DNA of 64,000 nucleotides, taken from Paraneptunicella aestuarii (lineage in GTDB: Bacteria; Pseudomonadota; Gammaproteobacteria; Enterobacterales; Alteromonadaceae). The notes beneath the pieces were generated by a model. It was not told the origin of the DNA and did not search any database. It saw only the letters and a program-made list of their open reading frames with translations. The stretch lies in NCBI RefSeq assembly GCF_019900845.1, contig NZ_CP074570.1:1736001-1800000 (forward strand). Direction: 5' to 3'. Of the stretch, positions 1 through 64,000 are shown in pieces (within the stretch, counting starts at the first letter, position 1; each line of letters opens with the position of its first letter). The position numbers and the translations under genes were made by a program.

Positions 1-48
1 TTGAATGGTGAAGCTGTTCGCGTCATGGATCGCGCAGGTTGGAAATAA
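1..48 (+). CDS. fbpA: Fe(3+) ABC transporter periplasmic binding protein, C-terminal end (partial)
   Basis: Only the last 15 codons and a TAA stop are inside the window, reading LNGEAVRVMDRAGWK. A C-terminus of the form A-(V/I)-x-L/V-M-D-x-x-G-W is typical of FbpA/FutA-type periplasmic ferric-iron binding proteins. The gene runs directly into a two-component ABC permease/ATPase pair of the same transport family 31 bp downstream, which supports the call. The protein would capture iron in the periplasm and deliver it to the permease. Most of the gene lies outside the window, so no catalytic or binding residues can be checked. Confidence 0.6.
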   Translation: MNGEAVRVMDRAGWK

Positions 49-79
49 GCGGTCAGTAAATCACACTTGTTAATTTGTT

Positions 80-1720
80 ATGTCTATTAACTCAATGCCA
101 CTGGATCGCTGGAACACCGGTATAGTGGCGTTGGCATCCTTTATTACGCTGCCATTGCTGGTGTTGTTTGGCAGTTGGGCTCAGCCCGATTGGTCTATAT
201 GGTCGCATCTACTCGACACCGTACTAGCTGATTACGTCATCAATTCCATTATTCTTGCTGCTGGCGTTGGGCTTGGCACATTGCTGCTGGGGACATTATG
301 CGCCTGGTGTGTGGTTCGATATCGCTTTCCTTTCAGAAACATTATTCAGTGGGCTTTGCTGCTGCCTTTAGCGATCCCGGGTTATATCATCGCCTACACC
401 TATACCGGCATATTGGATTTTTCAGGCCCGGTGCAAACTCTAATAAGAGACCTGTCCGGATTGCGCTACGGTCAATACTGGTTTCCTGAGTTGCAATCCT
501 TGTTTGGCGCTATTGTCATGTTGGTACTGGTGCTGTTTCCTTATGTTTATTTAATGGCGATGACAGCGTTTAAAGCGCAATCATCCAGCTTGTATTACGC
601 GGCAAAAAGCATGGGGCTGAACAAGCGCCAATACTTTTTTCGAATCGCCTTGCCAATGGCTCGCCCGGCCTTGTTAACTGGGGCAGCTTTGACCATGATG
701 GAAGCCTTTGCCGATTACGGTACAGTACAGTATTTTGGCGTGCCTACCTTCACCACAGGTATTTTTCGCGTCTGGTTTGGTATGAACAGCCCACTTGCCG
801 CGGCTCAACTTGCCAGCGGCTTGTGCTTGTTTGTATTGGGGTTATTGTTATTGGAACAATATTCCCGACGTAAACAACGCTTCTATCAGCCTGGACAAAA
901 AAGCGCAGAACTCGAACCGCAAAAGGTTTCTGGCGGAAAGGGCATACTCATGTCGTTGCTGGTTGCCACACCTTTCCTGTTAGGTTTTTTAATCCCGGTT
1001 TTGCAATTAATTCAGTGGTCATGGCTAACCTGGTCTTACATGCTCAATGCCGATTTTCTGCAATTGCTAAAGAACAGCTTTGTACTGGCTGCGGTTGCAG
1101 CGCTTGTTGTCGTGTTCTGTGCCTTGTTTGTTTCTTACGGTAAGCGCCTAAACCCCAACCGTTGGATGACAACCAGCACTCAGCTTGCGGGCATGGGATA
1201 CGCTATTCCCGGAACTGTAATCGCTATTGGTGTGATGATCCCCTTTGCCTGGTTCGATAAAAGCCTGAATGGCTGGCTGCTGGTGGCCTTTAATTATGAA
1301 CCCGGGCTTATTTTTTCAGGTACGTTATTTGTGTTGATTTTTGCTTATACAGTACGATTCCTGACCGTCGCCAAACACAATATCGATGCAGGTTTAGAAC
1401 GCATTAAACCCAGCATGGACGAAGCCGCACGCAATATGGGCAATTCACCCGGACAAGTGCTAAAACGCGTGCATGTGCCTTTGTTAGGAAGTAGTGTACT
1501 GTCGGCCTTATTACTGGTGTTTGTGGATGTAATGAAAGAGTTGCCAGCAACGTTGATTTTGCGCCCCTTCAACTTTAATACACTGGCGGTTAGAACTTAT
1601 GAACTCGCATCAGACGAGCGCTTGGCAGATGCCGCTTTGCCAGCCATGAGCATTGTTATTATGGGGCTCATTCCGGTCATTTTACTGGCTTGGGGAATTG
1701 ATAAACAGAAGGTAGGTTAA
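80..1720 (+). CDS. fbpB: Fe(3+) ABC transporter permease, FbpB type (fused double permease)
   Basis: This 546-residue inner-membrane protein has about 12 hydrophobic segments arranged as two binding-protein-dependent permease halves. Each half carries an EAA-type loop that contacts the ATPase: around residues 171-200 (YYAAKSMGLNKRQYFFRIALP) and around residues 450-470 (DEAARNMGNSPGQVLKRVHVP). Fused permeases of this length are characteristic of FbpB/SfuB ferric iron importers. The TAA stop overlaps the next gene's ATG by one base (TAATG), so translation of the two genes is probably coupled. The substrate is inferred from family resemblance. No Shine-Dalgarno is obvious before the ATG at 80, and a second ATG at 95 could be used. 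No Fur box was identified, because the operon promoter lies outside the window. Confidence 0.85.
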   Translation: MSINSMPLDRWNTGIVALASFITLPLLVLFGSWAQPDWSIWSHLLDTVLADYVINSIILAAGVGLGTLLLGTLCAWCVVRYRFPFRNIIQWALLLPLAIPGYIIAYTYTGILDFSGPVQTLIRDLSGLRYGQYWFPELQSLFGAIVMLVLVLFPYVYLMAMTAFKAQSSSLYYAAKSMGLNKRQYFFRIALPMARPALLTGAALTMMEAFADYGTVQYFGVPTFTTGIFRVWFGMNSPLAAAQLASGLCLFVLGLLLLEQYSRRKQRFYQPGQKSAELEPQKVSGGKGILMSLLVATPFLLGFLIPVLQLIQWSWLTWSYMLNADFLQLLKNSFVLAAVAALVVVFCALFVSYGKRLNPNRWMTTSTQLAGMGYAIPGTVIAIGVMIPFAWFDKSLNGWLLVAFNYEPGLIFSGTLFVLIFAYTVRFLTVAKHNIDAGLERIKPSMDEAARNMGNSPGQVLKRVHVPLLGSSVLSALLLVFVDVMKELPATLILRPFNFNTLAVRTYELASDERLADAALPAMSIVIMGLIPVILLAWGIDKQKVG

Positions 1721-2790
1721 TGCTGGAACTGCATAACATAGGTATTCAATTTGGTGACACGAACATAGTGCAAGGTGTCAGCTTGCATATGCAAACCGGC
1801 GAGTTAGGTTGCTTGCTGGGCGCGTCGGGTTCTGGCAAAACCTCTATTCTTAGAGCCATTTCCGGGTTCAATACCTTATCTACCGGGCATATTGAAATTC
1901 GAGGCAAACAAGTAGCCAGCTCATCGGAAAACTTGCCGCCTGAACAGCGCCATATCGCCATGATGTTTCAGGATTTGGCGCTATTTCCTCATTTAAATGT
2001 GGCTGACAACATTGCCTTTGGTTTATCTAACCAACCCAAACAAGAGCGACAGCAGCGCGTAGCTGAAATGCTGGAACTGGTATCGTTGCAAGGCATGGAA
2101 AAACGCCAACTGCATGAACTTTCTGGTGGGCAACAACAGCGAGTTGCACTAGCCAGAGCGCTTGCCCCCAAGCCCGATATTTTGTTGTTAGATGAACCTT
2201 TTTCCAGCCTCGATACCGAGCTTAGGCAACAGTTGGTGAAACAGGTTAGAGCGATTTTAAAGCAAGAACAGGTTACCGCCTTGCTGGTAACACACGATCA
2301 ACAAGAAGCCTTTGCCTTTGCCGAACGTATTGCCATCTTGAGCGAGGGGCAACTACAGCAATGGGACACCCCACAGCGCCTTTACTACCATCCAGCCAAT
2401 AAAATCGTGGCTAATTTTATTGGGCGCAGCAGCTTTGTGAATGGTGTTGTTCAGGCCATAGAAGGTTCGGATTGCCAAATATTGTCAATATTCGGCGAGT
2501 TCCCCACTTATCTGCGCGAAGGATGGCAACAAGGCCAACAGGTGCAAATTTTAGTAAGACCGGAAGATATTAAAATTGGTGCTCAACACTCTCGTATGGC
2601 AAGCGCCGATATGGAAAATAGAACAGCCATTGTTCTCGAAAGTACCTTTTTGGGTGCATATCACCTGTATAAATTACAGTTGGAAAACTCCACCGAAACC
2701 GTATATTGTCATGGCAACTTGTCTATTCCACTCGACATTGGAGAGCAAGTGAATATCCACTACACCAACCCAAACCCTAGCGTGTTTTAG
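1720..2790 (+). CDS. fbpC: Fe(3+) ABC transporter ATP-binding protein, FbpC type
   Basis: A 356-residue ABC ATPase that powers the preceding permease. Visible motifs in order are Walker A GASGSGKTS (about residues 34-42), the Q-loop in MMFQDLALFPHLNV, the ABC signature LSGGQQQR (about 134-141), Walker B ILLLDEP (about 155-161) and the H-loop in LLVTHDQQEA. The C-terminal ~110 residues look like the regulatory TOBE-type domain found in iron and polyamine importers (VRPEDIKIG). The family is usually about 350 residues, so the gene is full length. It is the last gene of the operon, and CRISPR leader 1 begins immediately after its stop, with no obvious terminator hairpin between them. Confidence 0.88.
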   Translation: MLELHNIGIQFGDTNIVQGVSLHMQTGELGCLLGASGSGKTSILRAISGFNTLSTGHIEIRGKQVASSSENLPPEQRHIAMMFQDLALFPHLNVADNIAFGLSNQPKQERQQRVAEMLELVSLQGMEKRQLHELSGGQQQRVALARALAPKPDILLLDEPFSSLDTELRQQLVKQVRAILKQEQVTALLVTHDQQEAFAFAERIAILSEGQLQQWDTPQRLYYHPANKIVANFIGRSSFVNGVVQAIEGSDCQILSIFGEFPTYLREGWQQGQQVQILVRPEDIKIGAQHSRMASADMENRTAIVLESTFLGAYHLYKLQLENSTETVYCHGNLSIPLDIGEQVNIHYTNPNPSVF

Positions 2791-2977
2791 CCGCCTATTT
2801 CCGCTAACCCCAAGTACACATAAAAACCCCGGGACTTTAGCGGTAACCCGCAAGCCAATAAAAATAAGACATTGAGAAAATTTACCTAATAATCTATGGT
2901 TCTCATCGGGCATTTTTGCAGAGGTTAGCGGAAATACCCGATTTAGCCCTTCTGTGACTTGGGTTACAGAAGTGGCT
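2791..2977 (+). promoter_or_regulatory. CRISPR leader 1
   Basis: This 187-bp AT-rich non-coding stretch lies between the fbpC stop and the first repeat of array 1. It aligns with the leader of array 2 (18979-19172). Both end in the same block (cccttctgtgacttgggtta) followed by cagargtggct, which directly abuts repeat 1. Both carry the motif TTAGCGGWAA three times: once on the minus strand (2798-2809) and twice on the plus strand (2837-2846 and 2923-2934). The first and third copies form a widely spaced inverted repeat. Leaders of this kind hold the array promoter and the site where Cas1-Cas2 inserts new spacers. The promoter itself could not be pinned down. Confidence 0.85.
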
Positions 2978-5133
2978 GTCGCGCTCTCACGGGAGCGCGT
3001 GGATTGAAACACAACCTGGTTAGAGTATCGTCACGCCAAGTTCGGGTCGCGCTCTCACGGGAGCGCGTGGATTGAAACACGAATTATAAAATACGTGATG
3101 ATGGTTGTTATTGTCGCGCTCTCACGGGAGCGCGTGGATTGAAACACATGAACAGCCGGAGAGCCGAAAACCTTTGAAATCGCGCTCTCACGGGAGCGCG
3201 TGGATTGAAACACTATCAATGCGAAAGCTCCATCACGGTAATATTGTCGCGCTCTCACGGGAGCGCGTGGATTGAAACTCAAAGTTAATCGCAGCTCTAT
3301 ATACTGCTTTACGTCGCGCTCTCACGGGAGCGCGTGGATTGAAACCGTCATGGACAGAGTACGCAAAAGTGCTTGTGCAGTCGCGCTCTCACGGGAGCGC
3401 GTGGATTGAAACAAAAGCTCCTGTGTTTTGTTTGTATATCTCCCGTGTCGCGCTCTCACGGGAGCGCGTGGATTGAAACCGCTACTGTGCGTGCCATCTG
3501 AAATGATGCTGCGTCGCGCTCTCACGGGAGCGCGTGGATTGAAACCTTGCCGAGAGTAGTTATCAACGGGAATTTAATGTCGCGCTCTCACGGGAGCGCG
3601 TGGATTGAAACCCTATTGTGGTGTACAGCCGGAATGTTTGGGGTGTCGCGCTCTCACGGGAGCGCGTGGATTGAAACGAGGTTCAAATCCATATTGGTGG
3701 CAACCTTGCGAGTCGCGCTCTCACGGGAGCGCGTGGATTGAAACGGTTGAAGCCGATGCAACCGTTAATCAAGTGGTAAGTCGCGCTCTCACGGGAGCGC
3801 GTGGATTGAAACACTTAAGTTAACTTATTGTGTACAATTGGGTAATGTCGCGCTCTCACGGGAGCGCGTGGATTGAAACCAAATTTGTCATCAGTTCGTA
3901 CTCGTAATTCTTGCGTCGCGCTCTCACGGGAGCGCGTGGATTGAAACGTCACGCCTCGAACGAGTTTCTTTTTTTTAAACCGTCGCGCTCTCACGGGAGC
4001 GCGTGGATTGAAACGAAACCGGGGTATCCGGGGGCGAATGTTATGGGGTCGCGCTCTCACGGGAGCGCGTGGATTGAAACAGATGCTGCAACAGTTGATC
4101 GATATTCTGCTGGGTCGCGCTCTCACGGGAGCGCGTGGATTGAAACATAGAACTATCAAGTGTTTGCTGTGGCGTATCAGTCGCGCTCTCACGGGAGCGC
4201 GTGGATTGAAACACGCGGCTGCACTGTAAATTGCTGTACAAATCCAAGTCGCGCTCTCACGGGAGCGCGTGGATTGAAACAAAGGGCTTGTCTTGTTTGA
4301 CGTTAGCATCCACGTCGCGCTCTCACGGGAGCGCGTGGATTGAAACACACGAAACTTTGTACTCAAGTTTGCGGCAGCACGTCGCGCTCTCACGGGAGCG
4401 CGTGGATTGAAACGCACTGGTTAGCGCAGGGATGCTTGCATTGTACGTCGCGCTCTCACGGGAGCGCGTGGATTGAAACACCCGCCTGTATTGATACATA
4501 GGCACCTAAAAAAGTCGCGCTCTCACGGGAGCGCGTGGATTGAAACTATTCGTGTCGGCGATTACGTTTGGTTTGTATTGTCGCGCTCTCACGGGAGCGC
4601 GTGGATTGAAACAATGTTTATAATTGTGCCTAAATATAGGCACATTGTCGCGCTCTCACGGGAGCGCGTGGATTGAAACATATGCAACTCTTTCACCACC
4701 CCTGGTGATCCTGGTCGCGCTCTCACGGGAGCGCGTGGATTGAAACAGCGCCTCCCGGCGTAATGATTTTTGTGATAGCGTCGCGCTCTCACGGGAGCGC
4801 GTGGATTGAAACTGCAAAATGGTGGATAGATAACCGAGAGGCAGAGTCGCGCTCTCACGGGAGCGCGTGGATTGAAACTGACATCTTGGGAAGGCGTTTT
4901 GATTGATGCATGTCGCGCTCTCACGGGAGCGCGTGGATTGAAACCTTGATGATGGTTGGTACTGAGCGCATTTTATTGGTCGCGCTCTCACGGGAGCGCG
5001 TGGATTGAAACATAATCACCTGTCACTCGTGGACTTTTGCCCGGGTCGCGCTCTCACGGGAGCGCGTGGATTGAAACAAATTCTACAAGGAACGGTGAAT
5101 GACAACATTAGTCGCGCTCTCACGGGAGCGCGT

Positions 5134-5366
5134 TTCTGTTGGTCATGGCGCACGTGATGCGCCATCCAGTTTTCGCGGAGATTAAACATCGGCGTCATAC
5201 TGAGCTTGTCTCAGTATCTGTTTGACATTATTGGAGATTCCGAAATGAATTCGGAATGACGAGGGCGTGGGGCTGTCAGACTTCCACATGCATTGCTCTC
5301 GGTGGATTGCTGTTGGATGGATACCGGATAACGCTTCGCGCTTCCGGTATGACGGCAGTTTTGAGA
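5134..5366. mobile_element. REP-cluster element, copy 1, inside a CRISPR repeat
   Basis: A 233-bp insertion splits the repeat that begins at 5111. The dinucleotide GT (repeat positions 22-23) occurs on both sides, consistent with a 2-bp target duplication. The element holds four hairpins, each starting with a GTCAT-like end. Hairpins 1 (about 5142-5169) and 2 (5194-5220, stem ACTGAG/CTCAGT) read forward. Hairpins 3 (about 5232-5260, stem ATTCCGAA/TTCGGAAT) and 4 (about 5315-5353, stem ATACCGGA/TCCGGTAT) read in reverse. It has no coding capacity. Confidence 0.8.
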
Positions 5367-5434
5367 GTGGATTGAAACCCTTCCGTTGGAAAAAGCAATC
5401 GATGAGATGAGGTCGCGCTCTCACGGGAGTGCGT

Positions 5435-5667
5435 TTCTGTTGGTCATGGCGCACGTGATGCGCCATCCAGTTTTCGCGGAGATTAAACATCGGCGTCATA
5501 CTGAGCTTGTCTCAGTATCTGTTTGACATTATTGGAGATTCCGAAATGAATTCGGAATGACGAGGGCGTGGGGCTGTCAGACTTCCACATGCATTGCTCT
5601 CGGTGGATTGCTGTTGGATGGATACCGGATAACGCTTCGCGCTTCCGGTATGACGGCAGTTTTGAGA
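5435..5667. mobile_element. REP-cluster element, copy 2, inside a CRISPR repeat
   Basis: Essentially identical to the copy at 5134-5366, at the same position in the next repeat, flanked by the repeat halves at 5412-5434 and 5668-5679. It belongs to the 301-bp tandem unit. The left repeat half carries the stem mutation shared with copy 3. Confidence 0.8.
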
Positions 5668-5735
5668 GTGGATTGAAACCCTTCCGTTGGAAAAAGCAAT
5701 CGATGAGATGAGGTCGCGCTCTCACGGGAGTGCGT

Positions 5736-5968
5736 TTCTGTTGGTCATGGCGCACGTGATGCGCCATCCAGTTTTCGCGGAGATTAAACATCGGCGTCAT
5801 ACTGAGCTTGTCTCAGTATCTGTTTGACATTATTGGAGATTCCGAAATGAATTCGGAATGACGAGGGCGTGGGGCTGTCAGACTTCCAAATGCATTGCTC
5901 TCGGTGGATTGCTGTTGGATGGATACCGGACAACGCTTCGCGCTTCCAGTATGACGGCAGTTTTGAGA
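5736..5968. mobile_element. REP-cluster element, copy 3, inside a CRISPR repeat
   Basis: Same length and insertion position as the two preceding copies, between repeat halves 5713-5735 and 5969-5980. It differs by a few substitutions: aaatgc for acatgc near 5887, ggacaacg for ggataacg near 5927, and ccagtatg for ccggtatg near 5947. The last one weakens hairpin 4. It is followed by a different spacer. Confidence 0.8.
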
Positions 5969-6309
5969 GTGGATTGAAACACAGTGCTACCGAAATACTC
6001 AAGAGTAGGGAATGTCGCGCTCTTACGGGAGCGCGTGGATTGAAACGTCATTTGAGATTGTGGAGTTGACAGCACCCGCCCGTCGCGCTCTCACGGGAGC
6101 GCTTTTTCTGAATGGCAGCAGTACCGCCGCTCTTACCTTATTTAAAAAATTGAAATAAAAATTTGAACATCAGCAGTAAAAACTTGTAACGTCTACCTTT
6201 CCAAAACTTTACCTTTTGTTTTATTATTCTCGAACATCCACCGAACACATGGTGTGCAAGCTGCTACATAACGGCTTGTTACCCGAAGAAATAAAACACA
6301 GGACACACA

Positions 6310-6780
6310 ATGAGTTACTACGACGTTGAGGGCGTACTACTACGTATGCGCGAAGCCTGTAACGCACAAAACGAATCACAGCTTGCCCGTTTTTTGGGAA
6401 TTCAGTCCAGTACCATTGTGGCGTGGCGCGGAGCCAAGAAGCCACCCTATTGGGCCTGTTATGAGCTTTATGAAAAAACAGGCTGTACCGTCGAATGGAT
6501 GATCACAGGCGAAGCGCCGAAAACCTTTCCTCATGAAGATGAAAATAAAGTTTTCAATTTATCTATTGAAGAATTCACCGACAGCTTTATTCAAACTATT
6601 GCAAATGGCGTGCATATGGGCACATTGAGTATTGGTGATCAAGCCTCCAAAGAAGACCTGCAACGCCTTGCCACCTGGTATTACAACTCGGTGAATAACA
6701 CGATTTTATTTCCAACCAAAGCCAAGCCCTCTAAAAAAGAAGAGGGTAAAAGCGAAGACATTAAGAAAGAAGATAGTTAA
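6310..6780 (+). CDS. CI-repressor-like helix-turn-helix protein, paralogue 1
   Basis: This 156-residue protein has an N-terminal helix-turn-helix at about residues 15-50 (NESQLARFLGIQSSTIVAWR). A segment resembling the phage CI/Bro-type repressor N-domain follows, with PPYWACYELYEKTG and VEWMITGE. The C-terminus is lysine- and glutamate-rich and probably disordered. The start is supported by AGGA at 6300-6303, seven bases before the ATG. The protein at 7904-8392 is a clear paralogue over the whole HTH region and, more weakly, over the helical C-terminal part. No LexA/Ser-Lys peptidase domain is visible, so it is not a full-length lambda-type repressor. It is likely a DNA-binding regulator; its target is unknown. 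It lies just beyond the old end of array 1, between two mobile-looking sequences. Confidence 0.65.
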   Translation: MSYYDVEGVLLRMREACNAQNESQLARFLGIQSSTIVAWRGAKKPPYWACYELYEKTGCTVEWMITGEAPKTFPHEDENKVFNLSIEEFTDSFIQTIANGVHMGTLSIGDQASKEDLQRLATWYYNSVNNTILFPTKAKPSKKEEGKSEDIKKEDS

Positions 6781-6837
6781 GAAATTAAAAGGCGAGCAGG
6801 GCGGAAAGTCCATCCATTGATCGCCTTCGTATGTTGC

Positions 6838-6981
6838 TTAGTGTCTGGCGGCACACAAAGATTGCGCCAACCAGTTTTCAAAAATGTGATGCTGTTTAAA
6901 AAACTGAACTGTATGCGCAATACTGCATAGCGTTAAACAGAACACCAGCAACAGTAACCATTGAAAGGTTTTATGTTTCAC
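6838..6981 (-). CDS. Small single-span membrane or secreted protein (47 aa)
   Basis: A 47-residue frame starts with GTG and encodes MKHKTFQWLLLLVFCLTLCS followed by a polar tail ending CAARH. The first 25 residues are a strong hydrophobic segment behind a basic start, so the product is probably a small inner-membrane or exported protein. It lies 15 bp downstream of another small frame (6997-7164), which itself follows an XRE-type regulator on the same strand, so the three look like one operon. No clear Shine-Dalgarno precedes the GTG. The call rests on hydrophobicity pattern and operon position only. Function is unknown. Confidence 0.4.
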   Translation of the reverse strand: MKHKTFQWLLLLVFCLTLCSIAHTVQFFKQHHIFENWLAQSLCAARH

Positions 6982-6996
6982 GCTATGCCACGCAGG

Positions 6997-7164
6997 TTAT
7001 TGAGTAATAATCGACTGCAATTGCACAAGGAGCTTAAGCGCTAACTGCCTATGCTCCTTATTTTCAGGATGAGACACCGACACCAGCTCAACCGCCGTTT
7101 GTATTAATGCCATTATGGCTGTTTGTTCGACGTCGAGGTGGATATAAGTTTGCTCACCATCCAT
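6997..7164 (-). CDS. Small protein encoded behind the XRE regulator (55 aa)
   Basis: A 55-residue frame starts at an ATG five bases after the stop of the XRE gene at 7170-7397. The product begins MDGEQTYIHLDVEQ and ends with a helical stretch (KLLVQLQSIITQ). It is acidic at the N-terminus and predicted mostly helical, with no signal peptide or membrane segment. The very short gap suggests coupled translation with the regulator, as in toxin-antitoxin or regulator-partner pairs. I do not recognise the family. A minimum-length gene caller could miss it. Confidence 0.5.
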   Translation of the reverse strand: MDGEQTYIHLDVEQTAIMALIQTAVELVSVSHPENKEHRQLALKLLVQLQSIITQ

Positions 7165-7169
7165 AACTT

Positions 7170-7397
7170 TCAGGCTGGCCTGCTCTTGAGATGCAAGGCT
7201 TGAAGAAGCTCAAACACCTCGAAACCGCACGCCTTAACCATGGAAAAGAACTGGTTAACATTAGGTGTTCCCACGTTCTTCTCCCAGTTTTCATACGTTT
7301 TACGGGTTTTAACACCCGCTGCCGATGCCATTTGTCGTGTTGTAAGCCCGGCCACGTTGCGCATAGCACGTAAATCGCTTCCTGAAATGAGTCTCAT
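7170..7397 (-). CDS. XRE-family helix-turn-helix regulator (75 aa)
   Basis: A compact DNA-binding protein: SGSDLRAMRNVAGLTTRQMA then GVKTRKTYENWEKNVGTP. This is the standard five-helix XRE/Cro fold, with a recognition helix and the conserved W-E of the following turn (residues about 5-45). The ATG at 7397 is preferred over an upstream TTG because GAGG lies nine bases ahead of it. The gene heads a probable operon with two small frames (55 and 47 aa). It is preceded by a 233-bp inverted-repeat element at 7426-7658 that separates it from any older promoter. It may autoregulate. Target and partners are unknown. Confidence 0.7.
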   Translation of the reverse strand: MRLISGSDLRAMRNVAGLTTRQMASAAGVKTRKTYENWEKNVGTPNVNQFFSMVKACGFEVFELLQALHLKSRPA

Positions 7398-7425
7398 AAT
7401 GTCAAACCTCAAGCTTTTGTTAGTT

Positions 7426-7658
7426 AACCTCAGCTGCGCATAAGAAAGCGTTTTGAGTTGGTTATTTTCAGCGACTTCTTCGTTAAGTTTACTTGCAATA
7501 GTCTCGCTATTGGCGCGTAAACCCGCCTCGAGTTCACTAAAAAGTAACCTTCCTCAAAATATTCCAGTGGCATATCGGGGCTCATATGACCAATAACAGT
7601 TTGAAATATATTGAGTTTCATATTGCTATTGTTCGCTTTCTTATGCGCAGCTGAGGTT
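7426..7658. mobile_element. MITE-like element with 25-bp perfect terminal inverted repeats
   Basis: The left arm begins AACCTCAGCTGCGCATAAGA (7426 to 7450). Its exact reverse complement forms the right arm, ending GCGCAGCTGAGGTT (7634 to 7658). The two arms enclose 183 bp. Both ends are bordered by AGTT (7422-7425 and 7659-7662), which fits a 4-bp target-site duplication. There is no transposase; the only frame inside (63 codons on the minus strand, 7430-7621) runs into one arm and looks fortuitous. The element sits immediately upstream of the XRE gene and could supply its promoter or separate it from one. Confidence 0.65.
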
Positions 7659-7903
7659 AGTTATATTTCAAAAAATTAAAAAAACGGCATCCCTGCAAAA
7701 CCAAGCTGGAAGTCCTTTTTATCCCCTGTGTTGTAGTGTTGCTGTCCTTTCGGGATAAAAAATTAATACTAAAGAAAATAAATATCAAGTTAAAATTCAT
7801 TAAATATATTAAAAAATATGAAATTTAGTTCAAAAATATTTGTGTGATTGCAAAGAAACATTATACTGAGGCAACTAACCAGGCTGTGATTTCGGGTGAG
7901 GGA

Positions 7904-8392
7904 ATGCAGGTAACAAACCAAAAAGACATTATCGAACGTATGATGAGCGTATGTGGCGCGTCGATAGACGCAGAGCTCGCCAGTTATCTTGGGGTTAGTT
8001 CCAGCCAGGTGATTGCATGGAAGAATGCCAAGAACCCGCCCTTTAAAGCCTGTTTTCAAATGTACTTAAAAACGGGAGTGACTATGGAATGGTTAATTAC
8101 CGGGAACAACCCTGCTAATCCTGGCGGCAATGCGCAGGCTAACGCCGAAAATAATACAGAAAGCGACAAACAGGCATTTATCGCACGCTACTGCGAAACC
8201 TTCAATGCCGGGCAAGCTATGGAAATTGTGAAACTGGGCGAGGGTGCAAGTTTGTCGGAAGTGCGCAGGTTAGGCATTATGCTGTACAAAGCGATTCAAC
8301 GAGAGCCTTCTTTTAAACCGGTATCCAACCTCGTACTTGCCCCCATATTTGATAACCCGTCTGAACAAAAGGCGGAAAGCTCGACTCTATAA
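7904..8392 (+). CDS. CI-repressor-like helix-turn-helix protein, paralogue 2
   Basis: This 162-residue protein is homologous to the one at 6310-6780. They share the pattern ELASYLGVSSSQVIAWKNAK - NPPFKACFQMYLKTG - EWLITG, and both have a helical second half (FNAGQAMEIVKLGEGASLSE here). I place the start at the ATG at 7904, which lines up with the paralogue's start and follows GTGAGGG, rather than the GTG at 7844, which has no ribosome site. The linker between the two halves is rich in Asn and Ala. It is a probable DNA-binding regulator with unknown targets. The two paralogues flank the XRE operon and the MITE-like element, which suggests local duplication or a mobile-element remnant. Confidence 0.6.
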   Translation: MQVTNQKDIIERMMSVCGASIDAELASYLGVSSSQVIAWKNAKNPPFKACFQMYLKTGVTMEWLITGNNPANPGGNAQANAENNTESDKQAFIARYCETFNAGQAMEIVKLGEGASLSEVRRLGIMLYKAIQREPSFKPVSNLVLAPIFDNPSEQKAESSTL

Positions 8393-8621
8393 AGAACGAG
8401 TGCAAGGGGCTATAAAAGAAAGAAGGAAAAAGTAAAAAGAAAAGGAAAAAAGCAAGCACAAGCAGGAAGCTAAACTAAGGGAACTTGAAATAAAAGAGTT
8501 CAAAAAATTGAACAGAAATCATGAATGAAAATCATAAACAAAAACAACGAACAAAAACAACGAGCAAAAACAATAAGCAAACGAACGGGGACGCAATGGG
8601 CAATAAAACGCGGTTTTCAGC

Positions 8622-8873
8622 CTATTTCACAGGCTTCAAGCGACTTTTTTCTGGCTTGATTTCCCGCACCTGCTTTAACCAACGCTGATGCATGTCCGAC
8701 TCAATTACGTCATCACAATGAAAATGTATATTCTGGCGTTCTAACACCAAACGACGATAAGCCACATCTGGCGTTTTGTGGGCAACAAATCCACGCCGGG
8801 TCAAACGCCACGAATAAACTAACAAAGCCCCTGCAACAATAAAAAATACGCCCTTTAACACCAATAACCACAT
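8622..8873 (-). CDS. Small membrane protein, third of a membrane trio (83 aa)
   Basis: The product has one N-terminal membrane segment (residues about 2-22, WLLVLKGVFFIVAGALLVYS) and a basic cytoplasmic-type tail rich in Arg and Lys. It lies 9 bp downstream of another small membrane protein and is the last gene of a minus-strand run from about 10001 to 8622. No family was recognised. It may form a membrane complex with its two neighbours; that is inference from gene order. Confidence 0.5.
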   Translation of the reverse strand: MWLLVLKGVFFIVAGALLVYSWRLTRRGFVAHKTPDVAYRRLVLERQNIHFHCDDVIESDMHQRWLKQVREIKPEKSRLKPVK

Positions 8874-8882
8874 AATTGATCC

Positions 8883-9161
8883 CTACTTTTTAACCAGGGT
8901 TAAACCATTGCCGTCTTCAGCGGGAATATTGCGTAACAGAAAATGCCACTGCTTTAATTCACCCAGCGCCAACTGTAGCTCGGCATCGCTTAACTGGCGG
9001 AAGTTTTTAAGGCGGTTGTCGATATCTAACGCCCAATCCAATACACGTTCATACACCGAAGGCTGGCTTTCAATGCGCGTGTAGGGCTTTTTAACCACCG
9101 CCAACAGGCGATACCAGCTATAGGCCAGAATTGCGATTAGCAGTAACTTTAATATCAACAT
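8883..9161 (-). CDS. Small membrane-anchored protein, second of a membrane trio (92 aa)
   Basis: One N-terminal hydrophobic segment (MLILKLLLIAILAYSWYRLL) is followed by a soluble, helical domain of about 65 residues (VLDWALDIDNRLKNF, ELQLALGELKQW). The start overlaps the 3' end of the preceding gene by 44 bp in another frame, typical of tightly packed operons. I do not recognise the family. The topology suggests a bitopic protein with its C-terminal domain on the cytoplasmic side. Confidence 0.5.
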   Translation of the reverse strand: MLILKLLLIAILAYSWYRLLAVVKKPYTRIESQPSVYERVLDWALDIDNRLKNFRQLSDAELQLALGELKQWHFLLRNIPAEDGNGLTLVKK

Positions 9162-9648
9162 GAATGGTATTCCTTAATATGGCGTACATTACATACAGTG
9201 CGATAAAAACATTGGTAATGGGAATAGCGAATTGGTAGAACAAGCTGATGGGCTTCAGGTTAAAGGTTAATGCATTAGCGAGCATTATAAGTTGCAGCGT
9301 ACCTTGCCCCCAAAGAGCTTGTTGTACATAGGTTACGGGGTTGGATTTAGTGATATTGGTCCATTCATGCACTTTAAGTAGCAAAATAATCATGGCGGCA
9401 TAGCAAACCACCCAACACCCATACCAGCCTAATAGTCGAATATCATAAGGAACGGCTGGGTTTTTATTCGCCCATGCCCACAGCGGATCTCGAATAACGT
9501 ACATGGAAAATTCCGCCAGCGCCAAAACCAGCGCTAACATGGTTAATGACGTGTTCTGGCGGAAAGCTTTTAGCCCAATAAAGAAGACTACTGTGTACAG
9601 AAAGGGTAAATAATCACCAAATAATAAACTTAATTCATCTAAGCCCAT
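9118..9648 (-). CDS. Polytopic membrane protein, first of a membrane trio (176 aa)
   Basis: About five hydrophobic segments can be seen (around residues 10-27, 33-52, 73-92, 108-125 and 135-157), joined by short loops, with a polar C-terminus. No catalytic motif, ATP site or transporter signature is visible. It begins a run of three small membrane proteins, and a gene for a secreted repeat peptide lies just upstream on the same strand (9684-10001). The shared strand and close spacing suggest the four genes work together, but the family is unknown to me. Confidence 0.55.
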   Translation of the reverse strand: MGLDELSLLFGDYLPFLYTVVFFIGLKAFRQNTSLTMLALVLALAEFSMYVIRDPLWAWANKNPAVPYDIRLLGWYGCWVVCYAAMIILLLKVHEWTNITKSNPVTYVQQALWGQGTLQLIMLANALTFNLKPISLFYQFAIPITNVFIALYVMYAILRNTIHVDIKVTANRNSGL

Positions 9649-9683
9649 TAAGTTAACAGCCTAGTTGTGCTGTTATTTCCCCG

Positions 9684-10001
9684 CTAATGTGAAAAGCAAT
9701 ATCCTAAAATACACAATACTTCCATAGATTGGGGATCGGGTGTTGCACCGTCACCACCACCACTGGCTAAAATGCCATTTCTGCCTTGTTGAGCCGATTT
9801 TGGGTCTGGTGTAGCGCCACCACCACTGCCCAACACGGCATAAAGCGTAGACCGAGGATCAGGAATCATGCCGCCACCACCGCTATTAGCGATAAATCCA
9901 CTGCGTGTATTTAGGTTACTGTTTCCTTCACCTGCCATTGCAGGCATAGCCAGAAAAACAGCCATTAATAAAATGGTTAATATTCTATTCGATAACTTCA
10001 T
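9684..10001 (-). CDS. Secreted Gly-rich repeat peptide (105 aa)
   Basis: A typical signal peptide is visible (MKLSNRILTILLMAVFLAMP, cleavage after AMA). The mature region of about 80 residues has three copies of a unit built on S-GGG-x-x-PDP-x-S: GGGGMIPDPRS, GGGATPDPKS and GGGDGATPDPQS, spaced about 18-22 residues apart. It ends in a short Cys-containing tail (CILGYCFSH). I take the ATG at 10001, which gives a normal signal peptide, rather than a start seven codons upstream. It may be a precursor or surface peptide served by the membrane genes downstream; this is inference. I do not recognise a known family. Confidence 0.55.
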   Translation of the reverse strand: MKLSNRILTILLMAVFLAMPAMAGEGNSNLNTRSGFIANSGGGGMIPDPRSTLYAVLGSGGGATPDPKSAQQGRNGILASGGGDGATPDPQSMEVLCILGYCFSH

Positions 10002-10245
10002 AAATTCAAACCTTAAATTCAAAATAATACTTTAATCATAAAGATTCAGGTGGCCTTTAAGGTAATTAATTTGAAATTCGTAACCTGTTGAAACTACTGC
10101 CTTTCTGCCCATTAACAACCTTGAATTGACACCAAATTGGCTCCTTGGAAACCAACCGCCATATTACGCCAACTCAAACAATGGAGCAAAATATAACCTC
10201 AACACTCAAGCGCCAAACCTCAAACGCAAAACGCAGAACCTCAAA

Positions 10246-10522
10246 GTCATGGCGCACTTGATGCGCCATCCAGCCTTTCATGGAGATTAAACATCGGCGT
10301 CATACTGAGCTTGTCTCAGTATCTGTTTGATAATATTGAAGATTCAGAAATTAATTCGGAATGGCGAGGGCGTGGAGCTGCCAGACTTGCACAAGCATTT
10401 CGCTCAAGTGGATTGCTGTTAAATGGATACCGGACAGTTCTTGCATGGCGAAGAGGGCGCGTTTCCGGTATGACAGAGAAGGTGGGCTCTTGCATGGCAA
10501 AGGTGGCGCTTCCGGTATAACG
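10246..10522. repeat. REP-cluster element, dispersed copy
   Basis: A diverged copy of the element found inside array 1, here in intergenic DNA. The same order is visible: GTCATGGCGCA/TGCGCCATCCAG hairpin, then GTCATACTGAG/CTCAGTATC, then a weakened third hairpin near 10340-10365, then ATACCGGA/TCCGGTAT spread over about 60 bp. The last arm is repeated, ending near 10522. The left border lies in a short run of repeated tcaaa/tcaaac words (10200-10245). Confidence 0.75.
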
Positions 10523-10879
10523 AAGGGGGAATTTTCACGGCGTTACCGCAGCGTTACGTATTCGGCATAACAGCAACCAAAACTCACCTTAATGAATTTG
10601 ATTGAAATCAACATAAAGAAAATCGGGGAATTTTACTGTTTGACAGAATTAAATCTTTAAACCAAACTTTTTCGCCTGAAAAGGTAAAGGATATTAAAAG
10701 TGACAAATATATGGTTCTTGTTGGGAATAAAATAACTCCCCCTGTTTTGTACTTCAAATGTCTTTTAGCTAGTTAATGTGAATTGCCTGTTTTCTGAGTG
10801 TTCTATATGCACATTGCTATAGCTGTAACTAGCTATAACTTGTTAGTTAAAGGCGGTGCCTCTTTAGGGAAAAGAAAAA
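10523..10879. other. Intergenic region upstream of the cas operon
   Basis: AT-rich sequence with no frame longer than about 22 codons. The only structured feature I see is the inverted repeat at 10818-10837, listed separately. The cas operon promoter should be in this stretch, but no convincing -35/-10 pair was found. AGGG at about 10868 is a plausible ribosome site for cas5c. Confidence 0.5.
10818..10837. promoter_or_regulatory. Inverted repeat upstream of cas5c, candidate operator
   Basis: Perfect 7-bp arms TATAGCT and AGCTATA flank a 6-bp spacer, centred about 52 bp before the cas5c ATG. Size and position fit a dimeric regulator site near the operon promoter. It has no T-run, so it is not a terminator. 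The binding protein is unknown; a local CI-like or XRE protein is one possibility. Confidence 0.3.
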
Positions 10880-11545
10880 ATGAATGAACAAAAAGATTAT
10901 GAAATAGCAATGGAAATAGCGGGGCCATTCGCTTTATGGTCTCGTCCTGATACGGGTTCAACGCCCACAAGTTACCCCATTCCAACCTGGTCGGCGGCAA
11001 AAGGTATTTTTGAACGTATAGCTTTTCTTAATGACGGGCGAGCCTGGATTAACCCTACTAAGGTTGAGATCTGTAAGCCTTCTGGTTCTCCTGGTCGGGA
11101 TGTGTTTTACCAGAAGTACACCACGAATTACCGTGGCCCTCTTAAAGAAAAGGGTAAGGTTAATTTTCAATATGTAACGTTAGCAATAAGCCAGGTGTGT
11201 TACAGGTTATATGCCAATATAGAAAATGGCAGTGGGAAGCCCATGCGCTATGGCAATAATCCTCGCCATCATCTTCAAGCTATGTTTCAGCGCCGTCTCA
11301 GTAAAGGCCAATGCCATGCTACGCCCTGTTTAGGTATTAGTGAATTTACGCCAAGTTATTGGGGGCCAATTCGGGATGAAACGTCAGAATCGGTTACCAA
11401 AACCGAGGTCGACACCAGTATTAATCTGAATTTGGTGAGTGTGACTAAGCAGGTTTTTAGTAAAGCTGTTTCAGGACAATACCAGCCGGAATTTCAAACT
11501 GGGGACAGAGCTTGGATTAAGAAAGGGAGCTTTGAATATGATTAA
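10880..11545 (+). CDS. cas5c: Cas5c (Cas5d), type I-C crRNA-processing endonuclease
   Basis: This 221-residue RAMP-fold protein has the family N-terminus (IAGPFALWSRPDTGSTPTSY then PIPTWSAAKGIFERIAF). In type I-C systems, Cas5 takes over the Cas6 role. It cuts the repeat RNA at the base of the hairpin, leaving an 11-nt 5' handle, and then stays in the Cascade complex. Both arrays here keep the same 11-nt tail, as expected if one Cas5c processes both. It is the first gene of the cas operon, with AGGG upstream. Its end overlaps cas8c by 8 bp. No cas6 gene is present in the window. Confidence 0.93.
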   Translation: MNEQKDYEIAMEIAGPFALWSRPDTGSTPTSYPIPTWSAAKGIFERIAFLNDGRAWINPTKVEICKPSGSPGRDVFYQKYTTNYRGPLKEKGKVNFQYVTLAISQVCYRLYANIENGSGKPMRYGNNPRHHLQAMFQRRLSKGQCHATPCLGISEFTPSYWGPIRDETSESVTKTEVDTSINLNLVSVTKQVFSKAVSGQYQPEFQTGDRAWIKKGSFEYD

Positions 11546-13724
11546 TGAGCTTTATTCCATCTTATTGGGCTATGAGGAAACTGGGGTGTCGCTTGATCCC
11601 ATACATGGCGATATTCAAGAACCGGGAAAGGGAACCAGTTTCCGAGTTTCGTTGGACGAACAAGGCGTTGTAACCGATGCTCAATTGTTATCGAAAGATG
11701 ATTTTTCTGATATTTGGACAATTGGTAACGGCAATAAAAATCAGTTTCCCTGTGCCAAGTTGATTTTTCCTACCAGACCGGGCGGAAATGAGCAGTATGA
11801 GGCATGGAAGAAAGACAATAAAAATGCTTCTGAGGCTGAGCTTCTGGATTTTATTGGATCGTTACGCGCTGAAACTACTCTTGAATTTCCAGAGCTTGAA
11901 GTGGCCTGGCCGAATTATCGTAAGAAAGTGGCAGAACGGGCTGTACAGCTTGAGTCATTGAAAGGGGGAGATGCGTCTGCGGTTTTTGAATTATTTGAAC
12001 GCTATTTGTCTGCCTCTGAAAATGGCTTGTCGATTTTAAAAGGGGTTGATGAGATGTTGTGGCAACGTTGCCAGCAAAACCCTGACAAGGATCTGCTTAA
12101 AGCCGCGGCGGCTGTAATGTTTGGCGAGGGGCTTCAAAAGGGGCTTTTTCCTGACGGTAAGCGTATTACGTTAATTCTTGATTTTAAACCGGATGAGGAT
12201 GCGCCATATTTCGCCAGTTCAAGGCGTTATGTTCCAGATATTACTAAGGTACTGAATAAAAGTGCCAAGGGAAAAACACGCACTGGTTTTTGTCCGATAA
12301 AGTCTGAAAAAGTCCCTTTGTTAGATGACAAGTTTCCAAAAGTGAAGCTACCAGTAATTGGCAATACTAACCTGTATTCCCGGTATGACGGTTCAGGAAA
12401 CCTTTCAGTTGTGAGATATGAGGCAGCCCGATCGGATGCTTATTCTATCAGTGCTGAAATTGCCGAACGACTTGGTGCTGTGTTAACCAGGTTAACGGAT
12501 GACAATAAATTTCAGAATACATGGGATTCTATTCCTTCAGAGGCTTCAGGGCCGGATTTGTTGTTAGCCTTTTGTCGGGAATTTGAGGATGCCCAAACAA
12601 CATTGTTTTTAACTGGCGACATTAATGCTGCGGCAGAACAAAAACTGCTTAAAAACAAGGATGAGAAAGGTTATCTCAGAAAATGTACCCGGTTATTTGA
12701 GTTCATTAAGAAAAATTCCCTTAAGCCAAATCCCTTGGTGGATATTGTCGTTATTAGAAAGATTAATGACGGTAACCAAAAAGTCGCTTATTCAACAAGC
12801 CAATCTATTGAATTGCTGATGGAATCGGCAGAGCAGTGGCATTCAGGTTGTGAGAATATCCCTATGATTCAATTACCTGTAAAGATTGATAAGGATGTGA
12901 AAACGCTTCACCCCTGGACAGTGGCACCCAAGTATTTTGTGATGCATTCAGATCAGGCATTTATACGAGGTGGAGAGAGCAGTGTTAAGGTTCAGGCTAT
13001 TCCTTTTGCGGATGTGATGAGGTTGTTTATTACATCCATTACTCCACCCTCAGAATTAACTTCAAATATTCTTTCCAAGCTGGTAACTCAATTTGCACCT
13101 TTGTTGGAGCGTGTTGCCCAATCAAGAACTCAACGTTCTTTAGGTAAAAGGGCACTAGTGCCTGTTGACTATAAGAAGAATAAAGAGGCATTGGTTGCAG
13201 TCGCTATGCTTGGATTAATTCTATTTAAACGCGGGCGTTATAAGGAGCGCTATATGGAAGATCTTGCTTTTAAATTAGGCCAGCTATTGTCGGCCGCAGA
13301 CGAGTTGCATATTGGTTATTGTTATGGGAGGCGTAGTGGCCAAATTCCAGGTACTTTAATCGGCAATCAGTGTTATGGAATGGCTGTGCAATCTCCAATC
13401 AAAGCATTGGCTTTAATGGCAAATCGTATTAAGCCTTATTCTCAGTGGGCTAAAGAAACGATTGCCAAGTTGAAAAAAATCCCTGCTAAAAGTGAAGACC
13501 AAACTGAAAATGAAAAACTCATTAATAAGGGGCTTTGGGCTTATCTTTGGTATTCAAAAAACCTGGAACAATTAACTGAGAAGTTGAGAGATTGGAATAC
13601 GGCGAATAACAAGGTTGACGATATGTTTAAAGCTGAACTTATGTTGGGCTATTTAAACGGCAGACCTTTTACAAACACTCAAATAGAGAAATCAGAAACA
13701 CATAACACGAAGGATGGAGAATAA
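11538..13724 (+). CDS. cas8c: Cas8c (Csd1), large subunit of type I-C Cascade
   Basis: About 728 residues, within or slightly above the usual Csd1 size. The protein begins MINELYSILLGYEETG, followed by beta-rich sequence and a segment typical of Csd1 (NTNLYSRYDGSGNLSVVRYE). It recognises the PAM and helps load target DNA. I choose the ATG at 11538, nine bases after a GGGAG ribosome site, over an in-frame TTG two codons earlier. The gene overlaps cas5c by 8 bp and is followed by cas7c after 2 bp. The C-terminal quarter is helical and Lys-rich, which may correspond to an internal Cas11-like translation product known for type I-C; that is inference. Confidence 0.9.
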   Translation: MINELYSILLGYEETGVSLDPIHGDIQEPGKGTSFRVSLDEQGVVTDAQLLSKDDFSDIWTIGNGNKNQFPCAKLIFPTRPGGNEQYEAWKKDNKNASEAELLDFIGSLRAETTLEFPELEVAWPNYRKKVAERAVQLESLKGGDASAVFELFERYLSASENGLSILKGVDEMLWQRCQQNPDKDLLKAAAAVMFGEGLQKGLFPDGKRITLILDFKPDEDAPYFASSRRYVPDITKVLNKSAKGKTRTGFCPIKSEKVPLLDDKFPKVKLPVIGNTNLYSRYDGSGNLSVVRYEAARSDAYSISAEIAERLGAVLTRLTDDNKFQNTWDSIPSEASGPDLLLAFCREFEDAQTTLFLTGDINAAAEQKLLKNKDEKGYLRKCTRLFEFIKKNSLKPNPLVDIVVIRKINDGNQKVAYSTSQSIELLMESAEQWHSGCENIPMIQLPVKIDKDVKTLHPWTVAPKYFVMHSDQAFIRGGESSVKVQAIPFADVMRLFITSITPPSELTSNILSKLVTQFAPLLERVAQSRTQRSLGKRALVPVDYKKNKEALVAVAMLGLILFKRGRYKERYMEDLAFKLGQLLSAADELHIGYCYGRRSGQIPGTLIGNQCYGMAVQSPIKALALMANRIKPYSQWAKETIAKLKKIPAKSEDQTENEKLINKGLWAYLWYSKNLEQLTEKLRDWNTANNKVDDMFKAELMLGYLNGRPFTNTQIEKSETHNTKDGE

Positions 13725-13726
13725 TC

Positions 13727-14608
13727 ATGAATGCACCTTTTAACCGCCAAGTTGGATTGATTGTGTTGGACGTCACTATGTCGAACCCTAATGGTGATCC
13801 GGATATGGATTCTGAACCAAGAACTCGAGATTTGGATCAACGAGGCATGATTTCTCCGGTTTCTTTTAAACGCAAATTTCGTGATCTGGTTGCTGAGGAT
13901 TCTCCTGTTTTTGAAGAAGCGTTGAGCCATTTGAAATTGGGTAAGAGCGGTAACGAATTTGGTATTTTGGAGCAACGAGGCAGAGATCGCGACGCTATTA
14001 AAAAATTGGATAGAGACGCGTTTGTAAAGTCTTATTGGGATGCTCGTTTGTTTGGTAATACCTTTCTTGAGTCCATGAAAGACAGTGATGCCAAAGACAG
14101 AAATGTTGACCACTTTATTAGCACTGGTGCATTGCAGATTGGCGTGGGGTTGTCGGTTGCGCCTGTTGATGTTGTTAGAATGACAACCACCAACAAATCA
14201 GGTGTTCAAGAAGGCAAAGACCGAGGTATGGCACCTCTAGGGTTTAAAGTGGTGCAACATGGTGTTTATTGCATTCCTATTTATGTGAACCCGAGCGTGG
14301 CAAAGAAAACAGGTGCTACTCAGGAAGATTTGGATTTATTCAAGTTTATGTTGCCGTATGTTTATCAGCACACTACGTCGGCAATTCGCCCTCAAATATC
14401 TGTACTTCATGCCTGGTTTGCAGAGCATAAAAATGTATTAGGTTCATGCCCTGAACATTTGTTGATTGATGCGCTGACACCGAAATTAAAAGAAGGTGTT
14501 GAAACCCCGGTAAGTCTGAGTGATTACCATGTGCCAACATTGGCAGATGTGGATCCTGCAATTATTGAGCGCTTCGCTAAAGTAGAAGATTTGAACAATA
14601 ACATCTAA
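13727..14608 (+). CDS. cas7: Cas7c (Csd2), backbone subunit of type I-C Cascade
   Basis: This 293-residue protein has the Csd2/Cas7 hallmark start: VGLIVLDVTMSNPNGDPDMD, then RTRDLDQRGMISPVSFKRKF. It continues with DARLFGNTF and a glycine-rich segment (STGALQIGVGLSVAPVDVVR). Several copies wrap the crRNA spacer in Cascade. Length is normal. The stop codon overlaps the start of cas3 by one base (TAATG). It is the most conserved of the effector genes here. Confidence 0.93.
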   Translation: MNAPFNRQVGLIVLDVTMSNPNGDPDMDSEPRTRDLDQRGMISPVSFKRKFRDLVAEDSPVFEEALSHLKLGKSGNEFGILEQRGRDRDAIKKLDRDAFVKSYWDARLFGNTFLESMKDSDAKDRNVDHFISTGALQIGVGLSVAPVDVVRMTTTNKSGVQEGKDRGMAPLGFKVVQHGVYCIPIYVNPSVAKKTGATQEDLDLFKFMLPYVYQHTTSAIRPQISVLHAWFAEHKNVLGSCPEHLLIDALTPKLKEGVETPVSLSDYHVPTLADVDPAIIERFAKVEDLNNNI

Positions 14609-17004
14609 TGTTAGCGGCGCATTCTCCACCAAAAGAGAGGCTCGATTCCGAGCCTCATTCTTATTCGGATCATATTGCTGAGGCCATTCAATATGGCCTT
14701 CCTTTAATTAAGGATATGCTCCGATTTTCACACTTCGATTCAGAGAACATCACGGCATTATGCGACACCTTGAAAGCAGCTTATATGCTGCATGATATGG
14801 GAAAACTTGATGAACTGAATCAACCTGTATTGAAAGGTGAAGTGAATGAACGATTGCAAGTAGATCACATTGATGCAGGTATTGCCATTGCGAATGAAAT
14901 CAATAATTTGCTTTTGGCGTGGTTGATTAGAGGCCATCATGCCCCCGGTTTACCAAGCTATGATGAAGAGTGTGGTGTTGCTGAATTACTAATTGAAGAG
15001 TGCCCTGAACTCAATTTGGATGATGAACCTCACTTAAGAGGTGCGAGGCATAATAGAACTTACGAACATTCAAAAGACGTTGATTTACGTAAACATGTCA
15101 AAGTTATTTCGAGAACAGACAATCAATTAGCAAATTATAAACAACTGCAAATTCAAGAGTGTGGTGAATACCCTCAAACAGCGTTAGATCTGCCAGAATC
15201 CTGTTTAACTACCCGATTGATGTTGAGTTGCCTGGTGGATGCAGACCACTTAAGCGCAGCCTGTTATGAGTCCGGCGAGGCTTTTCCTATCTATACTCAA
15301 GCTGATAATCGTTGGGAAGAACGGCTTCAGGCACTTGATAAGTATGTGAGTTCGTTAGCGGCTAAATCTAAAGAGCCCGATAGCGAGAGGAATACAATTC
15401 GAGGTGATTTTTATCGTTGTTGCGTCGAAAGCCCTTTAGTTGATGAAAATCTGGTTTCGTGTTCTGCGCCTGTTGGATTAGGAAAAACCACATCTGTGAT
15501 GGCATTTTTGCTTAGACAGGCATTGGCTCATGGTTTACGCCGGATTATTGTTATTGCGCCATTTACCAATGTGATTAACCAAACCGTAAAGACGTTAAAA
15601 AAGTCGATTGTTCTGGAAGGGGAAGATCCTGATCAGGTTGTGGTTGCTCACCATCATAAAGCGGATTTTTCTGATAAGTCGTTGCGCCAATTATCTGCAT
15701 TGTGGAAAGCGCCTATCGTGGTGACTACTGCGGTTCAGTTCTTTGAGACTTTGGCAAGTGCTAATCCGAGCCAGTTGAGAAAGCTTAATAGCGTTCCGGG
15801 TTCGGGAATTTTTGTTGATGAATCTCATGCTTGTTTACCGCCTCAGTTTTTACGAGTTGCATGGAAATGGTTAAGAGAACTTTCGGATGATTGGGGATGC
15901 AGAATAGTGCTTTCTTCGGGTTCTATGGTGGAATTTTGGGACTCGCAGTATCTGGTTGATGACAAGCACCGAAAGAAGATCCCTGAGTTAATTGATAACG
16001 GCATACTTGCACGGGCTCTTGAGCTGGAAAAACGCAGAGTTACTTTTGAGACTAAGGATGCTCCTATGCCTTTGTCTTCTTTGGTTGAAGCCATCATTGA
16101 TAAGGGCACAGAGATTAATAAGAAGGATATTCATCAACCTTGTGTTTTGGTCATTATGAATACGGTTCAGTCGGCGGCTGTCGTTGCTGACGCAATAGCG
16201 AAAGGTGTAGGGCAGGATACCAAGCAACAATCGTTAGATGAAATGCTGGTTTTACATTTATCAACGGCGTTGGATTCTGAGGATCGTGACATCATTCTCA
16301 ATGAAGTTGAGTGTCGTCAAAAGAACGGAAGCGAATGGCAAGAACAAACCTGGTATTTAGTGGCTACGAGCTGTGTTGAGGCTGGGGTTGATCTTGATTT
16401 TGCTGTTGGTTTTCGAGAGCGCGCTTCAGTAACAAGTTTTTTGCAGGTTGCAGGAAGAATTAATCGTCATGGTTTTAGGAATGAAGCCTGGCTTTTTGAT
16501 TTTGTCACCGTTCCTGATAAGGATGGCTTAAATCATCATCCGGGATTTAAAGAAGCACAGAAGGTTTTATGTCAACTTTGGGATGAGCTATGTGCTGTAG
16601 GCAATGATCTGTCAAAGTTATCTACTCGGGCGATAACGCGTGAGTTGAACCATGGCTTGATTGAAAAAAGTGAAGCGCTTTTGTTAAGTGATAATGATAG
16701 AAATTTCCAAACTGTAATGGATGATTTCAAAGTGATTAACACAGACACTCGAATTGTTATTGTCGATAGTGAATTAGCAAACAAAATAGAGTGCGGAGTG
16801 CCTGTTAGTTGGCGTGAAGTACAGAAAAAATCTGTACAAATGTGGGCTAATAAGATCTCGAAATTTAATGGATTTTTGTCTCCAATTAATTCAAAAGACG
16901 AACTTTACTATTGGAATTCAAAGTATGACGGGAAGTTTTTAGGCTTTATGGCGGGTGTTATAGAAACTAAAGATTTCTTTGAAATAGATGGTGGTGTGCT
17001 CTAA
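14608..17004 (+). CDS. cas3: Cas3, HD nuclease-helicase
   Basis: This 798-residue protein combines an N-terminal HD nuclease with an SF2 helicase. HD motifs visible are H62-D63 (LHDMGK), H87, H110-H111 (RGHH) and D211 (LVDAD). Helicase motifs are Walker A APVGLGKTT (residues 287-295), DESH at 404-407 in place of DEAH, the ATSCVEAGVDLDF block (586-598) and motif VI QVAGRINRHG (613-622). Both halves therefore appear intact. Cas3 is recruited by Cascade to nick, unwind and degrade target DNA. Its place in the operon is odd: type I-C operons usually begin with cas3, whereas here it sits between cas7 and cas4, joined to both without gaps. Confidence 0.93.
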   Translation: MLAAHSPPKERLDSEPHSYSDHIAEAIQYGLPLIKDMLRFSHFDSENITALCDTLKAAYMLHDMGKLDELNQPVLKGEVNERLQVDHIDAGIAIANEINNLLLAWLIRGHHAPGLPSYDEECGVAELLIEECPELNLDDEPHLRGARHNRTYEHSKDVDLRKHVKVISRTDNQLANYKQLQIQECGEYPQTALDLPESCLTTRLMLSCLVDADHLSAACYESGEAFPIYTQADNRWEERLQALDKYVSSLAAKSKEPDSERNTIRGDFYRCCVESPLVDENLVSCSAPVGLGKTTSVMAFLLRQALAHGLRRIIVIAPFTNVINQTVKTLKKSIVLEGEDPDQVVVAHHHKADFSDKSLRQLSALWKAPIVVTTAVQFFETLASANPSQLRKLNSVPGSGIFVDESHACLPPQFLRVAWKWLRELSDDWGCRIVLSSGSMVEFWDSQYLVDDKHRKKIPELIDNGILARALELEKRRVTFETKDAPMPLSSLVEAIIDKGTEINKKDIHQPCVLVIMNTVQSAAVVADAIAKGVGQDTKQQSLDEMLVLHLSTALDSEDRDIILNEVECRQKNGSEWQEQTWYLVATSCVEAGVDLDFAVGFRERASVTSFLQVAGRINRHGFRNEAWLFDFVTVPDKDGLNHHPGFKEAQKVLCQLWDELCAVGNDLSKLSTRAITRELNHGLIEKSEALLLSDNDRNFQTVMDDFKVINTDTRIVIVDSELANKIECGVPVSWREVQKKSVQMWANKISKFNGFLSPINSKDELYYWNSKYDGKFLGFMAGVIETKDFFEIDGGVL

Positions 17005-17658
17005 ATGTCAACAGATCACTTAATCCCCCTTTCCGCCTTACAGCATTATGCTTTTTGCCCGCGTCAATGTGCGTTAATCCACATTGAGCGGGTGTGGGCC
17101 GACAACTGGCTGACTGCGCAGGGCAATAAGCTGCATAAGCGGGTGGACAGCGGCGAGCCCGAGGTGCGCAACGGTGTGCGTATGGAGCGGGCGGTGATGG
17201 TGAGTGCTGAGCAGTTGGGATTAACGGGCAAGCTGGATTTGGTGGAAAAGGACATGCAAACAGGAGCGTTAACGCCGGTGGAATACAAGCGCGGTAAGGC
17301 GAAGCCGGGGAACTGGGACAAGGTTCAGCTTTGTGCTCAGGCGTTGTGTTTGGAGGAAATGACCGGGCAGCACATTAGCGACGGTTATTTGTGGTATTGG
17401 GAAACTCGCCGCCGTGAGCCTGTAGAGTTTGATCAGTCGCTACGTTCTCAAACCCTTGCTGTTATCAATGAGGTGAAAGCCTTGTTTTCCCAACGCATCC
17501 TTCCCAAACCTGTGTACGAAAAGCGTTGTAATGCCTGCTCTTTGTATGATCAATGTGAGCCGAAATTAGTCGAAAATGATAACAGCGCAGTGTATGTGAA
17601 GGCGCTCTTTTCTGTGGATAAAGAAGTTTCTGTGGATAAGGAAGCATCTGGCTTATGA
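17005..17658 (+). CDS. cas4: Cas4, Fe-S exonuclease for spacer acquisition
   Basis: A 217-residue RecB-like nuclease. It has the N-terminal Cys (C18 in FCPRQC), catalytic-type residues in GKLDLVEK and VEYKRGKAKP, and the C-terminal Cys cluster in KRCNACSLYDQC, which together would bind an iron-sulfur cluster. Cas4 trims prespacers and helps select correct PAMs with Cas1-Cas2. The start codon immediately follows the cas3 stop, and the stop overlaps cas1 by 4 bp (ATGA). The C-terminal tail carries a short duplication (SVDKEVSVDKEASGL). The 5' part of this gene looks clearly more GC-rich than cas3, suggesting that the adaptation and effector modules have different histories. Confidence 0.92.
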   Translation: MSTDHLIPLSALQHYAFCPRQCALIHIERVWADNWLTAQGNKLHKRVDSGEPEVRNGVRMERAVMVSAEQLGLTGKLDLVEKDMQTGALTPVEYKRGKAKPGNWDKVQLCAQALCLEEMTGQHISDGYLWYWETRRREPVEFDQSLRSQTLAVINEVKALFSQRILPKPVYEKRCNACSLYDQCEPKLVENDNSAVYVKALFSVDKEVSVDKEASGL

Positions 17659-18677
17659 AAAAATTGCAGAATGTGTTGTACCTGACGCGCGATTCACTCT
17701 ATGCCCACAAGGAAAGAGAGGCCATTGTGATCAAGGAAGAACAGAACACCTTACAGAAAATCCCGATACATTCTATTGCGGCTATTTACTGTTTTGGGCA
17801 AGCCAAGGTGTCGCCCGGTTTGATGGCGCATTGTTCAGAGAATGATGTGAATTTGGCCTGGTTCGATTTGTTTGGTCGGTTTCAGGCAAGAATACAAGGC
17901 AGGCAGTCGGGCAATGTGTTGTTACGCCGCGCTCAGTATCGTATTAGCGACAATAATCCTGTTGATATCGCGAAAAATATCATTGCTGCCAAAATTCAAA
18001 ATGGTCGCAATGTGTTACAGCGCCATATTCGTAATAATGGTGACAATGAAGAGGTTAGCCGGGTTATTGGAGCGCTGCGCTTTTCCATTGAACAGGCGGG
18101 TAATGCGAAGTCTGTTGAGCAATTGCGTGGTATTGAAGGTGAGGCTGCGGCGCAATATTTTTCAGTGTTTCAACACTTGATAAAGCCGTCATTGCAGGAT
18201 GAATTTGTGTTTAACGGGCGTAATCGCCGCCCTCCGCGTGACGCCATAAACGCCTTGTTGTCGCTGCTTTATGCGGTTATTGGGCAGGATGTGTCGGGGG
18301 CGTTAAATGCGGTTGGGCTTGATCCTCAAGTGGGCTTTTTACATGCCGATCGCCCTGGTCGAGACAGTTTGGCGCAAGATATTCTGGAAGAATTTCGTGC
18401 TTATCTGGCTGACAGAATGGCGGTGAGTTTGATCAACAAACAGCAAATCAAGGCCAGAGATTTCGAAACGGAAGCGAGTGGGGCAGTGAAGTTGAAGGAA
18501 GAGGCGCGTAAAGCCTTGTATGCGGCATGGCAACAGCGAAAACAGGAAGTGATCCTGCATCCGTTTTTGAATGAGAAGGTGGAAATTGGCCTGTTACCTC
18601 ATATTCAAGCTATGTTGTTAGCGCGGCATTTGCGTGGCGATTTGCAGCAGTACCCGCCTTTTTATATTGCTAAATAG
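17655..18677 (+). CDS. cas1: Cas1, spacer integrase
   Basis: 340 residues, normal for type I-C. Metal-site residues are recognisable: Glu in LRGIEGEAA (about E161), His in VGFLHADRPGRD (H230) and an acidic residue in LAQDILEEFRAYLAD (about D242-E245). Cas1 and Cas2 form the complex that inserts new spacers at the leader-repeat junction. Both leaders in this window share the same proximal sequence, so this Cas1 plausibly serves both arrays. The gene overlaps cas4 by 4 bp and is followed by cas2 after 7 bp. Confidence 0.95.
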   Translation: MKKLQNVLYLTRDSLYAHKEREAIVIKEEQNTLQKIPIHSIAAIYCFGQAKVSPGLMAHCSENDVNLAWFDLFGRFQARIQGRQSGNVLLRRAQYRISDNNPVDIAKNIIAAKIQNGRNVLQRHIRNNGDNEEVSRVIGALRFSIEQAGNAKSVEQLRGIEGEAAAQYFSVFQHLIKPSLQDEFVFNGRNRRPPRDAINALLSLLYAVIGQDVSGALNAVGLDPQVGFLHADRPGRDSLAQDILEEFRAYLADRMAVSLINKQQIKARDFETEASGAVKLKEEARKALYAAWQQRKQEVILHPFLNEKVEIGLLPHIQAMLLARHLRGDLQQYPPFYIAK

Positions 18678-18684
18678 GTGCGCT

Positions 18685-18978
18685 ATGTTGGTACTGATTA
18701 CTTACGATGTGAGCTTTGACACCGAGGGTGGAAAACGTCGATTACGCAATATTGCCAAGATTTGTCAGGATTACGGTATTCGTGTGCAATATTCTGTTTT
18801 TGAGTGCGACGTGACCCCGGCGCAATGGGTGGAATTAAAAGAGCAGTTGTTTGCTGCCTATGATCCAGAAGTCGACAGTTTGCGCTTTTATAAACTCGGT
18901 AAGAATGGTCAAAATAAAATTGAACATTTCGGCGCCAAAGCCAGCTTTGATGTGTTTAAAAGCCCGTTGATTATTTAG
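18685..18978 (+). CDS. cas2: Cas2, structural partner of Cas1
   Basis: 97 residues with the ferredoxin-like Cas2 start MLVLITYDVSFD (catalytic-type Asp in YDV), followed by CQDYGIRVQYSVFECDVTP. The protein bridges two Cas1 dimers in the integration complex. A longer reading with 17 extra N-terminal residues overlaps cas1 but would disrupt the first beta-strand, so I use the ATG at 18685. It is the last gene of the operon, directly followed by leader 2. Confidence 0.95.
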   Translation: MLVLITYDVSFDTEGGKRRLRNIAKICQDYGIRVQYSVFECDVTPAQWVELKEQLFAAYDPEVDSLRFYKLGKNGQNKIEHFGAKASFDVFKSPLII

Positions 18979-19172
18979 CGAAGAACGGCCTTCTTCCGCT
19001 AACCCCCAGTGCTCATTAAAAACCCGGATCTTTAGCGGTAAGCTACAAGCCTTTAAAAATGAGGCATTGGGGAAAATCACTCAATGCCTTATGGCCTTTT
19101 TTGGGAATTTTCACAGAGGTTAGCGGAAATTCCCGATTTTGCCCTTCTGTGACTTGGGTTACAGAGGTGGCT
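18979..19172 (+). promoter_or_regulatory. CRISPR leader 2
   Basis: A 194-bp non-coding stretch between cas2 and array 2, homologous to leader 1. The TTAGCGGWAA motif again appears three times in the same order and orientation (18994-19004 reversed, 19032-19041 and 19118-19128 forward). The last copy ends 44 bp before the first repeat, against 43 bp in leader 1. The block just before the repeat is nearly identical in the two leaders. Confidence 0.85.
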
Positions 19173-20506
19173 GTCGCGCCTCCCGCAGGCGCGTGGATTG
19201 AAACTGTCTATGTACCACCAAGCATCCCTTTTATTTTGTCGCGCCTCCCGCAGGCGCGTGGATTGAAACCAGAAGCCCGTGACGAAGTATTCAAAGTGTT
19301 CGAAGTCGCGCCTCCCGCAGGCGCGTGGATTGAAACAGCCTTTGATAAGGATAATAACGAATACCGTTATTGTCGCGCCTCCCGCAGGCGCGTGGATTGA
19401 AACAAGGCGACGAATATCGTTTACCGACAACCACCCCCGTCGCGCCTCCCGCAGGCGCGTGGATTGAAACTCGGTTGATTCCATTTCCAATTACCAATTC
19501 GTTGTCGCGCCTCCCGCAGGCGCGTGGATTGAAACTACTTTGGCCTTTTTTAGCAGGTGGTGTCATTGGGTCGCGCCTCCCGCAGGCGCGTGGATTGAAA
19601 CAGCTAACCCAAGCAAAAACGCCAGCAACACCGCCTGTCGCGCCTCCCGCAGGCGCGTGGATTGAAACTTGGGATCATAAAAAGAGAAAAAGAAGAGCCT
19701 CCGTCGCGCCTCCCGCAGGCGCGTGGATTGAAACCTTGCGAATCAAGCAATGCTCTATAGGCTAGTCGTCGCGCCTCCCGCAGGCGCGTGGATTGAAACA
19801 GAAGGGCAGGTATTCAGCCTGAAAAGTGGCATTGTCGCGCCTCCCGCAGGCGCGTGGATTGAAACTTACCGTTTTCGAGAAGGAAATCAATACCCATATG
19901 TCGCGCCTCCCGCAGGCGCGTGGATTGAAACACCGTCCCATAGTCCACCGTATCGGCATTGATGCGTCGCGCCTCCCGCAGGCGCGTGGATTGAAACAAT
20001 GACCTGTTTTGCGTGCTGTATCAAAAAAGCGTCGCGCCTCCCGCAGGCGCGTGGATTGAAACTACATCAGTTGTTGTTGTGCTCGGTATTGTTGCGTCGC
20101 GCCTCCCGCAGGCGCGTGGATTGAAACGCGTTGATGTGCGTTTACTGTAATCTTGGTCGCGTCGCGCCTCCCGCAGGCGCGTGGATTGAAACAACCGAAC
20201 CTCCGAGTTTAAAAAACTCGCCAATCTGTCGCGCCTCCCGCAGGCGCGTGGATTGAAACTCTATGTATTTATGGTATTTAGGGTTTGCGCTAAGTCGCGC
20301 CTCCCGCAGGCGCGTGGATTGAAACTAACTCATCGTAATAAACCACATCGGGCGATATGTCGCGCCTCCCGCAGGCGCGTGGATTGAAACATCTGACGCG
20401 AAATATTCGGGCGTTTGCCATCCGTCGCGCCTCCCGCAGGCGCGTGGATTGAAACTAGTCTGGCATAGATATTTCTGCAATATTGTTTGTCGCGCTCTCA
20501 CGGGAG
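19173..20506 (+). CRISPR. Type I-C CRISPR array 2 (32-nt repeat)
   Basis: Twenty complete repeats (first 19173-19204, last 20424-20455) alternate with 20 spacers of 33-35 nt. The repeat is GT, a 7-bp hairpin CGCGCCT-CCCGC-AGGCGCG, then the same 11-nt tail TGGATTGAAAC as array 1. The 21st unit (20489-20506) is not this repeat: its 18 nt match the left half of the array 1 repeat (tcgcgctctcacgggag), and the rest is lost at the junction with a REP-cluster element. The leader is on the left, next to cas2. All twenty complete repeats look identical. No spacer is shared with array 1 as far as I can see by eye. Confidence 0.98.
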
Positions 20507-20510
20507 AGCT

Positions 20511-20641
20511 ATGTCTGTTGTCATGGCACACCGGATGCGTCATCCAGTTTTCGCGGAGATTAAACATCGGCGTCATACTGAGCTTGTCTCAGTATCTTTT
20601 TGATATTATTGGAGGTTTCGAAATGAATTCGGAATGACGAG
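20511..20641. repeat. REP-cluster element, truncated copy at the end of array 2
   Basis: Follows the broken terminal repeat of array 2. Hairpins 1 (weakened, GTCATGGCACA...GCGTCATCCAG), 2 (GTCATACTGAG/CTCAGTATC) and 3 (ttcgaaatgaattcggaatgac) are in the same order as in array 1. Hairpin 4 and the right half of the repeat are missing. The left border relative to the CRISPR repeat is nearly the same as in array 1. Confidence 0.75.
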
Positions 20642-20648
20642 GTGGAGC

Positions 20649-21470
20649 TTATCCGCCATCTGTTCTTAATCCGGCCAAATAGGCGGCGCGTTGTTCTGTG
20701 TGAGTTGAACCTGCACCCGGTGTTGAATTTCTGGTTGCTGTAGCCACGCCGCTGGCGGCTGCTACGGCTCCCATTTGGTTTGTGCGGTCTCTTGGGAGGT
20801 TTTTTGGATTATGTGGGCCAGCAGAGCCAGGTGTCGATGCCATCGGAGGTACAGCTTCTCCTGCTGATGAAGGTTGCCATACTCGCTGATCCATTGTCGC
20901 GGCTGGGTAGTGTGCTTCTCTGAAGACGTTTGGGCGTCTGCCTCTTGATGAGCCAATGTCTCCGGGGGTGTGCATTACATGGTGGTGTCCTGACAGATTT
21001 TGTCCATTTTCGTGTCCAGCAAAGTCGATTTGTTCACTGATATCTCCGTTTTTATTAAATAGAGATATCTGTGTGATATGCCCATCGGCATTGGTAGTAA
21101 ATTCTCGACCTGCACCGCCTGGTTTATGAGCTCTTGAGCTGTTTCCAGGCGCATTAACCAAGGGGGATGCAAGTTGCTGCCTTCTGGTGTCTACGGCCTC
21201 TCGCACAACGCCATAAAATCCACTTTTACGATCTTTAAAATTCTTGAAGGCATTTTGTATGGTTTTTGCTGCCTTGTTTCTTTCCGCTCTGCGTTCAGAA
21301 CCTGTTTGGGGCCTTGGTGAGGCGTGTGTACCTGTGCTGTTGGCTCGAGTTTGGGCTAGTTGGGGTTGATTTTGAGCGTGGTGTTTTCCAATAGTCTCAC
21401 GACGCTGATGTTCCATTGCGTCTTTACGTAAATTGCCGGGAGGCATACGGCTACGGCCCTTGTTTGCCAT
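20649..21470 (-). CDS. Hypothetical protein with IQ-like motif and toxin-like C-terminal region
   Basis: A 273-residue hydrophilic protein with no signal peptide or membrane segment. The N-terminal ~60 residues are low-complexity and rich in Arg, Gln and Asn. Residues about 65-85 (KAAKTIQNAFKNFKDRK) resemble a calmodulin-binding IQ motif. A block at about 118-170 (EFTTNADGHITQISLFNKNG, then IDFAGHENGQ and GHHHVMHTPG) recalls small His-rich toxin domains at the ends of polymorphic toxins. The remainder is Pro/Ala/Ser-rich. It stands alone beside array 2, and no immunity gene or secretion gene was seen next to it. Both similarities are by eye, so function is uncertain. It could be a secreted effector or a mobile-element cargo gene. 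Confidence 0.45.
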   Translation of the reverse strand: MANKGRSRMPPGNLRKDAMEHQRRETIGKHHAQNQPQLAQTRANSTGTHASPRPQTGSERRAERNKAAKTIQNAFKNFKDRKSGFYGVVREAVDTRRQQLASPLVNAPGNSSRAHKPGGAGREFTTNADGHITQISLFNKNGDISEQIDFAGHENGQNLSGHHHVMHTPGDIGSSRGRRPNVFREAHYPAATMDQRVWQPSSAGEAVPPMASTPGSAGPHNPKNLPRDRTNQMGAVAAASGVATATRNSTPGAGSTHTEQRAAYLAGLRTDGG

Positions 21471-21580
21471 TTTCGAGCTCTACATCGGTATTGTTGAAGT
21501 GCTTTGATACTACAAGAGGTACAAATATTACGCAAATTCAAATTGTAAGTGGTTTTTGGTGTTTGCCTTCCATTTGGGGT

Positions 21581-23257
21581 TTAAACCTTAAACTGCCCAA
21601 CCTGTTTTTGCAGGGTTTCTGCGAGCTTGACCAGTTGGTGGCTGTCTTCGGCGCTCATGTCGGAAAGGTGGTCGGTTTTGTCTAGTGACTGCACTATGTT
21701 GTTAATTCGTGCGCTAATGTTCTGGCTAATTTCGTGTTGTTGGGTGGAGTTGGCTGAGATTTGGTTCACTATGGTTGAGATGTCATCAATGGCACCTGTT
21801 ATCACGGCTAGTGAATGCCCTGTTGCGTCTACTTTCGATACGGTTTCAGTGGATTCTGTGGTGCTTTCGCTCATTAATTTAACGGCTTTGTAGGCGGCTT
21901 CTTCCAGGCTTTTTATGGTTTTTTGAATTTCTGCTGTGCTGTCTTGGGTTCTGCTGGCAAGGGTTCTGACTTCATCGGCGACTACGGCAAAACCTCGTCC
22001 TTGTTCTCCGGCTCTGGCGGCTTCTATGGCTGCATTTAGCGCGAGTAAATTAGTTTGTTCGGCGATACCGCGAATAACATCCAGCACTGATGATATTTCT
22101 TTTACGTTGTTTTCCAGTGTGTGTATGGCTTCTGCGCTGGTGGCAACACCTTGAGCCAGTTGTTTTACATGTTCAATGGAGCCATTCACTTCTGAAATGG
22201 CGGATTGGCTTTGGTGATTGGCTGAGCTGGCTGTACTGGCTGCATTTTCTGCATTGGCGACCATATCAATGGCTGAGGCTGACATTTTTTGGATTGCTGT
22301 TGCGACCTGATCGGTTTCCTTGTTTTGTACGTGCAGGAGTTGATGCACTTCGGTGTTGCGCTTGTCGATGCTTTGGGCGGCGTTTCTAACGTTGTCTGAG
22401 CATTCCAGCACTTCTTTTACGATGGAATGTATTTTCTGGATGAACAGGTTGAAGCTGTCGGCTAGCTGACCTACTTCGTCATTGCTTTTTACATGCAAGC
22501 GCTTGGTTAGGTCGCCTTGCCCAGAGGATATATTGCGCAGGCTGTCGGTGACTTCTTCCAATGGGCGGGAAATGCGTTTTGCCGCCAGCCTTACCATAAA
22601 GACCAATAAGCTGCATACCAGAACGGAGATAATCAGCGATGTGAGTAGCGCTTTCGACAGGTTGTCGGTTGTGCGTTGTTCGATAACGGCGATTTCTTTG
22701 TCGATGTCGTCTATGTAGAAGCCGGTTCCGATTACCCAGTTCCAGTCTTTTAGCCATATGGTGTAACTGAGTTTGGGCAGTGGTTCTGAGTCTTTCAGGC
22801 GAGGCCAGTGATACAGGTAATAACCGTCTTTATCGCGGGCGGCTTTGATGAGCCCTTGTACGACATAGTTGCCTTTGGGGTCTTGTACGCCCCAGAAGTT
22901 GTCACCAATGCCTTTATTGCTGTTACCCAAGGCTATACGATCGCCTTTTTCTGTGTAGGCAAACAGGTAGTTGGTGTCGTCGTAAATTAGCGATTGAATA
23001 TGTTGCTGAATACGGCGTTGTGCCTCTTCTTTGGACAAGCTTGAGTCTTTAAGAATATGTTGAACACTGCTCATGCTTAAATCCAGGTAGTTTTTTAGCT
23101 CTTTACGTTTTAAGGCAAGCAGTGATTCTCGTGCATTCTGGGTTTGATGTTGAGCCGCGGATTGAAGCTGGATCCAGAATGAAAACATGATGATAGTAAC
23201 GAGAATAGCGACAGGAATGAGAGTCAGAAGAGTGAGTTTGTTTTTTAGACTATTCAT
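21581..23257 (-). CDS. Methyl-accepting chemotaxis protein with periplasmic Cache domain
   Basis: A 558-residue transducer. A first membrane segment at about 10-30 is followed by a periplasmic single-Cache-type sensor (about 35-190, with [20 protein letters not shown] and [13 protein letters not shown]). A second membrane segment lies at about 200-222, then HAMP (about 223-277, [15 protein letters not shown]) and a long coiled-coil signalling domain. The hairpin tip is the canonical [20 protein letters not shown] plus [14 protein letters not shown]. Cache sensors of this type commonly bind small organic acids; the ligand here is unknown. It controls CheA activity and flagellar rotation. It is monocistronic, with 347 bp of intergenic DNA upstream. 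Confidence 0.92.
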
Positions 23258-23604
23258 TTATTTACTACCTGAATTTTTAATCAATAGCCCTATTGTTACC
23301 ATTTTGTTAACGAGAGCCTGCCCAGTATAAGTAGAAGAATAAGCCATTCCTATACCTTCTTTAGTACAGTTTGGTTGGTTTACGGGTAGTTTTACTGGTC
23401 ATTATGTTACATGGTTGTCAATAAAAGGCCACTGAATAAAAGATTGCTTTTTGCTTTTATTCTTGCGTCGCTGTTCATCCTCATTTCTGTGGTTGCCCAA
23501 TCGGTGAGTTGGGAAGATAGTGAAAAATAGGCTATTTTTTAGATAACGTTTCTTTCTGGTTGTTAGCGTTAGCTTAATTTCCCTCTCGCAGGATATATCA
23601 GACC
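23258..23604. other. Intergenic region between the chemotaxis receptor and the GGDEF-EAL gene
   Basis: A divergent intergenic space that should hold promoters for both neighbours. It contains one possible small membrane protein frame (23411-23530, listed separately). I see no repeat, terminator or operator that I can support. Confidence 0.5.
23411..23530 (+). CDS. Possible small membrane protein (39 aa)
   Basis: An ATG-started frame of 39 codons encodes a basic start (VVNKRPLNKR), one hydrophobic segment (LLFAFILASLFILISVVA) and an acidic end (SWEDSEK), ending in TAG. This is a classic single-span layout with positive-inside charge. There is no good ribosome site, and the frame could be chance. 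It lies 75 bp upstream of the GGDEF-EAL gene. Confidence 0.3.
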   Translation: MVVNKRPLNKRLLFAFILASLFILISVVAQSVSWEDSEK

Positions 23605-25698
23605 ATGATCCCTGATAGCATTAAAAGTAAGCTGCATGTCACTCTGTTATTTAGCCTCTTGCTGCTTGGCAGTGGCATTATTGCTGCTTTTATGGTGAAT
23701 TTCAGACAGATTGAGTCGGAAAGTCTGAAGAGCTTCTTTTCTCAAATCGCGGCGAAAACCTCTGATAAGTTGGGAAATTTAAGTGCTTTGGAATATAAGA
23801 GTTCACATCCTACTTTTCTTTTGCATGAATTAGTTGAAATAAACAGTATTAAAGCCGGATTCGTATTTAATACGAGCTGGGATCTAATGTATCAGCATGT
23901 AAACCCTATGTACGCGCGCGAAGTGCAGCAATATATGTATCGCTTAACCGATCCTAAATTAAAAGTCATTGATGTGATGGTGGCTGGTGGTGACATTTAT
24001 GTTGTACAGGAGATTGGTCGTCAGGGAAGTCCTGATGGTTATCTCATGGTTGTGGGAGATTATGATGGTTTGCTGGACAACCGAATGAGGGAGTTGTTGC
24101 TTAAAACCTTGTCATGGATCTTGCCGGCTTTATTTTTGCTGGTGATTTTTGGGTTTTATTTGCAGCGTAAGATTTTGTTTCCTATGGAGCGTTTAGTGGC
24201 ATTTGCGACTGCGTTAAAGGAAAAACAAAATATGGATAGTCGTCTGGATGAAGATTCCAGTGAAGAGGACTTTAACACGATTGCCCGTACCTTTAACTGG
24301 GTTTTGAATTTATTTACAAAAGAAAAGGATAAACATAACCAAACGCAATTTCAGCTTAAGTCAGTTAAGAATGTCGTTGAGAGAATTTCTAATCATGAAC
24401 AGATAACAGGTTTGATTCGCCGTAATCAGTTCATGGATTTGTTGCAGGAGAAATTACTGATTTGTGAGAGTGATGGCAACGATGTTGGCTTGTTCTTTAT
24501 TGATTTGGATAATTTTTCCAGTATTAACCGTTCCTATGGTTATGAATTCGGTGACAAAGTGTTGTCGGATGTGGCCTGTACCATTTTAAATCTGGTAGGT
24601 ACGGAGGCCCATGTTTGCCGCTTGGCTAACGATAAATTTCTGGTTTTTCTGATCCCGTCTTCTAACTCTATGTCGATTACCTTATTAGTGCAGGGCCTGG
24701 TGAAAAACCTGAATGGCGAATACATTATTAATGATCGCAATGTGCGTGTAGGGGCCAGTATTGGCATTGCTTTTGCCAAAGACGTGTCTTATCAAAGCAA
24801 CAAGTTGCTCGAAAATGCTGAACTTGCAATGCAGCAGGTGAAGAAGTTAGGAAAGGGTGGTTACACCTATTTTGATAAGGAATTATTAGAGAGGGCAAGG
24901 CGTGAGAGGATGATTTACATGTCCTTTGATGCGGCGTTAAAAAACCAGCGCCTGGATGTGTTTTATCAGCCTAAAGTGAATGTGCGAGGCGAACTGTTAG
25001 GGTTTGAAGCGCTTGCTCGATGGGAACATGAGGAGTTGGGGGAAATTCGCCCTGCGGAGTTTGTACCAGTAATAGAAGCGAATCAGATGGCATTTCAGTT
25101 GACTTCCTGGGTGTTGGAAAGAGTTGTGATTGAAGCCGATGTTATCCAGACCATGCTGAAAAAAAAGTTGTTATTCACGGTGAACTTGACCCATTCTGAT
25201 CTATTGAATCCGGAATTCGTTCCCTTCGTGGAAAACCTGTTTAAAGATGATTCCTTATCACCTTCCTGTATCGAATTCGACATTGTCGAGTCGGCTTTGA
25301 ATCAATATGCTCAGCCTGTCTACGATACCTTAAACCGGTTAAAGGGATTGGGTTTTTCTATTGCTTTGGATAGCTTTGGTACAGTGTATTCTTCTATTGG
25401 TAATCTGGTTCATAATCATATCGACACTATTAAATTGGATAAATCCTGGATGGATGCTCTAGGCAATGGTGAACGAGAGATGCTGGTTATCAGCAGTATG
25501 ATTGAAATGGCTCATAATTTAAATTTGTCTGTATGTGCAGAAGGTATTGAGACAACCGAGCAGTTTAAAATGATGGTTGGATTTGGCTGTGAGGCGTTAC
25601 AGGGATATTTGTTTGGACGTCCAATGCCCATTGACAAGATTCCCGGCTTGTTTTCTCGTGTTCCAGCCTATTCTGCGTCGAATGTTAAAACGGGCTAG
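23605..25698 (+). CDS. Membrane GGDEF-EAL protein with degenerate GGDEF and altered EAL loop 6
   Basis: 697 residues. Two membrane segments (about 10-32 and 166-186) enclose a periplasmic domain, followed by a linker, a GGDEF domain (about 265-425) and an EAL domain (about 435-685). The GGDEF signature is replaced by ANDKF (341-345), so diguanylate cyclase activity is unlikely. The EAL domain keeps E468 (EAL), N527, E557, E562, D589, K610, E646 and Q666. The normally DDFGTGYSS loop reads DSFGTVYSS, losing the second metal-site Asp. It may be a weak phosphodiesterase or a c-di-GMP-binding effector, like the LapD/CsrD class. The adjacent operon encodes an active-looking cyclase on the opposite strand. 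Confidence 0.85.
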   Translation: MIPDSIKSKLHVTLLFSLLLLGSGIIAAFMVNFRQIESESLKSFFSQIAAKTSDKLGNLSALEYKSSHPTFLLHELVEINSIKAGFVFNTSWDLMYQHVNPMYAREVQQYMYRLTDPKLKVIDVMVAGGDIYVVQEIGRQGSPDGYLMVVGDYDGLLDNRMRELLLKTLSWILPALFLLVIFGFYLQRKILFPMERLVAFATALKEKQNMDSRLDEDSSEEDFNTIARTFNWVLNLFTKEKDKHNQTQFQLKSVKNVVERISNHEQITGLIRRNQFMDLLQEKLLICESDGNDVGLFFIDLDNFSSINRSYGYEFGDKVLSDVACTILNLVGTEAHVCRLANDKFLVFLIPSSNSMSITLLVQGLVKNLNGEYIINDRNVRVGASIGIAFAKDVSYQSNKLLENAELAMQQVKKLGKGGYTYFDKELLERARRERMIYMSFDAALKNQRLDVFYQPKVNVRGELLGFEALARWEHEELGEIRPAEFVPVIEANQMAFQLTSWVLERVVIEADVIQTMLKKKLLFTVNLTHSDLLNPEFVPFVENLFKDDSLSPSCIEFDIVESALNQYAQPVYDTLNRLKGLGFSIALDSFGTVYSSIGNLVHNHIDTIKLDKSWMDALGNGEREMLVISSMIEMAHNLNLSVCAEGIETTEQFKMMVGFGCEALQGYLFGRPMPIDKIPGLFSRVPAYSASNVKTG

Positions 25699-25716
25699 GG
25701 GCATTTACTCATAACC

Positions 25717-26661
25717 CTATGCAACAAACAAACGTGAAACAAATTTGTTGCGTCCGGTTTCTTTTGCTTCGTACATACAACCGTCGACAAAGGTTAATAA
25801 TTGCTCTGGTCTAATATTGGGCGTTGGCATGACAGATGAAATACCCATGCTTACGGTAACCGACTTGTAACTGCCATTATGAGGGTGGGGTACGGCTAAT
25901 TGTTCAATGGTTTCCTGTAACCGTTTTGCGCACCATTCAGCACCCTGAAGATCGGTATTGGGCAGGATAATGGCAAACTCTTCGCCGCCGTAGCGTGCTA
26001 CAACGTCTGTGTCTCTCATTTGACAGTTATGTATGGCTTTGGCAATGGTTCTAAGGCATTCATCGCCTTGTAGATGGCCGTAAAAGTCGTTGTATTTTTT
26101 GAAGTTATCAATGTCCAGAAATATCAGGCCGAGAGGTTCTTGCTCGCGTAAGGCGCGCCCCCATTCAATGTAGAGCTGATCATCAAAGCGACGACGGTTG
26201 GCAATACCGGTTAAGCCATCGGTGGTGGAAAGAAGTTTTAACTGATTCCGATAGCGTACCAGCTCCAGGTGATTGCGGATGCGCATTTTCACAACTGGTG
26301 GGTGGAAGGGTTTGGTGATGTAGTCGATAGCACCTAATTCCAGTCCTTTTTCTTCGTCTTCTTCACTATCTAGTGAAGTAACGAAAATTACCGGGATCAT
26401 TTCTGTGAATTTGTTTTCTTTTAGTCGGCGACACACTTCGTAGCCGTCCATTTCTGGCATGACAACATCGAGCAAAACCAGATCGGGGCGCATTTTTTGT
26501 GCTAGCTCCAGAGCATTTTTGCCGTTGCGGGCAAAGATGATATTGCACTCATTACGCAATATCTCCCCCAGTGTTTTGATGTTACTACTGGTATCGTCAA
26601 CAATTAACACCGTTTGTTCAGTTGCGTCTTTCTCGCTGACTGCTGCTAGAGGTGTATTCAT
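25717..26661 (-). CDS. Response regulator diguanylate cyclase (REC-GGDEF)
   Basis: 314 residues. The REC domain (about 16-130) has phospho-acceptor D65 (LVLLDVVMPEMDG) and K117 (TKPFHPP). The GGDEF domain (about 145-312) has an intact active site GGEEF at 225-229 and an RxxD inhibitory site (R216-D219) five residues before it. It should make c-di-GMP when phosphorylated and be inhibited by its product. It is the last gene of a minus-strand operon with a hybrid histidine kinase, which is the likely phosphodonor. All key residues are present. Confidence 0.9.
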   Translation of the reverse strand: MNTPLAAVSEKDATEQTVLIVDDTSSNIKTLGEILRNECNIIFARNGKNALELAQKMRPDLVLLDVVMPEMDGYEVCRRLKENKFTEMIPVIFVTSLDSEEDEEKGLELGAIDYITKPFHPPVVKMRIRNHLELVRYRNQLKLLSTTDGLTGIANRRRFDDQLYIEWGRALREQEPLGLIFLDIDNFKKYNDFYGHLQGDECLRTIAKAIHNCQMRDTDVVARYGGEEFAIILPNTDLQGAEWCAKRLQETIEQLAVPHPHNGSYKSVTVSMGISSVMPTPNIRPEQLLTFVDGCMYEAKETGRNKFVSRLFVA

Positions 26662-26699
26662 CCTTATGTCTTCCTTTCATTACCAGAAAAAGAGTGGAA

Positions 26700-29600
26700 C
26701 TAGCTTATCGACTGGATCTGAGTTTTCAGTTGTTCCAGTTTGTCGCGTGTTTCTTCAAAATCCAGCTTTTCCAGACTTGATGAGATGGCTTCACGTAGTG
26801 ATGCGAACTCTTCTTCTGGAAGCTGAGTAAGTAAATCCTCTCCAAAATCTACAGCGTCAAGTTGTTGAGTTTGAAGCATATTGTCTAACTGCTCTATTAA
26901 AGTTAGCACGGTGTTTTGATCTAGTTGTAAAGAAATTTCCGATTGCACCTGTTGGAGATCGTCTTCCTGATTTGTCAGGAATTGCTCTATGGCTTGAAGT
27001 AACTGCGTTAATTCCTGATACAACTGATTTAGCGCGGTGTTGTCCAGAGTGTTGTGCAGCCTTAGGTTGCTTTCTATTTTTCCGGCAAGTTGATGAATGC
27101 TATTGGCTGATATATTGCCTGATTCGCCTTTTAGTTTGTGTACCAGATACAGCATGCCTGATATGTTCTGTTCTTTTTCCAGAGCATTAAACTCTTGCTC
27201 GAAGTGTTGATAATCTCTTTGAAATTCCAACAATAATTTGGATAGCATGGGCATTTTATAGCCTAGGCGTTTTAATGCAGAGCCCGTTGCAATGCCCGGA
27301 ATTTTCGGGAGGTTTTGTTGATCGATAGCTCTCGCTTCTGATTTAACCGTGTTATGCAAATATTGCTGAATGGTTTTATAGAATAAATCGACATCAATGG
27401 GTTTGGTTAAGTGAGCAACCATGCCGGCTTGCAGACTGCGTTCTTTGTCTTCTTGCATTGCGTGGGCAGTCATGGCGATGATTGGCGTATCAAGATGTAG
27501 CTCATTATGGATATATTTACTGGCAGATAAGCCATCAAGTTGTGGCATCTGAATATCCATGAGTATCAGGTCGAAGCGTTGCTCTTTGGCTCGTTGAATC
27601 GCTTCATAGCCGTTATTGGCGACAACGGTTTCAGCTTGAATGTCGGCAAGTAAACTGAGTACCACTTCCTGATTCAGTTTATTATCTTCTGCCACTAGCA
27701 CTTTTTTCCCTCGTCCTTCAATATCAGGTTTTAGATCTGCCAAGGGGATAGGAATTTGAGCTAAGCAGGTTGAAAGCGTTGTTTGTAATACCGTATACAG
27801 TTGGCCGTGAGTCACCGGTTTGGATAGATGACCTGAAAGCGGTAAATGCAGCGTTTGTTGCAAGTATTCGTCGTCATGCCCAAAGGCGGTCAGCATCACG
27901 AATAAAGGCATCGGGTAGGGCAATTGCATTTTCTGAATGTGTTCTATGAGTTCAATACCACTCATGCCGGGCATTTTCCAGTCAACGATGATGACATGGA
28001 TGGGGTCTTGGTTGTTTGCCAGAAAGTCGAGGCATTCATTTCCGGAGTGTGTGGTTTGATTTTTACACTGCCAGCTACTTAGCATTTCAGCGAGAATGAA
28101 GCACGAGGTGGTGCTGTCATCGACTAACAGAACATGTTTATCTTGCAGAAAGTTGCCATTCAATTGGGCGATATCGTTTAGTGCGTGCGTTGATAATGGC
28201 TGGTTTTTGGGAAGGCTAAAACGAGTTGTAAAACTAAACTGACTGCCTTTACCAAATTCACTTTCTACCCATATTTCACCTTGCATAAGGTGAACCAGCT
28301 TGGCACTGATAGCCAGCCCTAACCCTGTGCCACCATATTTCCGAGTGATCGAGTTATCAATTTGATTAAACGAGGAAAATAACAGATGTTGTTTTTCTTC
28401 GGAAATGCCGATGCCGTCGTCTTTGACTGAGAAGAGCAGAGATAGGCTGCTATCTTGCTGATGTTCGACTTCTATAGTGAGTAGAACTTCTCCTCGTTCG
28501 GTAAATTTGATGGCATTACTAACAAGGTTTAACAGAATTTGCCCTAAACGAAGTGGGTCACCAATGAGTGGTTGAGGAATATCTGGCGCAACGGAGTAGA
28601 TTATATCGAGCCCTTTGTTGGCTGCTTGAATTGCTGTGACGCTGGAAAGATTGCTAAGCACATCTTCCAGCTTAAAGGGAATACGTTCCAATTCCATTTT
28701 TCCGGCATCGATTTTGGAAATATCCAATATGTCGTTAACCAGGCTCAGTAATACATGAGCTGAGCTGTCGATTCTTTGCAGCAGGCTTTCTTGTTGTTCG
28801 TTTAGCTTGGAGCGTAAGGCCAGGTAACTATTGCCGATGATAGCATTTAAGGGCGTTCTGATTTCATGGCTCATATTTGCCAAAAACTGCCCTTTGGCCT
28901 GATTCGCTACTTCCGCTTCTTCCTTGGCGATTCTCAAGTCGGTTTCTGAGCGTTTTTGTTTGGTGATATCTCGTCCTAATCCTTCAATGCTGATGAAGTT
29001 ACCATCATCGTCAAATAAGCTGGCTTCTGATAGCAGGAGCCAGCGTTTTTCGCCGGATTTGTCCAGAATTTCGGCTTCAAATTCCAGTTGTGAATCGCTT
29101 TCTCTGCCTCGACCATAATAATGCAACGCCACCTGATTAATGGGGTTGTTGGTGAGTAGTGATACGATTTCTACCATTTCTTCAGGCTTGTAGCCGAAGA
29201 GCTGTTTAACGTTTTGGCTGGTACTGGTTATTACACCATCTTTATTACGGGTATAAACAAAGTATTGGTTTAAGCTGTTTAGTAGACGGTGGTATTTTTC
29301 CCTGTTTTTCGACAGTGCCAGTTCGGATGCTCTGCGCAGTGACTCGGTTTTGTTTAAACTTCTTAAGAGGTAGAAGGAGGCTGACCAGGCTGTAAGTAGT
29401 AATATCAGGCTGATAATGCCTTCTATCATCAGCTTATTACGAATATCCAGTGCCAGTTGTTGGTAGAAAGAGTCTGACAGCCAGAAATTGGCAACGCCTA
29501 ACAGCTCATAGGTGTTGGGCGAGTAAAGCTCTACGGTGGCACGGAAGCAATTACTACATTGGGTATTGCCGAGTTTTAATAAGTCAATGGGGAAGTAATC

Positions 29601-29921
29601 GGTATCCAGTTCAAGAGTGATACCAATGTACATGGGAGTTTGGGAATCTTTTTGTTTGTATAGCAGAAGCTTGGATACAACGTCATGTACTGCATCCAGG
29701 TTATTCTTGTTTCTGCTGTCGACCAGTGCATTGGAGAGTTGTATGGCCTGCGCTTCTGCGACCAGTTTTGCATCTATGTGGGCTTTTTCTCGTAGGTCGG
29801 GCTCGAGTACGTTTAGCCAGTAGGCAGCAAGTAAAACCTGTAGGGCAATGGTGAGTATCAGAAATACGGCATTGATCAGATAGGATGTATTGCGTAGACG
29901 TGCGCTGCTTTTACTTTTCAT
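26700..29921 (-). CDS. Hybrid sensor histidine kinase (PAS-HisKA-HATPase-REC-REC-Hpt)
   Basis: 1073 residues, membrane-bound. The first membrane segment at about 14-34 is followed by a periplasmic region (35-162) carrying a C-x2-C pair (C122, C125), then a second segment at about 165-187 and a PAS domain (about 210-325). HisKA has its phospho-acceptor at H352 (MSHEIRTPLN). The HATPase N and G boxes follow (NLVSNAIKFT, DDGIGIS, GGTGLGLAIS). Two REC domains come next (VDWKMPGMSG and LMDIQMPQLDG), and an Hpt domain has its His in LVHKLKGESG. This is a BarA-type phosphorelay. It overlaps the YfiR-like gene by 11 bp and precedes the REC-GGDEF gene by 38 bp, suggesting a YfiR-like input and c-di-GMP output. 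The ligand is unknown. Confidence 0.92.
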   Translation of the reverse strand: MKSKSSARLRNTSYLINAVFLILTIALQVLLAAYWLNVLEPDLREKAHIDAKLVAEAQAIQLSNALVDSRNKNNLDAVHDVVSKLLLYKQKDSQTPMYIGITLELDTDYFPIDLLKLGNTQCSNCFRATVELYSPNTYELLGVANFWLSDSFYQQLALDIRNKLMIEGIISLILLLTAWSASFYLLRSLNKTESLRRASELALSKNREKYHRLLNSLNQYFVYTRNKDGVITSTSQNVKQLFGYKPEEMVEIVSLLTNNPINQVALHYYGRGRESDSQLEFEAEILDKSGEKRWLLLSEASLFDDDGNFISIEGLGRDITKQKRSETDLRIAKEEAEVANQAKGQFLANMSHEIRTPLNAIIGNSYLALRSKLNEQQESLLQRIDSSAHVLLSLVNDILDISKIDAGKMELERIPFKLEDVLSNLSSVTAIQAANKGLDIIYSVAPDIPQPLIGDPLRLGQILLNLVSNAIKFTERGEVLLTIEVEHQQDSSLSLLFSVKDDGIGISEEKQHLLFSSFNQIDNSITRKYGGTGLGLAISAKLVHLMQGEIWVESEFGKGSQFSFTTRFSLPKNQPLSTHALNDIAQLNGNFLQDKHVLLVDDSTTSCFILAEMLSSWQCKNQTTHSGNECLDFLANNQDPIHVIIVDWKMPGMSGIELIEHIQKMQLPYPMPLFVMLTAFGHDDEYLQQTLHLPLSGHLSKPVTHGQLYTVLQTTLSTCLAQIPIPLADLKPDIEGRGKKVLVAEDNKLNQEVVLSLLADIQAETVVANNGYEAIQRAKEQRFDLILMDIQMPQLDGLSASKYIHNELHLDTPIIAMTAHAMQEDKERSLQAGMVAHLTKPIDVDLFYKTIQQYLHNTVKSEARAIDQQNLPKIPGIATGSALKRLGYKMPMLSKLLLEFQRDYQHFEQEFNALEKEQNISGMLYLVHKLKGESGNISANSIHQLAGKIESNLRLHNTLDNTALNQLYQELTQLLQAIEQFLTNQEDDLQQVQSEISLQLDQNTVLTLIEQLDNMLQTQQLDAVDFGEDLLTQLPEEEFASLREAISSSLEKLDFEETRDKLEQLKTQIQSIS

Positions 29922-30552
29922 AAATCTTCGCCGCCTTTAAAAAGAAGGATTTAATACGTAGTTCTGATACTTGTAATGTGTGGGTGTTGATAAATGGGCG
30001 AACACGGGTTTCTATTTCCAGTCCTCCCAGCACGCCTTTTTCAACATCTCCCTGATAGGGGGAAAAGGTCACGACATGGTGCGCCTTGCCATAGTTGATG
30101 ATGTTCTGGATCATTTCATCTGGAATCGGTTCCAGAACAAAGATCCCTGCTGGTGCTAAAGCGAGTTTGGTGATGGTGTCCAGTTCTTTCAGGATATGCA
30201 CTTTTATCAGGCTGCCTTTTATTTTCCCCTGAGTTTCTTGCTTACCCATGCGTACGAAACTATGTGCCAGGCTTTCTGCCTGTTCCATATTGGCGTTGTA
30301 AATAAAGACGATGTTGATTTCGTTGTCGCTGGTACTTTTGGTGGTGATGTCTCTGTCGGCCATCAACATGGAACGGAAGACTTTTAATCCTGCACGTACT
30401 CGGCTAAGGTCGAATTCACTGGGCTGAGCGTTGGTGATTGTAGGCAGACATAATCCACCCATGAATAAGATAAATAAAATGTAGCTATTTAACCGGCGTG
30501 TTAAATGATGTGTTGCAATAAGTAACTTTGCCTTGGTTTGACTGTTCTTCAA
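29911..30552 (-). CDS. YfiR-like periplasmic protein (DUF4154-like)
   Basis: 213 residues with an N-terminal hydrophobic stretch (about 22-42, ending TITNAQ) that looks like a signal peptide. The mature domain has features seen in YfiR-family proteins: alternating strands and helices, TFSPYQGDVEKGVLGGLEIE, and the C-terminal RIKSFFLKAAKIYE. YfiR of Pseudomonas is a periplasmic inhibitor of the cyclase YfiN. No YfiN-like membrane cyclase is adjacent here. Instead the gene overlaps a hybrid histidine kinase, so this protein may act on the kinase's periplasmic domain. The assignment is by residue pattern and context. Confidence 0.6.
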   Translation of the reverse strand: MKNSQTKAKLLIATHHLTRRLNSYILFILFMGGLCLPTITNAQPSEFDLSRVRAGLKVFRSMLMADRDITTKSTSDNEINIVFIYNANMEQAESLAHSFVRMGKQETQGKIKGSLIKVHILKELDTITKLALAPAGIFVLEPIPDEMIQNIINYGKAHHVVTFSPYQGDVEKGVLGGLEIETRVRPFINTHTLQVSELRIKSFFLKAAKIYEK

Positions 30553-30755
30553 GCGTTTTCCCGAGCGCTGCCAGGCAGCGATTCCCTGTTATATTCGTCT
30601 TGCTACGGATGTCTTATTACAGAAAGCCAACTTCGAAAATGCCTGAGGCTTTAGAGTTCATGATGCTATAGGGTTATTCGCTGTTCAAGTATTTGAATAT
30701 GAAAACTAATGACTAAGCTAGATTGTTGAGCTATATCTCCCGGCTTTCATTTAGA

Positions 30756-32306
30756 TTATATCTCTCGATATAGGTACATGCTTCTGCGTTTGACTCGTAG
30801 ATATATTAATACCGAGATAGCCACCCATATCCAATGCGGCAAGTCACCAAGATAGCGATAGGGGGTTACCCCGGATGTGTTGTGAACTCTATGGCGCAAT
30901 ACGGCTTCCTGAAATTGCGGCGCTTGCGCAAGGATGTCGCCTTGTTCATTTATAAAAGCGGTAACGCCATTATTGGTGGCTCTTAGCACAGGCAATCCCA
31001 TTTCCCTGGCACGCATTTGGGCGATTTCCAGATGTTGATGCGGGCCATGAGAATTGCCAAACCAGGCATCGTTACTTACGGTAATGATAAAATCGCTGTC
31101 GGCGTGAATATTCGCGCGAATTTGTTGTGGAAAGGCGATTTCAAAGCATATGGCGGGAACCATATGGGCGTTATTAGTAAGCAGATTGGGCTGACGGTAA
31201 TCTCCCCGGCTAAAAGAGGACATGGGCAAATCAAATATGGGGGCTAATCCTCTGAGCCAATCTTCCAGCGGGATAAATTCGCCAATGGGCAATAAGTGAT
31301 GCTTGGCAAAGCGGTTAGGATGACCGTAGTAGTATCCTGTTTTTTCTGCTTGCTTCTCTGCTTGAATGCTTTTTTCTTGTTTACTTGAGGTAACTCCGAC
31401 ACTAATCAAATTGTTATAAGCTTCATTGGTTTCGAAGTTGTAATTAACAATACCGGTAATTAACCCTGTGTTGCTTGCGCTGGCTTTTTCATCGAGTTGA
31501 TTTAGATACAGTTGCGACAGGGCTTCAAGGCGCGGAATAGCGGCTTCAGGCCAAATAACAATATCTGCATCCCAAGCGCTTTCTGTCATGGTCATGTATT
31601 TATGCATGGTTGGGCCGTCTTGTTCTGGCGCCCAACGCAATTCTTGCTTGATATTGCCTTGTACCATAGCGATATCAAACGACTTTTGTCCTGGAGTTGT
31701 CCAGGAGATATGCCCAATAAGAGAGCTAATGCCATAGACCAGAGAGAGTGAAACAAAAGCGCTTAATAAGCGTTTTTCATAAAGCTGTCGCCCGAGCAAA
31801 GCGCATATTCCTACCACTAACATGCTGATACCCGTTTCACCGATAATAGGTGCCCAGTTTGCCAATACGCTATGCATTTGGCTGTATCCCAGGGATAACC
31901 AGGGGAATCCGGTTAATACCCAACCTCTGAGCCATTCGGTTACAAACCAGAGTGCAGGTAATGCCCAAGACCAATGCTTAAAGGGCACTTTGGATTTCAG
32001 TAAATGGAAGCTTAACGCAGGGTAAAGGGCTAAATAGCCACACAAGAGCAACATTAGCAATAATGAAACAAGCAGAGGCAGGCCACCAAAATTTGCAATG
32101 CTGACATGCACCCAGCTAATGCCGGCTCCAAACCAGCCAAGGCTAAAGAACCAGCCGCTTTTGAAGGCGCTAAGCTTGGACTGATGTAGTAACACCAGAA
32201 ACAGTGTGAAGATAACAGGAGTGACAAACCAATAGGAGAAGGGGGCGTAAGCTAATGTTAAGCTTGCCCCCAGTAATAGATTGGCGAGGTAGGTTATCGC
32301 TGTCAC
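30756..32306 (-). CDS. lnt: Apolipoprotein N-acyltransferase
   Basis: 516 residues, the normal length. Six or so membrane segments occupy the first ~200 residues, followed by a nitrilase-fold periplasmic domain. Catalytic residues are recognisable: Glu in IVIWPEAAIP, Lys in KHHLLPIGEFIPL and Cys in VPAICFEIAFP. The enzyme adds the third acyl chain to lipoproteins in the inner membrane before Lol sorting, which matches several lipoproteins in this window. It is the last gene of miaB-phoH-ybeY-corC-lnt and lies 5 bp after corC. Confidence 0.95.
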   Translation of the reverse strand: MTAITYLANLLLGASLTLAYAPFSYWFVTPVIFTLFLVLLHQSKLSAFKSGWFFSLGWFGAGISWVHVSIANFGGLPLLVSLLLMLLLCGYLALYPALSFHLLKSKVPFKHWSWALPALWFVTEWLRGWVLTGFPWLSLGYSQMHSVLANWAPIIGETGISMLVVGICALLGRQLYEKRLLSAFVSLSLVYGISSLIGHISWTTPGQKSFDIAMVQGNIKQELRWAPEQDGPTMHKYMTMTESAWDADIVIWPEAAIPRLEALSQLYLNQLDEKASASNTGLITGIVNYNFETNEAYNNLISVGVTSSKQEKSIQAEKQAEKTGYYYGHPNRFAKHHLLPIGEFIPLEDWLRGLAPIFDLPMSSFSRGDYRQPNLLTNNAHMVPAICFEIAFPQQIRANIHADSDFIITVSNDAWFGNSHGPHQHLEIAQMRAREMGLPVLRATNNGVTAFINEQGDILAQAPQFQEAVLRHRVHNTSGVTPYRYLGDLPHWIWVAISVLIYLRVKRRSMYLYREI

Positions 32307-32311
32307 CCGAA

Positions 32312-33190
32312 TTATTCTTGTGCTTGCTCTTCGTCAGGTTTTGGAAAGGTGATTTTTAATTGAATTAAGCGACGTCCGTCGGCATTACTCACTCTAAACA
32401 GAATATTGTTAATCATTACCGATTCGTCTTTTTCAGGCAGATGCCCAAAAGCATTCAGGACAATACCGCCAATAGTGTCGGCTTGTTCATCGCTAAAGTC
32501 GGTTTTGAAATATTCGTTAAATTCGTCAATAGGGGTGAGAGCTTTAACGGAATAGGTATATTTGTTTAAGGCTTTGATGTCTTCTGATTCTTCATCTTCA
32601 GCGTCATGTTCGTCTTCGATTTCGCCTACGATAAGTTCCAGAATATCTTCAATGGTGACCAAACCGGATACACCGCCGTATTCATCAACCACTATTGCCA
32701 TGTGATAACGATGTTCCCTGAATTCACGCAGTAATGTATCAACGCGTTTGCTTTCAGGAATAATCACAGCGGGGCGAATGATGTCGGCTAGCTGGATTTC
32801 AACGTCTGGCTCAAAGGCTTTACGTAGCAGGTCTTTTGCCAGCAACACGCCTTCGACATGGTCTTTGTCTTCTGCAATCACTGGGAAACGGGAATGGGCG
32901 GATTCTAGTACGATAGGCAGAAACGACTCAACGCTTTGGGTGATGTCGATGGTGACCATCTGTGCCCGAGGGATCATTATGTCCCTGACTCGCATTTCAC
33001 TGACGCCTAATACCCCCTGAATCATATTGCGGGTTTCAGGATCAATGACGTCCTTTTGTTGGGCCTCAGAAATTATTTCTGCTAATTCTTCGCGATTTTG
33101 CGGTTCCCCTGAGAAGGTTTGTACTAATTTATCTAGCCAACCTTTACTGGAGGAACCGTTACTAGAGTGGGGATTATCGTCGTTATTCAT
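32312..33190 (-). CDS. corC: CorC/YbeX, CBS-domain protein
   Basis: 292 residues. Two CBS domains (about 70-190: VRDIMIPRAQMVTIDI and ESKRVDTLLREFREHRYHMA) are followed by a C-terminal CorC/HlyC domain (about 205-285). Family members are linked to magnesium/cobalt efflux and, as YbeX, to ribosome metabolism alongside YbeY. The N-terminus starts with a low-complexity Asn/Ser stretch and has no membrane domain, as in E. coli YbeX. It sits between ybeY and lnt in the conserved order. Confidence 0.93.
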   Translation of the reverse strand: MNNDDNPHSSNGSSSKGWLDKLVQTFSGEPQNREELAEIISEAQQKDVIDPETRNMIQGVLGVSEMRVRDIMIPRAQMVTIDITQSVESFLPIVLESAHSRFPVIAEDKDHVEGVLLAKDLLRKAFEPDVEIQLADIIRPAVIIPESKRVDTLLREFREHRYHMAIVVDEYGGVSGLVTIEDILELIVGEIEDEHDAEDEESEDIKALNKYTYSVKALTPIDEFNEYFKTDFSDEQADTIGGIVLNAFGHLPEKDESVMINNILFRVSNADGRRLIQLKITFPKPDEEQAQE

Positions 33191-33233
33191 AATAAATCTT
33201 GTTTTGCTTTCCTGAGTAAGCGTAAAGGGTTAA

Positions 33234-33698
33234 TCATTCCTGATCCTGGTATGGGTCGTCAATACCAAGATTACGTAAAATTTCGACTTCCAATGCTTCC
33301 ATCTGCTCGGCGTCTTGTTCGTCAATATGGTCATAACCTAACAAATGCAAGGTTCCATGCACAATCATATGCGCCCAATGTGACATTAATGGTTTGTTCT
33401 GTTCATCGGCTTCTTTAGCGACAACTGGAGCACAAACGACTAAATCTCCTAAAAAGTTGATTTCAACGCCTTCAGGAGCTTCGAACGGGAAGGATAGCAC
33501 ATTCGTTGGATAATCTTTTTGTCGATATTCACGATTTAACATTTGTCCTTCGTCATTATCAACGATTCTGACCGTGATCTCTTGCTCGTCGGGCAAGGAT
33601 TCTGTGTTCAATACGGCGTCGATCCATGATTGTAGTTGCTCGGCAGTGGGGACGTTGGTGTCGTTACTGGCAAGCTGATAATCGAGTATTCCTGACAT
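33234..33698 (-). CDS. ybeY: Endoribonuclease YbeY
   Basis: 154 residues with the zinc motif H-x3-H-x5-H in VHGTLHLLGYDH near residue 120, and NREYRQKDYPTNVLSF upstream. YbeY processes the 3' end of 16S rRNA and takes part in ribosome quality control. It lies 14 bp after phoH and 43 bp before corC, in the order seen across Gammaproteobacteria. The length and active site are intact. Confidence 0.95.
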   Translation of the reverse strand: MSGILDYQLASNDTNVPTAEQLQSWIDAVLNTESLPDEQEITVRIVDNDEGQMLNREYRQKDYPTNVLSFPFEAPEGVEINFLGDLVVCAPVVAKEADEQNKPLMSHWAHMIVHGTLHLLGYDHIDEQDAEQMEALEVEILRNLGIDDPYQDQE

Positions 33699-33712
33699 GG
33701 TTGATAATTCAG

Positions 33713-34792
33713 TTAAGGTTGTGAGTTGTTATCAGGCGCAGCGTTTTTATTTGATGATTCGCTGCTTTTCTCTGCTAATTGTGCTTTTTTCTTTTCTGCT
33801 TCTTCTTTGCGTTGCCCCTCTTCGAAACGCTCATAGGCTTGAACGATTCGGGCGACAACTGGATGGCGAACCACATCGTGGGCAGTAAAGAAATTAAATG
33901 AGATTTCATTTACGTCTTTGAGCACTTCAATGGCATGACGAAGTCCTGAACGTGCGCCTCTGGGTAAGTCGATTTGTGTAATGTCACCAGTAATAACGGC
34001 TTTGGAATTGAAGCCTATACGGGTGAGGAACATTTTCATTTGTTCTACCGTGGTATTCTGGCTTTCATCCAGAATAATGAAGGCGTCGTTAAGTGTGCGT
34101 CCGCGCATGTAAGCAAGGGGCGCGACTTCAATTACATTACGCTCAATCAGCTTTTCAACTTTTTCAAACCCCAGCATTTCAAATAATGCGTCGTATAAAG
34201 GGCGCAAATAAGGGTCTACTTTTTGTGATAAATCACCGGGTAAAAAACCTAGTTTCTCACCAGCTTCAACCGCGGGACGAGTTAATAGAATGCGGCGAAT
34301 TTCCTGGCGTTCCAAGGCGTCAACGGCACATGCTACGGCAAGGTAGGTTTTACCTGTACCTGCTGGGCCAATACCAAAACAAATGTCGTGATGCACTATG
34401 TTGGTTACGTATTGGCTTTGGTTTTGGTTGCGTGGCTTGATGACGCCTCGTTTGGTTTTAATGAAGCTGGTTTTGGCATAGGGATCCTGTTCGTCCTGTT
34501 CCATGCAGTTAGCTTCCTGAATCGCTAAATGAACTTGCTCGGGCTCTAACTCAGGAATAACGCCTTTTACGGGTTGAGTTTCGATATAAAGCAATTTCAG
34601 CAATTCCGCGGTGGCATTGGTTTGCTGCTGTTTTCCCATCACTGTGAAATGGTTGTGACGATAAGTGATCTCAACACCGAGACGGCGCTCGATCTGCTTC
34701 AAATTGTCATCAAATGGGCCTACCAAACTGGAAATGCGGTGATTATCACTCGGTTCCAGATCGACTTGATGACTTACTATTTGACTGCTCAA
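33713..34792 (-). CDS. ybeZ: PhoH-like ATPase (YbeZ)
   Basis: 359 residues. An N-terminal KH-like region (about 20-90) precedes a PhoH ATPase domain with Walker A GPAGTGKTYLA (about residues 145-155) and Walker B FIILDESQNTT. RLGVEITYRHN is typical of the N-terminus. The C-terminus is charged and low-complexity. The protein is thought to act with YbeY on RNA. The order miaB-ybeZ-ybeY-corC-lnt is preserved. Confidence 0.93.
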   Translation of the reverse strand: MSSQIVSHQVDLEPSDNHRISSLVGPFDDNLKQIERRLGVEITYRHNHFTVMGKQQQTNATAELLKLLYIETQPVKGVIPELEPEQVHLAIQEANCMEQDEQDPYAKTSFIKTKRGVIKPRNQNQSQYVTNIVHHDICFGIGPAGTGKTYLAVACAVDALERQEIRRILLTRPAVEAGEKLGFLPGDLSQKVDPYLRPLYDALFEMLGFEKVEKLIERNVIEVAPLAYMRGRTLNDAFIILDESQNTTVEQMKMFLTRIGFNSKAVITGDITQIDLPRGARSGLRHAIEVLKDVNEISFNFFTAHDVVRHPVVARIVQAYERFEEGQRKEEAEKKKAQLAEKSSESSNKNAAPDNNSQP

Positions 34793-34872
34793 CTATGTCT
34801 CCTGCCCTGCAAATGATGGGGCGCAATAGAATCTGACTATTATGGTTGCATGTGGGGTTAAATGCCAATTTC

Positions 34873-36309
34873 TCAAGGTTGAAATTGGCTTACACCCAAG
34901 CCATCAGGCGCTTGTGTTGCTTTTACCTGTGGCGTTTTTACTTGCGGCGCTTCTGGCTTGGCTCGTTTTTCCATCTGGTCTTCTGTCCGTAACAGTTCAC
35001 CATGCAGGGAGTTCACATGCACATCGACGATTTTCACATCAACAAACTTGCCGATCATGTCGGGCGTGCCTTCGAAGTTAACAACACGGTAGTTTTCGGT
35101 ACGACCGCACAGTTCCATCGGATTTTTACGCGATGGGCCTTCAACCAGAATACGTTGTTCTGTACCCAACATGCCGCGAGCGATGTTCATGGCTTGTTGG
35201 TTGATGCGTTGCTGTAAGATTTGTAAACGCTGTTTTTTTACTTCTTCTGGTACATCATCAGGTAAGTCTGCGGCAGGTGTGCCGGGACGTGCGCTATAGA
35301 TGAAACTAAAGCTAAGGTCGAAGTCGATGGCCTTGATTAAGTCCATGGTGTCTTCAAAATCTTGATCACTTTCACCCGGGAAGCCAACGATGAAGTCAGA
35401 TGACATGCTCAGGTTTGGACGGATTTTCTTCAATTTACGAATTTTGGCTTTGTACTCAATTGCGGTGTGGCCACGTTTCATCATGGCCAAAACGCGATCG
35501 GAGCCACTTTGTACTGGCAAATGCAGGTGATCGACCAGCTCAGGAATATCTTCATAGGCTGCGATAATGTCGTCGGTAAATTCAACCGGGTGAGACGTGG
35601 TGTAACGAATGCGGTCGATGCCTTCAATCGCAGCAACCAAGTGCAATAATTCTGCAAAGGTACATACCGTACCATCATGGTGATGACCGCGATAGGAGTT
35701 CACGTTTTGCCCCAGCAAATTTACTTCGCGTACATTTTGTTCGGCAAGTTGCGCAATTTCGTAGATAACATCGTCTACCGGGCGGCTGACTTCTTCACCA
35801 CGAGTGTAAGGAACCACGCAGAAACTACAGTATTTAGAGCAGCCTTCCATAATCGAAACGAACGCAGTTGGGCCTTCGGCGCGTGGGTCTGGAAGACGGT
35901 CAAATTTTTCAATTTCGGGGAAACTGATATCGACAACTGAGGTTTTCTCGCCTTTTACCTGATTGATCATTTCTGGCAAACGGTGCAGGGTTTGTGGGCC
36001 GAAAATAATGTCGACAAAAGGCGCACGTTTACGAATGGCTTCACCTTCTTGAGACGCTACACAGCCACCCACGCCAATGATCAGGTCGGGTTTTTTATCT
36101 TTCAGGTTTTTCCAGCGCCCTAATTGATGGAATACCTTTTCTTGTGCTTTTTCACGGATAGAACAGGTATTGAGCAATATCACATCTGCGTCTTCGGCTT
36201 CCTCAGTGGCTGAGTAACCGTGGGTGGAATCCAGAAGATCCGCCATTTTCTCTGAGTCATACTCATTCATTTGGCAGCCCCAGGTTTTTATAAACAGCTT
36301 TTTGCTCAT
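34873..36309 (-). CDS. miaB: tRNA-2-methylthio-N6-dimethylallyladenosine synthase MiaB
   Basis: 478 residues. The N-terminal UPF0004 domain has three Cys for the auxiliary cluster ([30 protein letters not shown]). The radical-SAM motif C-x3-C-x2-C is in [17 protein letters not shown] (about 157-173), and a TRAM domain follows (about 380-442). It methylthiolates A37 in tRNAs reading codons that start with U. A tail of about 35 residues beyond TRAM is Pro/Gln/Lys-rich and probably unstructured. It heads the minus-strand operon. Confidence 0.96.
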
Positions 36310-36678
36310 TGTGGTTCGTTATCCTCAGCACATTGGGGGCTTTTTGTTCTTTTTTGCTAAAGCAAAGCTAAAAGCCATTCCCCTAAAATTCTTTGTCAAA
36401 ATTGCAGCCGCGTATTTTAGCCAGTTCGTTATGGCTGATCCAGTCTTTGTCGCTATCCTTCATAATGAAATTCATTACTGCCGAATTAAAGAGGCTTTGG
36501 AGCGGTTTTAATTGCTTCTATATTGGTAAGTGAAGCAAGTTGAAGAGAAAGTGTGCTTGTTTTCAGTAGGATTATTGAGTTAGCTCATGCAAGACTGTGA
36601 TTTTGCTCCAAAATTCAGGGGAGATGGCGTATATTCTGCTGCGTTTATGAATTTTAAAGATTGAATTGGGGAGCTTGA
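36310..36678. other. Intergenic region between miaB and the ubiF-like gene
   Basis: Divergent promoters for the two flanking genes are expected here. No frame, repeat or hairpin that I can support was seen. GGGGAG at 36667-36672 is the ribosome site for the following GTG start. Confidence 0.5.
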
Positions 36679-37851
36679 GTGAAACAGGTCGATGTTGTGG
36701 TTATTGGTGCGGGTATGGTCGGTGCTGCTGTGGCTTTGGGCTTTGCTCAGAAGCAGATGAAAGTGGCCTTGGTCGAACCGAATATGCCTCAGCCTTTCGA
36801 TGTGACACAACCCCCGGATGTCCGTGTTTCTGCTATTAGCCTGGCTTCTGAACAATTCCTGAGGCAATTAGGTGCGTGGGAGGCTATTTGTGCCATGCGT
36901 GTTCATCCCTATAGCCGTTTGGCAGTTTGGGAGGAGCCGGGCAGCCGTACCGATTTTGATGCTCAGGATTGCCAATATGACCATATGGGCTATATGGTCG
37001 AGAATCGTATTTTGCAGTTGGGATTGCATCAGATATTGCAGCAGCAAAACAATGTTCTTTGGTTTTCTGCTTATGATGACATGAGCCACGAGAATGGGAC
37101 GTTGTTGCTCGATGGAAAACCTTATCAGGCTCAGGTGATTGTGGCTGCTGATGGTGCCCAGTCTCGCGCTCGCCAATTAGCTGGAATTGGTACTTCTGGG
37201 TGGCAGTATCAACAATCGGTATTGAGTGTTACCGCTAAATGTAAAGGTAACGCTGGAGAAGCCTTAAACGAACAGGATATGAATATCACCTGGCAGCAAT
37301 TTACGCCCAATGGCCCCAGAGCTTTTCTGCCTTTGTTTGATCACTATGCATCCTTTATTTGGTACGACCAAAATAACCGTATAAAGCAGCTTTCCAGGCT
37401 TTCTAATGCTGAATTAAAGAAGCAATTACAGGCCAGCTTTCCTGCTTTATTACCTGAGTTTGATATTGTCACAACGGCGTCATTTCCATTAACCCGAATG
37501 CATGCCAAGCAGTATGTAAAAGGGCGTTTGGTGTTGGTTGGCGATGCTGCTCATACTATTAACCCTTTGGCGGGGCAGGGTGTCAACCTTGGGTTTAAGG
37601 ATGCGGAGCAGTTGTTGAAAGATGTATGCAGTGTGAGTTCTGAGTCCGAAATAGCAAAGAGCCTGGCGCATTATCAACGTATCAGACAGCCGCAAAATTT
37701 ATTGATGATGTCTACTATGGATGCATTGTATGCCGTATTCAGTAATGAGCTGGCGCCGATTAAGTTTTTGCGTAATGTTGGCCTAACGGCAGCGAATCGT
37801 TTTACCTGGGCTAAACAACAGGTAATGAAATATGCGATGGGAATGATGTAA
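36679..37851 (+). CDS. ubiF: FAD-dependent ubiquinone hydroxylase, UbiF/UbiH family
   Basis: 390 residues. Three FAD motifs are visible: GAGMVGAAVALGFA near residue 10, VIVAADGAQSRAR near 155 and GDAAHTINPLAGQGVNLGFK near 290. These define the UbiH/UbiF/VisC monooxygenases, which hydroxylate ring positions in ubiquinone synthesis. Position next to miaB and the Gln/Leu/Met tRNAs matches ubiF in E. coli, so C6 (DMQ) hydroxylation is the likeliest role; UbiH/UbiI cannot be excluded from sequence alone. The start is GTG, six bases after GGGGAG. Confidence 0.8.
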   Translation: MKQVDVVVIGAGMVGAAVALGFAQKQMKVALVEPNMPQPFDVTQPPDVRVSAISLASEQFLRQLGAWEAICAMRVHPYSRLAVWEEPGSRTDFDAQDCQYDHMGYMVENRILQLGLHQILQQQNNVLWFSAYDDMSHENGTLLLDGKPYQAQVIVAADGAQSRARQLAGIGTSGWQYQQSVLSVTAKCKGNAGEALNEQDMNITWQQFTPNGPRAFLPLFDHYASFIWYDQNNRIKQLSRLSNAELKKQLQASFPALLPEFDIVTTASFPLTRMHAKQYVKGRLVLVGDAAHTINPLAGQGVNLGFKDAEQLLKDVCSVSSESEIAKSLAHYQRIRQPQNLLMMSTMDALYAVFSNELAPIKFLRNVGLTAANRFTWAKQQVMKYAMGMM

Positions 37852-37868
37852 ATGACTAGTGGGGTCAG

Positions 37869-38159
37869 CTACATGCGCTCGCTGGTTTCATGGATACAGT
37901 CAACCATGTTTTCCAAATAGGCGATGACGTCGTCACTGGAAAGCTCGTTGTTGTCGAAGGTTGGCATTAATAACTCTACACCCACCATACTGGCAGCATG
38001 AGAAATGATCATGGACATTTGATGATCTGTGATGCCTTTTTCAGAAGCCATTTCCATTGCGCGAATAACATCGTTAAGAAGGACTGATTCTGCTTCATTA
38101 TAGTCATGGAATCGTCCGCTTTGGGGTTTTGAGTGCGTTAGATGTGTCGTTCTCGGCAT
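37869..38159 (-). CDS. Hypothetical protein (96 aa)
   Basis: A 96-residue acidic, helical soluble protein (NEAESVLLNDVIRAMEMASE, SSDDVIAYLENMVD). It has no signal peptide or membrane segment. It converges with the ubiF-like gene, ending 17 bp from it. I do not recognise a family. The length, methionine content and clean frame make it a plausible real gene. Confidence 0.55.
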   Translation of the reverse strand: MPRTTHLTHSKPQSGRFHDYNEAESVLLNDVIRAMEMASEKGITDHQMSMIISHAASMVGVELLMPTFDNNELSSDDVIAYLENMVDCIHETSERM

Positions 38160-38490
38160 GAATCACTTCTCCTGCAGTGTGGAATGTATCTATTCTATTT
38201 TTCAGTCTTGCTTTCGGTGAGCTTTGGCTTCTACCAAATTACGTCACTGATACAAATTTATAGCATTCATTCGACATTCTTACTCCGTTTTTATTAGGAG
38301 TATTTTATTTACTATATCGCTAGAATTTACGCATGCAAGTTCGATGGTGAATATATTACCAATCTTTGATCTAACGCATTTTTTAAGTGGTTGATTCCAT
38401 TAAGTCCTTTTTTTGCTATTTTCTGTTTTTAAGAGGTTGAAAATTTATTGCATTTGTTAGAATTGGAGACAGAATCGCGATCGCTAACTG
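38160..38490. other. Intergenic region before the DUF1003 gene
   Basis: 331 bp of AT-rich DNA with T-tracts (e.g. around 38370-38430) and no supported frame. It should contain divergent promoters. A TTGAAA...TAGAAT pair at about 38438-38464 has a short spacer and is not convincing. Confidence 0.4.
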
Positions 38491-39012
38491 ATGGTGGGCA
38501 CTAGTATGAAAAAATATTTTGAAAATCTAGCCAAAGCCCTGTTGGGTATGAACTACAGTGAGCTAGATCAGGCTGAGCGTAATGTTATCGATAGTATTGC
38601 TAATAATCGCCCTATTGCAACGGATATAAACCATTCTTTTGATGAGCAACTAACGCTTGGGCAACGCACTGCTGATCGCGTTGCTGAGTTTGGCGGTTCA
38701 TGGCCTTTTATCATTATCTTTGTGGTTGTTATGATCCTGTGGATTGTTCTGAATACCGTATGGATTATTGAAAAAGAAGCGTTTGACCCCTATCCGTTTA
38801 TTTTATTGAACCTTATTTTATCGACATTGGCGGCGCTACAGGCTCCTATTATTATGATGTCGCAGAACCGTCAGGCGGCAAAGGATCGAATGGCGACCCG
38901 GCTAAATTATGAGGTGAGTTTAAAAACAGATTTGGAAATAATGCAGTTGCAGAAAAAAGTTGATGAATTACGCTCACTGGTTGAGAAACGCCTAAACAAT
39001 GAGAATAAGTGA
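38491..39012 (+). CDS. DUF1003 inner-membrane protein
   Basis: 173 residues. Two central membrane segments (about 70-95 and 105-128) are followed by a C-terminal coiled coil (LEIMQLQKKVDELRSLVEKR). Features of DUF1003 are RVAEFGGSWPFIIIF, FDPYPFILLNLILSTLAALQ and QAPIIMMSQNRQAAKDR. The function of the family is unknown. The start may be the ATG at 38491 or the one at 38506 (MKKYFENLAK); neither has a strong ribosome site. It probably forms an operon with the mechanosensitive-channel gene 36 bp downstream. Confidence 0.85.
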   Translation: MVGTSMKKYFENLAKALLGMNYSELDQAERNVIDSIANNRPIATDINHSFDEQLTLGQRTADRVAEFGGSWPFIIIFVVVMILWIVLNTVWIIEKEAFDPYPFILLNLILSTLAALQAPIIMMSQNRQAAKDRMATRLNYEVSLKTDLEIMQLQKKVDELRSLVEKRLNNENK

Positions 39013-39048
39013 CGAGAAGAAGTTAAGAGAAGGAGACTAAGTAGTTTT

Positions 39049-39789
39049 ATGTTAGAGCAGATTTGGATTTGGGGTCAGGAATACTGGATTAGTTTGATCT
39101 GGTCATTTGCTGTGCTGATCCTGTATTGGATGGTAAACCGTTTTACGATTCCTCTGATTGAAAGAGGTATTGATAACAGTCGTATGAAGTCTGATTCGGC
39201 TGAAAAAGCGCATCATACTGTCAGATTGATCAGTGGATTCGTAGCTGCTGCTTTAATGTTGCTCATTTGGGGGATTGATTTTGGTGGTTTGCTGATCCTG
39301 TCCACCTCGTTGTTAACGCTAACCGGTGTGGCCTTATTCGCAAACTGGAGTTTGCTGAGCAATATCACATCTTATTTTGTGTTGTTATTTCATAGCTCGT
39401 TTCGACGCGGTAATCATATTCGGGTTTTGGATGGTGATAATTACATTGAAGGATTTGTGTCGGAAATTGGTTTGTTCAATACCAAGCTGATTACGGAAGA
39501 GCGAGAGGTTATTATTTATCCGAACAATTTGTTAATTGTTCGCCCTACGGTGGTGAATTCACGAGTGCGAGTGAGAACCATTGGCAAAGCATCCGACATT
39601 TATAAATTGAGTGAAGATGAACAAAATGTTGAGTTGGATGAATTTAATAACATCATAATTAAATCAGCATCAGAACAAACGGCAAGTACAAAAGTTAAAT
39701 CGGTAAAAGCAAAATCTAAAGCTGCATCGGCTAAATCTAAAAGAGCCAACAGAAAGAAAAAGCCGAATTTGGATGCCAGTCATGACTAA
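39049..39789 (+). CDS. Small MscS-family mechanosensitive channel
   Basis: 246 residues. Three hydrophobic segments (about 12-30, 62-80 and 88-115) lead into the MscS beta domain (FRRGNHIRVLDGDNYIEGFV, ITEEREVIIYPNNLLIVRP). The pore-lining helix LTGVALFANWSLLSNITSYF replaces the Gly/Ala-rich TM3 of E. coli MscS. The C-terminus is a short Lys/Ser-rich tail rather than the usual cage domain. It releases solutes on hypo-osmotic shock. GGAG precedes the ATG, and a bidirectional terminator follows. Confidence 0.85.
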   Translation: MLEQIWIWGQEYWISLIWSFAVLILYWMVNRFTIPLIERGIDNSRMKSDSAEKAHHTVRLISGFVAAALMLLIWGIDFGGLLILSTSLLTLTGVALFANWSLLSNITSYFVLLFHSSFRRGNHIRVLDGDNYIEGFVSEIGLFNTKLITEEREVIIYPNNLLIVRPTVVNSRVRVRTIGKASDIYKLSEDEQNVELDEFNNIIIKSASEQTASTKVKSVKAKSKAASAKSKRANRKKKPNLDASHD

Positions 39790-39827
39790 TCGAATTCATC
39801 CAAAAAGATAAATTGAAAGTAGGAGTT

Positions 39828-39865
39828 AAAAAGCCCCGGTTATTGTGAATAAACGGGGCTTTTTC
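39828..39865. terminator. Bidirectional rho-independent terminator
   Basis: The stem AAAAGCCCCG/CGGGGCTTTT with a 15-nt loop has A and T runs on the two sides. It serves the MscS gene on the plus strand and the symporter gene on the minus strand, which converge here. Confidence 0.85.
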
Positions 39866-39903
39866 TTTGGATTATTTTTTATTGTGTCAGGGGAAAGCGA
39901 TGA

Positions 39904-41316
39904 TTATTCCCATATTCCATCTTCAGATTTACCTTGAATTTCACAGTCTCCTGCTTTGTAGGATGGTGTTTGACCATTTTTGCGCTGTTCAAAGTAGTGC
40001 TTGCTAATAGAGACAATGGTGGGGGTCATCCATACAATGGCGATGATATTAATCACTGTCATCATGCCAAGTGCCATATCTGCCATTGCCCATACTTGAG
40101 GTAATGCTGCCATTGAGCCCCAGAGAATCATTGCCAGATAACCTGAGGTATAAACAATTCGACCAATTTTATTGTCCAGTTTGAAAATGTGCAGATTACT
40201 TTCGCCATAAGCATAGTTGGCAACCACGGAAGTAAAGGCAAACAGGCTGATCGCCGCGGCGACGAAATCAATACCGCCTTCACCTAAATGGCTCGACATG
40301 GCATCTTGAGTCAAACGTATGCCTTCCATGTGATCGGATTGTGAACCACCCGCCAACAGAATAATGACCGCGGTACAGGTACATAAAATCAAGGTATCAA
40401 CAAAAACCCCCAACATTTGAACATAGCCCTGCGATACCGGATGGTTGGGGTTTGGTGATGCGGCTGCTGCTGCATGGGGTACACTGCCTGAGCCAGCTTC
40501 GTTAGAATATAGCCCGCGTTGAATACCGTTTTTAATGGCTGCACCCAAGGCTCCGCTTGCAGCTTCTTCCAGACCTAAAGCCGAAGACACAATTTGCCAA
40601 AGCAATGCGGGAACCTGTTCAATATTGGCGATAGTGACGCCTATTGTCACCAGTACATAACCAATCGCCATAAATGGCACGATCCATTCGGCAAAGTGAG
40701 CGATACGGTGCATTCCTCCCACAACGATTAAGCCGGCTAATGTGATGATCACTAATCCGGAATAAAAGGTCGGAACATCATAGGCATGAGCGAGTGCGTC
40801 GGTAATAGTATTGGCTTGAACTGCGCTAAAGATAAACCCGTATCCAAGAAACAAGCACAGAGAAAAGGTCACCGCTAGCCAACGTTTATTGAGCCCTTGT
40901 TGAATATAATAAGCCGGGCCACCACGAAACTCTCCACGGTCATCTTTTACTTTGTATAGTTGCCCAAGTACGCTTTCTGCAAATCCGGTTGCCATGCCTA
41001 ATATGGCGATTACCCACATCCAGAATACTGCGCCTGCGCCGCCTAATGAAATGGCGACTGCGACACCTGCCAGGTTTCCGGTTCCGACACGCGCCGACAG
41101 GCTGGTGCACAAGGCTTGAAAGGAGCTAATACCTCGTTCTTTCGCGTCTGTATTGGTACTGCCTTTCATGATGGTAAACATGTAGACAAAGTGACGCAGT
41201 TGCACGAAACCCAATTTAAAAGTGAACCAAAGTCCTGCTAAAACCAGCATAACAATGAGAACTTGCCCATCACCCCAAAGCACGTTGTTAATTGCTGCCA
41301 CAATGTCGTTGATCAA
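39904..41316 (-). CDS. Sodium:alanine/glycine symporter (AGCS family)
   Basis: About 470 residues with roughly ten membrane segments. AGCS hallmarks are LSARVGTGNLAGVAVAISLG near residue 75 and GLYSNEAGSGSVPHAAAAAS near 265. It imports alanine, glycine or glutamine with Na+, a mode common in marine bacteria; the substrate is not fixed by sequence. The start is uncertain. The frame is open to a TTG at 41355, but the TTG at 41316 (before INDIVAAINNVLWGDG) has AGG upstream and aligns with typical AGCS starts, so I use it. Confidence 0.88.
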   Translation of the reverse strand: MINDIVAAINNVLWGDGQVLIVMLVLAGLWFTFKLGFVQLRHFVYMFTIMKGSTNTDAKERGISSFQALCTSLSARVGTGNLAGVAVAISLGGAGAVFWMWVIAILGMATGFAESVLGQLYKVKDDRGEFRGGPAYYIQQGLNKRWLAVTFSLCLFLGYGFIFSAVQANTITDALAHAYDVPTFYSGLVIITLAGLIVVGGMHRIAHFAEWIVPFMAIGYVLVTIGVTIANIEQVPALLWQIVSSALGLEEAASGALGAAIKNGIQRGLYSNEAGSGSVPHAAAAASPNPNHPVSQGYVQMLGVFVDTLILCTCTAVIILLAGGSQSDHMEGIRLTQDAMSSHLGEGGIDFVAAAISLFAFTSVVANYAYGESNLHIFKLDNKIGRIVYTSGYLAMILWGSMAALPQVWAMADMALGMMTVINIIAIVWMTPTIVSISKHYFEQRKNGQTPSYKAGDCEIQGKSEDGIWE

Positions 41317-41454
41317 AACCGAACCTATTTGTTTATTTCTTATAGTGGTTGGCAATACTGAAGGTTAATGTATGTGATGTAAAGTGATTGAATACGCTTG
41401 AAATAAGAGAGTAGGGAACAGAACGAAAAATAGAAGAAAAAGTAGGCTTAAAAG

Positions 41455-41490
41455 TAAAAACGCCAGACAAAATCAAGTTTATCTGGCGTC
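41455..41490 (-). terminator. Terminator of the tRNA operon
   Basis: Read on the minus strand, the stem CGCCAGA...TCTGGCG is followed by a T-run. It lies just beyond the 3' end of the last tRNA-Gln, where transcription of the four-tRNA operon should stop. Confidence 0.8.
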
Positions 41491-41496
41491 TTTATT

Positions 41497-41571
41497 TGGC
41501 TGGGGTAGCTGGATTTGAACCAACGAATGGCGGGATCAAAACCCGCTGCCTTACCGCTTGGCTATACCCCA
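41497..41571 (-). tRNA. glnT2: tRNA-Gln (TTG), copy 2
   Basis: 75 nt with encoded CCA. The acceptor begins TGGGGTA and pairs with TACCCCA; the D-arm is AGCCAAGCGGTAAGGC. The anticodon stem-loop GCGGGTTTTGATCCCGC gives anticodon TTG, and the T-arm contains GGTTCAAATCC. It is identical over its length to the copy 43 bp upstream in the operon. Confidence 0.95.
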
Positions 41572-41614
41572 ATAGTCATACCAACAACTATTCGGATTAT
41601 TGGATTTTAATAAG

Positions 41615-41689
41615 TGGCTGGGGTAGCTGGATTTGAACCAACGAATGGCGGGATCAAAACCCGCTGCCTTACCGCTTGGCTATACCCCA
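41615..41689 (-). tRNA. glnT1: tRNA-Gln (TTG), copy 1
   Basis: 75 nt with encoded CCA and anticodon TTG, the same sequence as the copy at 41497-41571. The pair looks like a recent tandem duplication; in enterobacteria this cluster also carries several Gln tRNAs. Confidence 0.95.
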
Positions 41690-41697
41690 ACAAATAA

Positions 41698-41782
41698 TGG
41701 TGCGGAAGGAGAGACTCGAACTCTCACGCCGTGAAGCACTGGAACCTAAATCCAGCGTGTCTACCAATTTCACCACTTCCGC
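41698..41782 (-). tRNA. leuW: tRNA-Leu (TAG)
   Basis: 85 nt with encoded CCA and a long variable arm (class II). It begins GCGGAAGTGGTGAAATTGGT. The anticodon loop CTGGATTTAGGTTCCAG gives TAG. It lies between tRNA-Met and the Gln tRNAs, as leuW does in E. coli. Confidence 0.95.
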
Positions 41783-41789
41783 AAAATCC

Positions 41790-41866
41790 TGGTGGCTAAG
41801 GCGGGACTCGAACCTGCGACCCCATCATTATGAGTGATGTGCTCTAACCAGCTGAGCTACTTAGCC
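41790..41866 (-). tRNA. metT: tRNA-Met (CAT), elongator
   Basis: 77 nt with encoded CCA. It begins GGCTAAGTAGCTCAGCTGGT. The anticodon loop CACTCATAATG gives CAT. The first base pair G-C rules out an initiator tRNA; the overall sequence resembles E. coli metT/metU. It is the first gene of the four-tRNA operon. Confidence 0.95.
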
Positions 41867-41898
41867 ATTTGTTTGGTTACTCGCTTTGAGTGGCGCGT

Positions 41899-41927
41899 AT
41901 TATGCGTAGTTGCATTTAGGTCGTCAA
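41899..41927 (-). promoter_or_regulatory. Sigma-70-type promoter of the tRNA operon
   Basis: On the minus strand, TTGACG (41922-41927) and CATAAT (41899-41904) are spaced by 17 bp, ending about 32 bp upstream of tRNA-Met. The bases after the -10 box are GC-rich (ACGCGCC), a discriminator type associated with stringent control of stable RNA genes. Confidence 0.65.
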
Positions 41928-42199
41928 CCCCTTTTTATGACATTGGTGTTAATTGCGCACATACTAATCAAAAACCCTGTTGGTTGAATGATATTTGGGC
42001 ATATTGCTCGGTTTTTCTTTGTTTAGTTTCGTCTTTTTGTAGGTAAAAGGTGTTTTTAAACTCAGTTTTTCCAAGGTCGGATGTTTTAATACTCAAGCCA
42101 ATTTGTCGATAACTAAAAAACTTACCGCTTCGTTATGATGAGGGAGATGACGTAGTAAATGACAGTCATCGAAAGGTAAAACATATATAGGAAATAATT
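41928..42199. other. Intergenic region upstream of the tRNA operon
   Basis: About 270 bp between the tRNA promoter and the next gene. A plus-strand frame crossing the tRNA end and this stretch (41834-42046) is not credible. AGGAAAT at about 42190 is the ribosome site of the next gene. Nothing else is supported. Confidence 0.4.
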
Positions 42200-42661
42200 A
42201 TGAAAAATTTACATGGTAAGTGGAATTTTGGGAAAACATTGGTTTTAGGTTTAGCTTTCGCCTCTATTACCTCAATGAATAGTTATGCTCACGAAGTAGC
42301 GTCATGTACTACTAGTGGAGAAAAGGTGATTTCATTCTGGACTCGATCGATCTCATATATGGTCAGCAATTTGTCGAGTTCTAATGTTGATGTTGAAATA
42401 AAAGTATTTAACCTCTCAGGCAATAGAGTCACTGATTTCAGTGGAGCTGGTTTCAATGTGGTTTCAGGTTACTTTACTCAATCTCCATTGCTTGCTCCTG
42501 TAACATTAGGGGCAGGCCAGACAGGTACAGGTGTTGTAGACCAATTCGGTTTTCAGGAAGGTACTGATTATACCGGGCCTGTTAAGGTCTCTTGGACTTC
42601 TTCCAGCTGTTTGATAGAACCACTGTTAGTTGATGTTCTGGGAAATGTTGCCAGGTTCTAA
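42200..42661 (+). CDS. Secreted hypothetical protein (153 aa)
   Basis: The product has a signal peptide (about residues 1-30, basic start then LVLGLAFASITSMNSYA) and a beta-rich mature domain with two Cys near its ends (ASCTTSG and SSSCLIEP) that could pair. Segments such as VDVEIKVFNLSGNRVTDFSG suggest an immunoglobulin-like sandwich. No family was recognised. It has its own ribosome site (GGAAAT) and a hairpin terminator, so it is probably monocistronic. Confidence 0.65.
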   Translation: MKNLHGKWNFGKTLVLGLAFASITSMNSYAHEVASCTTSGEKVISFWTRSISYMVSNLSSSNVDVEIKVFNLSGNRVTDFSGAGFNVVSGYFTQSPLLAPVTLGAGQTGTGVVDQFGFQEGTDYTGPVKVSWTSSSCLIEPLLVDVLGNVARF

Positions 42662-42696
42662 AATTTAGTTTCTGAATAGCATTGACTTTGTATGTA

Positions 42697-42725
42697 AGAG
42701 CAAAGCGATTATTGCTTTGCTCTTT
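42697..42725 (+). terminator. Terminator-like hairpin
   Basis: Perfect 10-bp stem AGAGCAAAGC/GCTTTGCTCT with a 7-nt loop, 35 bp after the stop of the secreted protein. The T-run is short, so termination may be partial. Confidence 0.6.
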
Positions 42726-42881
42726 GTAGTAACCTTTCTTTCCCGCCTCTATTTAGTCTTCTAAATCTTTAATACTTTCTTTTTTATAGAACGATTCATT
42801 TAATTTATTGATATTTTCTTTCCATTTAATCTAATTAAACTGTCTTCCATCGTTTTTAGTCAACATCGTGGAAGCGGAATT

Positions 42882-43493
42882 ATGAAGAATGTATTGGTGA
42901 TCAACAGTAGCTTGAATGGTGAGTCTGGAAATTCAAACAAGATGACCACCAAATTTATGGAGCAGGTTCAGCAACGTCAACAGGTGCAGGTTACTTCTAT
43001 TGATCTGCAATCACTGAATTTACCGCACCTGTCAACTGATGAGATGCAGACATGGGGTATTCCTGCAGATGAACGCACGCCAGAGGAGCATAAGTTAGCT
43101 GCTATATCGGATAATCTGATTGAGCAGATAAGTTGGGCGGATGTGATTGTGGTTGGAATGCCAATGTACAACTTTGGTGTTCCGAGTACCTTTAAAGCAT
43201 GGATTGATCGTGTTGCCAGAGCGGGCGTGACCTTTAGATATACCGAAACTGGCCCTGAAGGCTTGCTTAAGAATAAACAAGTCTATGTGATGGCGGCGAG
43301 AGGTGGTGTTTATGAGGGAACTGCAAAAGATTCTCAATCAGTCTATCTTCGAGATGTTTTTAATTTTCTTGGCATTGAAGATGTTTATTTTATCTATGCT
43401 GAAGGTTTGGCAATGGGACCAGAGGCCGCTGAATTAGCGTGGTCGAAAATAAATGAAAAATATTTTGAACTTATTGAGAATATGAAGGACTAA
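42882..43493 (+). CDS. azoR: FMN-dependent NADH:quinone/azo reductase AzoR
   Basis: 203 residues with a flavodoxin-like fold. The N-terminal FMN phosphate-binding segment (INSSLNGESGNSNKM) and the family motif PMYNFGVPSTFKAWIDRV (about 92-109) are visible, followed by MAARGGVY. The enzyme reduces quinones and azo compounds with NADH and FMN, and protects against thiol and electrophile stress. Length is typical. It is monocistronic, with GGAAGCGG before the start and a strong terminator after. Confidence 0.92.
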   Translation: MKNVLVINSSLNGESGNSNKMTTKFMEQVQQRQQVQVTSIDLQSLNLPHLSTDEMQTWGIPADERTPEEHKLAAISDNLIEQISWADVIVVGMPMYNFGVPSTFKAWIDRVARAGVTFRYTETGPEGLLKNKQVYVMAARGGVYEGTAKDSQSVYLRDVFNFLGIEDVYFIYAEGLAMGPEAAELAWSKINEKYFELIENMKD

Positions 43494-43578
43494 ATTAATG
43501 CAGTTAGCAATGCTGTTCTTACTTCGGAAGAAGTAAGCTACAACAGCTAAAGTGTGTTCCAAGTTGAGTGTGCTTATT

Positions 43579-43605
43579 GCCCCGCTAGTTTAGCGGGGCT
43601 TTTTT
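43579..43605 (+). terminator. Rho-independent terminator after azoR
   Basis: Perfect 9-bp stem GCCCCGCTA/TAGCGGGGC, 3-nt loop, then six T. It is a strong intrinsic terminator on the plus strand. Confidence 0.85.
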
Positions 43606-43743
43606 ATGGGCGCCAGATCCTGGCTGTTTTTTATTTAGATGCAGGTTCACAAACCCTTCGACAAAAGCTAACTAATGTTAACGTTTAAGATAATGGGTAT
43701 TAAAACTCACAAACCTGTTCTTTTCGTTACCCTGTTGTTTTCG

Positions 43744-44286
43744 TTATTTTAGGGCTTTAACTATGTCAGCAATAAAATCTTCGTCTGTTGGTTTGGTTAA
43801 TGAACTATAGGAATCAACAATTTCCCCGTTCTTATTCATAAGATATTTGTAGAAGTTCCATTTGGGAGTCGTGCCAGATTTTTTGGCTAACATTCTGTAC
43901 AGAGGATCGGCATCGTCGCCACGTACTGAAATAGGTTCAAACATAGGGAACTTAACGCCATAAGTCAGGTTGCATAACTCCGCAGTTTTACCTTCATCAT
44001 TATCTTCCTGATTAAAATCGTGAGATGGAAAGCCCAGTACCACTAAGCCTTTATCTTTATATTCGGCGTAAAGTGCTTCTAACCCTTTGAATTGTGGGGT
44101 AAATCCACAGTAACTGGCTGTGTTGACAAAAAGCACGGTCTTACCTGCGTATTCTGTGCATAGGTTAACCACTTCCTGAGAGTTTAGTTTGCGCTTGGCA
44201 AATTTTAATAATGAAGGGCATTCTGCGGCGAAGAGCTGACTACTGAACAGCGTTATGGCGATAAACGTAAGGATTCTTGAATACAT
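43744..44286 (-). CDS. Exported glutathione peroxidase-family protein
   Basis: 180 residues with a signal peptide (first ~20, ending LFAAE). The peroxidase motif is NTASYCGFTPQFKGLEALY, with Cys in place of selenocysteine. The usual second motif is altered to GFPSHDFNQEDNDE, and WNFYKYLMNKNGE supplies the Trp site. It would reduce peroxides with thioredoxin or glutathione, in the periplasm if the signal peptide is used. No partner genes are adjacent. Confidence 0.85.
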   Translation of the reverse strand: MYSRILTFIAITLFSSQLFAAECPSLLKFAKRKLNSQEVVNLCTEYAGKTVLFVNTASYCGFTPQFKGLEALYAEYKDKGLVVLGFPSHDFNQEDNDEGKTAELCNLTYGVKFPMFEPISVRGDDADPLYRMLAKKSGTTPKWNFYKYLMNKNGEIVDSYSSLTKPTDEDFIADIVKALK

Positions 44287-44631
44287 TGATTTTCTCTTTC
44301 AATCGTTTGCTGCCATTAGGGCATGTTGGCATTTGTTTTAATGGTAGCTGATTAATGTTGAAACGGGTTGTTAATTAGCTATTTATTAAAACTGTGGGGT
44401 AATAATATTTAACGGCGGAATGTTAATACCGTAACTATAGAGAAACAATAGATAAGACATTGCCCTGCAAAATATTTGCTTGCAGATTGTAAAGTAGCGC
44501 TATCGGGGGTTAAATAAACCGCTTTATGTTCCCACATTTACCAATGAATGAAGTCATTGTGTTTCATTATATTACCGTGATGTTGAGATAGAGGTGATAG
44601 AAAGCTATAACTTCACGGCTCAATTAAGGGT
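44287..44631. other. Intergenic region between the peroxidase and the S9 peptidase
   Basis: About 345 bp of divergent, AT-rich spacer. No frame, strong hairpin or clear promoter pair could be supported, though promoters for both flanking genes must be here. Confidence 0.4.
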
Positions 44632-44661
44632 ATGGAACCAATACAACAAGAGATGTTATCA

Positions 44662-47157
44662 ATGTCCAATAATTCAATTAAACGCGTCGCCGTTTTTCTG
44701 AGTGTTATTGGTATTAGCGCTTGCACCAGCACTGTTGCTAATACACAAACACCAAAGGCAAGTACCGTCCAACAAAACTACGAAATAGTTAAACCCGTTG
44801 CCCCCGAAACCGGATTGATGTCACAAAATGACAAAGTGATCACTCTGGAAAAGATTATGTCTGATCCCGATTGGATAGGTCGTCAGCCAGAAAGCGCTTA
44901 CTGGGCGGATGATAGCCAGTCTGTTTTCTATTCGCGTAAAAGAGCTGGGTCGGTTGTACGAGATTTGTGGACGACAGGCATCTCTTCAGATAGCGCGTCT
45001 TTGGTAGACATTGCTGACTTACACAAAGTGCATTATGCCAATAGAATTCTGAGCAAAAACAAGCATTTTGCTGCCTGGTTAGCATCGAATAACCTGTTTG
45101 TGAAAGATTTACAGAGCGGGCAAATACGCCAGTTAACCAAAGGCGTGGAAGGAATTCGTAATCTGGCTTTCATCGATGATGGTCGTTTAACCTATAAAAT
45201 CGGCGATGCCTTATATGCGACAAATCTTAATGATGGTTTTGTTGAGCAATTAGCATCCTGGAAATTTGCTCCGGAAAAAACAGCGAATAAGCCCCCTAAA
45301 GATTATATTGCCGCTGAACAGCAAAAGTTGATTGGTTATATTCAAACGGTCAGAAAGCAAAATGAACAGCGTTTTGATTATCAGCAACAAATTATTGCCC
45401 AAAACGAGACGGCAACCAGAAATCCGTTTTACCTGACCGAAGGCTTCGAGACGGTTAACGCTACGCTTTCTCCTGATGGCAAAAAGTTGATAGTCGTTAT
45501 TGCCAAAGATGTTCCTGAGAATGATGACACTGATGTGATGCCACATCATATTCAGGAAGATGGTCGTATTGATATTAAAAGTGTACGCCGCAGAGTGCTG
45601 GATGAAAAACCGATTGAGCACCAGGTCTGGTACATGGACTTAACCACAAATCAGGCGCACCAAATTGGTTTTGAATCTTTACCTGGATATAACGATGATG
45701 TGTTAGCTGACGTTAAGCGTGAAAATGCCAAAGCTCAGGGAAAAGAATACACGGTTAATCGTTTGCCTCGTTCATTAGCGATTATGGAAAACTGGGGTGA
45801 CAATGTTGATAGTGTTGCCTGGAATAGTAAAAGCGATCAGGTTGCCATTATGTTGGAAGCCTGGGACAACAAAGATCGCTGGTTAGCCACGGTTGACTTT
45901 AAAAAACATAAGCTGATCTCCCAACATCGTTTACATGATGATGCCTGGATCAACTATCACTTTAATCAATTTGGCTGGTTGAATAACAGCGATACTTTGT
46001 ATTATTTGTCGGAAGAATCGGGTTATGCCAATCTTTACCTTAAGCCATTAAATGGCAAGGCTTACGCTTTGGTAAGTGGTCAATTTGAAGTTGATAGCCT
46101 GACGTTGACCAGCAATGATGAATACTTTTATTACAGTTCTAACAAGCCGCATCCGGGCATGTATGAAATCTATCGAGTTAATATTGCCAACAAGAAATCA
46201 GAACGTCTAACTCAGTTACTGGGTAATACCAGTTACGAATTGAGCCCTGACGAGCAGACATTACTGCTTACTCATTCCAAGATCACTATGCCACCGGAGT
46301 TGTATATTCAAGCTGCTCAGCCTTCAGAACAGGTAACTCGTATTACTCACACAGTGAGTGAAGAGTTCTTGGCTATGCCTTGGGTGATGCCAGAAATTGT
46401 TCCTGTGAAATCCAGCCATGTAGATGCACCTATTTATTCTAAACTGTATCGCCCAGCTTCAAGCTCTGACGAAAAACACCGTGCGGTGATTTTCAACCAC
46501 GGTGCTGGCTATTTGCAGAATTCGCACTTTGGTTGGTCTGGCTATTTCCGTGAGTTTATGTTCCACAGTATGTTGGCGCAACAAGGTTATGTTGTGATGG
46601 ATATGGATTATCGCGCATCGGCTGGGTATGGTCGTAACTGGCGTACAGCGATTTACCGTCATATGGGTAAACCTGAAATTGAAGATTTGGAAGATGGTGT
46701 GAACTGGATGGTGGAAAATGCCAATGTTGATCCTAAGCGTGTAGGAACCTACGGTGGTTCATATGGCGGGTTTATGACCTTTATGGCACTATTTACCAAG
46801 CCAGAACTATTCCAGGCTGGAGCGGCATTACGTCCGGTGTCTGATTGGGCACATTATAATGGGCCTTATACTTCCAATATCCTGAATACACCGGATGTTG
46901 ACCCTATTGCTTATGAGCGTAGTTCTCCTATTTATTTCGCCGAAGGCTTGAATAAACCTATGCTGATTAATGCGCCAATGGTCGACGACAATGTATTCTT
47001 TTTGGATGTTGTGCGTTTGGTACAGCGTTTAATTGAATTGGAAAAACAGGACTTTGAAACAGCGATATACCCAGTAGAGCCTCATGGTTTTGTGCAACCG
47101 AGCTCTTGGTTGGATGAATATCGCAGAATCTATAAGTTGTTTGAAGAAAATCTCTAG
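44662..47157 (+). CDS. S9-family prolyl oligopeptidase, predicted lipoprotein
   Basis: About 831 residues. The N-terminus has a lipoprotein signal (KRVAVFLSVIGISACTS, lipobox ISAC). A beta-propeller of WD40/DPP-IV type (about 60-580) and an alpha/beta-hydrolase domain follow. Catalytic Ser is in GTYGGSYGGFM, Asp in APMVDDNVFF and His in VEPHGF. It should cut oligopeptides in the cell envelope. I choose the ATG at 44662, with AAGAGA upstream, over two in-frame ATGs at 44632 and 44653, because it gives a normal signal peptide. It is monocistronic. Confidence 0.88.
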   Translation: MSNNSIKRVAVFLSVIGISACTSTVANTQTPKASTVQQNYEIVKPVAPETGLMSQNDKVITLEKIMSDPDWIGRQPESAYWADDSQSVFYSRKRAGSVVRDLWTTGISSDSASLVDIADLHKVHYANRILSKNKHFAAWLASNNLFVKDLQSGQIRQLTKGVEGIRNLAFIDDGRLTYKIGDALYATNLNDGFVEQLASWKFAPEKTANKPPKDYIAAEQQKLIGYIQTVRKQNEQRFDYQQQIIAQNETATRNPFYLTEGFETVNATLSPDGKKLIVVIAKDVPENDDTDVMPHHIQEDGRIDIKSVRRRVLDEKPIEHQVWYMDLTTNQAHQIGFESLPGYNDDVLADVKRENAKAQGKEYTVNRLPRSLAIMENWGDNVDSVAWNSKSDQVAIMLEAWDNKDRWLATVDFKKHKLISQHRLHDDAWINYHFNQFGWLNNSDTLYYLSEESGYANLYLKPLNGKAYALVSGQFEVDSLTLTSNDEYFYYSSNKPHPGMYEIYRVNIANKKSERLTQLLGNTSYELSPDEQTLLLTHSKITMPPELYIQAAQPSEQVTRITHTVSEEFLAMPWVMPEIVPVKSSHVDAPIYSKLYRPASSSDEKHRAVIFNHGAGYLQNSHFGWSGYFREFMFHSMLAQQGYVVMDMDYRASAGYGRNWRTAIYRHMGKPEIEDLEDGVNWMVENANVDPKRVGTYGGSYGGFMTFMALFTKPELFQAGAALRPVSDWAHYNGPYTSNILNTPDVDPIAYERSSPIYFAEGLNKPMLINAPMVDDNVFFLDVVRLVQRLIELEKQDFETAIYPVEPHGFVQPSSWLDEYRRIYKLFEENL

Positions 47158-47179
47158 GGACGCATAAGACTTATTTGTC

Positions 47180-47253
47180 GTCATGGCGGCTTTGACCGCC
47201 ATCCAGCTACAGATTAATGTAAGGCTGGATGCCGCATCGCTGTGCGGCATGAC
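47180..47253. repeat. REP pair (BIME-like)
   Basis: Two REP hairpins face each other: GTCATGGCGG...CCGCCATCCAGC and GCTGGATGCCGCA...TGCGGCATGAC, separated by 16 bp. They share the GTCAT and CATCCAG ends with the REP-cluster elements of the CRISPR island. They lie between the convergent S9 peptidase and rhombosortase-like genes and may act as a transcription stop. Confidence 0.75.
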
Positions 47254-47304
47254 GGTGTATTTTGGATACTGTATTGTTGTGCAATATGATGGTTGGAAAA
47301 GATG

Positions 47305-47895
47305 TTATCTTTTCTTTAGTCCTGATGTCAGCATTGACATTATCGCAACGAACAAGCCAGCAATGGCTCCGTATAAATGCGATTCAATCGCCACATTGGC
47401 ATTAATCAATTCAGCGATAGATTCATTAGCACCGTATATTTGTTCTGACGCGATTTTAACGATCAACACCGCAAGTAATACCCATCCCGTTTTCATGCCG
47501 CGACGAATATCGTGATAAATGCCCCAGGCGAATACACCATGTAGTGCGCCAGAAAGCCCTACATACCAGACTCGTTCAGGGGTAAACAAAAAGATAGCGC
47601 TTGTTACGACAAGCCCACAAAATAACACCAAAGACAGATATTTGCCGGGAGAATAGTAATCACCGTGTAGCATCCACAAAATGATCAACCCTGTGATATT
47701 CAGTATTAGATGAAAACCATTCGTGTGCAGCAGGTTGCCTGTTATTAATCGCCATAATTCGAAAGCACTCACCGCAATGCGATCATAAATCAGTGTCGTT
47801 TGTATATCCGAAGCGAGAAAAAACAAAATACAACTTATGCTACTCAGGATAAGTGGGCCAAGCATGTGCCTTGCTGCCCAGGGTAAATTCAGCAT
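47305..47895 (-). CDS. rrtA: Rhomboid-family protease, rhombosortase-like
   Basis: 196 residues with about six membrane segments. The catalytic Ser is in VGLSGALHGVFAW and the His in AIESHLYGAIAG. An HTNGFHLILNITGL segment corresponds to the conserved His-Asn region. The size and the GLSG.LHG form match rhombosortases, which process proteins bearing C-terminal GlyGly-CTERM signals in Vibrio, Shewanella and relatives. No GlyGly-CTERM substrate is encoded in this window, so the subtype stays tentative. Confidence 0.7.
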   Translation of the reverse strand: MLNLPWAARHMLGPLILSSISCILFFLASDIQTTLIYDRIAVSAFELWRLITGNLLHTNGFHLILNITGLIILWMLHGDYYSPGKYLSLVLFCGLVVTSAIFLFTPERVWYVGLSGALHGVFAWGIYHDIRRGMKTGWVLLAVLIVKIASEQIYGANESIAELINANVAIESHLYGAIAGLFVAIMSMLTSGLKKR

Positions 47896-48006
47896 TCTCA
47901 GGAAATTCCTTATTGTTACAGCCTTATAGAGAAGAACTCATTGCAAGATTGCGCGACAAAGTTTATGTTTGCTGGCACTTCTCAGCAACCCCATCAAGCA
48001 ATTTAA

Positions 48007-48771
48007 ATGTCTAATATCCGAGTCGAACAAAACCAATTGGTTCTCACTATCACTTTTAACCGTCCAGACAAACGTAACGCCATTTCACCCAAGATGTATG
48101 AAGAAGCCGCTATTGCATTGGAATCTGCGGTTGATAACGACGATGTTAAAGCGGTATTGATTCAGGGGGAAGGGGAGCACTTTACTGCTGGCAATGATTT
48201 ATCACATTTTGCCAAAGTTGAAGATGAAGAGCATTTTGCTGAAACAGTACGTTTTATGCAGGCATTAATGCACTGTCCTGTGCCAGTTGTTGCTAAAGTT
48301 AAAGGACAAGCGGTAGGCATTGGCACCACCATGTTATTGCATTGTGATTTCATTTATTGCTCCAGAAGCGCTGTGTTTTGTATGCCTTTTATTAATCTGG
48401 CATTAGTGCCGGAATTTGCAGCAAGCTGGATTTTGCCAAAGCTGGCTGGTCATCCTAAGGCCAGTGAATGGCTAATGTTAGGTGAGCCTTTCGGTGCGGA
48501 TGAAGCTTTGCAGTATGGCTTGGTCAACAAGGTTTTGCCTGATGATGAGTTGGATACTGCCGTACAAACGGTAATGCAAAAATTGGCAAGCAAACCTAAA
48601 TTAGCTATGCGACATACCAAAGCGTTATTGAAGCAGGATCTTGAAACCGTTAAATTACACATGGCTGACGAACTGGATGTGTTTTTTAGTCAGCTAGGTA
48701 CAGTTGCTGCAAAAGAGGCGTTCGCTGCATTTTTGGAAAAACGAGCGCCAGACCCGACTAAATTTAAATAA
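48007..48771 (+). CDS. Enoyl-CoA hydratase/isomerase family protein
   Basis: 254 residues of the crotonase fold. RPDKRNAISPKMYEEA, the oxyanion-hole segment EHFTAGNDLSHF and VKGQAVGIGTTMLLHCDF are visible. The usual catalytic Glu positions are not clearly both present: the region reads FINLALVPEFAASWILPK, with one Glu. It may therefore be an isomerase or another crotonase-superfamily enzyme. It acts on acyl-CoA substrates in the cytoplasm. The gene for gamma-glutamyltransferase starts 20 bp downstream. Confidence 0.85.
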   Translation: MSNIRVEQNQLVLTITFNRPDKRNAISPKMYEEAAIALESAVDNDDVKAVLIQGEGEHFTAGNDLSHFAKVEDEEHFAETVRFMQALMHCPVPVVAKVKGQAVGIGTTMLLHCDFIYCSRSAVFCMPFINLALVPEFAASWILPKLAGHPKASEWLMLGEPFGADEALQYGLVNKVLPDDELDTAVQTVMQKLASKPKLAMRHTKALLKQDLETVKLHMADELDVFFSQLGTVAAKEAFAAFLEKRAPDPTKFK

Positions 48772-48790
48772 CCAGAATTTGGAATTTATA

Positions 48791-50533
48791 GTGAGAAATC
48801 TTCTGTTTCTTGTTGCTGCTTTGACACTCATTCCGAGCAGCTATGCGGATAACAAAAAACAGCGTGAAGACCGGGAGCCGGAAGCCACTACGGGATATTA
48901 TTCCAAGAAGGCTCATGTCGCTAAGCAGTATATGGTCAGTACCGCCAATCCTTATGCATCATGGGTTGGAAAGCAAGTCATAAAGCGTGGTGGTAATGCC
49001 ATTGATGCGGCTGTAGCCATTCAAGCCATGTTGACATTGGTTGAACCTCAGTCGTCGGGTATTGGCGGTGGTTCTTTTATCCTGTATTGGGATAATAAGA
49101 ATAAACGATTGCATACCTTTGATGGTCGAGAGACCGCACCTGACGCTGCTAACCAGTATTTGTTTATTAAGGATCGTAAGAGTATCCCCTGGAAAGAAGC
49201 CGTAGTGGGCGGACGTTCTGTGGGCGTTCCCGGTACGCTTAAAGCCTTGGAAATGGCACAAAAGGAATTTGGTAAGCTTGCCTGGAAAGATTTGTTTAAT
49301 GAAGCGATTGATACGGCATATCAGGGCTTTACGGTTTCCCAAAGGTTGGAAACGCTGTTGTCTTGGGATTTACATCCTGGTCTCAAAGAATTCAATAGCA
49401 GTAAGCGTTATTTCTATCCTAATGGCGAATATATCAAGCAGGGCACTGTTCAAAAAAATGGCGATTTTGCGGCTGTGCTTTTTGGTATCGCCAAAGAAGG
49501 TTCTGACTTTTTCTATAAAGGTGATTTAGCCAAACAAATCGCCAAAACCGTTCAGACTTCAACGATAAACCCCGGCTTGCTGGAAGAGTCTGACATTAAT
49601 AATTACCAGGCGAAAAAGCGTGATCCTGTTTGTGGTAATTACAAAACCTATAAAATTTGCGGTATGGCGCCGCCTGCTTCGGGCGGTATCAGTGTGTTTC
49701 AAATATTGAAAATGCTCGAAGACTATAAACTTGAGCAATACAAGCCGAATCAGCTTGAAGCGGTTCATTTGATCACCCAGTCTTCGCGTTTGGCTTTTGC
49801 GGATCGTGAAGCCTATATTGCCGACCCGGACTTCACTCATTTGCCTTTCGGTGCGCTGATAAACAACACCTATTTGCAAAAGCGTTTGAAATTGATCGAT
49901 CCAGCCAAGGACATGAAAAAAGCGCGTGCGGGCTCTGCTTATTCCACCGCTTTTATTCAGGTAGATAATGCCTTTGACTTGCCTAATACTTCTCATATTT
50001 CCATTGTCGATAAAGAAGGCAATGCGGTGTCTATGACCAGTAGTATCGAGTATGCATTTGGTTCAGGCTTGATGGTTGAAGGCTTTTTGTTGAATAACCA
50101 GCTTACGGATTTTGCTTTCTTGCCCAATCGCGGAAAATACAAGGCGCTTAACCGTGTTCAAGCAGGCAAGCGCCCGAGAAGTTCTATGTCTCCGACCATG
50201 GTTTTCGATGAAGAGGGTGAGTTGTATTTTGTTATTGGCTCACCGGGCGGTAGCCGGATTATTAACTATGTAGCGCAAACGTTAGTTGGTGTGTTGGACT
50301 GGGGGCTAGATGTTCAACAAGCCATCAATTTGCCTAAGTTCACGCATAGAAATGATTATGTTGCTCTGGAAGAAGGGACTGATATCGTAAAACTGCAACA
50401 AGGCTTGGAAAAGCTGGGACACGAAGTAAAAATTATTGATTTAAACAGCGGTTTACATGGCATATTGATTAAAGATGGAAAGTTGATCGGGGGGGCAGAT
50501 CCCCGTCGTGAAGGTGTAGCAGTAGGGGAATAA
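48791..50533 (+). CDS. ggt: Gamma-glutamyltransferase
   Basis: 580 residues. The signal peptide (VRNLLFLVAALTLIPSSYAD, GTG start read as Met) is followed by the mature proenzyme. The autoprocessing and nucleophile Thr lies in PNTSHISIVDKEGNAVSMTS. GGGSFILYWD near residue 95 and GSPGGSRIINYV near 485 are family motifs. The enzyme transfers or hydrolyses the gamma-glutamyl group of glutathione in the periplasm. The frame is open upstream into the previous gene, but the GTG at 48791 gives the correct signal peptide and has GGA seven bases before it. Confidence 0.93.
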   Translation: MRNLLFLVAALTLIPSSYADNKKQREDREPEATTGYYSKKAHVAKQYMVSTANPYASWVGKQVIKRGGNAIDAAVAIQAMLTLVEPQSSGIGGGSFILYWDNKNKRLHTFDGRETAPDAANQYLFIKDRKSIPWKEAVVGGRSVGVPGTLKALEMAQKEFGKLAWKDLFNEAIDTAYQGFTVSQRLETLLSWDLHPGLKEFNSSKRYFYPNGEYIKQGTVQKNGDFAAVLFGIAKEGSDFFYKGDLAKQIAKTVQTSTINPGLLEESDINNYQAKKRDPVCGNYKTYKICGMAPPASGGISVFQILKMLEDYKLEQYKPNQLEAVHLITQSSRLAFADREAYIADPDFTHLPFGALINNTYLQKRLKLIDPAKDMKKARAGSAYSTAFIQVDNAFDLPNTSHISIVDKEGNAVSMTSSIEYAFGSGLMVEGFLLNNQLTDFAFLPNRGKYKALNRVQAGKRPRSSMSPTMVFDEEGELYFVIGSPGGSRIINYVAQTLVGVLDWGLDVQQAINLPKFTHRNDYVALEEGTDIVKLQQGLEKLGHEVKIIDLNSGLHGILIKDGKLIGGADPRREGVAVGE

Positions 50534-50545
50534 GGGTTATTCCCC
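50525..50545. terminator. Bidirectional terminator-like hairpin
   Basis: Perfect 9-bp stem GGGGAATAA/TTATTCCCC with a 3-nt loop. The stem includes the ggt stop codon and lies between ggt and the convergent lipoprotein gene. The T-run is weak. Confidence 0.6.
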
Positions 50546-50554
50546 ATTTATGCA

Positions 50555-51019
50555 TTACATGTATTTATCGGCTTTTATACTATCTACCAGCCATTTGTTT
50601 TGAATTTTTAGCATCTTGACCGTACGTAGATCATCAATCTTATCGCCATTGCTAAATCCGGTAAAAAAGATAGAAACATCTGATTGTACTGCGAATTCGG
50701 TTCGTCCTACGTCATCACCAGAATCAACTTGCATTTCCGGAACATCATCGTAAGTGAGATTAAGGATGTGGCGTTGAACTGAACGATTGGTGTGATATGA
50801 CTTTAATAATCGTGTCATTTTGGGAGTGGTGTACTTAAGTGCTTGATCCAGCGTTGCGTCTTTATTGTAAATGGAGTTGAAGAATAATAGTGCAGCTCCT
50901 TCCGGTGTTGAATCGTCCATCATGCCATATTTGCCCGCTCCCTGATTTTGATTTGTCGCTTCTGAGCATGCTGTTAAAAACAAAACGGCTATAAAGATCG
51001 AAAGAAGGTTTTTCAACAT
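50555..51019 (-). CDS. Predicted lipoprotein (154 aa)
   Basis: A lipoprotein signal peptide is visible (MLKNLLSIFIAVLFLTACSE, lipobox LTAC). A mature domain of about 130 residues follows; it resembles small NTF2/DUF4878-like envelope proteins in having a helical first half (DSTPEGAALLFFNSIYNKDA) and beta-strands in the second half (TEFAVQSDVSIFF, KMLKIQNKWLVDSIK). I start at 51019 because this gives a standard signal; an ATG six codons upstream is possible. Function is unknown. Confidence 0.7.
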   Translation of the reverse strand: MLKNLLSIFIAVLFLTACSEATNQNQGAGKYGMMDDSTPEGAALLFFNSIYNKDATLDQALKYTTPKMTRLLKSYHTNRSVQRHILNLTYDDVPEMQVDSGDDVGRTEFAVQSDVSIFFTGFSNGDKIDDLRTVKMLKIQNKWLVDSIKADKYM

Positions 51020-51107
51020 AATACCGACTAATCCCAAAATATAAGAAGTTCTGATTGGCTTAAGTGTGTGGCTATTATGTTAAAAAGTAAAGAGTATGTG
51101 AAAAAGT

Positions 51108-51130
51108 AAGGGAGGTTTTGACCTCCCTTT
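51108..51130 (-). terminator. Terminator downstream of cysteine synthase
   Basis: Stem AAGGGAGGT/ACCTCCCTTT with a 4-5 nt loop. A second, shorter hairpin, AGGCCG/CGGCCT, follows at about 51159-51177 nearer the gene. Both lie beyond the cysK stop on the minus strand. Confidence 0.65.
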
Positions 51131-51184
51131 AAATGGAATCGAAATAGATTTGGTCATTAGGCCGTAGATTGCGGCCTGAATGGA

Positions 51185-52150
51185 TTACTGCTCTAGTTCA
51201 AGGTCTGAGAATTGACCTGCAAACAGAGGGCTGCTCAGGTAACGCTCTGCTGAGCTTGGCAAAATAACAACGATGTTTTTGCCTTCAAACTCTGGGCGTT
51301 CTGCAAGACGAGCCGCTACAACGACTGCTGCACCAGAAGAAATACCAGCCAAAATGCCTTCTTCTTTCATCAGGCGGTGAGCCATAGCGATAGCGTCGTC
51401 GTTGCTGACCTGCTCGACCATGTCAACCAAATCCAAATCCAGGTTACCAGGAATAAAGCCCGCGCCGATACCTTGAATTTTGTGAGGCCCTGGAGTGAGT
51501 TCCTGACCTGCTTTTGCTTGAGTAATAACTGGGGAATCAGTCGGTTCAACCGCAACACTGATAATGTTTTTGCCTTTGGTTTGCTTAAGGTAACGAGTAA
51601 CACCTGTAATCGTACCACCAGTACCCACACCTGCGATGAAGACATCTACCTGACCGTCGGTGTCTTCCCAGATTTCAGGGCCTGTCGTTTGTTCGTGGAT
51701 AGCAGGGTTTGCAGGGTTATCGAATTGTTGTAGCAAGACGAATTTTTCAGGATTTGCTTCAACGATTTCCTGAGCCTTGGCAACCGCACCTTTCATGCCT
51801 TTAGGAGGATCAGTTAAAACCAGATTTGCACCAAGTGCTTTTAACAATTTACGACGCTCCAAGCTCATGCTGGCTGGCATAGTCAACGTTAGCTTATAAC
51901 CTCTGGAAGCGGCTACGAAAGCTAAAGCGATACCCGTGTTACCAGAAGTTGGTTCTACCAACTCTTTACCTTCAGACAGGATGCCACGTTTTTCAGCGTC
52001 CCAGATCATGTTAGCGCCGATACGGCACTTAACGCTGAAACTAGGGTTTCTGGCTTCGATTTTTGCAAATACGTTGCCTTTGGCGACTCTGTTCAAGCGA
52101 ACAAGAGGTGTATGGCCAATTGATTTTGAGTTGTCGTCGAATATATGCAT
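51185..52150 (-). CDS. cysK: Cysteine synthase A (O-acetylserine sulfhydrylase)
   Basis: 321 residues, a PLP enzyme. The PLP Lys lies in [15 protein letters not shown] (about residue 41). The substrate loop [12 protein letters not shown] (68-79), phosphate-binding [10 protein letters not shown] (about 178-187) and GISSGAA near 270 are all present. It makes cysteine from O-acetylserine and sulfide. The C-terminal FSDLELEQ tail is an acidic extension, unlike the DGI end of many CysK proteins that bind serine acetyltransferase. It is monocistronic. Confidence 0.93.
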
Positions 52151-52600
52151 CTTGGTTCCTTAATTGGAATAATAAGTGTTGTATAGAGGAAATCTCATAT
52201 ACAACCGCACTTAATTAACTGATCAATCTGATCTATTGCTCAAGGTCTGTTTCTCGTGTTTATGGCAACAAACTCATAATGACAGGAAACCCAGACCCAT
52301 ATTTACCTAAACATATAAAGCGCTATGTGCTCTCTCTGCTTTACTGCGTGGCGTGCGTTCAGTTTTTGCACGTTCGCTACAGTTGGCAACAAATAAAGCG
52401 AGTTATTAACCATATTTTGGCCTGCAAATACGCATTTATGTGTTTAGGCATCGATATGTTAGTCTAGAGTAGGGATATGGGCGCAAAACGAAAGTGCTTT
52501 TTGCTATAACTTATTTTGAATATGTTTTAGCGTTTGAGATATCTTTGTAAATCATCAACATTATAAAGCAGTTATTATCTGGAATTTAATTGGAGAGACT
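52151..52600. other. Intergenic region between cysK and the moxR-type gene
   Basis: 450 bp, divergent. A 62-codon frame at 52279-52467 has no ribosome site and unlikely composition, so I do not call it. GGAGAG at about 52591 is the ribosome site for the next gene. Promoters for both directions are expected but not resolved. Confidence 0.4.
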
Positions 52601-53437
52601 ATGTCGTTCACTGGAACTGATAGCTATGTTGCCAGCAGAGAATTGCAACTTGCTGTTAATGCCGCCGTTACACTGGAAAGACCATTATTGATTAAAGGTG
52701 AACCAGGTACAGGTAAAACCATGTTGGCGCAGGAATTAGCGAAAGCATTGGATACCGACCTTTTACAGTGGCATATCAAATCGACGACCAAAGCTCAGCA
52801 AGGTTTGTACGAGTATGATGCAGTTTCTCGTTTGCGTGATTCTCAGCTTGGTGACGAGAAAGTTAAAGATATCAGCAATTACATTATCAAAGGCAAGTTA
52901 TGGGAGGCGTTTACCGCTGAAAAACGTCCTATATTGCTTATTGATGAAATCGACAAGGCTGATATCGAATTCCCCAATGATTTATTGCAGGAATTGGATC
53001 GCATGGAGTTCTACGTGTATGAAACTCGCGAGACCATTTCTGCTAAACAACGCCCGATTGTTATTATTACTTCTAACAACGAGAAAGAACTGCCCGATGC
53101 CTTCTTGCGTCGTTGTTTCTTCCACTACATTAGCTTCCCTGACGAACAGGAAATGAAGCAAATTGTGGATTTGCATTTCCCTAATCTGAAACAGGAATTA
53201 CTGAGTGAAGCCATGCAGTCTTTCTTTAATCTCAGAGACATTAACGGATTAAAGAAAAAGCCGTCTACTTCCGAATTGCTGGATTGGCTGAAGTTGCTGG
53301 TGGCGGAAGATATTCCGGTTGAAGTGTTGCGCGAAACTAATACCAAGAAAAGCATTCCACCACTTTATGGTGCGCTATTGAAGAATGAACAGGATATTCA
53401 TCTGTTCGAAAAACTGGTGTTTATGGCGCGACGTTAA
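52601..53437 (+). CDS. MoxR-family AAA+ ATPase
   Basis: 278 residues. Walker A is GEPGTGKTMLAQELA (about 33-47), Walker B is ILLIDEIDKAD (about 110-120), sensor 1 is VIITSNNEKELPDAFLRRC and the arginine finger region follows. MoxR ATPases act as chaperones with a VWA-domain partner to assemble or activate enzymes or envelope machinery. Such a partner begins at the next codon boundary (TAATG overlap). Confidence 0.9.
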   Translation: MSFTGTDSYVASRELQLAVNAAVTLERPLLIKGEPGTGKTMLAQELAKALDTDLLQWHIKSTTKAQQGLYEYDAVSRLRDSQLGDEKVKDISNYIIKGKLWEAFTAEKRPILLIDEIDKADIEFPNDLLQELDRMEFYVYETRETISAKQRPIVIITSNNEKELPDAFLRRCFFHYISFPDEQEMKQIVDLHFPNLKQELLSEAMQSFFNLRDINGLKKKPSTSELLDWLKLLVAEDIPVEVLRETNTKKSIPPLYGALLKNEQDIHLFEKLVFMARR

Positions 53438-54609
53438 TGCTCATTCCCTTTTTTATGAAAGTGCGGGAATACAAGGTTCCCGCCAGTATTCGTGAATTGT
53501 TGGATTTACTGGCAGCCATGAAGCATCAGGTTGTTTATGCCAGCCTGGAAGATTTCTATCACGTTTCTCGTTTGTGCCTGGTGAAAGACGAATCTAACTT
53601 CGACAAGTTTGATCGGGCATTCGCAGACTACTTTCAAGGTGTTCAGAGTATCGATTTGTTTTCTCATGACATTCCCGATGAATGGCTGCGTAAAGAGTTT
53701 GAGCGCTTGTTTACCGAGGAAGAGAAAAAGCAAATTCAGGCCCTGGGGGGGCTGGATAAGCTCATGGAAACCTTGAAGCAACGTTTGGAAGAACAGAAAG
53801 AACGTCATCAAGGTGGTAACAAATGGATTGGTACTGGCGGTACGTCGCCCTTTGGTGCTTATGGTTATAATCCGGAAGGGGTACGAATAGGACAGGATGG
53901 TAATCGTAATTTTTCTGCTGCCAAGGTGTGGGATGAACGTAAGTTCAAGAATTTGTCATCTGATGTAGAGCTCGGAACGCGAAATATTAAAGTCGCACTG
54001 CGCAAGTTACGGCAGTTTGCTCGTTCAGGTGCCGCAGAAGAGCTGGACTTGGACAAGACCATCGGCGCAACCGCCAGAAATGCCGGAATGTTGGATATTT
54101 GCATGGTGCCCGAGCGTCACAATGCTGTGAAGGTGCTGTTGTTTTTTGATATTGGCGGTTCAATGGACAGCCATGTGAAAGCGTGCGAAGAGCTCTTCTC
54201 AGCCTGTAATACCGAATTCAAGCATCTGGAATACTTCTATTTTCATAACTGTGTCTATGATTATGTATGGAAAGATAACGCTCGTCGCAAGCAGGACAAG
54301 ATGCCGCTTTGGGACGTGATCCACAAATATGGCAGTGACTATAAGCTGATATTTGTTGGCGATGCCACAATGGGGCCTTACGAAATCACTTACCCCGGTG
54401 GTAGCGTTGAATACTGGAACGAAGAGCCTGGTTCTGTCTGGATGCAGCGTTTACTGGACCATTTTAAAAATGCCATCTGGCTAAACCCGCAAATTCAGCA
54501 GTATTGGAGTTATTATCCCTCAATCAGCATTCTCAGTAAGTTGATGGAAGGGCGCATGTTCCCGCTCACATTGCAGGGATTGAATGAAGGGATTAAGGAG
54601 CTTTCCTAG
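53437..54609 (+). CDS. VWA-domain protein, partner of the MoxR ATPase
   Basis: 390 residues, CoxE-like. A helical N-terminal half is followed by a von Willebrand A domain (about residues 225-385). The MIDAS metal motif is FFDIGGSMDSH, i.e. D-x-G-G-S rather than the usual D-x-S-G-S, so metal coordination may be altered. There is no signal peptide. The one-base overlap with the AAA+ gene indicates tight coupling. The substrate of this chaperone pair is unknown. Confidence 0.85.
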   Translation: MLIPFFMKVREYKVPASIRELLDLLAAMKHQVVYASLEDFYHVSRLCLVKDESNFDKFDRAFADYFQGVQSIDLFSHDIPDEWLRKEFERLFTEEEKKQIQALGGLDKLMETLKQRLEEQKERHQGGNKWIGTGGTSPFGAYGYNPEGVRIGQDGNRNFSAAKVWDERKFKNLSSDVELGTRNIKVALRKLRQFARSGAAEELDLDKTIGATARNAGMLDICMVPERHNAVKVLLFFDIGGSMDSHVKACEELFSACNTEFKHLEYFYFHNCVYDYVWKDNARRKQDKMPLWDVIHKYGSDYKLIFVGDATMGPYEITYPGGSVEYWNEEPGSVWMQRLLDHFKNAIWLNPQIQQYWSYYPSISILSKLMEGRMFPLTLQGLNEGIKELS

Positions 54610-54690
54610 AGCGCTGAATTAGAGAGCTGAATTAGATTGCTGGTCAGGCTTGGTTCCGTCTTCTTTTGACATGTCGAGAGCAAAGGTTCT

Positions 54691-55737
54691 ATGGAAGAGA
54701 AAAATAAAGCAAATAAGGAAAGTCCAAATAAGGGAAGTAACAACAAAGAAGATAAGAATATCGTTACGCCTTATGCCTTTGGGGTTGCCGAGCATTTATT
54801 GGGAACTCCTCTGGCAACACCAACCCGGCGATTGATAGCCATCATCATCGATATGTCACTGGTTGGTCTACTGACTTACTTCAATGAACATATTCTATTA
54901 GGCGTACTTGCCTGGTTTTGTTTTGTTTCCAGCAAACGTCCCCGTTTTCAAAACAAAGCAACCCGGCGCAAACTTTTGCGAGGCACAGGATATTTCCTCG
55001 CTTTTGCCTTTGTGCTTGGAACCATAGAAACCATTGTGCAAAACCTCGATGCCTTTTCGTCGGATAAACTCTCTCAAATCAAACAACAAGTGCAGCAGGA
55101 ACTTGAGTCAGAAGAAAAAACTCAGCAAGCACAAACGACTGAATCAGTGGCAAAATCCGAGTCTGTGGTTGATGTAAAATCAATTGAACAGGCATTAAAA
55201 AAGCGCCTGGCAGAAAAGCAGATTAACCAGGAAGATAAGCAGACAGAGGCTGGAGCGGAGAATGCTGAGAATACGGGGAATGCTGAAAATACGGAGAGTA
55301 AGGATCTCACATTTTATCTGGACGGCGAGGGTATGAGGATCAGGCCAGTAGATACAGACGGCAACATCATTAAGACTGGTAACAGTTCTGATAATGAAAA
55401 CAAAGATGCCAAGCAACCACCAAGCCTTTTAGACTGGATACAAGGCTTATTAGCCGATCTCGGTATAAGTTTTGGTTGGGCGGCGGCCTACTATAGCTTT
55501 ACCACTGCTTGGTATCACGGACAAACACCGGGTAAAAGGCTGGTGGGTATTAAGGTCATCAAACTCGACGGTAGCGAGCTTACCTTATGGGAAGCCTTCG
55601 GACGTTACGGCGGCTACGGCGCAGGACTTGCCACCGGGTTACTGGGTTTTATCCAGATCTTCTGGGATGCCAACAGGCAAGCAATACAGGATAAGATTTC
55701 AGAGACTTTGGTGATAATAAGCCCAAAAGTGGAATGA
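54691..55737 (+). CDS. RDD-family membrane protein with long acidic insert
   Basis: 348 residues. The N-terminal RDD part (PTRRLIAIIIDMSLVGLLTY) and the C-terminal part (GWAAAYYSFTTAWYHGQTPG, KRLVGIKVIKLDGSELT) form the membrane domain. Between them is a charged coiled-coil region (about 125-215) with a short AENTGNAENTE-type duplication. The function of RDD proteins is poorly known; some are ion antiporters. It lies 81 bp after the VWA gene and probably belongs to the same operon. Confidence 0.8.
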   Translation: MEEKNKANKESPNKGSNNKEDKNIVTPYAFGVAEHLLGTPLATPTRRLIAIIIDMSLVGLLTYFNEHILLGVLAWFCFVSSKRPRFQNKATRRKLLRGTGYFLAFAFVLGTIETIVQNLDAFSSDKLSQIKQQVQQELESEEKTQQAQTTESVAKSESVVDVKSIEQALKKRLAEKQINQEDKQTEAGAENAENTGNAENTESKDLTFYLDGEGMRIRPVDTDGNIIKTGNSSDNENKDAKQPPSLLDWIQGLLADLGISFGWAAAYYSFTTAWYHGQTPGKRLVGIKVIKLDGSELTLWEAFGRYGGYGAGLATGLLGFIQIFWDANRQAIQDKISETLVIISPKVE

Positions 55738-55829
55738 GGGGACAAAATCAGATGGCGAATTCGCATATTAAATATGTTTTAATGCTTCTTATTATACTTC
55801 CCTATCTTTTGGAGTTTTGTTAAGCGCTT

Positions 55830-56948
55830 ATGGCAGACAATAATCGGCATTTGGAACATCTTGTTGTAAAGGGATTTAAATCCATAAAGGATTTGGAACT
55901 AGATATGAAGCCAATCAACATACTTATTGGTGCAAATGGTTCCGGTAAATCAAACTTCATTTCCTTGTTTTCGTTTCTGCGCAATTTATCTGAAGGGAAG
56001 CTGCAAACCTATGTGGAAAAGCGTGGTTTTGCCAACAGTTTCTTCCATTTTGGCGCGAAAACGACACAGTTAATTACGATAGATATTGATGTTGGGTACA
56101 ATGGTTATCATGTTGAGTTTGAGCATGGCGCGAGTAACGATTCATTGGTATTTACAAATGAATACTGCACGATTAAGAGCTCAAATAGACACTTTAAAAT
56201 CAAAGGTAATAAAGGTGAAAGCGGCTTGCTACCGGGAAGTGAGGCCGATAGCAGTTATGTCAGAAAATATACAAGGGAATATATGGAGCAATGCCGTGTC
56301 TATCATTTTCATGACACCTCTGACAGTGCTGCGTTCAAGAATGCGGTAAGCGTCGATGCTTCGGATTATTTGTATTCTAATGCTGGAAACCTGGCTGCTT
56401 TCCTTTTAAGGCTTAAAAATTCGGATGACGATGAGTTTACAAAGAGTTATTTGGACATCGTCTCAGCGATTAGAACAGTAGCACCTTACTTTCATGATTT
56501 TTATCTTGAGCCTCGAGGTACTGAGGGGCAGGAAAAATTACTATTAAAATGGTTACATCGAGAACATGACGAACCATTTTCAGCGTTGCAACTATCTGAT
56601 GGAACAGCTCGTTTTATCTGTATGGCGACACTTTTTCTACAGCCTGCATCGTTGCGTCCTCGGTCAATTATTTTGGATGAACCTGAATTAGGTTTACATC
56701 CAGCAGCCTTGGAAGTGCTTGCAGATTTAGTTAAATCTGTATCGTCTAGCAGTCAAGTGATCTGTTCAACTCAATCTGTGACATTTGCGAATCAATTCGA
56801 GGCCAAAGATTTCATTGTTGTGGATCAGGAACAAGGAGTATCCAAGTTTAAACGGGTGGATGAAGAGGCATTGAAGGACTGGCTGGAAGATTATGCGATG
56901 GGTGATATTTGGAATAAGAATCTGGTTGGAGGAAGACCTGAATGGTGA
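55830..56948 (+). CDS. AAA ATPase, RecF/OLD-like, partner of DUF4276
   Basis: 372 residues. Walker A GANGSGKSNFISLF is near residue 34, following the typical VVKGFKSIKDLELDMKPIN start. The ABC-type signature is replaced by LQLSDGTARFICMATL, Walker B is SIILDEPELGLHP (about 280-292) and a switch His/Gln is in VICSTQSVTF. This is the SMC-like AAA15/COG4637 architecture. It overlaps the next gene by 7 bp. Such ATPases often pair with TOPRIM-like proteins in phage-defence loci. The ATP-binding residues are intact. Confidence 0.85.
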   Translation: MADNNRHLEHLVVKGFKSIKDLELDMKPINILIGANGSGKSNFISLFSFLRNLSEGKLQTYVEKRGFANSFFHFGAKTTQLITIDIDVGYNGYHVEFEHGASNDSLVFTNEYCTIKSSNRHFKIKGNKGESGLLPGSEADSSYVRKYTREYMEQCRVYHFHDTSDSAAFKNAVSVDASDYLYSNAGNLAAFLLRLKNSDDDEFTKSYLDIVSAIRTVAPYFHDFYLEPRGTEGQEKLLLKWLHREHDEPFSALQLSDGTARFICMATLFLQPASLRPRSIILDEPELGLHPAALEVLADLVKSVSSSSQVICSTQSVTFANQFEAKDFIVVDQEQGVSKFKRVDEEALKDWLEDYAMGDIWNKNLVGGRPEW

Positions 56949-57538
56949 GGGTAGGGATATCTGTAGAAGGAGTAACGGAAGAACGATTTGTAACGTCAGT
57001 GTTATCACCTTATTTGGCTCAAAAAGAGGTTTTTATTACGGCCATTAATATGGGCGGAGATGTGAAGCTGGATCGTATTGCAAGCGAAGTTAGAAGACTT
57101 GCCAATAGTTTTGACTTTGTTACCACGCTTTATGATTTTTATGGATTTAAGAAAGTTTCTGCATCCGAAACCAAAGCCTCTTTAGAAGCGAAGATCCTTG
57201 AGAGAGTTCCTGATGGCGTAAAGTCAAAGTTAATCCCATATGTACAAATGTATGAATTTGAAGGATTGCTGTTTAGTTCACCTGAAGCAATGCAGAGTGT
57301 ACTGCAAGAACCGGGTGTGAGGGGATGGGCTGAATCAGTATTGCAAGATTTTGATTATGATCCTGAGAAAATAAATAATTCAAGAGAGACTGCCCCCTCC
57401 AAGCGGCTCATCAGTAATACTAAATACCGTAAAACAACCCATGGGCCAGATATTGCCAAACAAACAAGCATTGACGTTATACGTCATAAGTGCGCTGGAT
57501 TTAATGAATGGGTGGGTAAATTGGAAGTATTGAGCTAA
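56942..57538 (+). CDS. DUF4276 protein, TOPRIM-like
   Basis: 198 residues. The DUF4276 pattern is present: VGISVEGVTEERFVTSVLSP at the start, TLYDFYGFK in the middle and QMYEFEGLLFSSPEAM plus NSRETAPSKRL near residue 100-160. The spaced E...D-x-D/E layout suggests a TOPRIM-like nuclease, by analogy to RloB-type proteins. Translation is coupled to the AAA ATPase by a 7-bp overlap. A terminator follows. Confidence 0.8.
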   Translation: MVRVGISVEGVTEERFVTSVLSPYLAQKEVFITAINMGGDVKLDRIASEVRRLANSFDFVTTLYDFYGFKKVSASETKASLEAKILERVPDGVKSKLIPYVQMYEFEGLLFSSPEAMQSVLQEPGVRGWAESVLQDFDYDPEKINNSRETAPSKRLISNTKYRKTTHGPDIAKQTSIDVIRHKCAGFNEWVGKLEVLS

Positions 57539-57542
57539 TACT

Positions 57543-57567
57543 AAAAAGAGCCTTTCGGCTCTTTTTT
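57543..57567. terminator. Bidirectional rho-independent terminator
   Basis: Stem AAAAAGAGCC/GGCTCTTTTT with a 5-nt loop between the convergent DUF4276 and ychF genes. It has both A and T runs, so it can stop transcription from either side. Confidence 0.85.
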
Positions 57568-57628
57568 AAATTTGTCTTCGATAAATCTTCAGATAGCTAT
57601 ATGTTAAATCTAAAGCGTTAAATCTAAA

Positions 57629-58720
57629 CTAAACGTTAAATCTAAAGTGGATAACGTCGCCGTCTTTGACTAAATAGTCTTTACCTTGCAGGTTCCATTT
57701 GCCAGCGTCTTTCGCACCTTGTTCGCCTTTACAGGCGATATAGTCGTTGTATCCGATGACTTCTGCGCGGATAAAGCCTTTTTCAAAGTCGGTGTGGATT
57801 TTACCGGCTGCCTGAGGGGCGGTTGAGCCGTCAGGGAAGGTCCAGGCGCGAACTTCTTTTACTCCAGCTGTGAAGTAGGTTTTCAGGTTAAGTAGGTCGT
57901 AACCTGCGCGAATAACGCGGTTTAAGCCTGGTTCTTCCAAGCCCATGTCAGCCATGAACTCGTCACGCTCTGCGTCATCCAGCTCGGCAATTTCGGATTC
58001 AATGGCGGCGCAAACGGCTACGACAACGGCCTTTTCTTCTTCCGCAATGGCGCGTACCTGATCCAGATAAGGGTTATTCTCAAAACCGTCTTCATTGACG
58101 TTGGCAATGTACATGGTCGGTTTTAAGGTCAGGAAGTTCATGTAAGCAATAGCGGCGGCTTCTTCTTTATCCAGCTCAACTGCTCGTAATGCTTTACCTT
58201 CGTTCAGGTAAGGAAGTAGTTTTTCCAGAACCGCTAATTCAAATTTGGCATCTTTATCGCCACCTTTGGCGCGTTTGCCAACACGGATAATGGCTTTTTC
58301 CGTGGTTTCCAAATCAGCAAGAGACAACTCAGTGTTAATAACGTCGATGTCATCTTTGGGATTCACTTTACCGGCAACGTGGACAATGTTGTCGTTTTCA
58401 AAACAACGAACAACGTGGCCAATGGCTTCGGTTTCACGGATGTTTGCCAGGAATTTATTACCCAAGCCTTCGCCTTTGGATGCGCCTGCCACCAAGCCCG
58501 CGATATCAACGAATTCCATTGTTGTTGGAATGACACGTTGAGGATTAACGATGGCAGACAATGCGTCCAGACGAGGGTCAGGAACAGGTACTACGCCCGT
58601 ATTGGGTTCGATAGTACAAAATGGAAAGTTGGCTGCTTCGATACCTGCTTTGGTCAACGCATTAAATAGTGTGGATTTGCCTACGTTGGGTAGCCCCACA
58701 ATTCCGCATTTGAATCCCAT
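57629..58720 (-). CDS. ychF: Ribosome-associated ATPase YchF (OLA1 family)
   Basis: 363 residues, the standard size. The G1 motif [18 protein letters not shown] is at about 8-25, [19 protein letters not shown] at about 72-90 and NVNED at about 201-205, where the changed N-x-x-E explains ATP preference. A C-terminal TGS domain is visible ([16 protein letters not shown]). It binds ribosomes and takes part in stress responses. It lies 31 bp after pth. Confidence 0.96.
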
Positions 58721-58751
58721 TTATTTGTTCCTGTTGGTTTTGGCTTGAGGT

Positions 58752-59336
58752 CTATTCGGCTTTAAAGCTGTGTAGACGATTCATTGCCGATTTTAAGTCT
58801 TGTTTCAATAACACTTCGGTACAACGTAACGCTTCGTCAATAGCTGCGTCGATTTTTTCTTGCTCTGCACTGGTTGCTTTGCCCAATACATGTCCGGTGA
58901 CTTTGTTACGGTCTCCCGGATGACCGATGCCTATGCGTAGGCGATGAAAGTCTTTAGCATTTCCCATGCTGGCGACGATGTCGCGAATACCATTTTGAGT
59001 GGAGCTGCCGCCAGTTTTGAATTTGGCAATTCCGGGTGGTAAGTCGAGCTCGTCGAATGCGACTAATATCTGCTCAGGGGAAATACGATAGAATTTTGCG
59101 AGTGCTCCTACTGATTGACCGCTTTTGTTCATGTAAGTCGTGGGGATCAATAGGCGTACTTCTTGTCCGGCAATGATGCCGCGTCCCGTAAAGCCCTGAA
59201 ATTTGCCTTCCAGTTTTAGGGGAATGTTGTGCCTGTCTGCCAGCCTTTCGACAAACCAGCTTCCGGCGTTGTGTCTGGTATGCTGATATTCGGGGCCTGG
59301 ATTACCCAGGCCCACGATAAGTTGGATATCAGCCAA
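58752..59336 (-). CDS. pth: Peptidyl-tRNA hydrolase
   Basis: 194 residues. Catalytic His is in [20 protein letters not shown], Asn in [12 protein letters not shown] and Asp in FDELDLPPG. The C-terminal part has [12 protein letters not shown] and [13 protein letters not shown], as in the E. coli enzyme. It recycles tRNA from aborted peptides. It lies 5 bp after rplY. Confidence 0.96.
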
Positions 59337-59341
59337 GCTGA

Positions 59342-59962
59342 TTATTCCGCAGCTTCATCAGCAGCGTCGTCACTACCGCCTTTAGCGCCTTTAATGGTCA
59401 CAACCGCTTGGTCGTGGTCTGCGCCTTTAGCCAGCTCAACCAAAGTAACGCCTGAAGGCAATTTCAGATCAGACATATGGATAGTTTGATCTTTTTCTAC
59501 GTCAGCCAAATCAACTTCGATGAATTCTGGCAAGTCCGCAGGCAAGCAAGAAACTTCAACATCATTCAAATGGTGCTCAGCGTGACCGCCTTGCATTTTC
59601 ACGCCTTTACAAGTGTCTTCGTTAATGAAGTGCAAAGGAACGTGAGTAGTAATTGCGTGAGAAGCATCTACACGTAGGAAGTCCATGTGTAATACTTTTG
59701 GCTTGTATGGGTGACGTTGCATGTCTTTTATCAAGGCTTCAACTTTTTCACCGCCAATATTCAAGGTCAAAACGTGAGAATAGAAAGCTTCAAATTCTTG
59801 AGCTTGAATAACTTTGTTGTGATCCAAAGTAAGTGATACCGCTTCTTTATCAGCGCCGTAAAGAACCGCAGGAACTTTTTCTGCATGACGTAGGCGGCGG
59901 CTCGCACCTTTCCCTATATCAGTACGGATTTCTGCGTCCAAAGTAAAAATTGCATTTGACAT
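59342..59962 (-). CDS. rplY: 50S ribosomal protein L25, long (CTC) form
   Basis: 206 residues: an N-terminal 5S-rRNA-binding L25 domain (about 1-95, with [20 protein letters not shown]) and the C-terminal CTC domain (about 100-190), followed by an acidic Ala/Asp tail. I start at the ATG at 59962, six bases after GGAG, rather than at the in-frame TTG that includes that site. E. coli has only the short form; the long form is common elsewhere. Confidence 0.95.
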
Positions 59963-60186
59963 TATTTTCTCCAAATTTAATTGAGATAGCCTTTGCGACC
60001 AAGGCTATCGCGAGCCCTGTTTCTGATGGTTTGACGACATTTTCAATGTATTGATCAAATATCAGGCAAACATGAAATAGGGCAGTCCCTCTCAAAAAGG
60101 GCGGCGCATTCTACCACTTGAGAATAGTCCAGACAAGCTATGGAGCAGATAATTTCAGCCTTTTACAAGAACGCAAGATGGTTCTG

Positions 60187-60648
60187 TTACAGGCGATCGT
60201 CTTTGGGAGGTGTACGTCCGATAAGTTGAATATCGATAATTTCGATGGGCGTGCCGTGCATGGCAATAGTACGTACCATAGGCTTTAGCATGGCGCGTAT
60301 TTCAACTCTTAGGCCGCTACGCTTAAATTCTTCGTCCAGATTAAGCGGATAATAGTGCTTGCCGTCATCTGAATAGAAAGCAAAAAAACCGCCTTCCAAG
60401 CCTTTATAAACAATCTCCCCAGTAGCATGAAGCTCAACAGAAGGGGGTGTTTCTGGTTTAGTGCCAGGTTTGATAGTGGACTCTTTCGTATTTGCCGTGC
60501 CTGGCTCTGATGATAGCTGAGTTTGCGAGCATCCGGTAGCGTTAAGCAAAAACAGCGCAGTTAAAAAGAGCAAGGGTGCAGTGGCACCTTTGCTCTTGAT
60601 GAGTATGTTGCGGTTAAACAATGTTCCGGTTTCCGGATTAGTGTTCAA
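60187..60648 (-). CDS. Predicted lipoprotein (153 aa)
   Basis: A hydrophobic stretch ([17 protein letters not shown]) ends in a possible lipobox (ATGC). It is preceded by a longer-than-usual basic N-terminus, so the real start may lie further in. After a Thr/Pro/Glu-rich linker there is a small beta-rich domain ([20 protein letters not shown] and [18 protein letters not shown]). It overlaps the prs end by 11 bp and so is probably co-transcribed. Function is unknown. Confidence 0.6.
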
Positions 60649-61585
60649 ACATAGCTGAGATTGACTCTTCGTTGCTTAAGCGACGAATAGCTTCGGCCAG
60701 CATTTTTGACAAACTTAATTGCTTAACTTTGGTGACTTGTTGCATCTCTGCTGAAAGAGGGATGCTGTCAGTTACGATAATTTCATCAATGCAGGATTCC
60801 AGGATATTCTTTGGTGCATTGCCGGAGAATACCGGGTGTGTCGCGTAAGCCAATACGCTCTTCGCGCCGTTGGCTTTTAAGGCTTCCGCCGCTTTACCCA
60901 AGGTACCACCTGTATCAATCATGTCATCAACGATGATACAGTCGCGGCCATCAACGTCACCGATAATGTGCATTACCTGGGCTACATTAGCCTTTGGACG
61001 ACGTTTATCGATAATGGCAAGGTCTGTGTCGTTCAACAACTTGGCAACCGCTCTTGCCCTTACTACACCACCAATATCAGGGGATACAACAACCGGATTT
61101 TTCAGTTTACGTTTGATCATGTCTTCCAGCAAAATCGGGCTACCAAAAGCGTTATCTACTGGTACGTCAAAGAAACCTTGAATCTGTTCGGCGTGCAGGT
61201 CGACTGTCATGACACGGTCAACACCCACATTGGAAAGGAAATCGGCAACAACTTTAGCGGTAATGGGAACACGAGCAGAGCGAACTCGGCGATCCTGACG
61301 GGCATACCCGAAATAGGGGATAACGGCCGTGATTCTGCCAGATGATGCTCGACGAAGTGCGTCAATCATTACAATAAGCTCCATGAGGTTATCATTGGTT
61401 GGAGCACATGTTGACTGGATGATGAAAACATCGGAACCTCGGACGTTTTCATGGATCTCAACGCTTATCTCACCATCACTAAAACGACCAACGCTGGCGT
61501 GGCCTAATTTGGTGTATAAACGATCGGCGACTTTCTGAGCTAGTTCGGGTACTGCGTTTCCGGCAAATAGCTTCATATCCGGCAC
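60638..61585 (-). CDS. prs: Ribose-phosphate pyrophosphokinase
   Basis: 315 residues, the standard length. [20 protein letters not shown] is near residue 35, the flexible ATP loop is [15 protein letters not shown] (about 97-111) and the PRPP-binding motif is [11 protein letters not shown] (about 218-228). It makes PRPP for nucleotide, His and Trp synthesis. It sits between ispE and the small lipoprotein gene in the conserved cluster. Confidence 0.97.
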
Positions 61586-61840
61586 TGTGTAAATCCTCGG
61601 AGTATGCTTTAGGAAACGGCTAGCGAGCTTTTTTAGGGGCGGGCGATTGTCAAAGCCTTACGGTTTGAAATCTGAGTGTCCCCGATTCGCTAACTAACTG
61701 TACCTAAATAAAGTTAACGTTCGGGGTTGTATGTTTTTGACTAAACTCATAGTAGTTGGCCAATTTTCACGCTTTAAACGTGACATACCCCAATGATTTG
61801 ATTCTAAGTGAAATTATCGTTTAAATTTCCTGTCCCGTCG

Positions 61841-62698
61841 CTACTTTTTTAATAATTCTTGTAATTTTAAATGGACTGGCGAGATATTTACTCCGTTGGC
61901 AATAAAATATTGGCTATTGGCTGGCAGGAATTCTGCGGCTTTTCTAGCTTCTGCTTCATTGTTAAAACGGGAAAATAAACACGCCCCTGTACCTGTCATA
62001 CGGGACGGCGCGTATTCTAACAATCTGTGTAATGTTTTTGCAATATCAGGATACAGAATACAAACCAAGGCTTCGCAGTCATTTTGGGTTTGGGAAAAAA
62101 TATACTCTTCCTTGGTAATCTCAGGTGTGGCGCGGGGAAGGTCGGGATGATTAAAAACCAAACCCGTTGATACCTGTACACCAGGGTTAACAACCAAATA
62201 ACAATTTTTTTCTAATTCAATGGGTTGTAGCTGTTCACCAACACCTTCAGCAAAAGCACTATAACCCTTAACAAAAACAGGGACATCAGCTCCCAGTTGC
62301 AAGCCTAATTCCTGTAACTCGGAATTATCTAATCCCAACTGCCAGTAATAGTTCAGAGCAATTAATGTGGTGGCTGCATCGGATGATCCACCTCCAAGCC
62401 CGCCACCTGTTGGCAGGACTTTGTGCAAGGTGATAGCGCAACCTTTTTTGCAGCCCGTGTGTTGCTGTAACAGTTTTGCCGCTTTATAGATTATGTTGTC
62501 CTGCAATGGTACTTCATTGTAGTTACTGGTGATGTCGATATTGCCATCATCTGTTGGCTGGAAAGTCAGTGTATCGCCATAATCCAGGATCTGAAAAATG
62601 CTTTGCAGGTCGTGATAACCATCATCACGACGTCTATTAATATGTAGAAAGAGATTAAGCTTGGCGGGAGCAGGCCAAGTGGTTAACTGAGGATCCAT
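61841..62698 (-). CDS. ispE: 4-diphosphocytidyl-2-C-methyl-D-erythritol kinase
   Basis: 285 residues of the GHMP kinase fold. WPAPAKLNLFLHINRRRDDG is at the start (Lys of the substrate site), the ATP-binding loop is LPTGGGLGGGSSDAATTL (about 91-108), and SRMTGTGACLFSRF is near residue 240. It catalyses the fourth step of the MEP isoprenoid pathway. It overlaps lolB by 16 bp. No tRNA gene was seen between ispE and prs. Confidence 0.96.
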   Translation of the reverse strand: MDPQLTTWPAPAKLNLFLHINRRRDDGYHDLQSIFQILDYGDTLTFQPTDDGNIDITSNYNEVPLQDNIIYKAAKLLQQHTGCKKGCAITLHKVLPTGGGLGGGSSDAATTLIALNYYWQLGLDNSELQELGLQLGADVPVFVKGYSAFAEGVGEQLQPIELEKNCYLVVNPGVQVSTGLVFNHPDLPRATPEITKEEYIFSQTQNDCEALVCILYPDIAKTLHRLLEYAPSRMTGTGACLFSRFNNEAEARKAAEFLPANSQYFIANGVNISPVHLKLQELLKK

Positions 62699-63375
62699 TT
62701 ACTGATTCTTATCTTTATATTGTTGGGGTTGTGACTAAGTTTCAAATTATCAGGTAACCAAACCTTGTCTACCTGTTGAAAACTGTCGTAATGAATTTGC
62801 CAGCCATTTTCACGCTTTTGTTTTACCAATGAAGGCAAGCCTTGAGCCGATAGTTGATAGCTGAATTCATTATCTGGAATATAGCCTTTTACTAACTGTG
62901 GCAGCATTTTCACAGGGATATCCCAACCAGTAATTCGACGTAGTAAACGTTCAGGGTCGGTGTCCATATATGACTTGCCATCGAATTCCAACGTTGTGAA
63001 GCCATTGTCACTGGTCATTTCCAGCAAGGTAGATCCAATCAGGTTAGTGAGCACGATATGGGAACTGTCCGCCTTTTGTGACCAGTTTATATAAGCACTG
63101 AGTTTTTCATCCGGGGTTTTGATGGCTATGCGCCCTTGAAACTGCCAATGAGTAATACTGTTTAGCCATTGTTGGTGTTGAGTATTGTTTAAACTTTCAA
63201 CCGGTTGTGTGGGAACCGTTGAACATGCGCTAACCAGAATTAATCCGATGACGACAATCGAGATTTTGACTTTGGCTGACAAGAGGCTTTCATTTAGTCT
63301 TCTTGAAATGCCGAGATTGTTGAGTATCAGCCCTTGCAATAACTGGCACAAAAAACGATTCATTAAATGATTCAT
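62683..63375 (-). CDS. lolB: Outer-membrane lipoprotein insertion protein LolB
   Basis: Up to 230 residues. The lipoprotein signal (VKISIVVIGLILVSACSTVP, lipobox VSAC) puts the acylated Cys at about residue 51, which is long; an internal TTG near codon 31 would give a normal signal peptide. The mature domain has WQFQGRIAIKTPDEKLSAYI and NWSQKADSSHIVLTN followed by strands ending LKLSHNPNNIKIRISKW, all LolB-like. It accepts lipoproteins from LolA and inserts them into the outer membrane. Confidence 0.9.
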   Translation of the reverse strand: MNHLMNRFLCQLLQGLILNNLGISRRLNESLLSAKVKISIVVIGLILVSACSTVPTQPVESLNNTQHQQWLNSITHWQFQGRIAIKTPDEKLSAYINWSQKADSSHIVLTNLIGSTLLEMTSDNGFTTLEFDGKSYMDTDPERLLRRITGWDIPVKMLPQLVKGYIPDNEFSYQLSAQGLPSLVKQKRENGWQIHYDSFQQVDKVWLPDNLKLSHNPNNIKIRISKWILS

Positions 63376-63609
63376 TAAACAGAATTAGCGCATTTTTGTT
63401 CGAATTGGTGGGCAATAGTATATCAATTCTTCTTTATGCGTGAGGTAACTTTTAAAGGGCATAAGATTTTCGTACAATGCACGGCGCTCAATTCGGGCTA
63501 CTTTATATTTTACCTGTTTTAATACTGTTTGAGCTTTATCAGGTAAGCCTGCGAATAGACGGATCAGGTTGGGTAGACGAATTGTTATGTGGAGATAAAC
63601 CAAAATCTA

Positions 63610-64000
63610 ATGTCGCTCGTCGTTTTCGGAATTAATCACAATACAGCACCTGTATCTTTGCGGGAAAAGGTTGCCTTTTCTCCGGATTCTCTGGTGGATG
63701 CATTACGTACTTTGCAGGATCACCCCGATGTGAGTGAGTCTGTTATTTTGTCTACTTGCAATCGCACAGAGGTATATGTGACCGCAGCGGAAATGTCGCC
63801 AGAGATGTTATGTGGCTGGTTGGCTGAATTTCACAGTCTGGATCAAGACAGTTTATGGCGGCATGGCTATGCTCATGTTGATTTGGACATGGTTAAGCAT
63901 TTAATGCGAGTGGCAAGTGGACTGGATTCATTGGTGCTAGGTGAACCTCAAATTTTGGGGCAGCTAAAGCAGTCTTTTACCAGCGCCAGAAATGTTGGCA
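63610..64000 (+). CDS. hemA: Glutamyl-tRNA reductase, N-terminal part (cut by window end)
   Basis: The first 130 codons are visible: MSLVVFGINHNTAPVSLREK, the catalytic Cys motif VILSTCNRTEVYVT (about residue 50) and ASGLDSLVLGEPQILGQLKQ. This is the first enzyme of the C5 pathway for haem. The gene diverges from lolB, the usual arrangement in Gammaproteobacteria. The 234-bp gap to lolB holds promoters and no gene I can support. Confidence 0.96.
   Translation, partial: MSLVVFGINHNTAPVSLREKVAFSPDSLVDALRTLQDHPDVSESVILSTCNRTEVYVTAAEMSPEMLCGWLAEFHSLDQDSLWRHGYAHVDLDMVKHLMRVASGLDSLVLGEPQILGQLKQSFTSARNVG

Follow-up and report, generated by a model that had tools for sequence, protein, structure and literature searches.

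How did one and the same insert come to split three neighboring repeats of a CRISPR array, always at the same base, and what would follow for the crRNAs of the adjacent spacers? The host genome is a single 4.91-Mb contig. The window analyzed here is a stretch of 64,000 nucleotides from it (G000:C1:1736001-1800000). Unless genome positions are indicated, coordinates refer to the window and features are on the forward strand.

Array 1 and the cas operon

CRISPR array 1 (2978..6102) is of type I-C and consists of 33-nt repeats GTCGCGCTCTCACGGGAGCGCGTGGATTGAAAC with the leader at the left. It comprises 37 repeats and 36 spacers; the 37 repeat starts and 36 handles belong to 33 whole repeats, three split repeats and one truncated last repeat. 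The split repeats are neighbors near the trailer end, and all newer repeats (2978 to 5077) are free of an insert. Downstream of the split repeats, the array continues with a whole repeat (6014..6046) that has one loop substitution. The terminal repeat (6082..6102) retains the hairpin half only and is followed by the terminator-like TTTTTCTG. The three junctions of a hairpin with TTTCTG and the terminal half-repeat in front of TTTTTCTG give four terminator-like places, compared with a mean of 1.3 (sd 1.3) in shuffled sequences. Searches of array 1 against phage sequences matched a single record (74.8%), the split-repeat unit had no match among plasmids at E 0.01, and Rfam gave no match at the gathering score within window positions 1-21500.

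The cas operon is located at 10880..18978. PADLOC identifies Cas8c (2.4e-149), Cas5c (2.1e-18) and Cas1c (1.5e-142). Cas5 and Cas7 score under the NCBIfam I-C cut-offs, and Cas8c has no match in Pfam or NCBIfam. On the basis of their sequences, operon and repeats are assigned to type I-C. Operons of this type usually begin with cas3. Here cas5c is the first gene, and the order is cas5c-cas8c-cas7-cas3-cas4-cas1-cas2. Two CI-repressor-like helix-turn-helix proteins (PF07022; 6310-6780 and 7844-8392) are encoded between array 1 and the operon. The same region contains a perfect 26-nt inverted repeat, the arms of which (7425-7450 and 7634-7659) are 183 nt apart.

Structure of the split repeats

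In unit 1, the hairpin half (5111..5132) has the canonical C at position 19. It is separated by the insert E1 (5133..5367) from the 11-nt handle half TGGATTGAAAC (5368..5378), which is followed by the first copy of spacer SA (5379..5411). E1 contains palindromes at 5145-5165, 5197-5217, 5237-5257 and 5321-5350. The hairpin half of unit 2 (5412..5433) carries the exchange C19T. Insert E2 (5434..5668) is identical to E1, and the handle half (5669..5679) precedes the second copy of SA (5680..5712), which is the sole exact duplicate among the 36 spacers of the array. Unit 3 also carries C19T in its hairpin half (5713..5734). Its insert E3 (5735..5969) differs from E1 and E2 by three substitutions (3/235 sites), and its handle half (5970..5980) is followed by another spacer, SB (5981..6013).

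The original prediction described three repeats split by one 233-bp element with GT on both sides, always at the same base. This arrangement is present, with a net insert of 235 bp between a 22-nt hairpin half and an 11-nt handle half in each unit. The flanking GT leaves three possible places for the break, namely behind position 21, 22 or 23 of the repeat. When it is set at 22/11, it coincides exactly with the border of hairpin and handle in all three units. Cas5d of Bacillus halodurans cleaves at the hairpin base and generates an 11-nt 5' handle and a 21-nt 3' handle, according to the part of the source available (PMC3890593). By analogy, the break would coincide, within the limits of the common GT, with the place where cleavage is expected. 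An RNA-guided origin or one by reverse transcription, suggested by a break at the expected Cas5c cut site, would be mere speculation.

A tandem repeat of 301 bp, composed of element and spacer, had also been proposed. Units 1 and 2 conform to it, as they differ at only one of 301 bases (site 19), and the tandem repeat is far above chance (TRF score 1712). Unit 3, on the other hand, has the same 268-nt split repeat but is followed by a different spacer. Thus, the element was indeed amplified together with a spacer, and this spacer was SA only. There are four variable sites among the three units. Given in the order of units 1/2/3, their states are C/T/T at site 19, C/C/A at site 177, T/T/C at site 219 and G/G/A at site 236. 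The exchange at site 19 replaces a G-C pair of the stem by G-U in the RNA.

A single difference per 301 bases between units 1 and 2 is difficult for short reads, and the copy number of the real genome could in principle be lower than that of the assembly. Such an artefact is very unlikely. The genome is a single contig, every unit can be distinguished from the other two, unit 3 has its own spacer, and related junctions are present at other loci.

The insert as a REP cluster of the CGTC type

Each of the four palindromes of the insert has an 8-bp stem that starts with AT. The loops comprise 5 nt in three of them and 14 nt in the fourth. The tag is CGTC in three palindromes; that of the first is GGTC in units 1-3 and TGTC in a copy at array 2 (see below). 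A CCA tail was noted at the first palindrome only. In the available excerpt of the study of CGTC-REPs (PMC3733652), these are defined by a CGTC (or TGTC, CCTC) tag by the stem, an AT-starting stem of 8-9 bp and a loop of 4-5 nt; most have 5-nt loops and a CCA tail, and the excerpt describes them without a dedicated transposase. With respect to tag, stem and loop, and dispersal, the insert fits the CGTC-REP superfamily as judged from its sequence.

Dispersal is evident from 43 genome matches of the element at E 0.001, corresponding to 21 clusters after merging at 1.5 kb. Two of the insert palindromes occur at 30 and 18 genomic places, compared with none for the reversed control patterns. Accordingly, the description of the element as a non-coding REP cluster can be retained. 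A member of the same subfamily (89%) is found within the window at 10246..10434 without CRISPR flank. The tags are CGTC-like and no Y1 transposase (PF01797) was found in the genome, in contrast to the GTAG REPs that are mobilized by RAYTs; 5 of 14 control genomes gave a match to this family. A protein-coding element was considered and dismissed: the 105-aa open reading frames are mechanical, 301 bp as the period is not divisible by 3, and indels distinguish the relatives.

Within the family, at least 7 of 147 genomes, the own one included, contain any match to the element. The others match one palindrome or an adjacent pair only. These counts are lower bounds since at most five candidates per genome were scored. 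The sole other genome of the genus has no match.

Related junctions elsewhere in the genome

Array 2 (19173-20509) follows the type I-C operon. Its repeats GTCGCGCCTCCCGCAGGCGCGTGGATTGAAAC (19173-20454) are of a different type from those of array 1, except for the last one (20489..20509), which is a hairpin half GTCGCGCTCTCACGGGAGAGC of the array 1 repeat type. Possibly this reflects a turnover of the repeat type that left the oldest repeat behind. The half-repeat is joined to an element at 20514..20642 that is 93% identical to positions 2-131 of E (~130 bp). Half-repeat and element together reach 92% over 154 positions.

A decayed relic is located on the other strand, ~4.1 kb before array 1 (G000:1734538-1734837). 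It shows the order REP, TTTTGAG, GTGGATTGAAAG, exactly 61 nt, and then GTTGTCATGG of the next REP. The interval has the same length of 61 nt in array 1. The decayed half-repeat has only 10 of 22 bases in register, which is reached by 1.5% of background positions. As this half-repeat is weak on its own, the case for the relic is based on the combination of spacing, handle and TTTTGAG. A tree built from the 5' halves separates the copies at 1.06-1.07 Mb from the CRISPR-side copies and the one at 10246 (local support 0.99), although the identity of the relic is only 76-78% to the latter group and 71-76% to the others. Beside the relic (G000:1734480-1734900), its REP has undergone a small tandem expansion with units of ~23 bp (GGAATGACGAGGAATTCGGGAGC and variants).

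Since related junctions of half-repeat and element terminate array 2 and are found in the relic, the arrangement in array 1 is not a one-off.

Arrays 3, 4 and 5 (around 37, 1492 and 4513 kb of the genome) have a third repeat type with 16, 15 and 23 handles, respectively. No inserts are present inside their repeats. Array 3 ends in a half-repeat, and ~50 nt further on there is a REP that belongs to the same broad type (score reached by 0 of 500 shuffles). The trailer of array 4 contains a weak REP (2/500 shuffles) and that of array 5 contains none (45/500 shuffles). The trailer of array 1, TTTTTCTGAATGG, was tried as a decayed element and rejected, the local score being attained by 139 of 500 shuffles. 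Arrays 3 and 4 (G000:36000-38600 and 1491600-1494400) share a near-identical leader and an upstream stretch that ends a reading frame; judging by these sequences, it looks as if an array was duplicated together with its leader. These three arrays were located through the string GTGGATTGAAA, which is matched 88 times in forward and 26 times in reverse orientation across the genome (1 and 0 for the reversed control). Apart from the relic, GTGGATTGAAA is found as an isolated occurrence at no fewer than three other places among the 100 matches listed.

Surveys of other genomes

Hairpins that lack a following handle were matched in 6 of 394 genomes of the order, at eight places. The five places outside the own genome in this survey are not within arrays. 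This survey has little power, as the whole repeat pattern occurs in one of 147 family genomes, namely the own one. A survey of type I-C loci covered 18 loci, of which the eight with at least four matching handles were assessed. These eight contain no split repeat. Two wide gaps inside arrays correspond to a point-mutated repeat (L037) and to ~400 bp between two whole repeats (L049).

Order of events and origin of the insertion

T19, which is common to units 2 and 3, is a change from the common repeat of the array. The original prediction held that the order of events can be worked out from this shared stem mutation. The sequence does yield an order, but it has to be revised: units 1 and 3 would have come first and unit 2 last. 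At its 5' side, unit 2 has T19 like unit 3, whereas the 3' sites and spacer SA are those of unit 1. Unit 2 thus looks like a recombinant of unit 3 (5' side) and unit 1 (3' side). If units 3 and 1 are crossed over anywhere from site 19 to site 177, unit 2 results exactly. A single unequal exchange of this kind explains both the third copy and the duplicated SA.

Site 219 would support the crossover if C is ancestral. C is found in the copy at 10246, the relic, the L009 copy and all three copies of L010; the array 3 trailer and two of the four L012 copies have T. At site 236, one of the three L010 copies has A. As the polarity of site 219 is not unanimous, the assignment is based on T19 versus SA. 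Other routes are about equally long, for instance one in which T19 of unit 1 reverted to C.

One insertion followed by a simple tandem duplication does not explain two adjacent units with different spacers. For the element to precede both SA and SB, it must have been transferred by conversion between neighbors or by exchange with another array, or it must have inserted a second time. In the reading we prefer, which we regard as probable, one old insertion was spread by recombination and tolerated among old spacers. A CGTC-type REP cluster with four palindromes would have inserted, probably once, at the border of hairpin and 11-nt handle of a type I-C repeat. Subsequently, the split repeat would have spread through recombination among repeats and arrays. 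The state before the last step may have been unit 1 - SA - unit 3 - SB. An unequal crossover within the element, between unit 1 (before SA) and unit 3 (before SB), would then have generated unit 2 and the second SA. Because related junctions are present in the relic and where array 2 ends, the insertion probably predates the tandem. From these observations we infer a single origin and this route of spread.

Two other origins have to be weighed. REP clusters that prefer palindromes may have hit the CRISPR hairpin repeatedly at the same base, namely in two adjacent repeats of array 1, at the end of array 2 and in the relic. REP dimers are regularly found inside palindromes in other species, as described in the excerpt of PMC3733652, and the junctions of three loci are at the same point of the repeat. 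Nevertheless, such targeting is unlikely. The junctions share their flanks (TTCTGTTG-like on the left; TTTTGAG on the right in array 1 and the relic), which fits descent, and E1 and E3 differ at only 3 of 235 sites. Furthermore, other genome copies that were inspected are not at such a site, arrays 3-5 are free of internal inserts and the Y1 transposase was not found in the genome. Copying of an insert-bearing, then leader-proximal repeat by Cas1-Cas2 during spacer acquisition would yield units 1 and 3 with SA and SB. It accounts for the element in front of two different spacers as well as for the order REP, handle, spacer, half-repeat, REP of the relic. The newer repeats of array 1 (2978-5077) have no insert, however, so that a later loss would be required, and a 268-nt repeat would be at odds with the usual ruler for repeat length. 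This origin is highly improbable.

Processing of the split units

The hairpin halves in front of the inserts are intact. When a unit is folded by itself, the hairpin of the half-repeat is formed; if unit 1 is folded in a wide context, its half-repeat pairs with that of the next unit instead. As judged from the sequence, the 3' cut site is preserved for each spacer that precedes an insert, and such a spacer should give a normal crRNA. Both copies of SA and SB, on the other hand, have their own hairpin 235 bp away from the handle. We infer that normal crRNAs of these spacers should be missing, or that the crRNAs should be cut poorly. The insert would be tolerated because it is among the oldest spacers and because the hairpin half was left in place, so that the crRNA of the preceding spacer is still cut at its 3' end. 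Since only the last four spacers are beyond the first insert, the cost of the loss should be small.

Alternatively, the last palindrome may replace the lost hairpin, closed by CTCTC/GAGAG, so that the split units still yield crRNAs. In units 1 and 2, the terminal GAGAG of the element is predicted to pair with an upstream CTCTC, and the resulting long hairpin closes against the handle. Whereas the original prediction had normal processing abolished at the split units, some residual processing is thus conceivable. The lowest pairing probability of the five closing bases is 0.95 in these units (0.99-1.0 in the wide context). Values of at least 0.9 are found at 2.3% of 1500 random genomic positions, at 4.6% of 1120 REP-cluster positions and in 40 of 1000 shuffles. 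With 0.897 in the short context, the closing pairing is less certain in unit 3, where the same bases mostly pair downstream once the context is wide. No such hairpin is predicted adjacent to the handle of the relic. The test is rough, as the canonical repeat itself scores 0.65. Additionally, this is a single post hoc test and the closing stem is far longer than the native one. The modeled hairpin of units 1 and 2 (p about 0.02-0.05) is weak and suggestive at most, and crRNA production by this route is very unlikely. A compensatory change of CGCTC/GAGCG to CTCTC/GAGAG was rejected, since the two halves come from different loci.

Similarly unlikely is a split repeat that works as an alternative repeat, with SA and SB cut by Cas5c and 268-nt repeats once regular in an older array. 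If this were true, the relic and the last part of array 2 would be remains of that older array. The split repeats look like a tolerated insertion that was later spread by recombination, rather than a new immune device, and there is no sign of a new function.

Comparison with known systems

The locus joins REPs and CRISPR repeats, two families of palindromic repeats that are usually treated apart. The case suggests that an insert that is non-coding may persist at the hairpin/handle border within CRISPR repeats, that such an insert can provide the homology for duplication of a spacer, and that its remains help to reconstruct the history of an array. Furthermore, the split units are a natural test of what Cas5c needs beside its handle.

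The matches listed from the open-access PMC literature include no report of a REP cluster inside CRISPR repeats. A close likeness is found in Xanthomonas citri. According to the excerpt available (PMC9504256), an IS element lies within a direct repeat of a CRISPR array, the repeat has the same TGGATTGAAAC end, and single spacer-repeat units are duplicated in tandem. The array of X. citri contains an IS, whereas here a non-coding REP cluster of 235 bp is present in three adjacent repeats, with junctions at two more loci. In the M. tuberculosis complex, the CRISPR (DR) region is described as a preferred site of IS6110 in the available part of PMC8912993. This likeness is at the level of the region favored by a mobile element, and IS6110 encodes a transposase while the insert of array 1 is non-coding. 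Duplication of one spacer together with its repeat through recombination or replication misalignment is known as well (PMC8047081, in excerpt). Unlike in those cases, the 235-bp insert itself would have supplied the homologous stretch for crossing over.

The insert shares the tag, AT-starting 8-bp stems, mostly 5-nt loops and the lack of a dedicated transposase with the CGTC-REPs of the excerpted PMC3733652. The likeness is at the level of the superfamily, above the four families of that study, and CRISPR appears in the excerpt as background, not as target. Thus, IS elements in CRISPR repeats and REP dimers in palindromes are known, and a REP cluster at the hairpin/handle border of neighboring repeats, with related junctions at two further loci, appears to be a new variation on this theme.
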